In this document: piece after piece, positions 1-41,728 of the stretch
Position numbering within the stretch: position 1 is the stretch's first letter
Layout: the number at the start of each line of letters is the position of its first letter
NCBI GenBank assembly: GCA_004376575.1
Contig: SOJN01000147.1
Location: 1 to 41,728 of the forward strand
Origin: a candidate division TA06 bacterium
GTDB lineage: Bacteria; Hydrothermota; DG-26; E44-bin18
DNA: 41,728 nt
Direction: 5' to 3'
The notes under the pieces: generated by a model
What the model was told of the DNA's origin: nothing
Databases searched by the model: none
What the model saw: the letters and a program-made list of their open reading frames with translations, nothing else
Position numbers and translations under genes: made by a program

Positions 1-142
1 CACCGTAAGCTCGCATCAGCGTCGCCTGATAGAGAGGGCTATCGCCAGAATCCTGCATCGCATTGGCCGTGCTCACGCTGAGGAGAGCAAATGCGGCTGC
101 CAGGGCCACGAGGAATGGCATGGGCTTGCTTGTGTGTTTCAT
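1..142 (-). CDS. Secreted protein, N-terminal fragment (paralogue of the next gene)
   Basis: Partial gene whose 3' part lies beyond the left edge of the window. Reading the minus strand from the ATG at 142-140 gives 47 residues that begin with a signal peptide (MKHTSKPMPFLVALAAAFA, cleavage probably after STANA) and continue DSGDSPLYQATL. The complete gene next door has the matching stretch DSSDGPLYQNTL directly after its own signal peptide, so the two are paralogues. The start is supported by a strong Shine-Dalgarno sequence, AAAGGAGGTGA, just upstream, identical in the neighbour. By analogy the missing part may hold a cysteine-rich region, a CARDB-like domain and a C-terminal sorting domain, but none of that is visible here. 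Function unknown; probably exported across the inner membrane. Confidence 0.75.
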   Translation of the reverse strand, partial: MKHTSKPMPFLVALAAAFALLSVSTANAMQDSGDSPLYQATLMRAYG

Positions 143-504
143 CCGTTTTCACCTCCTTTCATATTGGGATACACAAAGCCCTATGATGGGCTTGTGGCAT
201 GCTGACAATGCAAGACAGAGAATAGAGATAATGCTCGCTTGCTTCAGTTAGTGCTCCAATTCTCACCGAGGGTGGGTGCACGCGTTGTAACGATTCGTCG
301 CAATAGTCGTGCCCCACGATGTTGATTGGCGGCACATACTTAACTGCAACAACCAAAGAGACTTAGCTCAGTTCGGTTCCTGCTGGACTTCGGCCGAGGT
401 GGGGCATTTCTCCACTTTTCGGACCCATGTCGGGCAAGAATTCCCCACGAAGTGAGGGGGCCTGTGCTGAGCGGCACAGGCCCCTTTGACTTTCCGACTT
501 TCGT
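143..504. other. Intergenic leader, duplicated copy A
   Basis: This gene-free stretch is the leader and upstream region of the partial gene at the left edge. On the minus strand it resembles the upstream region of the 505-1665 gene (1666 to about 1960) through scattered matches: the GAAGCAAG block near 240, TGTAACG and GTGCCC near 290-315, TTAGCTCA near 363 and TTCTCCACTTTTC near 409-421. A 6-bp hairpin (AAGCCC 176-181 with GGGCTT 188-193) lies in the leader but is weak in the other copy. No convincing -35/-10 pair could be assigned. Confidence 0.55.
457..484 (-). terminator. Terminator-like hairpin after the TKC-repeat gene
   Basis: A perfect 11-bp GC-rich stem (GGGGCCTGTGC at 457-467 with GCACAGGCCCC at 474-484, 6-nt loop) begins about 20 bases past the stop codon of the minus-strand gene at 505. 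There is no T-run after the stem on the minus strand, so it may be a weak terminator or a 3'-end stabilising hairpin rather than a classical intrinsic terminator. Confidence 0.5.
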
Positions 505-1665
505 CTACCTTATTAGCATCGTCTTCCCCGTAAAGACTCTTCCGTCGGCAACCATCCTGTAGAAGTACACGCCGTTGTTTAAATCTGTCGCGTCCCAGGT
601 TAGAGTGTAAAGGCCGGTTGCCTTTTCTCCATCGACCAGTGTCGTTACCACGCTTCCCGTCACATCGTAGATTCTGAGAGTTACGTGAGTCGCAGCAGGA
701 ATCATGAAGCTTATACTTGTTCTGTCCGAGAACGGGTTGGGATAGCTCTGGAACAGAGCAAGCGCCCTCGCCTCAATCCTTGTGCGTGAAGAAAGCGCGG
801 GGCCATCCATCGTCCCACAGTGGAAAGGTGCACACATCTCGTCGTTGTCAGGGTTCTGATCCGGTGTCCAGATCGTCGTCGCACAGATCTCGTGGTCGCC
901 TTCGGGAAGAGGGATAGGCGAGAATTCTACGGACATTGTTTCCCCTGGCCCAAGAGTGTCCTCGATGGTCTTTGTCTCCTGGTCCCCTGATGTCATTATC
1001 ATGATAAAGACATCGAAGAACGATGCCGGTTCCAGTCCGAAGTTCTTCACATGGACGGTGGGGACGTATGGATTGCATCCAGTCGGACCAGGGGGATCTA
1101 TCATCGTGACACCCAGGTCATGTGGTACAGGCCAACACCAGCGTTTTGCGAGGCACACGGTCTTGGGAGCGAAGCACCTTGTACGACCAGAACTACCTAA
1201 GTCGTGGGTCACCTTACACGTCGTCCACCAAGGAAAGGTGCATTTAGTAGGGTCTTCAGGATAGTAGGTTTTTGCCCTACACTTTGTGTAATTGCTCTCA
1301 TCGAAGCACTTGGTAGGGGCATCTTTGTTGTGGGTGACTTCGCACTTCGTAAACTTACGCTTCTTCGGGCACTTGGTGCCCTTAACGGGGCAGCGCGTAT
1401 CATCCGGAGGACATTTGGTGTTACGTGGTTTCTTTGTTGGCTCTGGCTTCCTTCCCAGGAGAAGGTCTTGAAGGTCTTCGCCATGCTCGTTGCTCTCAGG
1501 CACGTTGCGAACAGTACGCATTTCAGTGAAGGCCTGATTTAGTGTGTTTTGATAGAGCGGACCGTCACTGGAATCATCAGTTCCTTGAGCGGTTCTCATG
1601 GAGAGGAAAGCGACTGCGGCAGCCATAACCACGAGGAGTAGTATTAGCTTACCTGTCCATTTCAT
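505..1665 (-). CDS. Secreted cysteine-rich TKC-repeat protein with C-terminal sorting domain
   Basis: A 386-residue exported protein of unknown function. Residues 1-28 form a signal peptide. Residues about 83-177 hold eleven cysteines (85, 92, 99, 108, 120, 129, 142, 150, 164, 171, 177), most inside a T-[K/R]-C triplet, with short Lys/Thr/Pro-rich spacers. A CARDB-like beta-sandwich follows (about 195-290, VHVKNFGLEPASFFDVFI). The last ~80 residues match the FlgD-like/type A sorting domain: YPNPFSDRTSISF, then TLRIYDVTG, then GVYFYRM. Such domains usually mark surface-bound or secreted proteins. The regular cysteines could bind metal or form a disulfide ladder; that is inference. The start is fixed by AAAGGAGGTGA upstream and by the signal peptide. 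It has a paralogue immediately downstream at the window edge. Confidence 0.85.
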   Translation of the reverse strand: MKWTGKLILLLVVMAAAVAFLSMRTAQGTDDSSDGPLYQNTLNQAFTEMRTVRNVPESNEHGEDLQDLLLGRKPEPTKKPRNTKCPPDDTRCPVKGTKCPKKRKFTKCEVTHNKDAPTKCFDESNYTKCRAKTYYPEDPTKCTFPWWTTCKVTHDLGSSGRTRCFAPKTVCLAKRWCWPVPHDLGVTMIDPPGPTGCNPYVPTVHVKNFGLEPASFFDVFIMIMTSGDQETKTIEDTLGPGETMSVEFSPIPLPEGDHEICATTIWTPDQNPDNDEMCAPFHCGTMDGPALSSRTRIEARALALFQSYPNPFSDRTSISFMIPAATHVTLRIYDVTGSVVTTLVDGEKATGLYTLTWDATDLNNGVYFYRMVADGRVFTGKTMLIR

Positions 1666-2137
1666 ATCCTATCACCTCCTTTCATGTTCGGATATGAAAA
1701 GCACTGCAATGGGCTCGTGATTTCGTGATAACATGAAAGGAAACAAGATAGGTCTGACTTGCTTCAAGTTCGTTCCCCAATGCAAGCGCTGATGATCCTA
1801 CTGTAACGTCTTATTGCAAGAATTGTGCCCTGCCAGTCCAATTACCCCCATGGTCATAAGCGACAAAGCTGAAGTGTGTTAGCTCAATGGGGGTCTTTAT
1901 GGTTTTCGGGATTCCTGGGGCAATTCTCCACTTTTCCCTCAGTATTGGGGTAAGAGTCCACAGTGATCCATCGAAGTGCGAACTCAAGAAAAGGGGCAAA
2001 TGTCGCGGGTTCAAATTTGAGGCAACCAGAAATAGGGCTATGAAGAACCCAATGTGAAAGATATAATGATACGAAACATGAGAGATTGAAGCCAGGTTCG
2101 GTGGGGCGGAGCCGTCGGAGTTCTGCCTTGACTTTTC
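1666..2137. other. Intergenic region between divergent genes, leader copy B
   Basis: Bases 1666 to about 1960 are the upstream region of the minus-strand TKC gene and are related to copy A at 143-430. Bases 1961-2137 precede the plus-strand membrane gene. A TATAAT hexamer occurs at 2062-2067 on the plus strand, but the sequence 17 bases further upstream is not a recognisable -35, so it is only a weak promoter candidate. No RNA gene was found. Confidence 0.45.
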
Positions 2138-4594
2138 GTGCGTGTTAACCTATATTGCATTGTCGTGACAGAAAACTCCCTAGCCCACGGCCGCTCATCT
2201 ACCCATCTCTTCCAGAAGGTAGCCCTTCTAATTCTTGCAACCGCATTCCTTTCAGAAATAGCTGGCTTCCTCACGCACCAACTCAATCTGGCACTTGGAG
2301 CAGTACTCCTGCTCTGGCTCGCCATAACCTATTTGCCTTTGCGGAAGGTTGCGCTAAGGAGTCATCGGCTCTGGCTAGGGCTTGCGATTCTCATTTCTGC
2401 ATTCGCTTCCCTCAGGGTCCAGCCGGGCTTAAGGCCACTGCTCGTGTCTCTCTTTCTCCTCGGATTGTATCAGGTCTTGTCAAGCGGAGACGAAACCGCC
2501 CGAGAACTGAAGGGTATGGCAGTCGGTACCTTTTCGTTTGGATTATTTCTCATCTTTGAGAAGCACTCGCCCATTGTCTGGTCTGCCATTCAATCATTCT
2601 CGGTCTGGTTCTCAAGAGTGATTGGAGCAGCAGGAGGCAGGCAGCTCTCAATCTCTGCGAGCTTTACGGGAGTATATATTACTCTTTTGTTCCTTTCGGT
2701 TTCTGTAGCCCTCTTCTTCTCGAGTCGCAGAAAGAAGCCCGTCAGCCTGGTGCTGCTAGTGGTTGCTTTTCTTGTGGCAAATGGTATTGCCATTGCTCTC
2801 GGCCATCCACTCGCTCACGCAATGGCGACCGTCGTTCGCGATAGCGCTGAGGGCGTCAGCGCATACAATAGAATCCTCATGTCGGCTCCGCTTCTTGCCT
2901 TATGCTTAGGTCTCATTCCGCTCTATGTTTTCACAAGGATCATGCATCCGACCATTGAGCCATCCCCTGGAAAAGTAAGGCCTGTCTTCGGAGGGGTGGG
3001 GCTTTCTGCTCTTTTGGTCTCAATCCTCATTCTGGTTCTTGTTGCTCCGGCACGGGATACCGGACAGGCAAGAATAGCCTTCTACAGAGAAGGCTACTTC
3101 AACTGGATGAGGCCCATCCATGGGGAGTATGGCTCGCGCAGTTCGGGGATGTTCGGCAATCTCCCCGTTTTCGCTGAAGCGCTCGGTTTCGAGTCGATTA
3201 CCATAGATTCAATAAATGGTTCAATACTGACTGGTGTCACGGTCCTGTTTATGATCAATATCGACCATGAGCTTCCAGCTCACTCATACGAAGAGATACG
3301 GGAATTCGTGGAGAGAGGCGGATCACTTGTTATGCTCGGTGACCACACTTTCTTCAAGGACGAGAGGAAGAACTGGCTCAATGCTGTTCTGAGGCCGTTT
3401 AAGATAAAGTACAACTTCGATTCAGGAGACTACTTCGTTGGCGGATGGCTCCACTCCTATTCCTATCCGGCCAGTCCTCTCACAGTCGGTATGAGCGATG
3501 AACAGAACGATGTGGGTTCAGTTGTGGGTGCTTCACTCAGGATCTCCTATCCAGCAGTCCCGGTAATCATAGGCAGGTATGGCTTCTCAGACGAAGGAAA
3601 TCCGGATGATGAAGATGGTGGCTACCTTGGAAATCTGGAATACGATCCCGGTGAGAGATTGGGAGACGTTATTCTGGCCGCGGCGCAGAACTACGGGAAA
3701 GGGAAGGTGCTCATCTTCGGTGACACTTCTGGATTCGTTAACCCGCTCATGATCGACACATACCCGTTCGTCAACAGAGTCCTCACATGGCTGGCAAGTG
3801 ATGCGAGAATCCCTGCTCACGGTCCGAGGCTCACTCTATCAATTGTTTTTCTGAGTCTGTTCATTCTCCTGACTTCTGTATCAGGCTTCTCAGCTCTCCG
3901 TTTCCTCCTGATGCCCATCCTCGCGATTGTTCCAATCATCTTAAGCCAGGCTCTATTTGCAGGAAGAGTAGAGACACCTATTAGAGGAGATTTTGCGCTG
4001 GTTGACGATTCCCATTACGGAAGGTACCCGGTGGAGTTCTGGAAGCCGCATGGTCACATGGGCCTCCACCTGAACCTGATGCGCAAGGGTTATCTTTCGT
4101 TCGGTATGCGCGACTTTGATACTCACTTCTTGAATAGCAGTAGACTCCTTGTACTGATAGCTCCGAGCAAGGCTTTTACGAGTGGAGAAATAACCGCACT
4201 GGATGAGTATGTGAGGAACGGCGGCAACCTCCTTATGGCCGTTGGATATGAGGAGAAGGGCGCCTCCACATCTTTGCTCAGGCACTTTGGGTTTGACATA
4301 GAGAATACCCCTCTGGGGAGCTTCTACACAGATGTACCTGGTACCGACTTGTTTGTGTATTTCCGTGAGGCCTGGCCAATCTCATACTCCGGTGAAGATG
4401 TCGAGGTCATAGCCGGTCACGGCGAATACCCAGCCGTTGTCCTGAAGAATCACGGAGAAGGTAGAATTGTGGTCTTCGGAGATTCTGGCTTCTTCTACAA
4501 TATTAACCTGGAAACCGAGGATGAGCCGCTTACTGCGAACATCGAATTCTTGAGTTGGCTTCTGGATCAACTGAATACTCCTGAGGAGAGCTAA
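2138..4594 (+). CDS. Multi-spanning membrane protein with two GATase1/DUF4350-like modules
   Basis: An 818-residue membrane protein, not assigned to a named family with certainty. Residues about 25-305 contain roughly eight hydrophobic segments. A soluble module (about 310-560) follows, with the GATase1-like signature EIREFVERGGSLVMLGDH (386-403) and a second glycine-rich strand KVLIFGDTSG. Two more membrane helices (about 566-607) lead to a second similar module (about 615-815; EYVRNGGNLLMAVGY, then RIVVFGDSGFFY). The order suggests soluble domains displayed beside a membrane core, as in DUF4350-type proteins. Helices near 170-230 resemble an exosortase core but lack its Cys and Arg. The start is uncertain: GTG at 2138 has no strong ribosome site, and a later start cannot be excluded. 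Its stop is 3 bases from a paralogous gene, so the two are surely co-transcribed. Confidence 0.75.
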   Translation: MRVNLYCIVVTENSLAHGRSSTHLFQKVALLILATAFLSEIAGFLTHQLNLALGAVLLLWLAITYLPLRKVALRSHRLWLGLAILISAFASLRVQPGLRPLLVSLFLLGLYQVLSSGDETARELKGMAVGTFSFGLFLIFEKHSPIVWSAIQSFSVWFSRVIGAAGGRQLSISASFTGVYITLLFLSVSVALFFSSRRKKPVSLVLLVVAFLVANGIAIALGHPLAHAMATVVRDSAEGVSAYNRILMSAPLLALCLGLIPLYVFTRIMHPTIEPSPGKVRPVFGGVGLSALLVSILILVLVAPARDTGQARIAFYREGYFNWMRPIHGEYGSRSSGMFGNLPVFAEALGFESITIDSINGSILTGVTVLFMINIDHELPAHSYEEIREFVERGGSLVMLGDHTFFKDERKNWLNAVLRPFKIKYNFDSGDYFVGGWLHSYSYPASPLTVGMSDEQNDVGSVVGASLRISYPAVPVIIGRYGFSDEGNPDDEDGGYLGNLEYDPGERLGDVILAAAQNYGKGKVLIFGDTSGFVNPLMIDTYPFVNRVLTWLASDARIPAHGPRLTLSIVFLSLFILLTSVSGFSALRFLLMPILAIVPIILSQALFAGRVETPIRGDFALVDDSHYGRYPVEFWKPHGHMGLHLNLMRKGYLSFGMRDFDTHFLNSSRLLVLIAPSKAFTSGEITALDEYVRNGGNLLMAVGYEEKGASTSLLRHFGFDIENTPLGSFYTDVPGTDLFVYFREAWPISYSGEDVEVIAGHGEYPAVVLKNHGEGRIVVFGDSGFFYNINLETEDEPLTANIEFLSWLLDQLNTPEES

Positions 4595-4597
4595 GGG

Positions 4598-7132
4598 ATG
4601 TTTCTCATCTGGTTGGCAGTCCTGTTTTCCTCCATCAGTTGGCTGTACGGCCTGAAGATATACACCAGCCCTGTGCCCTGGCTCGGTTGGGTGTTGATAG
4701 GTGTGGCTGCTCTTCTCGCCTGTTTCGGCTTGCGCCCCAGGGAGCATTCGAATCTTGACAAGAAGATTCTGTACCTCATCATCCCGCTTCTTCTCTCCAG
4801 CGCGATTCTCCCTCTTCCGTACAGAATTGGTCCAGGGATGATGGCACTTGCAATCCTGTTGATGCTCTGGCCAAGCTCCAGGCCAATCGGTTCTGGATTT
4901 CTATTTGTTGGGGCCGTTCTGGTCATGCAATCTCTCATACCAGGGATCTACAGCATCATTTCCGCTCGCTCGCCTACGGTAAATGGTATGACCCCATTCA
5001 TCTTCGGACTACTCAGGTTCCTGAGGGTGCCGGTCAGTTACAGCCAGAATACGCTCTTCTTCAGAACGATGAGAGAGCTCTACGAGATTCAGACTACGTG
5101 GGCGGCCATAGGACTCCTGCCGGCCCTTCTCATTGTTGCTGGTGGCGTGGCTGCAATATTCTTCTATTTCGAGAATGTCTGGCGGAAGGTGGTCCACCTG
5201 GTTGTCACCGTGGGAATCTACGTGGTGGTGAGATATGTATTTCTGCTTGTGTTCTTTGTATATGTTATGTACTTCGTTGGATACGATGAGGAGGCGAGCA
5301 AGACTTACATATTCTGGAATCCCGTATCGATAGGGATAAGTTTCTTACCATTCGCCTTCATAATACACAGGTTCTTCCATCCTCGGGAAAAGCCTGTTTC
5401 GGCCGTCATCTTAGAAAATCTGAGTCTCGGACCAAGGCAGAGAGTTGCTGGCGTGCTGTTGTGCACGGGGGCCTTTCTTCTTACAGCCTCCTTCGGGTTC
5501 CACGACCCTGGTACGTTGAAGAAGGGGAGGTTCGTCATCGATGAGAAACACAGCGAGTGGACAGTCACGACGAAGCGCTATGATACAAAATGGTATGGTT
5601 CAGAATCGGGGTACAACTACTACTGCATGGCGGAATACCTGGCGCATCACTATTCACTGAAAAGAAACCTCGAAACGATCACTCCCGAAATGCTGGACAG
5701 TTGCGATGTCCTCATGGTAAAGGTTCCAACCAACTCTTACTCCGAAGAAGAGATAGATGCAATTGTGGATTTCGTGGAAAGAGGAGGGGGTCTCTTCCTG
5801 ATTGGAGACCACACAAATGTGTTTGGCTCCAGTGTATATCTGAATCCGATTGCCAGTCGTTTTGGATTTAAGTTCAGGTATGACTGTCTGTTTGATATTG
5901 AGCGTGTCTTTGAACAGGTTTACACGCGACCGCGCGTACTTCCTCATCCGATAATACAGAGAATGCCGCCATTCTTGTTTGCTGTTTCTTGTTCCATAGA
6001 GCCAAACTCGTTCTTTCCGGGCAGAGTGATTCTAGCAGGAGGACTGAAGAAACTGGACATTGACTACTCGGTTTCAAACTTCTACCCCCAGGTCGTGGAC
6101 CGTTTGGGGATGTGGTTCGGCAACTTCCATCAGGCAATCGCCACGAGATACGGAAGGGGAAGGGTCGTTGGATTCACAGACAGCACTGTCTACAGCAATT
6201 TCTCCGCCTTCTACCCTGGAAAGCCTGAGTTTCTCCTTGGGGCAGCCGACTGGCTCAATCGAGAAAACAGGTTTCCGTGGGTGAACAGGTTGTTGCTTAT
6301 AATATCTCTCTGCTGTTTTCTCCTTTCGGCTTACATCCTCCCGAGGAGAAACGCGAAGAACTTCGGGTTCATCTCTTTTGCGCTCGTTGGCGCCATGTTC
6401 TCAGCCTCACTTGCAATTCTCCTTTTCGGGGCCATAAACAGGTCGACGTACAAACTCCCGACGCCTGTTTCCGAGCTGACCGGGGTCGTATTCGAACAGG
6501 GCCACTGTGATTACGATCTTCCACTTACAGGCTTCACAAGAGAGCCTGGGCAGTCATACGAGATCTTCTTCCAGTGGGTTCTGAGGCTCGGGTATTACCC
6601 GTTTGCAGTGCCCAATATCGAAGAGAGCATAGAGAGGGGAGATTTGGTTGTTCTCATCAACCCGGTTTCCGACTTCACTGCGAGGGAAATAGATGCTCTG
6701 GAGAGATTCGTTTCCCAGGGAGGTCGGCTTCTTGTCGCTGACAGAGTTGAAAACGGCTCGGATGCGTCCAGGAAACTCTTGGAGAGATTTGACATCTTTG
6801 CAGACAAGGGCCTGGTGGCTGATGCTTCGCCTGCGTATGAGCCCTCTTCGCAGATATCATGGGACCTTGGGGATGCTTTTGAGTTGAGAGGCGGCAAGCC
6901 CCTGCTCTTTTCGGAAAGGGCCGTTCCAGTGATGACATTTGCAGACCACGGGGAAGGACTGGTTTTGGCCCTGTCTTTCTCCGATGCTTTCAATGACGCT
7001 GGGATGGGCTTTACCGAAGGTGTCCTTCCCGACCGACGGCTTCTCCACCATTACCATCTTCAATTCGCCATAATCAAGGGGCTCATTGAAGGCAATCCCA
7101 GAGAAGCCCTGATCAATGCAGACAAACTGTGA
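4598..7132 (+). CDS. Multi-spanning membrane protein with two GATase1/DUF4350-like modules (paralogue)
   Basis: An 844-residue paralogue of the preceding protein with the same plan: hydrophobic segments over about 1-300, a soluble module with AIVDFVERGGGLFLIGDH (388-405), a helix pair at about 545-600, then a second module with DALERFVSQGGRLLVAD. The two genes have diverged: overall identity looks low, but the order of helices, the 'R-F-F-H-P' or 'R-I-M-H-P' end of the core and the signatures match. ATG at 4598 has GAGGAGAG just upstream, within the end of the previous gene, which suggests translational coupling. No catalytic Cys-His pair of a true class I amidotransferase is evident in the signatures, so a binding or structural role is more likely than glutaminase activity. 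Substrate and partners unknown. Confidence 0.75.
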   Translation: MFLIWLAVLFSSISWLYGLKIYTSPVPWLGWVLIGVAALLACFGLRPREHSNLDKKILYLIIPLLLSSAILPLPYRIGPGMMALAILLMLWPSSRPIGSGFLFVGAVLVMQSLIPGIYSIISARSPTVNGMTPFIFGLLRFLRVPVSYSQNTLFFRTMRELYEIQTTWAAIGLLPALLIVAGGVAAIFFYFENVWRKVVHLVVTVGIYVVVRYVFLLVFFVYVMYFVGYDEEASKTYIFWNPVSIGISFLPFAFIIHRFFHPREKPVSAVILENLSLGPRQRVAGVLLCTGAFLLTASFGFHDPGTLKKGRFVIDEKHSEWTVTTKRYDTKWYGSESGYNYYCMAEYLAHHYSLKRNLETITPEMLDSCDVLMVKVPTNSYSEEEIDAIVDFVERGGGLFLIGDHTNVFGSSVYLNPIASRFGFKFRYDCLFDIERVFEQVYTRPRVLPHPIIQRMPPFLFAVSCSIEPNSFFPGRVILAGGLKKLDIDYSVSNFYPQVVDRLGMWFGNFHQAIATRYGRGRVVGFTDSTVYSNFSAFYPGKPEFLLGAADWLNRENRFPWVNRLLLIISLCCFLLSAYILPRRNAKNFGFISFALVGAMFSASLAILLFGAINRSTYKLPTPVSELTGVVFEQGHCDYDLPLTGFTREPGQSYEIFFQWVLRLGYYPFAVPNIEESIERGDLVVLINPVSDFTAREIDALERFVSQGGRLLVADRVENGSDASRKLLERFDIFADKGLVADASPAYEPSSQISWDLGDAFELRGGKPLLFSERAVPVMTFADHGEGLVLALSFSDAFNDAGMGFTEGVLPDRRLLHHYHLQFAIIKGLIEGNPREALINADKL

Positions 7133-7150
7133 GCTGATCTCCACTTTAAA

Positions 7151-7220
7151 ACAAAGGACGAAGTACGAAGAGCGAAGTACTAAACACCTCGTATCTAGTT
7201 TTTCGTACTTTGTACTTTGT
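7151..7220. repeat. Inverted repeat of AAAGTACG type, probable transcript end
   Basis: Arms 7151-7169 and 7202-7220 pair at 17 of 19 positions (left arm begins ACAAAGGACGAAG; right arm ends CTTTGTACTTTGT). It sits 18 bases after the stop of the membrane-protein pair and before the promoter of the next operon. A related inverted repeat occurs at 15946-16015. It may act as a terminator or be a dispersed palindromic element; the right arm is not followed by a long T-run. Confidence 0.6.
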
Positions 7221-7237
7221 CAAAGGCATCAAATCAC

Positions 7238-7266
7238 TTGACTAATAGGTTGCGGCATGGTATCTT
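7238..7266 (+). promoter_or_regulatory. Sigma-70-type promoter of the S55 peptidase operon
   Basis: TTGACT at 7238-7243 and TATCTT at 7261-7266 are separated by exactly 17 bases. This predicts a transcript start near 7273, right after the inverted repeat that ends the previous unit and about 60 bases before the first large gene. Confidence 0.55.
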
Positions 7267-7274
7267 AGCGGAAG

Positions 7275-7340
7275 ATGAAGCTGCCAAACAAGTGGACGAA
7301 GCTGCAATTCCCCTGGGTTCCGGCGAGTTTACATGGATAG
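7275..7340 (+). CDS. Possible 21-residue leader peptide
   Basis: A short open frame begins at ATG 7275, directly after the predicted transcript start, and ends with TAG at 7338-7340, four bases before the ATG at 7345 of the S55 peptidase gene. It encodes 21 residues starting MKLPNKWTKLQF and contains two tryptophans and three lysines. The position would allow translational coupling to the ATG at 7345. It has only a weak ribosome site (GCGGAAG), overlaps the upstream candidate start of the next gene, and could be chance. Confidence 0.25.
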   Translation: MKLPNKWTKLQFPWVPASLHG

Positions 7341-9036
7341 GAGAATGAGAAGAAAACCCTTGCTTTTGATGGTTTTCCTGATGCCATTTTTGGCCTCTAC
7401 AGGAGCAGCTCCTGTTGAGTTCATGCCCGTGGACGATTTGAGACCGGGTATGAAAGGCATTGGCAAGACTGTTTTCCACGGGACTGAGGTGAAGGACTTC
7501 GATGTCGAGGTGGTGGGTGTGCTCAAGAACGCGAGGCCAAAGTCTGACCTGATTTTGCTTGAGCTTTCGGGAGGACCACTTGAAGAATCTGGCGTGATTG
7601 CGGGTATGAGTGGAAGCCCTGTCTATGTCGACGGTAAACTGGTGGGTGCAATCGCGTACGCGCTGGGTATCTTTCAGAAAAAGCCCTTGGCTGCAGCCGT
7701 TCCTATAGAGGAGATTCTTTCCTCTAAGGATTTCGGCGCTGTCGGTATGGGACGTCCTCGTTTTGAGTCTTTTGGCGACATCACTCCTATCGCGACTCCC
7801 GTGGTTTTCTCAGGATTTGACCCTCGAGCCACACGCTGGTCCGCCTCTCCTCTTGAGCAATTCGGGCTTATTCCTGTCGCAGGAGGAGGAAAGAGAGGCG
7901 GAGAATCATCTCCTCTGATACCTGGTTCTGTTCTGGCGATAAGACTGCTAGATGGTGACTTCGAGATGAGCGCAATAGGGACCCTGACGCATCTTGAGGG
8001 GAACAAATTCTATGCTTGGGGACACCCGATGTTTCATACAGGGAAAACCGAGCTTCCAGCGACTGGTGGCTACGTGCATACAATTCTCAAGAGCAGCATG
8101 ACTTCATACAAGATAGCGTCTGCCACAGAGGGTTTGGGTGCGGTTCTTGAGGACAGGTTTTCTGGCATCAGTGGGAGCCTTGATGCGAGAGCAAAGGTGC
8201 TCCCTCTAAACATCACGGTCGATTCCGACGAGGGGGTTTCCGACTATAAGATCAACGTGATACTCAATAGGGCGCTGACCCCGTCGTTGTTCGCAATAGC
8301 TGTAATGAACAGTGCGATGGTGAGCGGAAATATTCGGGGAGAGCTCACAATCAACTCTGACATAACGATCAGTCTGGAAGGGCACGACGCTATCCGCTTT
8401 CGAGAGACGTACTCAGACAGTCTGGCGATATTTGGCCTGGCCAGGGATGCCACAGATATTATGGCAGTCCTGATGGGAAATGCTTTTGAAAAAGTCACTT
8501 TCAATAACGTGGACATCAAGCTGGTTCTTACAAATAAATCGAAGAGGGCATACATAGCAGACGCATTTGTCAGCAAGCGCATCGCCGATCCCGGAGATAC
8601 CATTGTCGTCACTATCAGACTGAAACCCCACGCGCAAGAGAAGTATGTAAAGACTGCACATCTGGTGATACCTGAAGATTCGCCTCCAGGGGATGTCACC
8701 ATAATCGTTGCAGATGGGGCCACTGCAGCTGGAGAGGAAACAAGGAGACAGCCTTTCAAAGGAAAACCGCGCAACCTTGATGAGCTTATAGAAAGAATTG
8801 GGTCACAAAGGCCATCGAATTCTATCGTGGTCACCATGTACATACCTGGAAAGATCGTTTCCGTACCTGAGGGCGAGATGCCCTCTCTTCCCCCATCTTT
8901 CCTTAGTGTTATTCAGAAGACTCAATCTAGAGATTTGATGGAGGCCTCTAACATCATTTCCAGTGAGAGGGTAATAGAGACTGAAGATGTTATATCGGGT
9001 AGAAGAGAACTTAAGGTGAGAGTGGAGGAGAAATGA
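7333..9036 (+). CDS. SpoIVB-type S55 family serine peptidase domain protein
   Basis: A 567-residue exported protein with a SpoIVB (MEROPS S55) peptidase domain. After a basic N-terminus and a hydrophobic signal segment (about 8-25), the mature part opens with PVDDLRPGMKGIGKTVFHG and then VEVVGVLKN. The motif that carries the serine nucleophile in this family, GMSGSPVYVDGKLVGAIAYA, is at 91-110. The later conserved block AWGHPMFHTGKTELPATGGY is also present. In Bacillus, SpoIVB cleaves a partner outside the membrane to activate a membrane protease; spore-formation genes are absent here, so the target is unknown. Two starts are possible: ATG 7333, or ATG 7345, which lies after GGATAGGAG and just past a possible leader ORF. 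It overlaps the next gene by 4 bases. Confidence 0.88.
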   Translation: MDRRMRRKPLLLMVFLMPFLASTGAAPVEFMPVDDLRPGMKGIGKTVFHGTEVKDFDVEVVGVLKNARPKSDLILLELSGGPLEESGVIAGMSGSPVYVDGKLVGAIAYALGIFQKKPLAAAVPIEEILSSKDFGAVGMGRPRFESFGDITPIATPVVFSGFDPRATRWSASPLEQFGLIPVAGGGKRGGESSPLIPGSVLAIRLLDGDFEMSAIGTLTHLEGNKFYAWGHPMFHTGKTELPATGGYVHTILKSSMTSYKIASATEGLGAVLEDRFSGISGSLDARAKVLPLNITVDSDEGVSDYKINVILNRALTPSLFAIAVMNSAMVSGNIRGELTINSDITISLEGHDAIRFRETYSDSLAIFGLARDATDIMAVLMGNAFEKVTFNNVDIKLVLTNKSKRAYIADAFVSKRIADPGDTIVVTIRLKPHAQEKYVKTAHLVIPEDSPPGDVTIIVADGATAAGEETRRQPFKGKPRNLDELIERIGSQRPSNSIVVTMYIPGKIVSVPEGEMPSLPPSFLSVIQKTQSRDLMEASNIISSERVIETEDVISGRRELKVRVEEK

Positions 9037-11090
9037 GAATAGCGGTTTGTGGGATCGCTGCCTGGTTATTTTTGATGACAGCTTTCTTCGCAACTTTGCA
9101 TCTGGCAGAGGCTGTTTCAACGACTTTTTTTAGAACAGAAACATTTGAGGATTTCTCCAGAGGAAAACAGGAGAACATATCCATAAAAAAGGATGGTTCT
9201 GTTGTCCTCTCACCTCCACTTACCGAAAAGTTCGAGTCGGTTGAACCCTACATATGGTCCATAGCGTCAGACAAGAAGGGGAACATCTATGCTGGAACAG
9301 GAAACGAAGGAAAAATCCTCAAGATTCAGCCGAACGGGGATTCCAGCGTGATCTTCGACTCTCCTGAAGCCGAGATCCTATCCATGGTCATTGATGGATC
9401 GGGGAAGCTGTATGCCGGCACGGCACCCGGCGGGATAATCTATCGGGTGAATGATTCCGGCGGAAAAGTCTTGTTCGACTCTGAGGAGAAATACATTTGG
9501 TCAATGGCCATCGATAAGAACGGAGACTTAATAGCAGGGACGGGAGATAAGGGAAGAATCTACAGAGTGAAGAAAAACGGGAGCGCTCAGGTAATACTGG
9601 AGTCGGGACAGACAAACATCACCAAGGTAGCGGTTCACGAAGGTAAGATCTATGCGGGAAGTGCGCACGATGGGATACTCTTCCTTATAGATGGGAAGAA
9701 GACGAAGGTGCTCTATGATACCCCGGAAAAGGAGATTCGTTCCATACTTTTCGATGAGGCAGGCAACATCCTCGTTGGGACTACGAGCGGTGAGTCTGCT
9801 CCCTCTTCAAGCCCCTCACGGGCAAAGCGAGGAGACGATGAACCCAGAGGAGAAGCAGCTCCTGTTACTCCCGGAGCTTCGGCCATATACAAGGTGAGCA
9901 AGGATGGTACCACCACACAGGTGGTTTCCTGGAGTTCATATACATTACTGTGCATGGCCATGCTCCCTGACGGCGACATAGTAGTTGGAACGGGTGAAGA
10001 GGGCCAACTATTGAGAGTTGCGAGAGATGGAACCACAGAAATTCTGAGCAGGGTAGAAGCACTTCAGGTTCTCTCCATAGCTAGCAATGAGGAGGAGTTC
10101 ATACTTTCGACGGGGAACATGGGAAGGGTGTACACATTGGGGAAGACTTATGCAGCAAAGGGATATTTCACCTCTCAGTCTCTGGATGCTCTCACTATTT
10201 CTTTCTGGGGAGTAATCTCATGGACTGCGTACACACCTGAACGTACGTCTGTGTCGGTGCAGACCAGAAGCGGGAACACTGAGAAACCAGACCAGACCTG
10301 GTCTGACTGGTCTAAAAGCTCTACCAAAGGTGAAGGGGAAAAGGTGAGCAGTCCGCCCGCCCGCTTTCTCCAGTGGAAGGCAGAGCTTTCCACCAAGAAC
10401 TCCCATGTCACTCCGACGCTTCGTGATGTTTCTGTTGCCTATTTACAAAAGAACCTCGATCCCAAGATAACCGGGGTGACCGTAAAGCCACTCTCTTCTG
10501 GTCAAACAGAGGGTTCTTCTGGCCGGCCACGCCAGGATTTGAGGGGTGAAGTGATTGTCTCGTGGACGGCCGAGGATCCCAATGGCGATTCGCTTCAGTT
10601 TGTGGTTCAGTTCAAAGGAACAGGACAACGGAACTGGTTTACCATGGAGAGTGATCTAAAGATGAGCTCACACACATTCGACTCACAGTCTCTTCCAGAT
10701 GGCAAGTACAGGATAAGAGTTAAGGCAAGCGACTCCCCATCGAATCCTGACGATCTTGCTCTTGGAGATGTGCGTGAAAGCGACCCTTTTGTTATAGATA
10801 ACACCCCACCAGAGGTGTTCAGAATGGGAGCGGACGTGAAGCGGGGGAGGAAATACAGAATCACCTTCCAGGTGGAAGATGACGCGAGTCCAGTGGCCAA
10901 CTGTGAATATTCGATTGATGGCAATCCCTGGCGGCCAGTTTTCCCCATTGATCAGATATTTGACACCAAAGAGGAGTCGTTTGTACTGGAGACCTCCAGC
11001 CTGTCCGGCGGCCAGCACATAATTGTGGTGAAAGCGACGGATAGAGCCCAGAACATAGGTACGAACAGGCTGATCATAGATGTGAAGTGA
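9033..11090 (+). CDS. Exported seven-bladed beta-propeller protein with C-terminal Ig-like domains
   Basis: A 685-residue exported protein. A signal peptide (about 1-28) precedes seven repeats of about 40-45 residues of the pattern 'iwSiaiDkkGniyaGTgneGkiyrv.knG', as in SIASDKKGNIYAGTGNEG and SMAIDKNGDLIAGTGDKG. That is enough blades to close one propeller of the WD40/SMP-30/NHL shape. The C-terminal part (about 370-685) contains beta-sandwich regions, including TAEDPNGDSLQFVVQFKGTG and VFRMGADVKRGRKYRITFQV, which look like fibronectin or Ig-type domains. Blade five carries an unusual Ser/Pro/Ala-rich insertion of about 28 residues. The ATGA overlap with the S55 peptidase gene suggests the two proteins are made in a fixed ratio; it may be a scaffold or sensor for that protease, which is inference. 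Confidence 0.75.
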   Translation: MRIAVCGIAAWLFLMTAFFATLHLAEAVSTTFFRTETFEDFSRGKQENISIKKDGSVVLSPPLTEKFESVEPYIWSIASDKKGNIYAGTGNEGKILKIQPNGDSSVIFDSPEAEILSMVIDGSGKLYAGTAPGGIIYRVNDSGGKVLFDSEEKYIWSMAIDKNGDLIAGTGDKGRIYRVKKNGSAQVILESGQTNITKVAVHEGKIYAGSAHDGILFLIDGKKTKVLYDTPEKEIRSILFDEAGNILVGTTSGESAPSSSPSRAKRGDDEPRGEAAPVTPGASAIYKVSKDGTTTQVVSWSSYTLLCMAMLPDGDIVVGTGEEGQLLRVARDGTTEILSRVEALQVLSIASNEEEFILSTGNMGRVYTLGKTYAAKGYFTSQSLDALTISFWGVISWTAYTPERTSVSVQTRSGNTEKPDQTWSDWSKSSTKGEGEKVSSPPARFLQWKAELSTKNSHVTPTLRDVSVAYLQKNLDPKITGVTVKPLSSGQTEGSSGRPRQDLRGEVIVSWTAEDPNGDSLQFVVQFKGTGQRNWFTMESDLKMSSHTFDSQSLPDGKYRIRVKASDSPSNPDDLALGDVRESDPFVIDNTPPEVFRMGADVKRGRKYRITFQVEDDASPVANCEYSIDGNPWRPVFPIDQIFDTKEESFVLETSSLSGGQHIIVVKATDRAQNIGTNRLIIDVK

Positions 11091-11097
11091 GGCGGAG

Positions 11098-12048
11098 ATG
11101 GAGGAGCTGAGGAAGAAGCACATCGGGGTTCTCATGGGCGGCTGGTCCAGGGAGCGCGAGATATCTCTTCTATCGGGGAAGATGGTGTGGCAGGCTCTCA
11201 AAAGGAAGGGCCTGAACGCCACAATGATAGATGTTAAGAAAGATTCGCTGGGGTCCCTCAACTCAAACCAGATTGAGGCAGCATTCATAGCGCTGCATGG
11301 AGAGGGGGGAGAAGATGGACGAATGCAGGCTCTGTTAGAGGTCCTTGGCATTCCATACACTGGATCTGGTGTACTTGCATCCGCTCTTTCGTTGAATAAG
11401 GCATACTCCAAAATGATATTCCAGGTCAGTTCTATCAGGACGCCAGACTATTGCCTGATAGGCAAAGATGAGAACTCGCGGAGGGCCGAGAAAAAGGTTC
11501 TTGAGAAGGTTGGCATCCCCCTTGTTCTGAAGCCGACGACAGAAGGCTCAAGCATAGGGGTGAAGTTTATTCGCAGTGAACAGTCCTTGCGGGAGAATCT
11601 GGGAAATCATCAGAGAGAATTTGGCAACCTGATTGCCGAAAGGTTGAAAGACGGCATGTGTGCGACAGTGGGAATACTCGGATGCATTAAGAAAACTAGA
11701 GCTCTACCAGTGCTCGAGCTTGTTCCCGAGGGTGAGTTCTATGACTATAAGGCGAAGTACACAGAAGGGATGACAGAGTTCATTATTCCTGCAAGGCTGA
11801 AAGATGCTGTTTATGAGGAGACGCAGGAGTTGGCCCTGCAGTCCCACCATGCTCTCGGATGCCATGGATTTTCAAGAGTGGACATGGTCATAGAAAAGAA
11901 TGAAGTGCCTTTTGTCCTGGAGGTGAACTCCATACCGGGCATGATGCAGCTTTCAGATTTGCCAGCAGAGGCAAAGCACGAAGGTATGGATTACGACGAC
12001 TTGATCATTGAGATATTGAAGAGCGCATTTGTGGAGAGGCCGGTCTAA
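11098..12048 (+). CDS. ddl: D-alanine--D-alanine ligase
   Basis: Cytoplasmic ATP-grasp ligase that joins two D-alanines for the peptidoglycan stem peptide. Its 316 residues match the usual ~300-320. Visible motifs are GVLMGGWSREREISLLSG (10-27, catalytic Glu), ALHGEGGEDGRMQ (65-77), the ATP-binding loop KPTTEGSSIG (145-154), FYDYKAKY (214-221), the arginine and aspartate of FSRVDMV (258-264) and the metal-binding EVNSIPGM (275-282). Family members usually read N-T-x-P-G-M-T here, so the Ser and the following Met are slightly unusual, but the rest is canonical. ATG 11098 follows GAGGCGGAG, 7 bases after the propeller gene. A Ddl embedded among exported-protein genes links the operon to envelope growth. 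Confidence 0.93.
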   Translation: MEELRKKHIGVLMGGWSREREISLLSGKMVWQALKRKGLNATMIDVKKDSLGSLNSNQIEAAFIALHGEGGEDGRMQALLEVLGIPYTGSGVLASALSLNKAYSKMIFQVSSIRTPDYCLIGKDENSRRAEKKVLEKVGIPLVLKPTTEGSSIGVKFIRSEQSLRENLGNHQREFGNLIAERLKDGMCATVGILGCIKKTRALPVLELVPEGEFYDYKAKYTEGMTEFIIPARLKDAVYEETQELALQSHHALGCHGFSRVDMVIEKNEVPFVLEVNSIPGMMQLSDLPAEAKHEGMDYDDLIIEILKSAFVERPV

Positions 12049-12067
12049 CCTTTTGAAGGAGGGAACA

Positions 12068-12670
12068 ATGAGACGGCTGATGCTTGTGGTTCTTGTCGTT
12101 CTTCTGGCGGCAAACGTGTCTTTTGCCCAGTCCGTTGGCATTTTCCATAGGGCAAGAACGACTAACCCTGGGGACGTGTACGGTGGTGGATACGTCATAT
12201 TGTCGGGTGATGACGGTTTTTCTCTTATGGGTCAGGGGAGAATGGGTGTTGTCGAGGACTTTGAGGCTGGCGGAAGATTGGTGTTCACAAGAATTCATGA
12301 GTCAAACGTATTGACTCTGGGCGGCGATGCTCAGTACATGTTCTATAGATCAACTAAGGAAGTCCCCACCAACATATCTGGCATCGGCGGACTGGACATC
12401 GCGTTCGGGGATGAATACACTGCGTTCACCATAACCCTTGGTGGTCTGGTCGACGGCAGGCTCAAACTTCAACGCGGACGCAACGTTTACCCGTATGGGG
12501 GCCTGCTCATTGTCTTCACAAACTGGACTTCTCATGGTCACAGCGACAGCGAAACAGACATTGTTCTTACCGGTGGTGTCATCTACGAGATCTCTAAAGG
12601 GCTTCGCCTGGTCGGTGAGATCAGGATCCAGGATGAGTTCAGCATTGGAGTGGGGCTAAACTTCCGTTAG
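12068..12670 (+). CDS. Small exported protein, probable outer-membrane beta-barrel
   Basis: About 200 residues. ATG 12068 is chosen over the upstream in-frame GTG at 12029 because it follows GAAGGAGGGAACA and immediately starts a signal peptide, MRRLMLVVLVVLLAANVSFA. The mature part is rich in alternating polar/apolar strands and glycine (GGYVILSGDDGFSLMGQG, GGDAQYMFYRS, GGLIYEISKGLRLVGEI-like strands) and ends in short strands with a final aromatic-Arg (GVGLNFR), as outer-membrane barrels of 8-10 strands often do. No specific family is recognised. It begins 19 bases after ddl and ends one base before the lipoprotein gene. Confidence 0.65.
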   Translation: MRRLMLVVLVVLLAANVSFAQSVGIFHRARTTNPGDVYGGGYVILSGDDGFSLMGQGRMGVVEDFEAGGRLVFTRIHESNVLTLGGDAQYMFYRSTKEVPTNISGIGGLDIAFGDEYTAFTITLGGLVDGRLKLQRGRNVYPYGGLLIVFTNWTSHGHSDSETDIVLTGGVIYEISKGLRLVGEIRIQDEFSIGVGLNFR

Positions 12671-12671
12671 T

Positions 12672-13742
12672 ATGCTCCATAGGATAGCTCTGTTTTTTCT
12701 GGTTCTTCCCCTTATCTGTTCATGTGGAAGGAGGGGTATACCCCCGAGCCCTGACAGGTGGGCACCGAAGCTTGGTTGGGCAAAAGCTGCGGACAGGAAT
12801 CACGTCGATCTCGCCTTCACTGAAAAGATGGACATAGTCACAATACAGCAGTTGAATAACTATATGATCGTGGATGGTGATGATGATACGCTGAGCGTTC
12901 TGTCTGTTAGCCTTCTTGCAAATGGGCAGATTGCCCGCCTCACCACTGAGAACCAGGAACCCGTGTCCTACACCGCGTATGTATCAGGTGTTACAGACCA
13001 GGCAGGGAATGAGGTGAGACCTGAGAGCAGAAAGTCATTTCAGGGAAGTACGGCACGCGACACCGTCAGGCCGCGCGTGAAGGAAATCTATCCAAGAGAC
13101 ATGTCCGCAGGAGTTGCTGTGGATACCGCACTCTGCGTATTCTTTAACGAGACTATGGACACATCTTCTTCTTCTCTCCATGCTGGTTCAATAGTCCTTC
13201 TCCCTCCACCTGCCGACACATCCTGGAAATGGAATGAGCAGATGACCTCTGTCTCAGTGGCTATTCTGTCACTTCCTTCATACCAGTCCTGCATATACGT
13301 AACGAAGGGATGCAAGGACTACAGCGGCAATCGACTGTTGCGTTTAGAAAAATCGGTGTTCTCGACCCTGGACAGTATTCCGAGAGGAAGGATTTCCGGA
13401 ACAGTAACCGTAGCTAATGCGTCAAATACATACATGGCGGTAATGGGTGTCTTCGACTCGCTCTGGACCCCTCTTTTCTTGGATTTTCTAAGAGATGAGG
13501 CTGGAAGGTTCTCTTTTCAATATTTATCCGATGGGACTTATAATGTTGCGGCAGCAAAAGATGAAGATAGTGATGGTACATTTGATCTTCGAGGTATTTC
13601 AGTCTCAGTGAGTGTGCAAGGGTCGGAGGAACATGAAGGTGTTGACGTGCGTCTTTCCAGACAGGTGAGTCTTCAGGAAAACGCGGAAGAGGTTCTCCTC
13701 AATTTCTATAGGATGAATATGGAAGATGGTATTACTGATTGA
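12672..13742 (+). CDS. Lipoprotein with Ig-like (Big_5 type) domains
   Basis: A 356-residue lipoprotein. The N-terminus is MLHRIALFFLVLPLICSCGRRG, a signal peptide ending in a lipobox with cysteine at about 16 or 18. Two repeats of the bacterial Ig-like type that often starts 'P.V....P.....V.....i.ifFse.Md' follow: the first has VDLAFTEKMDIVTI and ends VSGVTDQAGN; the second has PRVKEIYPRDMSAGVAVDT and VFFNETMDTSSSS. A C-terminal region (GRISGTVTVANAS to DSDGTFDLRG) resembles the carboxypeptidase-regulatory-like fold. It probably sits in the periplasm or at the outer membrane as a binding or spacer protein. Its start lies one base after the previous stop, consistent with coupled translation. 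Confidence 0.7.
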   Translation: MLHRIALFFLVLPLICSCGRRGIPPSPDRWAPKLGWAKAADRNHVDLAFTEKMDIVTIQQLNNYMIVDGDDDTLSVLSVSLLANGQIARLTTENQEPVSYTAYVSGVTDQAGNEVRPESRKSFQGSTARDTVRPRVKEIYPRDMSAGVAVDTALCVFFNETMDTSSSSLHAGSIVLLPPPADTSWKWNEQMTSVSVAILSLPSYQSCIYVTKGCKDYSGNRLLRLEKSVFSTLDSIPRGRISGTVTVANASNTYMAVMGVFDSLWTPLFLDFLRDEAGRFSFQYLSDGTYNVAAAKDEDSDGTFDLRGISVSVSVQGSEEHEGVDVRLSRQVSLQENAEEVLLNFYRMNMEDGITD

Positions 13743-13784
13743 TCTTTATTCTACATCCATATCTTATTCCTGTGGGCAGAACAG

Positions 13785-15941
13785 ATGAGCGGTTTCTCTC
13801 TACATCTCACAAGGGGACATCTCCTGTTCCTGTCCCTTTTTATCATTCTCTCAGGCTTCTTCTCATACCTTTTCTACAGAAGAAGGCCTTCGGGGGCGAT
13901 AGGGAGGGATTGGCCCCTTGCCTTTTTGCGAGGCGCTGGTCTTTCCCTCTTGCTCTTTGCCCTGTTTGAGCCTGTAGCAGGTATGGTGCTAAGCCTCAGG
14001 CAGAAACCCTTGGTCCCCATTCTTATTGACACATCCGGTTCGATGTCCATAGATGATACCCCTCCCAGCAGGCTTCAGGGTGCTGAACGGCTGATTGAAG
14101 TAGAATTGCTGCCTTCTCTCAGGAAAAAGGCCGAGGCAGTAGTCCTCAGCTTCTCAGGACACGTGCAGGCTGTGAGCGAAAGCCTGGCTCCATCCGGGAA
14201 GGTCACCGACATTGGTGAATCTATCAGGGAAGTACCCAAGGTTCTGGGGAGGCAGCCTTCAGCGCTTATTCTTGTCACAGATGGCGCCTCCAATGTGGGG
14301 GAGAATCCCCTGGGCGCTGCGACAGAGGCGGGCTTTCCCATCTACACTGTTGGTGTGGGCGAGGCTTCCATGAGAAGGGATGTGCTGGTGAGGATGATAA
14401 GAACAAATGAGATCGCATATACAGGAGACAGGGTTCCAGTAGAAGCTGACATCGAGTCAAAGGGGTTTAAGGATGAAAAGACGGTCGTTTCTATTTACGA
14501 AGGAAAGAAGCGGCTGGATGCGAAAGAGATCACTCTGTCGGGACAGAAACAGGAACAGTCGGTCACCTTTGACTTGAACCCGACGACCCCGGGGTTACAC
14601 ACCTATAGGATTGTTGTGGCCCCCCTCAAGGACGAACTGACTACAGACAACAATTCCCGTCCCTTCGCAATGCGGGTTCTCAAGTCAAAAATCAAGGTTC
14701 TGCTAATAGCGAGACCTTGCTGGGATGCGAAGTTTCTTTTGATCAGCTCTTCCGAAGACAAGAATGTGAGTATGAATCAGCTGCTGTTACTGGACAAAAC
14801 GAGATACCTTCTCCTGAGCGGCAGCAGTGAGAATCCTGGCCGCCTTCCATCGAGCCACAGTGAGCTCTCAATGTATGATATCGTTGCGGTCCACAGTCCA
14901 GATAGAGGGCAGATCTCAGAAGGGCTGGGGAAACTCATCTCTGATTTTGTATCCTCTGATGGAAAAGGAGTACTCTTTCTGGGTGGTATGTCGAATCTTC
15001 CAAAGAACCTAGAGCCTTTGCTGCCAGTAGTCTTGGGGGGCCAGCTCAACAAACAGGTGAAACATCAGCCAACGGTCGAGGGGCTCGCGCACGCGACGAC
15101 CTCACTCTCCGCGGACATGTATCAGAGCCAATCCACCTGGAAGGGCTTGCCTCCTGTGCAAGTTGAGGATAGAGCGGTAGGTCTCAAGTCTGGAGCCACT
15201 GCCCTGGCGGTCGACCCTGCTACAAAGACAGCTCAGGGACCTATGCCCACAATAGCCATAGAAAGGTTTGGGAGAGGAAAGACGATGTGCATTCTATCGA
15301 ATGAGACCTGGAAGTGGTCTTTCATGCCCGTTGGACTCGGAAAGCCCAGCGCGGCTTACTCGAACCTTTTCTCCAATGTCTTTAGATGGTTGGTTGCGAG
15401 GCAGGAGATGGACAGGCTCCGGATAAGAACAGACAAGAATATCTACACCTCAGGTGAGACAGTGACGTTTCTGGTTGAAGTCTACGATGAAAACTACAGA
15501 CCCGAAGACCGGGCCAATGTTAGAGTGAAGATATCAACCAAGGAGCCGATTGAACTGCCTCTGGCTGGAATGGGTAGAGGCAGATATGAGGGCGCTATCG
15601 ATGCCCTTCCTCCTGGTCAGTTCACCTATAGGGCTGTTGCCTACAAGGACAAAGAGAAGATAGCAGAAGCCAGGGGAAAACTGGCCGTTGATGAACTCAC
15701 CCTGGAGTTTACTGAGACCAGGATGAGAGAAGATGAACTGAAAGCGATTGCAAGTGCGAGCGGCGGCCTCTATTTCAGCCTGTCTGAAGCCAACCTTCTA
15801 CCCGACAAACTTGCGCTCGAGACTGTCTCGGCGAAGAAGCGTTTGGAGTTTGACCTAAAAACCAGTCCCATACTATTCATTCTAGCTGTCGCCATATTTG
15901 GGACTGAGTGGTTTTGGCGTAAGCGGCGCGGACTCCCTTAG
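13785..15941 (+). CDS. Membrane-anchored vWA-domain protein with GATase1-like region
   Basis: 718 residues. Two N-terminal helices (about 12-31 and 44-70) precede a von Willebrand A domain with a complete metal-ion-dependent adhesion site: DTSGS (82-86), a threonine region near 141 and TDGAS (165-169). Next come a CARDB-like sandwich (TGDRVPVEADIESKGFKDEK), a GATase1-like region (MYDIVAVHSPDRGQ, then SDFVSSDGKGVLFLGGMSN), a further sandwich, and a C-terminal helix (FILAVAIFGTEWFW) followed by RKRRG. The plan resembles BatA/BatB-like proteins that sit in the inner membrane with the vWA domain outside the bilayer. A second such protein lies at 35602-37686 beside moxR. It is the last gene of this operon; a 42-base gap separates it from the lipoprotein gene. 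Confidence 0.8.
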   Translation: MSGFSLHLTRGHLLFLSLFIILSGFFSYLFYRRRPSGAIGRDWPLAFLRGAGLSLLLFALFEPVAGMVLSLRQKPLVPILIDTSGSMSIDDTPPSRLQGAERLIEVELLPSLRKKAEAVVLSFSGHVQAVSESLAPSGKVTDIGESIREVPKVLGRQPSALILVTDGASNVGENPLGAATEAGFPIYTVGVGEASMRRDVLVRMIRTNEIAYTGDRVPVEADIESKGFKDEKTVVSIYEGKKRLDAKEITLSGQKQEQSVTFDLNPTTPGLHTYRIVVAPLKDELTTDNNSRPFAMRVLKSKIKVLLIARPCWDAKFLLISSSEDKNVSMNQLLLLDKTRYLLLSGSSENPGRLPSSHSELSMYDIVAVHSPDRGQISEGLGKLISDFVSSDGKGVLFLGGMSNLPKNLEPLLPVVLGGQLNKQVKHQPTVEGLAHATTSLSADMYQSQSTWKGLPPVQVEDRAVGLKSGATALAVDPATKTAQGPMPTIAIERFGRGKTMCILSNETWKWSFMPVGLGKPSAAYSNLFSNVFRWLVARQEMDRLRIRTDKNIYTSGETVTFLVEVYDENYRPEDRANVRVKISTKEPIELPLAGMGRGRYEGAIDALPPGQFTYRAVAYKDKEKIAEARGKLAVDELTLEFTETRMREDELKAIASASGGLYFSLSEANLLPDKLALETVSAKKRLEFDLKTSPILFILAVAIFGTEWFWRKRRGLP

Positions 15942-15945
15942 CACA

Positions 15946-16015
15946 GACGTACAAGGTACGAATTGCGAAGTACTAAGCGTTCTTTGTACTTTGCACTTTG
16001 TACTCCGTACTTTGT
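15946..16015. terminator. Inverted repeat between convergent genes, probable bidirectional terminator
   Basis: Left part from 15946 (GTACAAGGTACGAATTGCG inside it) and right part up to about 16015 (TTTGTACTTTGCACTTTG inside it) pair imperfectly over about 26 bases. It lies between the stop of the plus-strand vWA gene (15941) and the stop of the minus-strand gene (16039). The sequence is related to the inverted repeat at 7151-7220, so it may also be a copy of a dispersed element. Confidence 0.5.
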
Positions 16016-16038
16016 GAAGAGTCGTCCTTTGGAAAAAG

Positions 16039-18414
16039 TTACTTCAGGATAACCATCTTTTGCACATACGTGAATGTTCCTGCTTCCATCCTAAGGAAGT
16101 AGATGCCACTTGCGGTCGGGTTACTTCGACGATCTTTGCCGTCCCACGACAAACCATAGAATCCAGGTTCGAGAAGGTCATTCATCAGTGTTCTAACTTC
16201 ATTCCCTGCAACATCAAAGACCTTCATGGTGACGGGGCTTCTTCTAGGAAGGGCGTAGGTGATCGTTGTGCGGAGGGAGAATGGATTGGGCCTGTTCTGA
16301 GAGAGACTGAACACTTTTGGCAAACGAGACCGCGCCAGCCTTTCCTCTATTCCAATAGTCTCGCAGTTGTAGAGTGTCTTGGAAAGAGAGTTGTTGCCTG
16401 TCAGCGTGTCTCCAGCAGCCGTTATGGTGACGGTCATAATGAAGGAGTCAGGGGACACAGGCGGCACCATCCATGGGATGAACATGATGAGGGTATCTTC
16501 ACCAGGTCCCAGATCGAGGACTGTCCCGTAGCCGGTATAAGCATTACCGCCGGTTGTATCGATAGTACACACTGCAGCGATAGAATCCAGAACGAGAGTT
16601 CCCATGTTCCTGACTGTGGCTCGCACATTATACAATGAGCCAGGATAGACGGTGTCAGGCGGCGCATCTAGAGAGACGACCCCTGCATCAAAAGCATCCC
16701 CGGGACATGCGAGGATCAAGCTCCCCATTTTTCCGGGTACACACTGGCCTGTATCTGGAAAGCCGGCATTGGCGGGCCACCAGCCGATCCACAGGTACTC
16801 CGGGGGATCCGAACGGACATCCTCCACCGCGAGCCACAGCCCGATTGTATCACACGGAGAGGCCTGAATTCCAGCATAGCCCCAGCACGTGGTATCCGGA
16901 ATGAGGGAAAGAGACAGGGCCACTTCATACTGCATGTGCCCGGACAGAGCAGTCGCGTATTGCCCTCTATCGGCTAGACAACACGTCCACCAGTTGCATG
17001 AGTCGCTGTTCAGGGCGCTGAAGCCCACGCTGTCCCCAAACACCGTGTCATGCTGAATCATGAATTCTCCCTCGATAGGAAACGGCCAAATGGGCCAGGC
17101 GCCGTCGTTGTTGTCTTCAAGGAAGGCCCAGAAGAGGTCATAGAACGGGAAAGCAGCTTTCTCTATTGTATCCGCGATGGCATCCACAGCGAAATAAACG
17201 CTATCGTCATCGTTTTTGACATAGAAGTAAACAGCGCCCGAGTTGCTGAGGGAGGGATTCTTATCGAAAATGTTACTCACGTCCCGGCACGTGGCATCAG
17301 TCCACTCTCCAGGAGCCATGAACCCGTCTATGCTAGGTGGATTGTACGTATACTGTGAAGCAATCTCCCAGGTCGTGTCGAAAACACAGGCAGTCAAGTC
17401 TAGGGTATCATTGACGGTCATCTGGTCGCCGGCGAGTTGAGTGTAGATAGTAACCTGGTAGCAGTTACCAACTCCGGCAGGCGTCCATCCGGCGAAATTA
17501 ACCTGCCGTATACTGTCACTGACGAGATCTGTAATGGGTTGGGTGTCGGTGTAGATAGTACCCTGCCCTGAGTCAATCACACAGGTCACATCGAAGGTGA
17601 CGGTGTCTGTGCCCAGGTTCCTCACTTTGGCCTGAGGAATCACAGGGGTGTTGGGTAGGGTCCAGCTCCACGGGCTAGTTATGGAGATTACTCCTACGTT
17701 CAGGTTATAAATGGCTGGGGGGCAGCCGAAGAACCCCATGATACTGTCTGCGAGATCAGTCTTCATACTCGGGGAGAGTGCGTCCTCTAAACCGCCGAAT
17801 TCGAAGGAGATCCCTACGGTCTTGTAAGACCCTCCTCCATCGTCATAGGCGATCCCGTTGATATAGGAAGGGCTCTCGTTCTCAAACATGACGAAGGCAG
17901 TGCTCAAGCTGTCCGGGAGGATTCGATCCATATATTCGTTGTCTGCCGAAGGGGAATAGGTAAAAGTCATCCCTTCAGTGAAGGTCCCAGTCTGGCCTAG
18001 TACGATTCCCACATCAGCAATACCATCCCAGTCTCCTATGATCTTGAAGTAGGGATGGAGGGTAGTAGTACTGTCATAAGCCCAGGTATCTCCCCCTTCC
18101 ATATAGATCTTTCCGCCGGTATTCAGGTATGCGACCAAAGAGTCAACGGTTGGGCCAGGAGTCAGAACAAAGCGGGAATCATGGACCCCCAGGCAGATGA
18201 AGATGGCGCAGTAGTCTGAAAGGCTGTCTATGAAAGGGTTGATATCTGTGGTGTAGTCACCTTCATAGGAAGCACCATAGAGGGCAGTTCTTATTATGGG
18301 ACCGCTGTTTGTATTGCCATCAGCATCCCAGACGAGGAACCGGCCAAAAGAGGAGTCACTGTGCGCGAGGATGGCCAGCGCTACCGAAAAAATGATGATC
18401 CATTTCGGTAACAT
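16039..18414 (-). CDS. Large secreted protein with CARDB, CBM9-like and sorting domains (copy 2)
   Basis: About 791 residues. The start is taken at ATG 18414 rather than the upstream in-frame ATG, because it follows GGCAGGAGGTGGCA and gives the same first residues (MLPKWIIIFSVALAILAHS) as the upstream paralogue. Order of parts: signal peptide; an N-terminal GATase1-like domain with TVDSLVAYLNTGGKIYMEGG (89-108); a CARDB-like sandwich (VRNLGTDTVTFDVTCVIDSG); a CBM9/DOMON-like sandwich beginning IDGFMAPGEWTDAT; a second CARDB (VRNMGTLVLDSIAAVCTID); and a C-terminal FlgD-like/type A sorting domain (NRPNPFSLRTTITYALP to GIYFLRMEAG). Probably surface-exposed; ligand unknown. It lies 68 bases downstream of its paralogue with no clear terminator between, so both are likely on one transcript. 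Confidence 0.8.
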   Translation of the reverse strand: MLPKWIIIFSVALAILAHSDSSFGRFLVWDADGNTNSGPIIRTALYGASYEGDYTTDINPFIDSLSDYCAIFICLGVHDSRFVLTPGPTVDSLVAYLNTGGKIYMEGGDTWAYDSTTTLHPYFKIIGDWDGIADVGIVLGQTGTFTEGMTFTYSPSADNEYMDRILPDSLSTAFVMFENESPSYINGIAYDDGGGSYKTVGISFEFGGLEDALSPSMKTDLADSIMGFFGCPPAIYNLNVGVISITSPWSWTLPNTPVIPQAKVRNLGTDTVTFDVTCVIDSGQGTIYTDTQPITDLVSDSIRQVNFAGWTPAGVGNCYQVTIYTQLAGDQMTVNDTLDLTACVFDTTWEIASQYTYNPPSIDGFMAPGEWTDATCRDVSNIFDKNPSLSNSGAVYFYVKNDDDSVYFAVDAIADTIEKAAFPFYDLFWAFLEDNNDGAWPIWPFPIEGEFMIQHDTVFGDSVGFSALNSDSCNWWTCCLADRGQYATALSGHMQYEVALSLSLIPDTTCWGYAGIQASPCDTIGLWLAVEDVRSDPPEYLWIGWWPANAGFPDTGQCVPGKMGSLILACPGDAFDAGVVSLDAPPDTVYPGSLYNVRATVRNMGTLVLDSIAAVCTIDTTGGNAYTGYGTVLDLGPGEDTLIMFIPWMVPPVSPDSFIMTVTITAAGDTLTGNNSLSKTLYNCETIGIEERLARSRLPKVFSLSQNRPNPFSLRTTITYALPRRSPVTMKVFDVAGNEVRTLMNDLLEPGFYGLSWDGKDRRSNPTASGIYFLRMEAGTFTYVQKMVILK

Positions 18415-18482
18415 TGCCACCTCCTGCCAAAAGTTTTTGCAGTTCACAGCTTTTTTTTTCGTCCTTCCTACTTTGCAGAAAG

Positions 18483-20831
18483 TTAGTTAAGTATCACCAT
18501 CTTTCGAACATACTTAAACGTTCCGGCTTCCATCCTCAGAAAATAGACACCGCTCGCAGTGGCACCGCCCCGAGCATCTCTGCCGTCCCAGGATAGGCTG
18601 TAGAATCCAGGTTCGAGAAGGTCTTTCACCAGTGTTCGAACCTCATTCCCTGCAACATCAAAGACCTTCATGCTGACGGCGCTTCTCTTTGGAAGGGCAT
18701 AAGTGACTGTTGTACTGAGGGAGAATGGATTGGGCTTGTTCTGAGAGAGCCTGAAGACCTTTGGAAGACGAGACCGCGTCAGTCTCTCCTCTATTCCAAC
18801 TGTACAGATATAAAGGGTCTTGGAAAGAGAGTTGTTGGCTGTTAGTGTGTCTCCAGTGGCCGTAATGGTGACGGTCATGATGAAGAGGGAATCAGAGGGA
18901 ACGCTGGAAGGGACGGTCCAGAGGATGAACGGGACAAGGGTGTCCTCACCTCGCCCAAGATTGAGAATGATGCCGTACTCTGTATAGACGTTGCCGCCCG
19001 TAGTATCAATGGTACACACAGCTTCGATGGAATCCAGCGTAGCATACCCGACGTTCTTCACCGTGGCTTTCACATCATACGTCGAGTCCAGACAGACAGT
19101 GTCCGGAGGGGCATCCAGGGAGACCACACTTCCGTCGTATTGATTAGGTGGACACCCCAGAATCAATCTCCCCATTCTCCCCGGTGCGCAGGCCCACCCC
19201 TCTGGAGATTCTGCATTGGTGGGCCACCAGCCAATCCAGGTCGGGGAGGGATTCTGATTCAGGACGGCGAGCCAAAACCCTACCGTATCACACGCAAAGG
19301 CTTGAATTGCGGCAAAGTGGTAGCAATCGGCAGTCGGGGGAATCTCCTCCACGAGTATGAGGGGGAAAGCCCACTCGTACTGCATATGCCCGGAGTTGAT
19401 AGTTGCGAAATCTGCCCTCTGAAGTGAACAAGGAGGCCAGGCGTTACATGAGTCCCAGTTCAAGGCGCTGAAGTAGACGCTGTCACCACTGCCTTTGTTT
19501 GCGATGGAGAAATCTCCCTCAATAGGAAGCGGCCAAATGGGCCAGGCGCCGTCGTTGTTGTCATCGAAATAGGTCCAGATGAGGTCGTAGTCTTCTTCTG
19601 TTGAGTCTGAGACGGCATCTACACCAATATAAATGTTGTCGGTATCGTTTTTGACATAGAAATATACACAGCCAGGGTTGTTCAGAGTTTTATCGAAGAT
19701 GTTACTCACGTCCCTCCGGGTGGCATCTGTCCACTCCCCGGGAGCCATGAATCCGTCTATGATGGGTGGGTTGGATGTATACTCTGAAACAATATCCCAT
19801 GTCGTGTCGAAAACACAGGCAGTCACGTCCAGGGTGTCATTGGCGGGCATCTGGTCCCCGGCGAGTTGAGTGTAGACTGTGACATTGTAGCAGTTGCCGA
19901 CTCCGGCAGGCGTCCAACTGACGAAATTGACCTGCTGCATACTATCGCTCGGCAGGTCTACGACGGGTTGGGTGTCAGTGTAGATTGTATCTCCCAGTGA
20001 GTCTATGACACAGGTCACATCAAAGGTGACGGTGTCTATACCAAGGTTCTTCACCTGGGCCCGGGGAAGTAGAGGGGTGTTGGGTAGGGTCCAGCTCCAT
20101 GGGCTAGTTATGGAGATTACTCCTACATTCAGGTTATAGATGGCCGGGAGGCAGCCGAAGAAGCCCATGATGGTATCTGCTAGGAAGGCCTTGGTGCCTG
20201 GGGGAGCGCCGTCTTCCAAGCCGCCGAACTCGAAGGAGGTGCCAACCGTTTTGTACGATCCGGGTCCGTCCTCGTATGCGATTCCATTATTGTAAGGAGG
20301 TGAATCATTAGCGAAGACAACATAGGCACTTCCCAGAGTGTCGAGTCGATCCATAAAGTGGTTGTCTCCAGAATAGCCAGAGATCATCCCTTCGGTGAAA
20401 GTCCCTGGCTGACCCAGTATGGTGTCCACATCGCCAAATCCATCGTCAAGACCATTGATATTAAAGTAACCGTGAAGGGCAGTGGGAGTGTCATAAGCCC
20501 AGGTGTCTCCCCCTTCCATATAGATCTTTCCACCTCCATTCAGGTAGGCGGACAAAGAGTCCACAATGGGACCAGGAGCCAGGACGTAGTTCTGGTCGTA
20601 GACCCCCAGACAGATGAAGATGGCGCAGTAGTTTGAAAGGCTATCAAGGTAAGGGTTGATGTCTGTGGTGTAGTCACCTTCATAAGAAGCACCATAGAGG
20701 GTAGTTCTAATTGCAGGGCCGCTGTTCGTATTTCCATCCGCATCCCAGATGAGGAACCGGGCAGAAGAGGAATCGCTGTGCGCAAGGATGGCCAGCGCTA
20801 CCGAAAAAATGATGATCCATTTCGGTAACAT
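18483..20831 (-). CDS. Large secreted protein with CARDB, CBM9-like and sorting domains (copy 1)
   Basis: 782 residues and the upstream member of a tandem pair; domain order is the same as in the copy at 16039-18414. It starts with the identical signal peptide, carries IVDSLSAYLNGGGKIYMEGG in the N-terminal GATase1-like domain, VGVISITSPWSWTLPNTP before the first CARDB, IDGFMAPGEWTDATRRDV in the CBM9-like domain and NKPNPFSLSTTVTYALPKR in the sorting domain. The copies differ mostly in the middle of the N-terminal and CBM9-like domains, where ligand contacts would be expected. ATG 20831 follows GGCCGGAGGCAGCG, and a near-consensus promoter lies about 55 bases upstream. Function unknown; probably an exported surface protein. 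Confidence 0.8.
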   Translation of the reverse strand: MLPKWIIIFSVALAILAHSDSSSARFLIWDADGNTNSGPAIRTTLYGASYEGDYTTDINPYLDSLSNYCAIFICLGVYDQNYVLAPGPIVDSLSAYLNGGGKIYMEGGDTWAYDTPTALHGYFNINGLDDGFGDVDTILGQPGTFTEGMISGYSGDNHFMDRLDTLGSAYVVFANDSPPYNNGIAYEDGPGSYKTVGTSFEFGGLEDGAPPGTKAFLADTIMGFFGCLPAIYNLNVGVISITSPWSWTLPNTPLLPRAQVKNLGIDTVTFDVTCVIDSLGDTIYTDTQPVVDLPSDSMQQVNFVSWTPAGVGNCYNVTVYTQLAGDQMPANDTLDVTACVFDTTWDIVSEYTSNPPIIDGFMAPGEWTDATRRDVSNIFDKTLNNPGCVYFYVKNDTDNIYIGVDAVSDSTEEDYDLIWTYFDDNNDGAWPIWPLPIEGDFSIANKGSGDSVYFSALNWDSCNAWPPCSLQRADFATINSGHMQYEWAFPLILVEEIPPTADCYHFAAIQAFACDTVGFWLAVLNQNPSPTWIGWWPTNAESPEGWACAPGRMGRLILGCPPNQYDGSVVSLDAPPDTVCLDSTYDVKATVKNVGYATLDSIEAVCTIDTTGGNVYTEYGIILNLGRGEDTLVPFILWTVPSSVPSDSLFIMTVTITATGDTLTANNSLSKTLYICTVGIEERLTRSRLPKVFRLSQNKPNPFSLSTTVTYALPKRSAVSMKVFDVAGNEVRTLVKDLLEPGFYSLSWDGRDARGGATASGVYFLRMEAGTFKYVRKMVILN

Positions 20832-20888
20832 CGCTGCCTCCGGCCTAAAGTTTTTTGATTTCTGAAAACCGCCGACAGATACACCAAT

Positions 20889-20917
20889 AATCTATGCCAG
20901 CCCGGAGGTCGTGTCAA
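20889..20917 (-). promoter_or_regulatory. Sigma-70-type promoter of the secreted-protein pair
   Basis: On the minus strand TTGACA (20917-20912) and TAGATT (20894-20889) are separated by exactly 17 bases. The predicted start near 20882 leaves a leader of about 50 bases before the ATG at 20831. Confidence 0.6.
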
Positions 20918-21175
20918 GCGTTTTCCGGGCACCAGGATCGGACTGAAACCTCTGAACCACTGATTGCAGGAGCACGCTGTACGATAGCTGATACATGAAA
21001 CTACGAAATTCCCACCTACCCACCCTGCACCTTCGAAAATAGAAACGAAATAGGCCCAGCTGAAAAAGACTGAGCCTGTCGGCAGACAGGGTAGGGTATT
21101 TTTCATCCTGAGGCAACGCCGAAGGACCTCCCGAATGCTTCTATGTCACTGGATGAGGCATTTTTCGTCCTGTTT

Positions 21176-21226
21176 AGTCTTTGTTAGCGGTCACAAGCGA
21201 AGCGCAGTGACTTCGTTACAAAGACT
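21176..21226. repeat. Imperfect inverted repeat with 12-base loop
   Basis: AGTCTTTGTTAGCGGTCAC (21176-21194) pairs with GTGACTTCGTTACAAAGACT (21207-21226), with perfect outer 9-bp and inner 5-bp blocks. It is about 380 bases downstream of the mnmA stop, too far to be an obvious terminator for it. Confidence 0.55.
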
Positions 21227-21420
21227 TAATCCCGAGCGAGGCCCTGAGGCTCCCGAAGGGCGAAGTCGAGCGGAGGCACTTGGCTACTCATGACTCTCCT
21301 TAGCCTGGCCTCAGCCGAAGGATCTGCTTTTCGCCGGGCCAACAACCACACTTCTCATTGCACCTCGACAGACTCGGCATAAACGCGCCTCGCGGAGCGA
21401 GTCGAAGCAGTCCCGGCTTT

Positions 21421-21566
21421 CAATTTCGCAACCACAGATTTCACTGATTACCACAAGATTATTCTTCTGGTTCGGGTTCAGCCATGAGAATATGGTCTGA
21501 ATCTGTGTTAATCTTGTGTAATCTTGTGGTTTCAGGGTTTTCAATTTCGAATTTCGCAATTTCGAA
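21421..21566. repeat. CCACAAGATTA inverted/direct repeat block
   Basis: ACCACAGATTTCACTGATT and CCACAAGATTA (21431-21461) face TAATCTTGTGTAATCTTGTG (21509-21528) in the opposite orientation. CAATTTCG flanks both sides, and the quasi-palindrome TTCGAA...TTCGAA spans 21546-21566. A stem-loop of this size about 40 bases past the mnmA stop could slow or end transcription of the long minus-strand run. Confidence 0.5.
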
Positions 21567-21604
21567 GGTGGGGTGCGCAGGGGATGGGAATTTCGTGGTT
21601 TTGG

Positions 21605-22666
21605 CTATTGGCCGGAAAGTATCCATCCCGAAGCATACACAGTGTCGCCTATGTACGCGACTGCGAGCTGGCCGGGAGTTACGGCTTTCTGTGGAACCTG
21701 GAAGGTGAGCTTTGCTCTATTCTCTTCCAGAAGTTCGAATTTCGCGGGGCAGGGCGGGCTGCCGTATCTGATCTTTGCTTCTACCTCTACCGCGCGTCCC
21801 TTCTGAGGTGCTAAGAATCGCACGCCTTCAATAGTGACAGTCTTCTTGAGAAGAGACTCCTCGCGGCCCACGAAAACCTTTTCTTCTTTCTCGTCGAGTG
21901 CTCTTACATAAAGAGGATATCTCTGGGAAAGCCCGAGGCCCCTTCTCTGGCCTATTGTGTACCTGTATATTCCTGAATGCCTGCCCAGTACTCCACCATC
22001 CTCTCCCACTATTTCTCCGTTTTGCTTTCCTATTCTCCGCTCCAGGAAGGATTCCTGTTCCCCCTCCCTTACAAAACAGACCTCCTGGCTTTCGCTCTTG
22101 TCCTTCACATGCAGACCGCTGGTCCTGGCGCTCTCTCTGGCTTGCTTTTTCGTAATCGAACCCATGGGGAGAAGGATTCTTCGCAACACCGCCTGAGGCA
22201 AGGTCGCGAGGAAGTAAGACTGGTCTTTGGCTTCATCCACTCCTCGCTTAAGGAGAAAAAAGCCCGATTCCTCGTCACGCTCCACGCGGGCATAGTGGCC
22301 TGTGGCCACATAGTGTGTCCCAATCTCCATCGCCTTGGAGAGAAGCATCTTGAACTTGATCCTCTCATTGCACACCACACACGGGTTTGGGGTCCTTCCT
22401 CTTGCGTACTCATTGACGAAGTAGTCAACCACTTCCCTCTGAAATCTGCTTTGGTGACAGATTGTATAATGAGGGATCCGGAGCGTCTGGCAAACCTTCT
22501 TCGCATCCAGAGCATCCTTTTCTGAACAGCATCTTGAGCCCTCCGCCCACAAAGAGAGGGTTATGCCGGTAGGCTCATAACCCTGATCCTTTAGAATTGA
22601 TGCTGTCAGGGAACTGTCCACACCTCCACTCATGCCCACAACCACCCGCTTCTGAGAGGAGATCAT
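21605..22666 (-). CDS. mnmA: tRNA-specific 2-thiouridylase
   Basis: 353 residues, the normal length. MnmA activates uridine 34 of Lys, Glu and Gln tRNAs with ATP and replaces the 2-oxygen by sulfur. The PP-loop is VGMSGGVDSS (10-19). The two catalytic cysteines are Cys96 in TPNPCVVCN and Cys197 in SQEVCFV. The family blocks ATGHYAR (121-127), YFLATL (151-156) and TIGQRRGLGL are all present, and the C-terminal barrel ends VAYIGDTVYASGWI. It acts in the cytoplasm and needs a persulfide donor such as a cysteine desulfurase, which is not in this window. Its ATG overlaps the ftsX stop by 4 bases, and it is the last gene of the long minus-strand run. Confidence 0.96.
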   Translation of the reverse strand: MISSQKRVVVGMSGGVDSSLTASILKDQGYEPTGITLSLWAEGSRCCSEKDALDAKKVCQTLRIPHYTICHQSRFQREVVDYFVNEYARGRTPNPCVVCNERIKFKMLLSKAMEIGTHYVATGHYARVERDEESGFFLLKRGVDEAKDQSYFLATLPQAVLRRILLPMGSITKKQARESARTSGLHVKDKSESQEVCFVREGEQESFLERRIGKQNGEIVGEDGGVLGRHSGIYRYTIGQRRGLGLSQRYPLYVRALDEKEEKVFVGREESLLKKTVTIEGVRFLAPQKGRAVEVEAKIRYGSPPCPAKFELLEENRAKLTFQVPQKAVTPGQLAVAYIGDTVYASGWILSGQ

Positions 22667-23514
22667 GTTGCCACGAATCTCCGCACTGAGAACACAGAAC
22701 CGAAGTAGCCAAGCAAGGTGGCGAACAGAACAAGACCACCAAGCTGCGCAGGCTCGAGGAACTTTATCGCTGGAACTTTGACGATGACTGCCTGATAGAT
22801 TGCGTAAAGCATTGCACTGGCAAGAACTCCCCCAAGAAAGCCATAGAACAGCCCGACCAGCAAGAATGGCCTCCTTATGAAGCTGCTGGTTGCGCCTACC
22901 AGGCTCATGATTTCAATCTCTTCCTTTCTGGCGAAAACGGTAAGCCTTATGGTGTTGAAAACGAGAAACAGACATGAGAGGGCTATGATCGCACCGACTG
23001 AAGCGTCCACCATCACGAGAATCCTTACCACCTCGTCTAGTCTTGCCACCCATTCCTTTCCGTATTCTGCCTCCTCCACACCCTCCATCTTCTCTATCCT
23101 ACTGGCAATAGTGGATGCTTTCTCTTCGGTTCTGTATTCTGGGAGAAGTTTTACACTGAAGGAAGCGGGAAGAGGATTGCCCTCAACCAGGTCAAGTAGA
23201 TCTGCCTTGTCTTTGTACTCTTCCCGGAACCTGTCTAAGGCATCATCTTTGGATGTGTAGAAGACATTTTCTACACCCTCAACCGCCATTATCGCACCCT
23301 TAATATCCCCCACGCCCGTCTTGTCGATCTCATCATTAAGAAAGACCCTTATCTCAACTTTTTCCTTCAGCGCCGTAACTATGCTCTGGAAATTGACAGT
23401 GATCGTCAGGAATATCCCAAGCACAAAGATGGAGACGACTATCACTCCAAGAGAGATGAAAGCCATCAACTTGTTACGGGCAATGCTAGAAAGCGCAGCT
23501 CTCAACACGTACAT
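22663..23514 (-). CDS. ftsX: Cell division ABC transporter permease FtsX
   Basis: 283 residues. FtsX is the membrane half of FtsEX, which couples the division machinery to peptidoglycan hydrolases outside the inner membrane. A first helix (about 20-40, ISLGVIVVSIFVLGIFLTI) is followed by an extracytoplasmic domain (about 45-165: VEIRVFLNDEIDKTG, then VFYTSKDDAL and NPLPASFSVKL). Three further helices follow at about 170-195, 218-240 and 258-278, the standard four-helix plan. It lies 4 bases after ftsE and overlaps mnmA. Classical FtsX partners (EnvC, NlpD or PcsB-type hydrolases) are not in the window. Confidence 0.93.
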   Translation of the reverse strand: MYVLRAALSSIARNKLMAFISLGVIVVSIFVLGIFLTITVNFQSIVTALKEKVEIRVFLNDEIDKTGVGDIKGAIMAVEGVENVFYTSKDDALDRFREEYKDKADLLDLVEGNPLPASFSVKLLPEYRTEEKASTIASRIEKMEGVEEAEYGKEWVARLDEVVRILVMVDASVGAIIALSCLFLVFNTIRLTVFARKEEIEIMSLVGATSSFIRRPFLLVGLFYGFLGGVLASAMLYAIYQAVIVKVPAIKFLEPAQLGGLVLFATLLGYFGSVFSVRRFVAT

Positions 23515-23518
23515 TTGC

Positions 23519-24175
23519 CTATTTCTCCACGATCCTGCTTTTTTCCATGTAGACAGTTCTGAAAGGGCTGCTCTCTGCCAGTTTCAAGTCGTGTGTGGCC
23601 ATGACGACAGCGGTTCCACTTCTGTTGATCTCTTTCAAGAGCTCCACAATCTCTGTTCCGCTGCTCTCGTCAATGTTACCTGTCGGCTCATCAGCAAGCA
23701 GAATGAGCGGCTCGCGCACGAGCGCTCTGGCTATGGCAACCTTTTGCTGTTCTCCACCTGAGAGGCTGAATGGATACTCGTTTCTTCTATGCACCATCCC
23801 GAGAGCGTTCAGAGCCTCCAGCGCCTTCTTCTTCCTCTTCTTGGCCGGAGAGCCAGTCACCTCAAGAGCAAACATGACGTTGTCGAAGACGGTTCTATCC
23901 TTGAGAAGTTTGAAATCCTGGAAAATCACACCAATCTTTCTTCTTATATAGGGTATCTGCGGTCGCCTTATGCTGGAAGTATTCTGTCCAAGAACAGTCA
24001 CCTGTCCTTTCGCAGGAAAAATATCGAGGTAAATCAGTCGGAGAATAGTGGATTTACCTGCGCCAGAACTCCCGACAAGGAAAACGAACTCCCCTTTCCC
24101 TACCTTAAGGCTTGCGTCTTCAAGCCCTATCCACTTCCTTCGGTAAACAACGGTAACATTCTCTATGTCAATCAT
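23519..24175 (-). CDS. ftsE: Cell division ATP-binding protein FtsE
   Basis: 218 residues, cytoplasmic ATPase of the FtsEX complex. All ABC motifs are visible: Walker A GSSGAGKST (35-43), Q-loop at Gln86 (VIFQDFKLL), signature LSGGEQQKVAIARAL (138-152), Walker B ILLADEPTGNID (158-169) and the switch histidine in ATHD. The FtsE-like start MIDIENVTVVY and the immediate ftsX neighbour separate it from other small ABC ATPases such as LolD. Its ATG overlaps the stop of the transketolase C-terminal subunit by 4 bases. Confidence 0.94.
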   Translation of the reverse strand: MIDIENVTVVYRRKWIGLEDASLKVGKGEFVFLVGSSGAGKSTILRLIYLDIFPAKGQVTVLGQNTSSIRRPQIPYIRRKIGVIFQDFKLLKDRTVFDNVMFALEVTGSPAKKRKKKALEALNALGMVHRRNEYPFSLSGGEQQKVAIARALVREPLILLADEPTGNIDESSGTEIVELLKEINRSGTAVVMATHDLKLAESSPFRTVYMEKSRIVEK

Positions 24176-25116
24176 TCTTGTTTCTCTTCAAGAAGTATCT
24201 TTGCCTGTTGAGAGATGTTCTCTCTGGTGAGGCCGAACTTCTTGTATAGGCTCCCTGGTGAGCCTGACTGGCCAAACGTGTTGTCTATGCCCACCATCCT
24301 CATTTTGACAGGCCTTCTTCTGGCGGCAACTTCTGCTATCGCACTTCCCAGTCCACCGTTCAATACGTGGTCCTCCACGCTGACTATTCCGGATGTCTCA
24401 TTGGCGGCAGCTTCAATCTCATCTCCGTCTATCGGCTTAACCGATGCCATGTCCACAACCCTGGCCTGAACCCCTTCCTTTGCCAAAGTCCGTGCAGCCT
24501 CAAGTGCTTCCCAGAGAAGAGGGCCCATTGACATGATGGTCACATCCTTCCCATCCCTGACGCGAATCGCCTTCCCCAGCTCAAATCCAGAGGGCCCTTC
24601 ATATATAAGACAACTCATTGATCTGACCAGTCTAACGTAGAATGGCCCTTCCTCTTTGGCGACAGCCCTTATCACCTCTTTTGTCTGGGTGGCATCTGAA
24701 GGAACCACAACTCTCATGGAAGGTATAGCGCGCATGAGTGAAACATCTTCTATCCCTTGGTGACTGGCTCCATCCTCGCCCACATCGAGTCCGCCGTGAG
24801 TCGCGATTATCTTTACGTTCAGTCCCGAATAGCATATAGTATTTCTCACCTGGTCCCAGGCTCTTCCAGCGGCGAATATGGCAAACGTAGAGGCGAACGG
24901 TATCTTGCCGCAGGTAGCCAGGCCCGCGGCCGTGCCCATCATATCTGCCTCTGCCACCCCCATCTGAAAGAACCGGTCAGGAAACTCCTTGGCGAACATC
25001 GATGTCTTTGTGGAGACAGATAGATCAGCTGCGAGGGCGACTATCTGAGGATTCTCCCGGCCCATTTCGAGAAGCGTCTGTCCAAAGGCAGCGCGCATCG
25101 ATTCCTTATTGCACAT
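24172..25116 (-). CDS. Transketolase, C-terminal subunit
   Basis: 314 residues from the start chosen here, ATG 25116, which follows GGGAGGAGACCTGG; an in-frame extension to 25191 would overlap the preceding gene far more and adds an unusual Lys/Trp-rich tail. This is the pyrimidine-binding plus C-terminal half of a split transketolase: IVALAADLSVSTKTSMFA, FFQMGVAEADMMGTAAGLA (the glutamate that activates thiamine diphosphate), IATHGGLDVGEDGASHQ, and a C-terminal domain with VSVEDHVLNGGLGSAIAE. With the N-terminal subunit it moves two-carbon units between sugar phosphates in the non-oxidative pentose phosphate pathway. The 11-base overlap with the upstream subunit favours equimolar synthesis. 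Confidence 0.93.
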   Translation of the reverse strand: MCNKESMRAAFGQTLLEMGRENPQIVALAADLSVSTKTSMFAKEFPDRFFQMGVAEADMMGTAAGLATCGKIPFASTFAIFAAGRAWDQVRNTICYSGLNVKIIATHGGLDVGEDGASHQGIEDVSLMRAIPSMRVVVPSDATQTKEVIRAVAKEEGPFYVRLVRSMSCLIYEGPSGFELGKAIRVRDGKDVTIMSMGPLLWEALEAARTLAKEGVQARVVDMASVKPIDGDEIEAAANETSGIVSVEDHVLNGGLGSAIAEVAARRRPVKMRMVGIDNTFGQSGSPGSLYKKFGLTRENISQQAKILLEEKQE

Positions 25117-25948
25117 CCAGGTCTCCTCCCAGTTCTTCCAGAGCTTTTTTCGCTTCGAGCTCATTTGGAGCTCGGCCGTGCCACGTGACATCGTCCTCCA
25201 TGAATGATACCCCCTTGCCCTTTATCGTGTTTGCGACGATCATCGTGGGAGCACGCTTCACCTTCTCTGCTTCATCGAGCGCACGGACGATCTGTCCCAT
25301 GTCGTGACCGTCAATCTCTATTGTATTCCAGCCAAAAGATGACCACTTCTCCGCGTATGATATTGGATCCTTGATGCGAGAAACCCTGTCGTCAATCTGG
25401 AGGTCATTGTGGTCGATGATTGCGCAGAGGTTGTCCAGCCGCCTGTGGAACGAGGTCATGGAAGCCTCCCAGACCTGTCCTTCCTGGCTCTCACCATCAC
25501 CCAGCATGCAGTACACTCTGTAGTCCTTTTTGTCCAGCTTTCCAGCAAGTGCAATACCATTGGAAACTGAAAGCCCCTGACCGAGTGAACCGGAAGATAT
25601 TGTCACCCCAGGCGTCATTGTAGAACTGGGATGGCCCTGGAGAATGGAGCCCAGCTTTCTCAAAGTCCAGAGGTGTTTCCTCTCAAAGTAGCCTGCCATT
25701 GAAAGGACAGCATACAAAGCGGGACAGCAATGGCCTTTTGACAGAATGAATCTGTCCCGCTCGGGCCATTCTGGGTTCTCTGGATCATGCCTCATCTTGT
25801 AAAAGAAAAGGGCAACCAGGATGTCTGCAGAGGAGAGCGACCCACCTGGATGGCCAGACCCGGCACGGGTCAACATCTTGATCACGTCTATCCTGACCCT
25901 GCGTGCTTTCTCTTTCAGTTCCTGAAGATTCACTTTTTTCTTTTCCAT
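25106..25948 (-). CDS. Transketolase, N-terminal subunit
   Basis: 280 residues that correspond to the thiamine-diphosphate (pyrophosphate-binding) half of transketolase. Visible are SGHPGGSLSSADILVALFF (31-49), RFILSKGHCCPALYA (66-80), QGHPSSTMTPGVTISSGSLG (104-123) and the thiamine diphosphate/Mg motif GDGESQEGQVWEA (150-162) ending at IDHNDLQIDD. Split transketolases are common in archaea and many bacteria. The gene overlaps the end of pdxA by 19 bases; ATG 25948 follows GGAGAGTGGA. Sharing a transcript with pdxA is sensible, because pentose phosphate intermediates feed vitamin B6 synthesis. Confidence 0.94.
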   Translation of the reverse strand: MEKKKVNLQELKEKARRVRIDVIKMLTRAGSGHPGGSLSSADILVALFFYKMRHDPENPEWPERDRFILSKGHCCPALYAVLSMAGYFERKHLWTLRKLGSILQGHPSSTMTPGVTISSGSLGQGLSVSNGIALAGKLDKKDYRVYCMLGDGESQEGQVWEASMTSFHRRLDNLCAIIDHNDLQIDDRVSRIKDPISYAEKWSSFGWNTIEIDGHDMGQIVRALDEAEKVKRAPTMIVANTIKGKGVSFMEDDVTWHGRAPNELEAKKALEELGGDLDVQ

Positions 25949-26919
25949 TCCACTCTCCCGGCGAGAACCATCTTGCGAGCGAGCTTGATGGCCTCTATCA
26001 TCGAATCTGGATTCGCCTTCCCCTCTCCCGCAATGTCAAACGCAGTTCCGTGATCAGGGGATGTCCTCACGATGGGCAGACCCAGGGTCACATTGACTGC
26101 CGTATCGAAAGCGAGCATCTTTACAGGGATCAAACCTTGATCATGATAGCATGAAACAACGCAGTCATACTTCTGCCAGTGAGCAAAAAGGGAGTCTGCT
26201 GGTAGCGGACCCTCTGCCTTTATTGCTGAGTTGTTTGCATCGCGAACTGCCTCAGCGATCTCCTTTTCCTCAGTGCCAAACTTGCCTCCCTCACCCGCAT
26301 GAGGGTTAAGGGCACATACACCAATGGTCGGCGACTGAAGCTTGAGATAGTGGCTGAGGAAAATGGCAGAAAGCTCAATCTTGTCGAAGACAGTCCCCGC
26401 CGTAATCTGCGTGCCTACCTGAGATAGGGCCATATGGGTGGTCACCAGAGTCACTTTTAGCTTACCTGCGGCAAGCATCATTGCATAACGCGGCGCCTTA
26501 GTCAACTGCGCAAGAAGTTCTGTATGGCCAGGAAATTCAACCCCGGCCAGTCCAAAAGCCGACTTGCTTATCGGCGAGGTTACGATGGCATCAAGGCTTC
26601 CTGAGGCGGCGAGTTCGACTGCCATGAGGATAGAGTTATACGACGCCTGACCAGACTGCTTGGATGGCTTCCCATAAGGAAATCTATTCACCTCTTCACG
26701 AACAGACTCCACCAATCTGACGCCATCAGGTGACGCCGAATTCTCTTCGCATGAAAGGTGCGTGGGTAGGTTTAGTCTGTTAATCTCCCTCTGGAACACA
26801 TCTCTTGATCCAATAAGAATAGGGCAGGAGTTTGCGTTCCAGTCGACGAACCTGATCGCCTTCAGCGCGACTTCAGGACCTATGCCTGAAGGGTCCCCCA
26901 TTACAATGCCTATGCGCAT
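25930..26919 (-). CDS. pdxA: 4-hydroxythreonine-4-phosphate dehydrogenase
   Basis: About 329 residues. PdxA oxidises 4-phosphooxy-L-threonine with NAD in the DXP-dependent pyridoxal phosphate pathway; a metal ion is held by three histidines. Matching motifs are MRIGIVMGDPSGIGPEV at the N-terminus, VTSPISKSA, the first metal histidine in FPGHTELLA, VTLVTTHMALSQV, LNPHAGEGGKFGTEE, the second metal histidine in CYHDQGLIPVK and the third in SPDHGTAFDIAGEG. ATG 26919 is preferred, as it directly begins the conserved strand and lies 7 bases after the preceding gene; ATG 26943 (17-base overlap) is possible but has AAAGG abutting it. It lies downstream of a SurA-like gene, as in Proteobacteria. Confidence 0.94.
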   Translation of the reverse strand: MRIGIVMGDPSGIGPEVALKAIRFVDWNANSCPILIGSRDVFQREINRLNLPTHLSCEENSASPDGVRLVESVREEVNRFPYGKPSKQSGQASYNSILMAVELAASGSLDAIVTSPISKSAFGLAGVEFPGHTELLAQLTKAPRYAMMLAAGKLKVTLVTTHMALSQVGTQITAGTVFDKIELSAIFLSHYLKLQSPTIGVCALNPHAGEGGKFGTEEKEIAEAVRDANNSAIKAEGPLPADSLFAHWQKYDCVVSCYHDQGLIPVKMLAFDTAVNVTLGLPIVRTSPDHGTAFDIAGEGKANPDSMIEAIKLARKMVLAGRVEWKRKK

Positions 26920-26926
26920 AAAACCG

Positions 26927-27187
26927 TCACTCTTGGTATTCATCCTTTATTATCTGGTAGAGCGACACAGCATCGTTCTTAGAAACATTTCCTTTCGGGA
27001 TCCTGACGACCTTTACTTCTAAGAGCCTGGTGGGGGTTTGGATGGAGATTGTCTGTCCTTCTCTTATTTCCTTGGCAGGTCTGGCGTTCTGTCCATCGAC
27101 CTTCACCAGCCCGGCGTCACATACCTTCTTGGCGAAAGTCCTTTTCCTTATCAACCTTGAAGTCTTGAGGAATAGATCTAGGCGCAA
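26927..27187 (-). CDS. S4-domain RNA-binding protein (RqcP/Hsp15-like)
   Basis: 86 residues that are almost entirely one S4 RNA-binding domain: MRLDLFLKTSRLIRKRTFAK, then VCDAGLVKVDGQNARPAKEI, then EGQTISIQTPTRLLEVKVV. Length and layout fit RqcP (YabO) and Hsp15, which bind 50S subunits with stalled peptidyl-tRNA in ribosome quality control. In Firmicutes the gene lies close to mfd, as it does here, which favours the RqcP reading. The start is TTG 27187, 3 bases after the surA-like stop, with AAAGG upstream. Without an RqcH gene in the window the role is an inference. Confidence 0.8.
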   Translation of the reverse strand: MRLDLFLKTSRLIRKRTFAKKVCDAGLVKVDGQNARPAKEIREGQTISIQTPTRLLEVKVVRIPKGNVSKNDAVSLYQIIKDEYQE

Positions 27188-27190
27188 CTA

Positions 27191-28459
27191 TTACAGCCTT
27201 TTTTCTATGTAGATTCCTTTCTTCAGTTTAGCTAGCCATCTATCGTACTTCTCAGCTATTTTCATTTGATAGAAGACCTCGCGGAGCTCATCCTTGAGGT
27301 CCTCAAATGTTGGCGTTCTCGCTTCAGTTCTTTCAAGAAGCTTTATGATATGGAAACCAAATTCCGCTTGCACGATTTCGCTTATCTGCCCCGTGGTCAT
27401 AGAAGAAACAACATCCTTGTACGGGCTTGACAGATCTGAACTGGCGAAAAGGCCCATATCACCACCCCTCTTGCTGCTTTCTGGGTCTTCAGAATACTGT
27501 TTTGCCAGTTCAGTGAAATCCTCACCTGCTAGCACCCGCTCCCTTATTGACTCTGCAAGTTCCCTTGCCACTAGCGTGTCGGACCTCGTCGGGACAACTG
27601 CTATTAGAATGTGGCGCAGCCGTACAGCGTTCTCCCTTTTGTCCGTACACTGAATAATGTGGAAGCCGAATGGGGTAACCGTAACCTTTATCTCCGCAAC
27701 TATCATGGAAAAGATGGTTTGCTCAAACTCAGGTATTGGAACATCTCCTCTCCTAACGAATCCGAGGTCACCCCCTTTGCCTGAACTGACTACATCATCA
27801 GAATATCGTCTGGCCAGCGCGGCAAAGTCAACTCCTTCCTCGATCTTCTCAAGGATTTCGGCGACCAGTCCAGACGCTTTTTCTTCTGCTCCCTTGCCTG
27901 GCTTTATGGCTATGAGGATATGGGCCAGCCTGACGGTTGCCGGCTGGTTGGGGATAGACTCCTTTTTGGCCTCGTAGAACCCCCTCAAATCCATGTCCGA
28001 AACTGTGATTCCTCTCTTGAGGTCCTTCTCGATGAGTTTCTGAACCATCAGTTTCTCCTCAATCTCATTTCTGTACCGCTCCTTCAGTTCCGCGACCGAA
28101 GTATGCTCTTCTTCTAGTTGTTTCTGGAAAGCTTCCTCTGTCGGAAATCTGGCCCTTATCTCCTCTATTGACCCATCCAGGGCCTTCTCTATTTCAAGGT
28201 GTGTTACCTGGATCGTTTCAGCCTTAGCCTGATTCAGAAGAAGCCTGTTCTCAATCATCTGGTCCAGGACTTGATCTTTCAGGCTTTCTGCAGGAGGGGG
28301 ATCAATCAGTTGGGCGCTGAGCAGCGAGATTGCATCTTCCATTTCGCTTTCGGTGATCACATCACTGCCGACAACAGCCACTATCCTGTCTGCAGTTCCC
28401 GCACATATCGTTCCAGCCACAAGTGTGACCACAGAGAACAAAAGGGGAAGGGACTTCAT
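27191..28459 (-). CDS. surA: SurA-like periplasmic chaperone with two PpiC domains
   Basis: 422 residues, the same size as E. coli SurA. Signal peptide about 1-20 (PLLFSVVTLVAGTICA), then the typical opening DRIVAVVGSDVITESEMEDA. A helical SurA_N region (about 45-165) precedes two parvulin domains: first VRLAHILIAIKPG to FGFHIIQCTDKRE, second VRLRHILIAVVPT to FGFHIIKLLERTE. Each has a Y/YS-D/E motif (RRYSDDVVSSGKGGDLGF and KQYSEDPESSKRGGDMGLF). A short C-terminal helix follows. In Gram-negative bacteria SurA escorts outer-membrane proteins through the periplasm. Its ATG overlaps the previous isomerase gene by 4 bases. Assignment as the true SurA orthologue rests on length, two domains and position before pdxA. 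Confidence 0.87.
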   Translation of the reverse strand: MKSLPLLFSVVTLVAGTICAGTADRIVAVVGSDVITESEMEDAISLLSAQLIDPPPAESLKDQVLDQMIENRLLLNQAKAETIQVTHLEIEKALDGSIEEIRARFPTEEAFQKQLEEEHTSVAELKERYRNEIEEKLMVQKLIEKDLKRGITVSDMDLRGFYEAKKESIPNQPATVRLAHILIAIKPGKGAEEKASGLVAEILEKIEEGVDFAALARRYSDDVVSSGKGGDLGFVRRGDVPIPEFEQTIFSMIVAEIKVTVTPFGFHIIQCTDKRENAVRLRHILIAVVPTRSDTLVARELAESIRERVLAGEDFTELAKQYSEDPESSKRGGDMGLFASSDLSSPYKDVVSSMTTGQISEIVQAEFGFHIIKLLERTEARTPTFEDLKDELREVFYQMKIAEKYDRWLAKLKKGIYIEKRL

Positions 28460-29322
28460 CGACTTCCTTCAGGTTTCACAAAAGGAGCCGGCGAATATGG
28501 TGCCAGCAGCTCGGGGTGTACTTCTATTTCTGCCTTGGCTCTGAGGCCGTCAATCAACACTTCAAAAATCTCTTTCTGCCTCCTCACAAGGAGCATGTTT
28601 CTCACCCGATCGGAAACGTCCTCAAATTTTGCCGGCTTGGGAAGACGTCTGCGGGCAATTAGTTTCACGATATAGTAGCCATATCGGTTCTCTATCACAT
28701 CTGAAATCTGGCCAGGCTTCTTGAGGGCAAAAGCTGCATCCTCTCGCTCTGGCGTAGAGGCCATGTCTCCTCTCCGTATGTAATCGAGGACTCCTCCTGC
28801 CTCCCGCGAGGGATCCAGGGAGTGTTGCTTGGCCAGTTCTGCGAAGTCAGCGCCTCCCTTGATTCTGGCAAGGAGTGCGTTCGCCGTATCTTGAGAAGAG
28901 ACGAGAATCTGTGCTATCTTGATTTCAGTATTGAACTCAGACTCATGTTGCTGGAAAAAGAGCTGGGCTTCTTGAATGGAGACATTGGTCTTTCCCACCA
29001 GCTCTCTCTGGAGAAACTCATTGGCCAGAAGCTCTCTTTCGATCTGCTTCAGCCTCGCTGCAATCCTTCTGTCCTCATCGAAACCCTGCCTAATGGCCTC
29101 CTGATAGAGCAGTTCCGTGTTTATCCATGTCTGCACAAAGGCCATCTTTTGCACTGGAGTGAGGCTCATTGCGTACTCTAAAGGAATATCGGCATTGAAC
29201 TCCTGGACCGTGAGGACGCTGTCATCGACCCTGGCAAGAGCATCGCCTTTGGCAACATCCTCCTTGCATCCGAGAGAAGATGCCAAGATTGCCACGACTA
29301 CGAAGGGAACGGTTCTGTTCAT
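28456..29322 (-). CDS. PpiC-type prolyl isomerase lipoprotein
   Basis: 288 residues with a lipoprotein signal, MNRTVPFVVVAILASSLGC, and cysteine at 19. An N-terminal helical chaperone region (about 30-125: VDDSVLTVQEFNADIPLEY, then RIAARLKQIERELLANEFL) leads to one parvulin domain (about 130-235: IKIAQILVSSQDTANALLAR, KQHSLDPSREAGGVLDYIRR, NRYGYYIVKLIARR) and a C-terminal helix. This is the PrsA-like plan. The lipid anchor would hold it at a membrane surface in the periplasm. ATG 29322 follows AGGAGATCAA. It lies 35 bases after the double isomerase gene and overlaps surA, so the three are one unit. Confidence 0.87.
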   Translation of the reverse strand: MNRTVPFVVVAILASSLGCKEDVAKGDALARVDDSVLTVQEFNADIPLEYAMSLTPVQKMAFVQTWINTELLYQEAIRQGFDEDRRIAARLKQIERELLANEFLQRELVGKTNVSIQEAQLFFQQHESEFNTEIKIAQILVSSQDTANALLARIKGGADFAELAKQHSLDPSREAGGVLDYIRRGDMASTPEREDAAFALKKPGQISDVIENRYGYYIVKLIARRRLPKPAKFEDVSDRVRNMLLVRRQKEIFEVLIDGLRAKAEIEVHPELLAPYSPAPFVKPEGSR

Positions 29323-29357
29323 TTGATCTCCTAGGGGAAGAAAACGTTTTCTACGCT

Positions 29358-31061
29358 CTAGGAGGCCTTTTTCTTTTCGGCCTCCTGCTCCATGTACTCC
29401 TTCTCCTTCTTCTTTCCTACTTCCTCGAGCAGTCGCTCGTCGATCGTGACAGGATATTTTTCTTTCAGCTCAGCTATGAACACTTCATCATTCTTCTTGA
29501 TGTTTGCTCGTTTGAGATCTCTTTGGACCAGTCTCTGTACATCTTCAAAGTCCCGCATCTCCATGGGTTCTCTATCGGTCACCTGGATAATTGCCCAGCC
29601 ATCTTTGGTTTCTATGGGCTGGGAAAGCTGACCGACCTTTAGCTCTTTAGCGACCTTGAATATGTTGGGATATTTTCTCTCATTCACAACACCCAGTTTC
29701 CCGCCGTTCCTTTTCGATGGGTGGATTGATTTTTTCTCAGCTAGCCTTTTGAAACCCTCTCCCTTCTGGAGACGCAGCAGTATGTTTTTCGCCTGATCTT
29801 CAGTTGCAGTCACGATTGCAGACACCTGGTTTCTCTCAGGTATTGCATACTTCTCCTTGTTTGCTTCGTACTCGGCCTTTACCTCTTCATCAGTAGGCTC
29901 GCTCTTTGATTCAATCACCTCGCTATGGAGAAGACTGACCATTCGCCTGTCACGTTCGCGCTCAATCTCGGCCCTAACCTCTTTTGTCCTGTCGAACCCT
30001 TTCTCTAGGGCTTGATGGACCAGCATCTCTTCTACGAGGAGCATTTCCACCCATTGCTTGAGAGCTTCCGGAGTGTCAACAGATGACCTTGGAGGTGACT
30101 TCTCTCCCCGCTCCAAGATCTTGCCCACGGTCCACTTTTCATATCTTGTGGTTACCAGAACCTTTTTCTTCTCCTCGTCTGACACATTGGGAAGTGATGC
30201 TTGAGCCCAGGGAGAAAGTCTTTCCTGTGGGACCTTCTCCGCGACGGACTTGACCACATTCTCATCGTACTGCATGTCAGCAAGCTTCTTGATCCGCTCA
30301 ATATATGATTCGGCTGTCGCTCTCATCTTTTTCTGCGTCAATCCGCTTTCGATTCGCTTCTTCATCTCTTCAAATGGCCTCTGCTCTACCTTTCTCCTTT
30401 CGATGAGCTTTACTATGTGCCAGCCGTTGTCGCCTTCAATAGGTGCTGATATCTCCCCGGGTTCCAGTTTATGGGCAGCATAGAACACCTCATCTGGCAG
30501 CCGAATGCGTCCCAGAGTTCCCCATCCTAGCGATCCTCCCTTTGCTTTCGTGGAGGCATCCATGGATTTCACCTTGGCCAGCGTATCGAAGTCAGCACCC
30601 TCCTCCAATGAGTTGTAGATAGACTTCGCCTCATCCTTCGTGGTGAGCAGTATGTGCTTCAGGTTCAGTTCCTCAGAACTCATGTCGTATGTTTTCCTGA
30701 CCTCTCTAGAACTAACCTTCGCCTTGTCCGCGATCTCTACTTTGTACAGCTGGTTGATAATGCGTGTTCTCTTCTTGGCCTCCACCAGGTCTATAACTTC
30801 TTCTCTTTCACCGTAACCTCTGGCCCTTGCCTCATTCAGTTGAAGTTTTTCATCTATGAGAGTGTTCAGAATCCGTTCTTTGGCGGCTCTCCTCTCTTCA
30901 TCAGTGTACAGGCCCCTGGGCGAATACTGTTTTTCGAGTTCCCCAAGGGTGATCTCGAGATCACCCACTGTGGCAACGGTTCTGTCTTCCATCTTCTTGC
31001 AGCCAGAGGCGATCCCCAGCACAAAAAGAGTGACAAAGAATATAACGAACCTACGAGACAT
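29358..31061 (-). CDS. Lipoprotein with two PpiC prolyl isomerase units
   Basis: 567 residues. A lipobox follows a short hydrophobic stretch (FVTLFVLGIASGCKK, cysteine 21). The protein looks like two PrsA-like units in tandem: unit one has VATVGDLEITLGELEKQY, a helical region, then a parvulin domain (LNLKHILLTTKDEAKSIYN to GWHIVKLIERRK); unit two repeats this with YEKWTVGKILERGEKSPP, helices, then NQVSAIVTATEDQAKNILL to GWAIIQVTDREP. The second isomerase domain lacks the usual H-I-L opening (SAIVTA), so its activity may be reduced. The C-terminus is highly charged (Lys/Glu). ATG 31061 follows GGAGGTG. The gene sits 55 bases after mfd. Confidence 0.85.
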   Translation of the reverse strand: MSRRFVIFFVTLFVLGIASGCKKMEDRTVATVGDLEITLGELEKQYSPRGLYTDEERRAAKERILNTLIDEKLQLNEARARGYGEREEVIDLVEAKKRTRIINQLYKVEIADKAKVSSREVRKTYDMSSEELNLKHILLTTKDEAKSIYNSLEEGADFDTLAKVKSMDASTKAKGGSLGWGTLGRIRLPDEVFYAAHKLEPGEISAPIEGDNGWHIVKLIERRKVEQRPFEEMKKRIESGLTQKKMRATAESYIERIKKLADMQYDENVVKSVAEKVPQERLSPWAQASLPNVSDEEKKKVLVTTRYEKWTVGKILERGEKSPPRSSVDTPEALKQWVEMLLVEEMLVHQALEKGFDRTKEVRAEIERERDRRMVSLLHSEVIESKSEPTDEEVKAEYEANKEKYAIPERNQVSAIVTATEDQAKNILLRLQKGEGFKRLAEKKSIHPSKRNGGKLGVVNERKYPNIFKVAKELKVGQLSQPIETKDGWAIIQVTDREPMEMRDFEDVQRLVQRDLKRANIKKNDEVFIAELKEKYPVTIDERLLEEVGKKKEKEYMEQEAEKKKAS

Positions 31062-31116
31062 CTAACACCTCCATTGGACAATTTACTTGGCAAACCGGGC
31101 CTTGTATTCTATAGAA

Positions 31117-34100
31117 TCACTCCAGCAAATGCAATAGCTTTTTTATGATGTTGAATCTTTTCAAGCCCTCATCTCCCAATGCCACCCTCATCATCAGGCC
31201 GCGCTCTGTGAAGAACTGAATGGGGGCAGGCCAGCTCTTTAATACTCTTCCCATTGTTTCCGAACCCGGATCAAAAGATTTCTCAAAATGCAGTTCTGCC
31301 CATCTGCCAGAGAGAGCCACCCTCCTTATGCCGAGCTTTGAGGCAAGAATCCTCACCTCTACACCATCCAGGAGGTTCTGGCACACCTCAGGGGCAGGTC
31401 CAAACCTGTCCACAAGCTCATCCCGGATTTCTGCCAGTCTCTGCTCGCTGGAAATTGCCACGAGCCTCTTGTACAGAGCAATCTTGTGCTGTGCGTCAGG
31501 GATATAGGAATTGGGAATATAGGCGTCACAGTCGAGCGAAATGGAGGTTATCACCTTTCTCTCTGGCAGTTCACCCTTCAGCTCTGACACAGTTTCTGCA
31601 AGGAGCTGGCAGTAAAGATCATATCCCACTGCATGGATGTATCCATGTTGCTCCGGGCCCAAAAGATTCCCCGCCCCCCTTATCTCGAGGTCTCTCAAAG
31701 CGAGTTTGTAGCCAGAGCCCAGTTCCCTGTAGGAGAGTATAGCTGAAAGTCTTTCGCGCGCCTCCCTTGTTATCCTTCTCCCTTTTGGGATGAGGATGAG
31801 GCAGTAGGCTCTCCTGTCTGAGCGGCCCACCCTCCCTCTGAGCTGGTGAAGCTGGGCCAGACCGAACTTATCACCCCGGTTGATTATCATGGTGTTGACA
31901 TTGGGGATGTCCATTCCTGATTCGATTATGGTGCTGGTGATGAGGACATCGTAACATCTGTCAAGAAAATCGACTATGACCGATTCCAGCTCTCTTTCTC
32001 GCATCTGTCCATGGGCGACGCCTATTTTCAATTGGGGTAGTAGTCCATGGATGAAAGATGCCATAGAATCTATGGTCTGGACCCTGTTGTGAACGAAGTA
32101 GACCTGACCTCCTCTGTCAATCTCTCTCAAGATGTATTCAACGATCAGTTCTTCATCCCAGGGGGACACTTCGGTATGGACAGACAGTCTGCCCTTGGGA
32201 GCTGTGTCTATGGTGCTCATATCTCTCACACCCACCAGGGACATATACAACGTTCTGGGGATCGGCGTGGCGCTCATGGTCAGAACATCAACCAGTTTTC
32301 TCAGCTTCTTGATCTTCTCCTTGTGTCTTACCCCGAACCTCTGCTCTTCATCGATGATAAGGAGGCCGAGGTCGCTGAAAACGATGTCGTCACTCAACAG
32401 CCTGTGCGTACCTATTATTATTTCAATCTTCTCCTCGCTCAGCTCTCGAAGCAACCGTTTCTGTTCGGCAGAGGTCTTGAACCTGGAAATCACCTCGCAC
32501 CTGATGGGGAATCGTTTCAGTCTCTCGCAGAATGTATTGTAATGCTGCTGGGCTAGTATTGTGGTGGGAGCTAGAAGAGCAACCTGTTTTTCAGCCATGA
32601 CCGCTTTGAACGCGGCCCTCAGGGCGACTTCTGTTTTACCATATCCGACCTCACCACATATGAGCCTGTCCATTGGCCTCTCGGACTCCATGTCCTTTTT
32701 TATCTCAGCTAACGTCTCCAGCTGATCCTCAGTCTCATCAAAGACGAACGACGCTTCCAATTCGGCCTGCCACGGAACGTCCTCGGGAGATGCCATTCCC
32801 TTCATGGCAGCTCTTGCAGCGTATATGTCAAGGAGTTCTCGGGTCATGTCAAGCACGGCCTTCCTCGCTTTGTTCTTGGTTTTCTCCCAGGATTTCGTTC
32901 CGAGCTTGGTCAGGGCTGGTGGCCTTTCATGTGACCCTACGTATCTTTGTACGAGGTGCATGTTTTCTATCGGAACGAATATTTTGTCCGCGCCTGCATA
33001 TTTCAAAAAAAGACAGTCACTCTCTGCCCCTCTCACATTCACCCGTTCTATACCTTCAAATCTGGCAATTCCATAGTCTGTATGAACCACGATGTCCCCT
33101 GGCTTGAGGGTCAAAAGGCTTTCAATTGGTATGCCCGCCTTGAACTTTGGTCGCCTTCTTCGCGGTTCGCGGCCGAAGATATCTTTCTCAGTGAATACTG
33201 CAAGATGCGCGTCTTGTAGCAGAAAACCCGAAGAGAGTATCCCTACAACAACTCCAACTTCGGTCTCTGATAGTACCTCAGTCATCCTCTCCTTCTGGCC
33301 TTCACTCTGGGACAGCACGAAGGTAGCGTAACCTTCTTGCCGTAAATTCTCTAGATCCTTCTTCAAAAGCTGCAGATTCTTCTCGTAATGTGTTTGCGGT
33401 TTCAGTGGCACATCCAATTCGGCCCGTGCGGAGAGGACGATGGTTGGATGCGAGCTCTGCAACCTCTCAAGAGATGAAGGGTCAAAAGCCTGATCGTTCG
33501 AATCTGAGTCTTCCACTTCTGCAGAGAGGAGCCATGTTTCGTCGAATAAGATCACCCACCGGGGATTTATGTATTCTGAGAAGCCGACAAAGGGTTTTCC
33601 GCTGTCATCCTGGGGCAACGGCTCCCTGAACGGGAGCACGCGGATTCTGTTCAAGAACGATATCGACCTTTGGGTCAAGGGATCGAACTCTCTTATAGAT
33701 TCGATCACATCAGCTGAGAACTCTATTCTGAAAGGATTTTCGGTGTCAAAGGGATAGACATCAACTATCCCTCCCCTCACCGCCATCTCGCCAACATTCT
33801 CCACGGCAGACATCCTCTCGAATCCGCTATCGCTCAAAGCTTCTATCAGTTTGTCCCTGTCGATCTGATCGCCTTTTGAGATGCTTTGAATTAGACCACG
33901 GAAAAGATCTGGGGAGATGACTGGCTGCAGGATCGCTCTGGGTGTGGCAACGATTGCGGCTGTTCCAGGCTCTAGCGCACCGTGGAGCGCACATATCCTC
34001 TGTTCAGCAGTCTCCAGCGAGGGCTCCACATCTTCAGGTCTTGATGGGAGACTGAAAGCTGCAGCAGTCAATGAGAGGAGGTCGTGATAGAAAGTGAAAG

Positions 34101-34296
34101 CCTCGTCCTCCTCAGCAACCGTCAGCAGCACGGGATTGCCTATCGTTTCCCATATCAGTGCTGCAAGGAGAGGCTTTGCCGAGCCGGTGAGGCCAGAAAC
34201 TGAAAGCCTTCTTTTGCCAGATCTAAGGGCAGATAAGATTCCTTCGAATGACGGTGAGTGAGATGCTCGATCTACGATTTCTCTGAGCGGAATCAA
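31117..34296 (-). CDS. mfd: Transcription-repair coupling factor
   Basis: 1059 residues (E. coli Mfd 1148). Mfd frees stalled RNA polymerase from damaged DNA and recruits UvrA. Domains in order: a UvrB-like N-terminal region (about 1-350, with LTGSAKPLLAALIW and GGIVDVYPFDTENPFRIEF), the RNA-polymerase-interaction CarD-like domain (about 395-455, PGDIVVHTDYGIARFEGIER), a RecG-like helicase motor with Walker A GEVGYGKT (548-555), a DEEQ box (649-652), TMSATPIPRTLY, QLRGRVGRSDRRAYC, and the C-terminal TRCF domain (about 950-1050). The start is TTG at 34296, where TTGA overlaps the stop of the nuclease gene. It is slightly shorter than average but has all motor motifs. Confidence 0.96.
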   Translation of the reverse strand: MIPLREIVDRASHSPSFEGILSALRSGKRRLSVSGLTGSAKPLLAALIWETIGNPVLLTVAEEDEAFTFYHDLLSLTAAAFSLPSRPEDVEPSLETAEQRICALHGALEPGTAAIVATPRAILQPVISPDLFRGLIQSISKGDQIDRDKLIEALSDSGFERMSAVENVGEMAVRGGIVDVYPFDTENPFRIEFSADVIESIREFDPLTQRSISFLNRIRVLPFREPLPQDDSGKPFVGFSEYINPRWVILFDETWLLSAEVEDSDSNDQAFDPSSLERLQSSHPTIVLSARAELDVPLKPQTHYEKNLQLLKKDLENLRQEGYATFVLSQSEGQKERMTEVLSETEVGVVVGILSSGFLLQDAHLAVFTEKDIFGREPRRRRPKFKAGIPIESLLTLKPGDIVVHTDYGIARFEGIERVNVRGAESDCLFLKYAGADKIFVPIENMHLVQRYVGSHERPPALTKLGTKSWEKTKNKARKAVLDMTRELLDIYAARAAMKGMASPEDVPWQAELEASFVFDETEDQLETLAEIKKDMESERPMDRLICGEVGYGKTEVALRAAFKAVMAEKQVALLAPTTILAQQHYNTFCERLKRFPIRCEVISRFKTSAEQKRLLRELSEEKIEIIIGTHRLLSDDIVFSDLGLLIIDEEQRFGVRHKEKIKKLRKLVDVLTMSATPIPRTLYMSLVGVRDMSTIDTAPKGRLSVHTEVSPWDEELIVEYILREIDRGGQVYFVHNRVQTIDSMASFIHGLLPQLKIGVAHGQMRERELESVIVDFLDRCYDVLITSTIIESGMDIPNVNTMIINRGDKFGLAQLHQLRGRVGRSDRRAYCLILIPKGRRITREARERLSAILSYRELGSGYKLALRDLEIRGAGNLLGPEQHGYIHAVGYDLYCQLLAETVSELKGELPERKVITSISLDCDAYIPNSYIPDAQHKIALYKRLVAISSEQRLAEIRDELVDRFGPAPEVCQNLLDGVEVRILASKLGIRRVALSGRWAELHFEKSFDPGSETMGRVLKSWPAPIQFFTERGLMMRVALGDEGLKRFNIIKKLLHLLE

Positions 34297-35420
34297 TCCT
34301 TGTCCTCACCTTTGAATTTGTACCTCAGAGAGTAGGAAAACCTGATTTCCCTGCAGGATTCGAGTTCCCTCTTCTGTTCGGCCGAGATTGCATCGGAATC
34401 GAGAAGCTTATTCACCATGTCCTCTCTGACGCCCTGAACTTCTTCGACCAGCCCAAGATTGTTCAAGACTTCAATCAGCCTCTCTTCGTCCCACTTTGGC
34501 CTCCTCGTCTTGACCTGGGACATCACGATATTGTCCACGAACAGCCTTGTGTAGCCTTCAACCCCCATGTAGCCCTCAATCTTCGTGGCCAGCTCGTCTA
34601 CTTGAGCATTTGAGGTTCTAACAATCTCTTTGAGTCTAATGTACTCTCTAACAGTATCCTTGATATCGATTCCATCAAAGACCTCGGTCTGTTCATCCTC
34701 GCTCTTGAATAGATGTTTCATTGCCGGACATAGATTCATGTAGTCGCAATACTTGCAGAGTCCTCCGGGCGTGGGGTCGAACTGGCCAGACTCGATTGCA
34801 GAAGCGGCACCAAGAACTCTTTTCTTGGCAGCTGTCCACGCCTCATCTGTGGGTTTAGTCTCAAAAAGGAAATCGAATTTCAGGAAGTGGAGTCGCATCA
34901 GTATGGGACGGCCGGGATAGAGGTCGTGTGCAAAGTGATGGTATATGGTCATCTGCGGGTCCTTATCAACCTCAGGCTGGGTGGGGAGCGTCTTTGATGT
35001 CTTGTAGTCTGTGATGAGGATAGTCCCGTCTTTGCTTCGGCTGACTCTGTCGAGCACCCCTACAAGAGTATGGTTTTCGAGAGGCAGTCGAAATCTCTGC
35101 TCAACTGCCAGCACCTCCTCTTCGAGGGGAACGTAAACTTGGTAGTAGTCTTCCAGCATCTTGATGCCGAGAGGCTTGTAGTCGGCCATACCTTCAGTCT
35201 CCGGCAGTTTGCTCCACCTCTTTTCGAATTCCTCCATCAGTTCTTCAAGGGCAGGTGTCTTCATGTTCCTGGGGTTGTGAAGAAATTCGAGCACCTCGTG
35301 GATGAGCTTGCCAAACTCAAGGTTCGCGTGCGGTTTTTCGGGGAGCCTGTCCACATAATGAAATTTATATCGCTGGGGGCAGGAGAGATACATCTGGACT
35401 TTGCTGTGAGAAAGCTCCAA
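34293..35420 (-). CDS. PD-(D/E)XK nuclease with Fe-S cluster motif (RecB/AddB/Cas4-like)
   Basis: 375 residues. The catalytic core is visible: His41 (GKLIHEVLE), Asp124 (GVLDRV), Asp138 and Lys140 in ITDYKTSK, and the QxxxY motif at 156-160 (QMTIY). Four cysteines placed as in Fe-S nucleases of the AddB, Cas4 and Exo5 kind are Cys14 (LSCPQRY) and Cys222, 225 and 231 (LCKYCDYMNLCP). The enzyme is therefore likely to be an Fe-S-clamped DNA exonuclease. No helicase domain is attached, and neither Cas genes nor a CRISPR array is present, which argues against Cas4. A tail of ~130 residues beyond the last cysteine is not recognised. The start is TTG 35420 with GAGGTAGG upstream. The stop overlaps the mfd start, so both may act in one repair pathway; that link is inference. 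Confidence 0.85.
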   Translation of the reverse strand: MELSHSKVQMYLSCPQRYKFHYVDRLPEKPHANLEFGKLIHEVLEFLHNPRNMKTPALEELMEEFEKRWSKLPETEGMADYKPLGIKMLEDYYQVYVPLEEEVLAVEQRFRLPLENHTLVGVLDRVSRSKDGTILITDYKTSKTLPTQPEVDKDPQMTIYHHFAHDLYPGRPILMRLHFLKFDFLFETKPTDEAWTAAKKRVLGAASAIESGQFDPTPGGLCKYCDYMNLCPAMKHLFKSEDEQTEVFDGIDIKDTVREYIRLKEIVRTSNAQVDELATKIEGYMGVEGYTRLFVDNIVMSQVKTRRPKWDEERLIEVLNNLGLVEEVQGVREDMVNKLLDSDAISAEQKRELESCREIRFSYSLRYKFKGEDKD

Positions 35421-35601
35421 GCCTACCTCTGGGTCCGGTGATAGGTTAGACTAGTGCTTCGATTCGCAAATACAGTGACATTCCATTCAAGGGACATTGC
35501 TCCAGGTTGCTCACTTAGCACTCGTTCTGAGTGAATGAATTCGTCATCGAATTTATGAATCGAAAGCCTAGACAGAAAAAACCTGTGATTGTGGATGTGG
35601 T

Positions 35602-37686
35602 TCACATCCCTGGCGCTGCAGTTCCCCTCCACCGGCCTGCTATGAACATCTCGGCAACAAGCACAATCAGAACCAGTATAATCAGAGGGTTGGTCAATTC
35701 AACACCCAATCTTACATCAAAGATGGACGAGCCCGGCTTCTCACCCCGGCCCAAGAACTGGGGACTCAGCTCCGCCAGGAGAGCTCTGACCTCCTCTTCT
35801 TCTGCTCTGCTCACGTCTGATTCCTTAGAGACCGGATTGACGGCGAAATATGCCAGGTTTGAGTCCGAAACAGCCATTGTGTATATTCCGGGTTCCTCTG
35901 TATCCTCGTATTCTGCATACATCCGGCCCGACCTTACTCTGGGCTTAATCCTGACGGGTCTGCCGTCGGGCGGTTTACACACTATCCCTTCAAGGCCACT
36001 GACAGACAGAGAAAGCCTTTCCCCCACATTCACATTGTAATCCCCCTCTTCTCCCAGGGATGGATACCGGAAGATGCGGTGGATGAGTGGGACGTATATG
36101 GCCTTGAGCGGGAGGTCGCTGGAAGAACCATCAAGAGGTATGGTGGAAAGGAAGACCTTTCCTTTTCCCGCGCTGGACTCAATGATGAATGGGGTTCCGT
36201 CAGAAAACCTGGCAATGACGCCGGAGGTTCCAGTACAAACCAACCTGTTGTAAACACGAGCAATACTCAAGTCACCCTTGTCCTTATCCTTGAATTGGGA
36301 GAAGACAGGATGAGTGTAGTCGGAGTATGTTATTCTGAGGAAAAAGGTCTTGTCTTTTGTTGCGGGTTGACCTTGCCTGACCCTGGCCGACGAGAGCTTC
36401 GGCAGCAGAACAGAATTGTAGAAGTGAATATCAGCTGAGGGCCCTAATGCCATAAACAGGCCTCCACCTTTCTGAACGAAGTTTGTAAGTCTCAGTACAT
36501 CTGCTGAGGTGAGAGACGAGACGCCCAGCAGTGCAATCACCGAATAGTCTTTTAGATCAATCGATGGGAGTTCGCCCTTGCTGAAGGTCTTGGGGTTGAA
36601 CATCGATAGACCTTTTTGCGGACTGAGGGCCGTCTCCACGTAGCCCCTTTTCGTGAGTCGCCTGTCCGATATGAGAGCCACCTTTATCTCGCCGGGTATC
36701 TCGAAGGATGTGAATCTGTAATTGTCGGCTGTGAGGTCATCTCTGCCTATCTCTACACGGAGGTGATGGAGTCCAGGCTCCTCCACGGAAAAAGCCAGCT
36801 CCACTGTCCGGCTTGAAGTGGCGGGGATGGGAACCTCTTTTACACCCATCTCACGGCCGTCGAGTCTGGAATGGAGTGAGACGTTCACATCTCTTGGGCT
36901 GTAATTCCTCAAGGTGGCGATGAACTCGACTCTGCCACGCTCAAAGATAAGGGGATCAGTCAGAACGAGATCCTCCAGGGCGACGTTGTGACCGTCTCCA
37001 GTCATGCCAGAGTCGAAGACGTACAGTCTCTTCCCCTTGCCGCCGTGAATTCCACCTCTGGAGAGAGACTCAAAGCCTGACCTCTGCATGTCTGTAAAAA
37101 GATACATCTCCCTGTTCAGATTCCTGGAGCCCTGGAGCATGGTCATTGCAATCTCGAGAGAGGGTCTGAAGTCCGTGTACCTTGAAGAGAGTTCTGCATC
37201 CATTATTGCGCTTCTCAAGAGGTGTTTGTCATGGACAGGATTTTCAAAGACAAGCCTGGAGATGTCTGATGCAAGGATTAGAGATGCTTCGTCCCCTTTG
37301 TCCATCAGTTTCAGAATTTCTTCTGCGGTGGTTTTAGCTCTGGAAAAACTGCTCTTGCCTTTTCCCACGCGGCCCATGCTGTAGGAGTTGTCCAATATGA
37401 ATACCGAAGAGGCTCGCGCATGGGAACTGAGTGATCCGAAACTGGTCGATTTCAGAATGGGGCGGGAGATAGCGATGGCAAGTAGGACAACTGCCAGGCA
37501 TCTGAGTATTAGAAGAAGCATCTCTCTTATGCGGAACCATCTCGTCTTTCTTCCTTCTATCCTCTTCAGGAACTCAAGAGAGGAGAACTCGATAACCTTG
37601 AGTCTTCTTCTGTAGAGAAGGTGAATCAGAAAGGGGATGATCCCTGCCGTAACTCCCAGAAGAAAAAGTGGATTCAAGAAAGTCAT
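35602..37686 (-). CDS. BatA-like membrane protein with vWA domain
   Basis: 694 residues. The N-terminus is the BatA (aerotolerance regulator N-terminal) signature: MTFLNPLFLLGVTAGIIPFL, then IHLLYRRRLKVIEFSSLEFL and a second helix (about 53-78). A vWA domain follows with the MIDAS start DNSYS (99-103) and FTDMQRSG as the later acidic loop. Next are a CARDB-like region (ATLRNYSPRDVNVSLHSRLD), a GATase1-like region with RLTNFVQKGGGLFMALGPS, an Ig-like region and a C-terminal helix (LIILVLIVLVAEMFIAGRW). BatA proteins work with MoxR ATPases and DUF58 proteins in envelope protein assembly or stress resistance. The gene is third in moxR-DUF58-batA order. ATG 37686 has no close strong ribosome site, only GGAAGGAAAG about 14 bases upstream. 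Confidence 0.85.
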   Translation of the reverse strand: MTFLNPLFLLGVTAGIIPFLIHLLYRRRLKVIEFSSLEFLKRIEGRKTRWFRIREMLLLILRCLAVVLLAIAISRPILKSTSFGSLSSHARASSVFILDNSYSMGRVGKGKSSFSRAKTTAEEILKLMDKGDEASLILASDISRLVFENPVHDKHLLRSAIMDAELSSRYTDFRPSLEIAMTMLQGSRNLNREMYLFTDMQRSGFESLSRGGIHGGKGKRLYVFDSGMTGDGHNVALEDLVLTDPLIFERGRVEFIATLRNYSPRDVNVSLHSRLDGREMGVKEVPIPATSSRTVELAFSVEEPGLHHLRVEIGRDDLTADNYRFTSFEIPGEIKVALISDRRLTKRGYVETALSPQKGLSMFNPKTFSKGELPSIDLKDYSVIALLGVSSLTSADVLRLTNFVQKGGGLFMALGPSADIHFYNSVLLPKLSSARVRQGQPATKDKTFFLRITYSDYTHPVFSQFKDKDKGDLSIARVYNRLVCTGTSGVIARFSDGTPFIIESSAGKGKVFLSTIPLDGSSSDLPLKAIYVPLIHRIFRYPSLGEEGDYNVNVGERLSLSVSGLEGIVCKPPDGRPVRIKPRVRSGRMYAEYEDTEEPGIYTMAVSDSNLAYFAVNPVSKESDVSRAEEEEVRALLAELSPQFLGRGEKPGSSIFDVRLGVELTNPLIILVLIVLVAEMFIAGRWRGTAAPGM

Positions 37687-37825
37687 GGTGTCAACTCAAT
37701 CTTTCCTTCCATGGGAAACATCGACACACCCATCTCCCCCCCATCGAAGATCGAAAACTGCGCAATGTCTCTGGTTCAACTGGTGGACGATCAGACTGGA
37801 CTGCCTCCCTCAGGTCTTTTGCTTC

Positions 37826-38728
37826 CTAATGCAACCTTTTCCTTTTTGCAAGATAGGAAGTGAGGGCGAACCCGTATGGAGTGCTGGTATCAATTGGCAC
37901 GTAATCAATGGAGTTTTCCCTGCATCTTCTTTTGTACGATTCCATGAAGGCCCTTACTCGCTGCCTGTACTCCCTTCTCAGGTGCTGAGGATGGACAGGG
38001 ATTTCTTCATTCGTTTCCATGTCTCTGAAAATGGCAGACTTCTGGAAAGGGAACTCCAATTCGTATTTGTCCAGGACGTGAAAGACTATGACCTCATGCT
38101 TCTTGTGTCTGAAGTGCTTCAGGCTGAGAAGGACCTCTCTGGGATCATCCAGCAGGTCTGAAATGACTATGATAAGGCCACGCCTCTTTATTCTCTCGGC
38201 CAGCTCGTGAAATGTGACTGAAACGTTCGTCTCTCCCCCAGCAGAAAGACTATCCAGCTCCTTGAGGATGTTATGAAGGTGCAAAGCAGTTGACCTTGGT
38301 GGGATGTATCTTCTTATCTTTGTGTCAAAGGTGATGAGGCCAACTGAGTCCTGCTGCTGAAGCAGAAGAAATGAGAGGGAAGCAGCAAGGAGGGAAGAGT
38401 ATTCCAATTTTGATATCGCTCCTGAACTGTAAGCCATGCTGCCACTTGCATCCAGCAGCACATAGCCTTTCATATTAGTCTCTTCCTCATACTCCTTGAT
38501 ATAGTATCTATCTGTCTTTCCCCAAACCTTCCAGTCTATCCTTCTGATTTCGTCTCCTTGCATGTACTGTCTGTGTTCGGTGAACTCAACGCTGAAACCT
38601 CTGTATGGGCTCTTGTGAAGGCCTGTAAGAAACCCCTCAACTACCAGTCTGGCCTTCAGGTCAAGGCCCTTCAGCTTTGTTACGACCTCAGGGTTCAGAA
38701 ACCTTCTGTAAGATTGCTCTACAGGCAT
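37826..38728 (-). CDS. DUF58 domain protein of the MoxR-vWA module
   Basis: 300 residues of the DUF58/vWA-like family found beside moxR. The start RRFLNPEVVTKLKGLDLKAR and the DUF58 core YRGFSVEFTEHRQYMQGDE, RRIDWKVWGKTDRYYIKEYE and VLLDASGSMAYSSG are all present; the last gives a vWA-type D-x-S-G-S site. C-terminal IIVISDLLDDPREVL completes the vWA-like fold. No membrane helix is seen, so it is probably cytoplasmic. ATG 38728 shares one base with the moxR stop (TGATG), showing tight coupling. After its TAG stop the same frame stays open for 46 codons, and 139 bases separate it from the BatA-like gene. Confidence 0.92.
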   Translation of the reverse strand: MPVEQSYRRFLNPEVVTKLKGLDLKARLVVEGFLTGLHKSPYRGFSVEFTEHRQYMQGDEIRRIDWKVWGKTDRYYIKEYEEETNMKGYVLLDASGSMAYSSGAISKLEYSSLLAASLSFLLLQQQDSVGLITFDTKIRRYIPPRSTALHLHNILKELDSLSAGGETNVSVTFHELAERIKRRGLIIVISDLLDDPREVLLSLKHFRHKKHEVIVFHVLDKYELEFPFQKSAIFRDMETNEEIPVHPQHLRREYRQRVRAFMESYKRRCRENSIDYVPIDTSTPYGFALTSYLAKRKRLH

Positions 38729-39732
38729 CAGCTTTCCTTTTTGTGAAGATCTTGAATAATTCTGTCAACGATGTCTGTTGAAGCAATCCCATCGGCTTCT
38801 GCGTTGAAGTTGGTCAAAACTCTGTGGCGGAGGACAGGCATGGCTACATCCCTCACGTCATCTTTTGAAGGGGTGTATCTGCCGTCTAGAACTGCTCTCG
38901 TCTTGGCACCCAGTATCAGGTACTGTGAAGCCCTTGGTCCTGCGCCCCACGCTACCCAGTCATTAATGTATTTGGGCGCTCCATCACTGTTTGGTCTGGT
39001 CATGCTTACCATGTTCACAGCATATTTGACAACGTGGTCTGAAACCGGAACTCTTCTCACCAATCTCTGGAGCTCCAGTATCTCCTGTGAATCAAGGACA
39101 GTTTGGAGACTCGCTTCGTATGCGCTGGTTGTAGTCCTGACAATCTCCTCTTCTTCCGAAGGGTTGGGATAATCGATGTATATGTTGAACATGAACCTGT
39201 CCAGTTGGGCTTCGGGAAGGGGATATGTCCCTTCCTGTTCAATGGGATTCTGCGTGGCAAAGACGAAAAATGGTAGATCCAGCGGATAAGTATTCCCTCC
39301 GGCGGTCACCTCGCACTCCTGCATCGCCTGAAGAAGTGCTGCCTGTGTTTTAGGAGGCGTCCTGTTGATTTCATCTGCGAGTATGATATTGGCAAATATG
39401 GGGCCTTTTGCAAACCGAAAACTTCTCTTCCCTGTGGCTGTGTCTTCGTCAATGATGTCTGTACCGGTGATGTCAGACGGCATCAGGTCTGGAGTGAACT
39501 GGATTCTGTTGAAGGAAAGTGAGAGGACTTGGGAAAGGGTGTTGACCAGCATCGTCTTTGCAAGTCCCGGTACTCCAACAATCAAACAGTGGCCGTTTGC
39601 AAGCAAGGCGGTCAAAAGCTGGTCTATCACCACCTTCTGTCCGACTATCACCTTCTCAATCTCTTTTTCAATCTTCTGACGAGCTTCTCTCAGCTTCTTT
39701 ACGGCCTGGACATCTTTCTCGTTTTCAGTCAT
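38728..39732 (-). CDS. moxR: MoxR-family AAA+ ATPase
   Basis: 334 residues. MoxR ATPases act as chaperones for vWA-containing partners in the cytoplasm. The nucleotide site is VGVPGLAKTMLV (52-63), Walker B is ILADEINRTPPKTQAALLQA (117-136) and the arginine-containing sensor stretch is FATQNPIEQEGTYPLPEAQL with DRFMFNIYIDYP. Length and motifs fit the APE2220/MRP subfamilies that pair with DUF58. ATG 39732 follows GGAGGTCAC, and a near-consensus promoter lies about 50 bases upstream, so this is the first gene of the long minus-strand run. The three-gene order moxR-DUF58-batA is seen in many bacteria. Confidence 0.95.
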   Translation of the reverse strand: MTENEKDVQAVKKLREARQKIEKEIEKVIVGQKVVIDQLLTALLANGHCLIVGVPGLAKTMLVNTLSQVLSLSFNRIQFTPDLMPSDITGTDIIDEDTATGKRSFRFAKGPIFANIILADEINRTPPKTQAALLQAMQECEVTAGGNTYPLDLPFFVFATQNPIEQEGTYPLPEAQLDRFMFNIYIDYPNPSEEEEIVRTTTSAYEASLQTVLDSQEILELQRLVRRVPVSDHVVKYAVNMVSMTRPNSDGAPKYINDWVAWGAGPRASQYLILGAKTRAVLDGRYTPSKDDVRDVAMPVLRHRVLTNFNAEADGIASTDIVDRIIQDLHKKES

Positions 39733-39782
39733 GTGACCTCCGTGGAGACAAAAAATGACGGACCTGCCTCCCGTCTTCCCAT

Positions 39783-39811
39783 ATTCTACTATACATATAT
39801 TAGACTGTCAA
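39783..39811 (-). promoter_or_regulatory. Near-consensus sigma-70 promoter of the moxR operon
   Basis: On the minus strand TTGACA (39811-39806) and TAGAAT (39788-39783) are exactly 17 bases apart, differing from the consensus at one position. The spacer is AT-rich. The predicted start near 39776 gives a leader of about 44 bases before the moxR ATG. Confidence 0.75.
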
Positions 39812-39835
39812 TAACTGAAAGAGTTCCCACCTAAA

Positions 39836-39856
39836 GCTGTACGCTGTACGCTGTAC
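39836..39856. repeat. Three tandem GCTGTAC heptamers
   Basis: Exact head-to-tail copies at 39836-39842, 39843-39849 and 39850-39856, just upstream of the moxR promoter. The cluster could be an operator or simple sequence; no regulator gene is near. Confidence 0.7.
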
Positions 39857-39900
39857 GAAAACCGCCCCCATGAATACCTTACGCGTTCGGCGCATCAGGT

Positions 39901-40018
39901 TTTGTAGGGGCAGGGCCTCAACATTTGAGATCGTAGATCGCAGATTTAAGATTGAAAGATAAGGATTGAGGCTCGAGATGAAGAACAGTGTGGGCGGTTC
40001 GCGAACTACCCCTACAAA
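39901..40018. repeat. TTTGTAGGGG/CCCCTACAAA inverted pair
   Basis: The 10-base arms 39901-39910 and 40009-40018 are perfect reverse complements and enclose 98 bases of AT-rich repeats. A related CGCCCCTACA occurs at 41611-41620. Arms of this kind are a common type of dispersed intergenic repeat. Confidence 0.5.
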
Positions 40019-40077
40019 TTCGCCCGGGCTTACTCAATGCCCGATCATCGATCTTAGATCATCAATCTTAGTATCAT

Positions 40078-40098
40078 GGGGACAGCCCCCCAATTTTA
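40078..40098. repeat. GGGGACAG element, copy 1
   Basis: A 21-base sequence (GGGGACAGCCCCCC followed by AATTTTA) identical to 41708-41728. Its first 12 bases form a small GGGG/CCCC hairpin, as in REP-type elements mobilised by Y1 transposases; no transposase gene is in the window. Confidence 0.65.
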
Positions 40099-40393
40099 CA
40101 TGAAGTAATACTTGCATATTCCCGAAAATTCGAAAATGCGCACATGTGCAAATGCGGGAATGGGCAATAGCCTCAGGTGAATGCAATTCATGTCCGGAGA
40201 TTCGACTTTCAAGGTTCGACCCCGAGCCGGCGAGGGTTTTCGCAGGGCAAAGTCATTATTGACATCAAACGCACAATCCGCTATGCTTCATCTGGTAGGT
40301 AGGAACTTTGTATGTCGCGGCGATGATGGGCTGTTAACTTGGGCAAGAAGGTTGAAGTCAGAATCACTGACATTAGATTCGCAGAAGAATAAC

Positions 40394-40456
40394 AAGCATT
40401 TTTATCTGAAATCGTGTAACAGTCTCACAGTATCAATTCTGAGAACAGATGAGCAT
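40394..40456. repeat. 63-bp direct repeat, copy 1
   Basis: Begins AAGCATTTTTATCTGAAATC and ends GATGAGCAT. It aligns without gaps to 41348-41410; the first 21 bases are identical and about two thirds of the rest match. The copies flank the unrecognised gene at 40514-41194. A shorter related stretch is at 41298-41316. Confidence 0.7.
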
Positions 40457-40513
40457 CAAAGCTAGTGATTCTCAAGGGTTTACAACTACTAACACTTAAT
40501 ACCTTCACAGCCA

Positions 40514-41194
40514 ATGAAGCGGAAATGGTATCAAAGTAGAACCGTACAGGGAGCGGTAATTAGCGGAGTATTCGCTCTGCTGGCAGCTGTTGTGGTCACC
40601 CGCCCATGGACCTGGCGGATGCCATCACGTAGCCGAGTAGACCAGTATCCTGTTGAGGTAGACTCCCCTGAGTCCGTATCCGACTCAATTCAGATACTAC
40701 AGCCGTTATCCCTGAAAGTCATACGAGGAGTGTCCAAAGGCCAGATGGATTCAGTGCTCATCAGTAGACGACGCTTTGAGAATCTACGGGGACTGAGTCC
40801 CCTGGAATCCGGGAAACAAATATCAGAGATTCCGTCCGGAACGTTTTTCTTTGCATCGACATACTATTTCGATACTCGGGGTGATAACATTACGGATGTG
40901 TTAAAAAGATGTGTTGCGCGCAGAATCCGAAGCTTGCCAGATTATATGTTTGAGATCCACTATCTTTCCGAACGGGAGATTCTTATCATGGCATTCGTTT
41001 CTGATGAAACTGCATCCCGAATCTGCAGATTAGATGGATCCTCAGAGAGGAAGGTAACCTTATCCCCGCGCCCATGGAATCATGTCGATGCACTAGTCCT
41101 CTTACCCATAGATAGGTTCCTAAGAGCAAAAGAACGCGTGATTGAGATCGCTGAAAGAGATCGTATTTCTGTGCTAGATGTTACTCTTCAGTAG
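40514..41194 (+). CDS. Hypothetical membrane-anchored protein
   Basis: 226 residues, not recognised. A basic start (MKRKWYQSRTVQG) and one hydrophobic segment (about 13-30, AVISGVFALLAAVVVT) suggest a single N-terminal anchor with the rest exported. The remaining ~190 residues contain mixed alpha/beta-looking sequence such as GTFFFASTYYFDTRGDN and EIHYLSEREILIMAFVSDE; no cysteine pair, metal site or known signature stands out. ATG 40514 has no good ribosome site and no promoter was found. It is the only gene in a repeat-rich stretch and is bracketed by 63-bp direct repeats, as if it had been inserted or duplicated as a unit. The even codon pattern over 226 codons supports a real gene. Confidence 0.6.
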   Translation: MKRKWYQSRTVQGAVISGVFALLAAVVVTRPWTWRMPSRSRVDQYPVEVDSPESVSDSIQILQPLSLKVIRGVSKGQMDSVLISRRRFENLRGLSPLESGKQISEIPSGTFFFASTYYFDTRGDNITDVLKRCVARRIRSLPDYMFEIHYLSEREILIMAFVSDETASRICRLDGSSERKVTLSPRPWNHVDALVLLPIDRFLRAKERVIEIAERDRISVLDVTLQ

Positions 41195-41347
41195 ACTCAT
41201 CACCTTGGATACGCAGATAAATGTGCTATTCTCAAGTATTACAGCTAAAGTTTAGCGGTACGACCAATTATCAGAACTGATAACCAAAGCCGGGGACAAG
41301 CATTCTTGTCTGAAATTCGCAACCCTTGACATGTAGGATTGTTGAAA

Positions 41348-41410
41348 AAGCATTTTTATCTGAAATCGGGTGACGCTCATATAGGATCTATTCTCAGGAT
41401 AGATGAGTAT
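41348..41410. repeat. 63-bp direct repeat, copy 2
   Basis: Same orientation as 40394-40456, beginning AAGCATTTTTATCTGAAATC and ending GATGAGTAT. It lies 153 bases after the stop of the unrecognised gene. Confidence 0.7.
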
Positions 41411-41423
41411 ATTGGGGACGGTG

Positions 41424-41477
41424 CCCTCCGACTTCGCAAAGGATTTTCAACCCTCCGACTTGGCGAAGGATCTTCGA
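41424..41477. repeat. Two tandem 27-base units
   Basis: Units 41424-41450 and 41451-41477 both start CCCTCCGACTT and continue with GCAAAGGATTTTC-like or GCGAAGGATCTTC-like sequence; they differ at only a few positions. No coding frame runs through them. Confidence 0.7.
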
Positions 41478-41707
41478 CTTGACATTTGACAAAAGTAGCG
41501 TCAAAAGCAGATTCTTCGTCGTCATTCACGAAGCGAATGACTCCTCAAGAATGACAACCTGATTCCGGTGATCAGAGGAGCGGTGTAGACGCCAACGGGC
41601 GTGGAAACCGCGCCCCTACAACTTCTGTCGCTGTCTTGATTTTCGATCTTCCCTTCGACAAGCTCAGGATCTCCAACTATTTTCGATTTTCGTGTTTATT
41701 GTAGTGT

Positions 41708-41728
41708 GGGGACAGCCCCCCAATTTTA
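41708..41728. repeat. GGGGACAG element, copy 2 (at the window edge)
   Basis: Identical over 21 bases to 40078-40098 and in the same orientation; it may continue past the window. The two copies enclose the unrecognised gene and both 63-bp repeats. Confidence 0.65.

Follow-up and report, generated by a model that had tools for sequence, protein, structure and literature searches.

A conserved pair of membrane proteins with exosortase-like cores lacking catalytic residues, encoded beside secreted Cys-repeat proteins

Exosortases are known as enzymes, and rhomboids offer a precedent for an enzyme core that is kept as a binding or docking unit after its active site has been lost. Relatives of the GIFT domain are mostly regarded as binding modules. 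The 2006 paper on EpsH names three motifs, C-x-G, N-x-x-R and H-x-x-x-G (PMC1569441), and an archaeal DUF4350 family has been predicted to form part of a complex for secretion or membrane remodelling (PMC5898192).

Here we describe two adjacent genes, P1 and P2, from a bacterial DNA stretch of 41,728 nucleotides (the window), whose products appear to join these two themes. The pair is kept beside a gene for a secreted Cys-repeat protein in distant bacteria, which points to an undescribed system handling that protein. Titles and abstract openings of open-licence papers on inactive exosortases, proteins with Cys at every fifth position and DUF4350 do not describe such a pair. Loss of the active site throughout a family that keeps the core would mean a second role for the exosortase core, in binding or docking.

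505–1665, minus strand: secreted Cys-repeat protein, divergent neighbour of the pair, with 15 Cys and, by eye, nine T-[KRT]-C units, a leader motif and a T9SS type A tail
1531–1563, minus strand: leader GPLYQNTLNQA, residues 35–45 of the Cys-repeat protein; matches the leader motif
2138–4594, plus strand: P1, 818 aa; membrane core (about residues 1–305), GIFT/DUF4350-like module 1, helix pair, module 2
4598–7132, plus strand: P2, 844 aa; laid out as P1, its core being the clearer exosortase relative

Architecture and distribution of the pair

Both open reading frames (2138–4594 and 4598–7132) and the stretches FTGVY, ANGIAI and YVVVRYVFLL singled out in the initial annotation were confirmed, and the fusion to pairs of GATase1/GIFT-like modules that it proposed is borne out. 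Each protein begins with a multi-helix region and continues with two soluble modules separated by a helix pair, and DUF4350, ABC_transp_aux and IFT52_GIFT all score above the Pfam cut-off on both (DUF4350, 52.1 and 43.8 against a cut-off of 30.4; GIFT, 35.9 and 43 against 27.2). The two proteins are paralogues across their soluble parts (BLASTP 5e-13), and a profile comparison of one core with the other gives P 0.0027. Unlike the DUF4350/GIFT families, including GldG, P1 and P2 carry two modules each on a many-helix core and are paralogues that always occur as a pair. The GldG model itself (TIGR03521, equivalog cut-off 389.85 bits) gives the window proteins only 13.3 and 21.5 bits.

Searches of solved structures returned IFT52/Osm-6-like matches for both proteins (weak for P2) and one further weak match for P1, and a plasmid search with P1 returned one DUF4350 protein and nothing else. 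Single-sequence AlphaFold2 models, made without an alignment, were poor (pLDDT 52.8 and 54.6). The idea that this layout is common to GIFT proteins of the window's phylum was rejected, as no many-helix core occurs among the open reading frames listed, the window's own excepted.

In all 20 compiled pairs, drawn from five phyla, the two genes share a strand, with P1 directly upstream of P2. The two genes overlap by exactly 4 bases in 11 of the 20 and by more in six, where the choice of start may matter; no overlap is present in the window (3 bases between), L150 (0) and L089 (100). Translationally coupled subunits show such a pattern, and the pairing is almost certainly obligate.

Among 147 genomes of the window's phylum, P1 and P2 were found in no genome besides the window's, the second match there (L004) being a secreted, GIFT-only protein. 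A two-row alignment of P1 and P2 matched 13 of 390 genomes. Six of these, the window's own and G197, G280, G282, G303 and G339, have two such open reading frames; the remaining seven matched over short stretches only, in open reading frames of other sizes. Searches by phylum with the P2 alignment matched 1/4 genomes of the phylum of G282, 7/8 of that of G280, 11/132 of that of G303 and 4/5 of that of G197, some matches being fragments at contig ends and two of the 11 looking GIFT-only, in open reading frames near 1380 aa. Several relatives are close (L090/L143, L162/L163, L151–L153), and the counts therefore overstate the number of independent cases. Scans of genome contigs, whether by P1 or by the P1/P2 alignment, gave no result.

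The idea that the pair needs an active exosortase encoded in its own genome was considered and rejected: exosortases over the cut-off occur in 8 of 27 genomes examined (the 27 include some without the pair), and the window's genome has none at E up to 10. Four genomes (G280, G393, G394 and G397) apparently carry two separate P1/P2 pairs each; the second pair has neighbours with Cys at every fifth position at three of the four loci, and in G397 the contig ends.

Exosortase likeness of the membrane cores

2663–2677, plus strand: P1 FTGVY, residues 176–180; aligned by hhalign with exosortase C-S-G-[LI], Cys at position 176 in 0/19
2777–2794, plus strand: P1 ANGIAI, residues 214–219; Asn not conserved (2/19)
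5105–5119, plus strand: P2 A-I-G172-L-L, residues 170–174; at the exosortase C-x-G position, Gly in 20/20, Cys in 0/20
5231–5233, plus strand: P2 Arg212; 18/20, aligned to the exosortase N-x-x-R arginine

The proposal of an exosortase-type core would have failed if judged by HMMER alone. With E allowed up to 10, curated exosortase models (Pfam, NCBIfam; PF09721, TIGR04178) matched neither of the two window proteins, and at the same limit seven P2 members matched no Pfam or NCBIfam exosortase model and seven P1 members no NCBIfam one. Family profiles compared by hhalign did match (best scores 41.5 for P2 and 34.1 for P1). As yardsticks we took 15 exosortases from the genomes examined and from named plasmids, with L165 left out: XrtA-type proteins (L158–L161, of which L159 and L161 were placed by sequence, without a model scan), small proteins near XrtH or XrtF (L162, L163, L164, L169, L170, L013), XrtE (L066–L069) and a fragment (L006).

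With all 15 combined in a mixed profile and columns trimmed, P1 scored 34.1 and P2 32.3. Controls made from 300 block-shuffled versions of each, which preserve composition, reached maxima of 22.0 (P1) and 25.8 (P2), with 0/300 reaching the P1 score, and reversed and unrelated membrane profiles stayed at or below 20.1. The clearest signal came from the P2 profile (20 proteins) against the XrtH-like profile, which scored 41.5 (P 1.8e-5), alignments of the P2 core with XrtH-like exosortases spanning 144–163 columns; none of 200 shuffled controls scored as high (maximum 27.3). Against XrtE the P2 score was 22.5 (0/200 controls as high) and against the XrtA-like profile 16.3 (80/200). P1 reached 20.7 against the XrtH-like profile (2/200) and noise level against XrtA-like or XrtE profiles.

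Comparison with single sequences again favoured P2, which scored 36.4, 33.8, 27.4 and, for a fourth, 19.7 against XrtH-like proteins; the highest-scoring of 26 membrane proteins from E. coli reached 18.1. For P1 the top three single sequences were E. coli proteins, and no exosortase rose above these controls. Lone P1 or P2 sequences against the exosortase profile overlapped broadly with 40 control open reading frames, some of which had been chosen for weak PF09721 matches. A solved-structure search returned nothing for an XrtA-type exosortase query and only apparently unrelated matches for an XrtH-like one, and viral contigs searched with an exosortase fragment gave no result.

Taken as family profiles, the P2 likeness is above chance and the relation strong, and its core is very probably homologous to exosortases. 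The P1 likeness is probably above chance; its relation is moderate and carried in part by paralogy with P2, and homology of its core is somewhat favoured. The initial annotation's exosortase-type core without catalytic residues thus stands clearly for the P2 profile and more weakly for P1, although it had taken P1 as the better match.

Residues were counted in 19 P1 proteins (truncated L150 and L154 left out) and 20 P2 proteins (truncated L149 and L157 left out). Like XrtH-like exosortases (TIGR04177, TIGR04178), the P2 core has the Gly of C-x-G and the Arg of N-x-x-R in register, and a Trp likewise falls in register. Unlike them, it has Cys in none of the 20 proteins and Asn at N-x-x-R in none, and no His is conserved at the aligned catalytic place, where an invariant Trp240 stands beside the lost residue; tandem GIFT modules are fused to it and it matches no exosortase HMM. 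The stretch around Arg212 reads YVVVR212YVFLL, as reported.

In the window's P1 the two stretches are A174-S-F176-T-G178-V-Y180 and A214-N-G-I-A-I219, and His occupies positions 223 and 227. The Cys position of P1 is Ala in 12 of 19 proteins, and Gly178, also in 12 of 19 and usually as Ala-Ser-Gly, is the conserved part of the motif; position 218 is never Arg (0/19). The Asn and His that had been matched to exosortases do not survive comparison: Asn215 occurs in 2/19 and His227 in 1/19, the window protein only, so these two matches are no evidence and were rejected as exosortase relics. Judged by their defining residues, the cores of P1 and P2 are not exosortases, because P2 has lost Cys, Asn and His and P1 does not retain Cys, Arg or His.

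The Cys-repeat neighbour and its leader

A Cys-repeat open reading frame lies within 2 kb of the pair at 14 of 17 loci and in all five phyla. Each of the 17 has 500 bases or more of flank ahead of P1 (which leaves out L092, L148, L150 and L154), and the P2-only ends L145 and L157 are not counted among them. The gene is upstream of P1 in 13 loci and downstream of P2 in L089. It usually adjoins the pair; in L152 one gene lies between, and in L093 and L144 an overlapping open reading frame on the opposite strand, probably spurious, is listed between the two. At L147, L155 and L156 there is no Cys-repeat neighbour, and additional 20 kb stretches, two around L155 and one around L156, hold no Cys-repeat open reading frame. 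In short control loci lacking the pair, 0/241 open reading frames reach 12 Cys per 100 residues.

Cys spacing varies by lineage, being mostly 6 (often with 7), 5, 7–8 or 10, and is irregular in the window protein. The Cys-repeat proteins carry a leader, [SGT]P[LA][FY], a short way past the signal peptide. A longer form of the motif is present in 15 of 23 Cys-rich open reading frames of pair loci versus 0/286 others there, and in 0/166 open reading frames of other loci and 0/166 in E. coli stretches; because this form was fitted to the same Cys-repeat sequences, only its absence elsewhere counts as a test. In L091, just upstream of 3385–3690, an in-frame stop inside the leader, directly after SPLFSA, cuts off the start; the candidate causes are an error in the sequence, an inactivated gene or recoding.

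Like type A cargo of the type IX system (T9SS), the window Cys-repeat protein has a C-terminal Por_Secre_tail (38.6 bits against a cut-off of 23). Unlike such cargo, the Cys repeat and leader also occur in relatives with other tails: the window protein and those of L089 and L094 have type IX tails, proteins in the phylum of G280 carry a TTWG motif at the C terminus, and L151 and L153 have dockerin-like tails, recognized by eye. As tails differ among lineages, it is the leader and repeat, not the tail, that go with the pair.

Cys at every fifth position recalls the RiPP peptide CefA (NF038108), whose spacing recurs in neighbours at L144, L146 and L091 (E 0.08, 0.0047 and 0.0083; 12.9–16.8 of 30 bits). 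Unlike CefA, however, all of these fall below the cut-off, and most Cys-repeat proteins have other spacings and signal peptides.

The functional link between the pair and the Cys-repeat protein is likely. The initial annotation had suggested a non-catalytic receptor for sorted proteins. The receptor part fits this conserved secreted neighbour; the exosortase-sorted part does not, since the neighbouring Cys-repeat proteins, inspected by eye only, differ from exosortase substrates in having no C-terminal transmembrane PEP-CTERM-type sorting tail, and the neighbourhood therefore does not show a receptor for exosortase-sorted proteins.

In one phylum a C-terminal TTW[GS]..K..F-like motif ends Cys-repeat proteins and also one unrelated secreted protein, and looks like an undescribed sorting tail. 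Its carriers are:

L090:15339–16499
L090:3587–4204
L114:22–615
L143:6277–6894
L149:4700–6115

Proposed role, alternatives and other neighbours

5990–5992, plus strand: P2 Cys465, first soluble module; 20/20

Seven residues of the first P2 module, His318, Lys375, His405, His450, Cys465, Asp528 and Asn534, are each present in 20/20 proteins, and Cys465 may serve thiol chemistry; P1 has no invariant Cys. In both cores Lys and Arg are mostly abundant in two loops, one between the motif helices and one leading into the last core helix (for example +8/−0 in L090 P1 and +5/−2 in the window's P2, but weakly, +2/−1, in its P1); by the positive-inside rule, both soluble modules would lie in the periplasm.

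Handling of the Cys-repeat protein before its export, within the periplasm, is the most likely role of the pair. Our best explanation as a whole, to which we assign a probability of roughly 0.4, is that P1 and P2 form a complex with dead exosortase cores that captures or matures this protein. P1 and P2 would together make up an obligate complex of two proteins in the inner membrane, with both cores derived from the exosortase/archaeosortase superfamily, nearest the small XrtH-like kind, and no longer working as exosortases because the nucleophilic Cys and its partner His are lost. The two GATase1/GIFT-like modules of each protein would be displayed in the periplasm, where the complex would capture the secreted Cys-repeat protein by the short leader that remains once the signal peptide is cleaved, and keep or mature its Cys array before the organism's own outer-membrane route, represented in the window by the type IX tail. 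Cys465, with the invariant His, Lys and Asp residues, may perform thiol chemistry on the array. The fullest version, which is distinctly tentative, is a protein-maturation system of a new kind present in five or more bacterial phyla: a heterodimer of two dead exosortases, each with tandem periplasmic modules, would recognise the leader and, through the invariant P2 Cys, chemically process the array or fold it ahead of outer-membrane export. The leader-bearing Cys-repeat proteins provide testable cargo, and the invariant P2 residues define direct mutants.

Alternatively, the pair could assist an envelope transporter or general surface assembly as a GldG/DUF4350-like accessory, with the core serving only as membrane anchor and the Cys-repeat protein as one surface client. 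The Pfam matches on the soluble modules, the weak GldG match and the predicted complex membership of archaeal DUF4350 (PMC5898192) agree with this. However, GldG reaches at most 21.5 of 389.85 bits, the Cys-repeat neighbour recurs in five phyla and no other family recurs across phyla in the clustering of the partly annotated neighbours; this explanation is rather unlikely.

It is less likely still that the complex is an active enzyme whose first P2 module cleaves, cross-links or acylates the Cys-repeat protein while the dead exosortase core docks it. Such chemistry would suit the invariance across five phyla of Cys465, three His residues (318, 405 and 450), Lys375 and Asp528, and a small CcmH-like protein near the pair in one family, itself below the Pfam cut-off; however, the argument is one of conservation, and P1 lacks an invariant Cys. 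Convergence of hydrophobic sequence on an unrelated membrane fold, consistent with the absence of HMMER matches and the failure of P1 in single-template controls, is improbable given that 0/200 composition-preserving block shuffles match the P2 score against XrtH-like proteins and that Gly, Arg and Trp are in register.

BLASTP clustering of the neighbours, part of which are annotated, showed no other family recurring beside the pair across phyla. The gene directly after P2 has no relative beside the pair in other loci by the same clustering.

7333–9036: secreted SpoIVB/S55-like protein, directly after P2
13785–15941: protein with three predicted helices and weak, sub-cut-off matches to VWA, MG2 and DUF7408

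A small CcmH-like protein, a possible thiol-redox partner, is encoded near P2 at five loci of one phylum (L092:6055–6471, L153:12180–12566 and relatives). The L092 protein matches with a Pfam E of 1.5e-4, below the cut-off.
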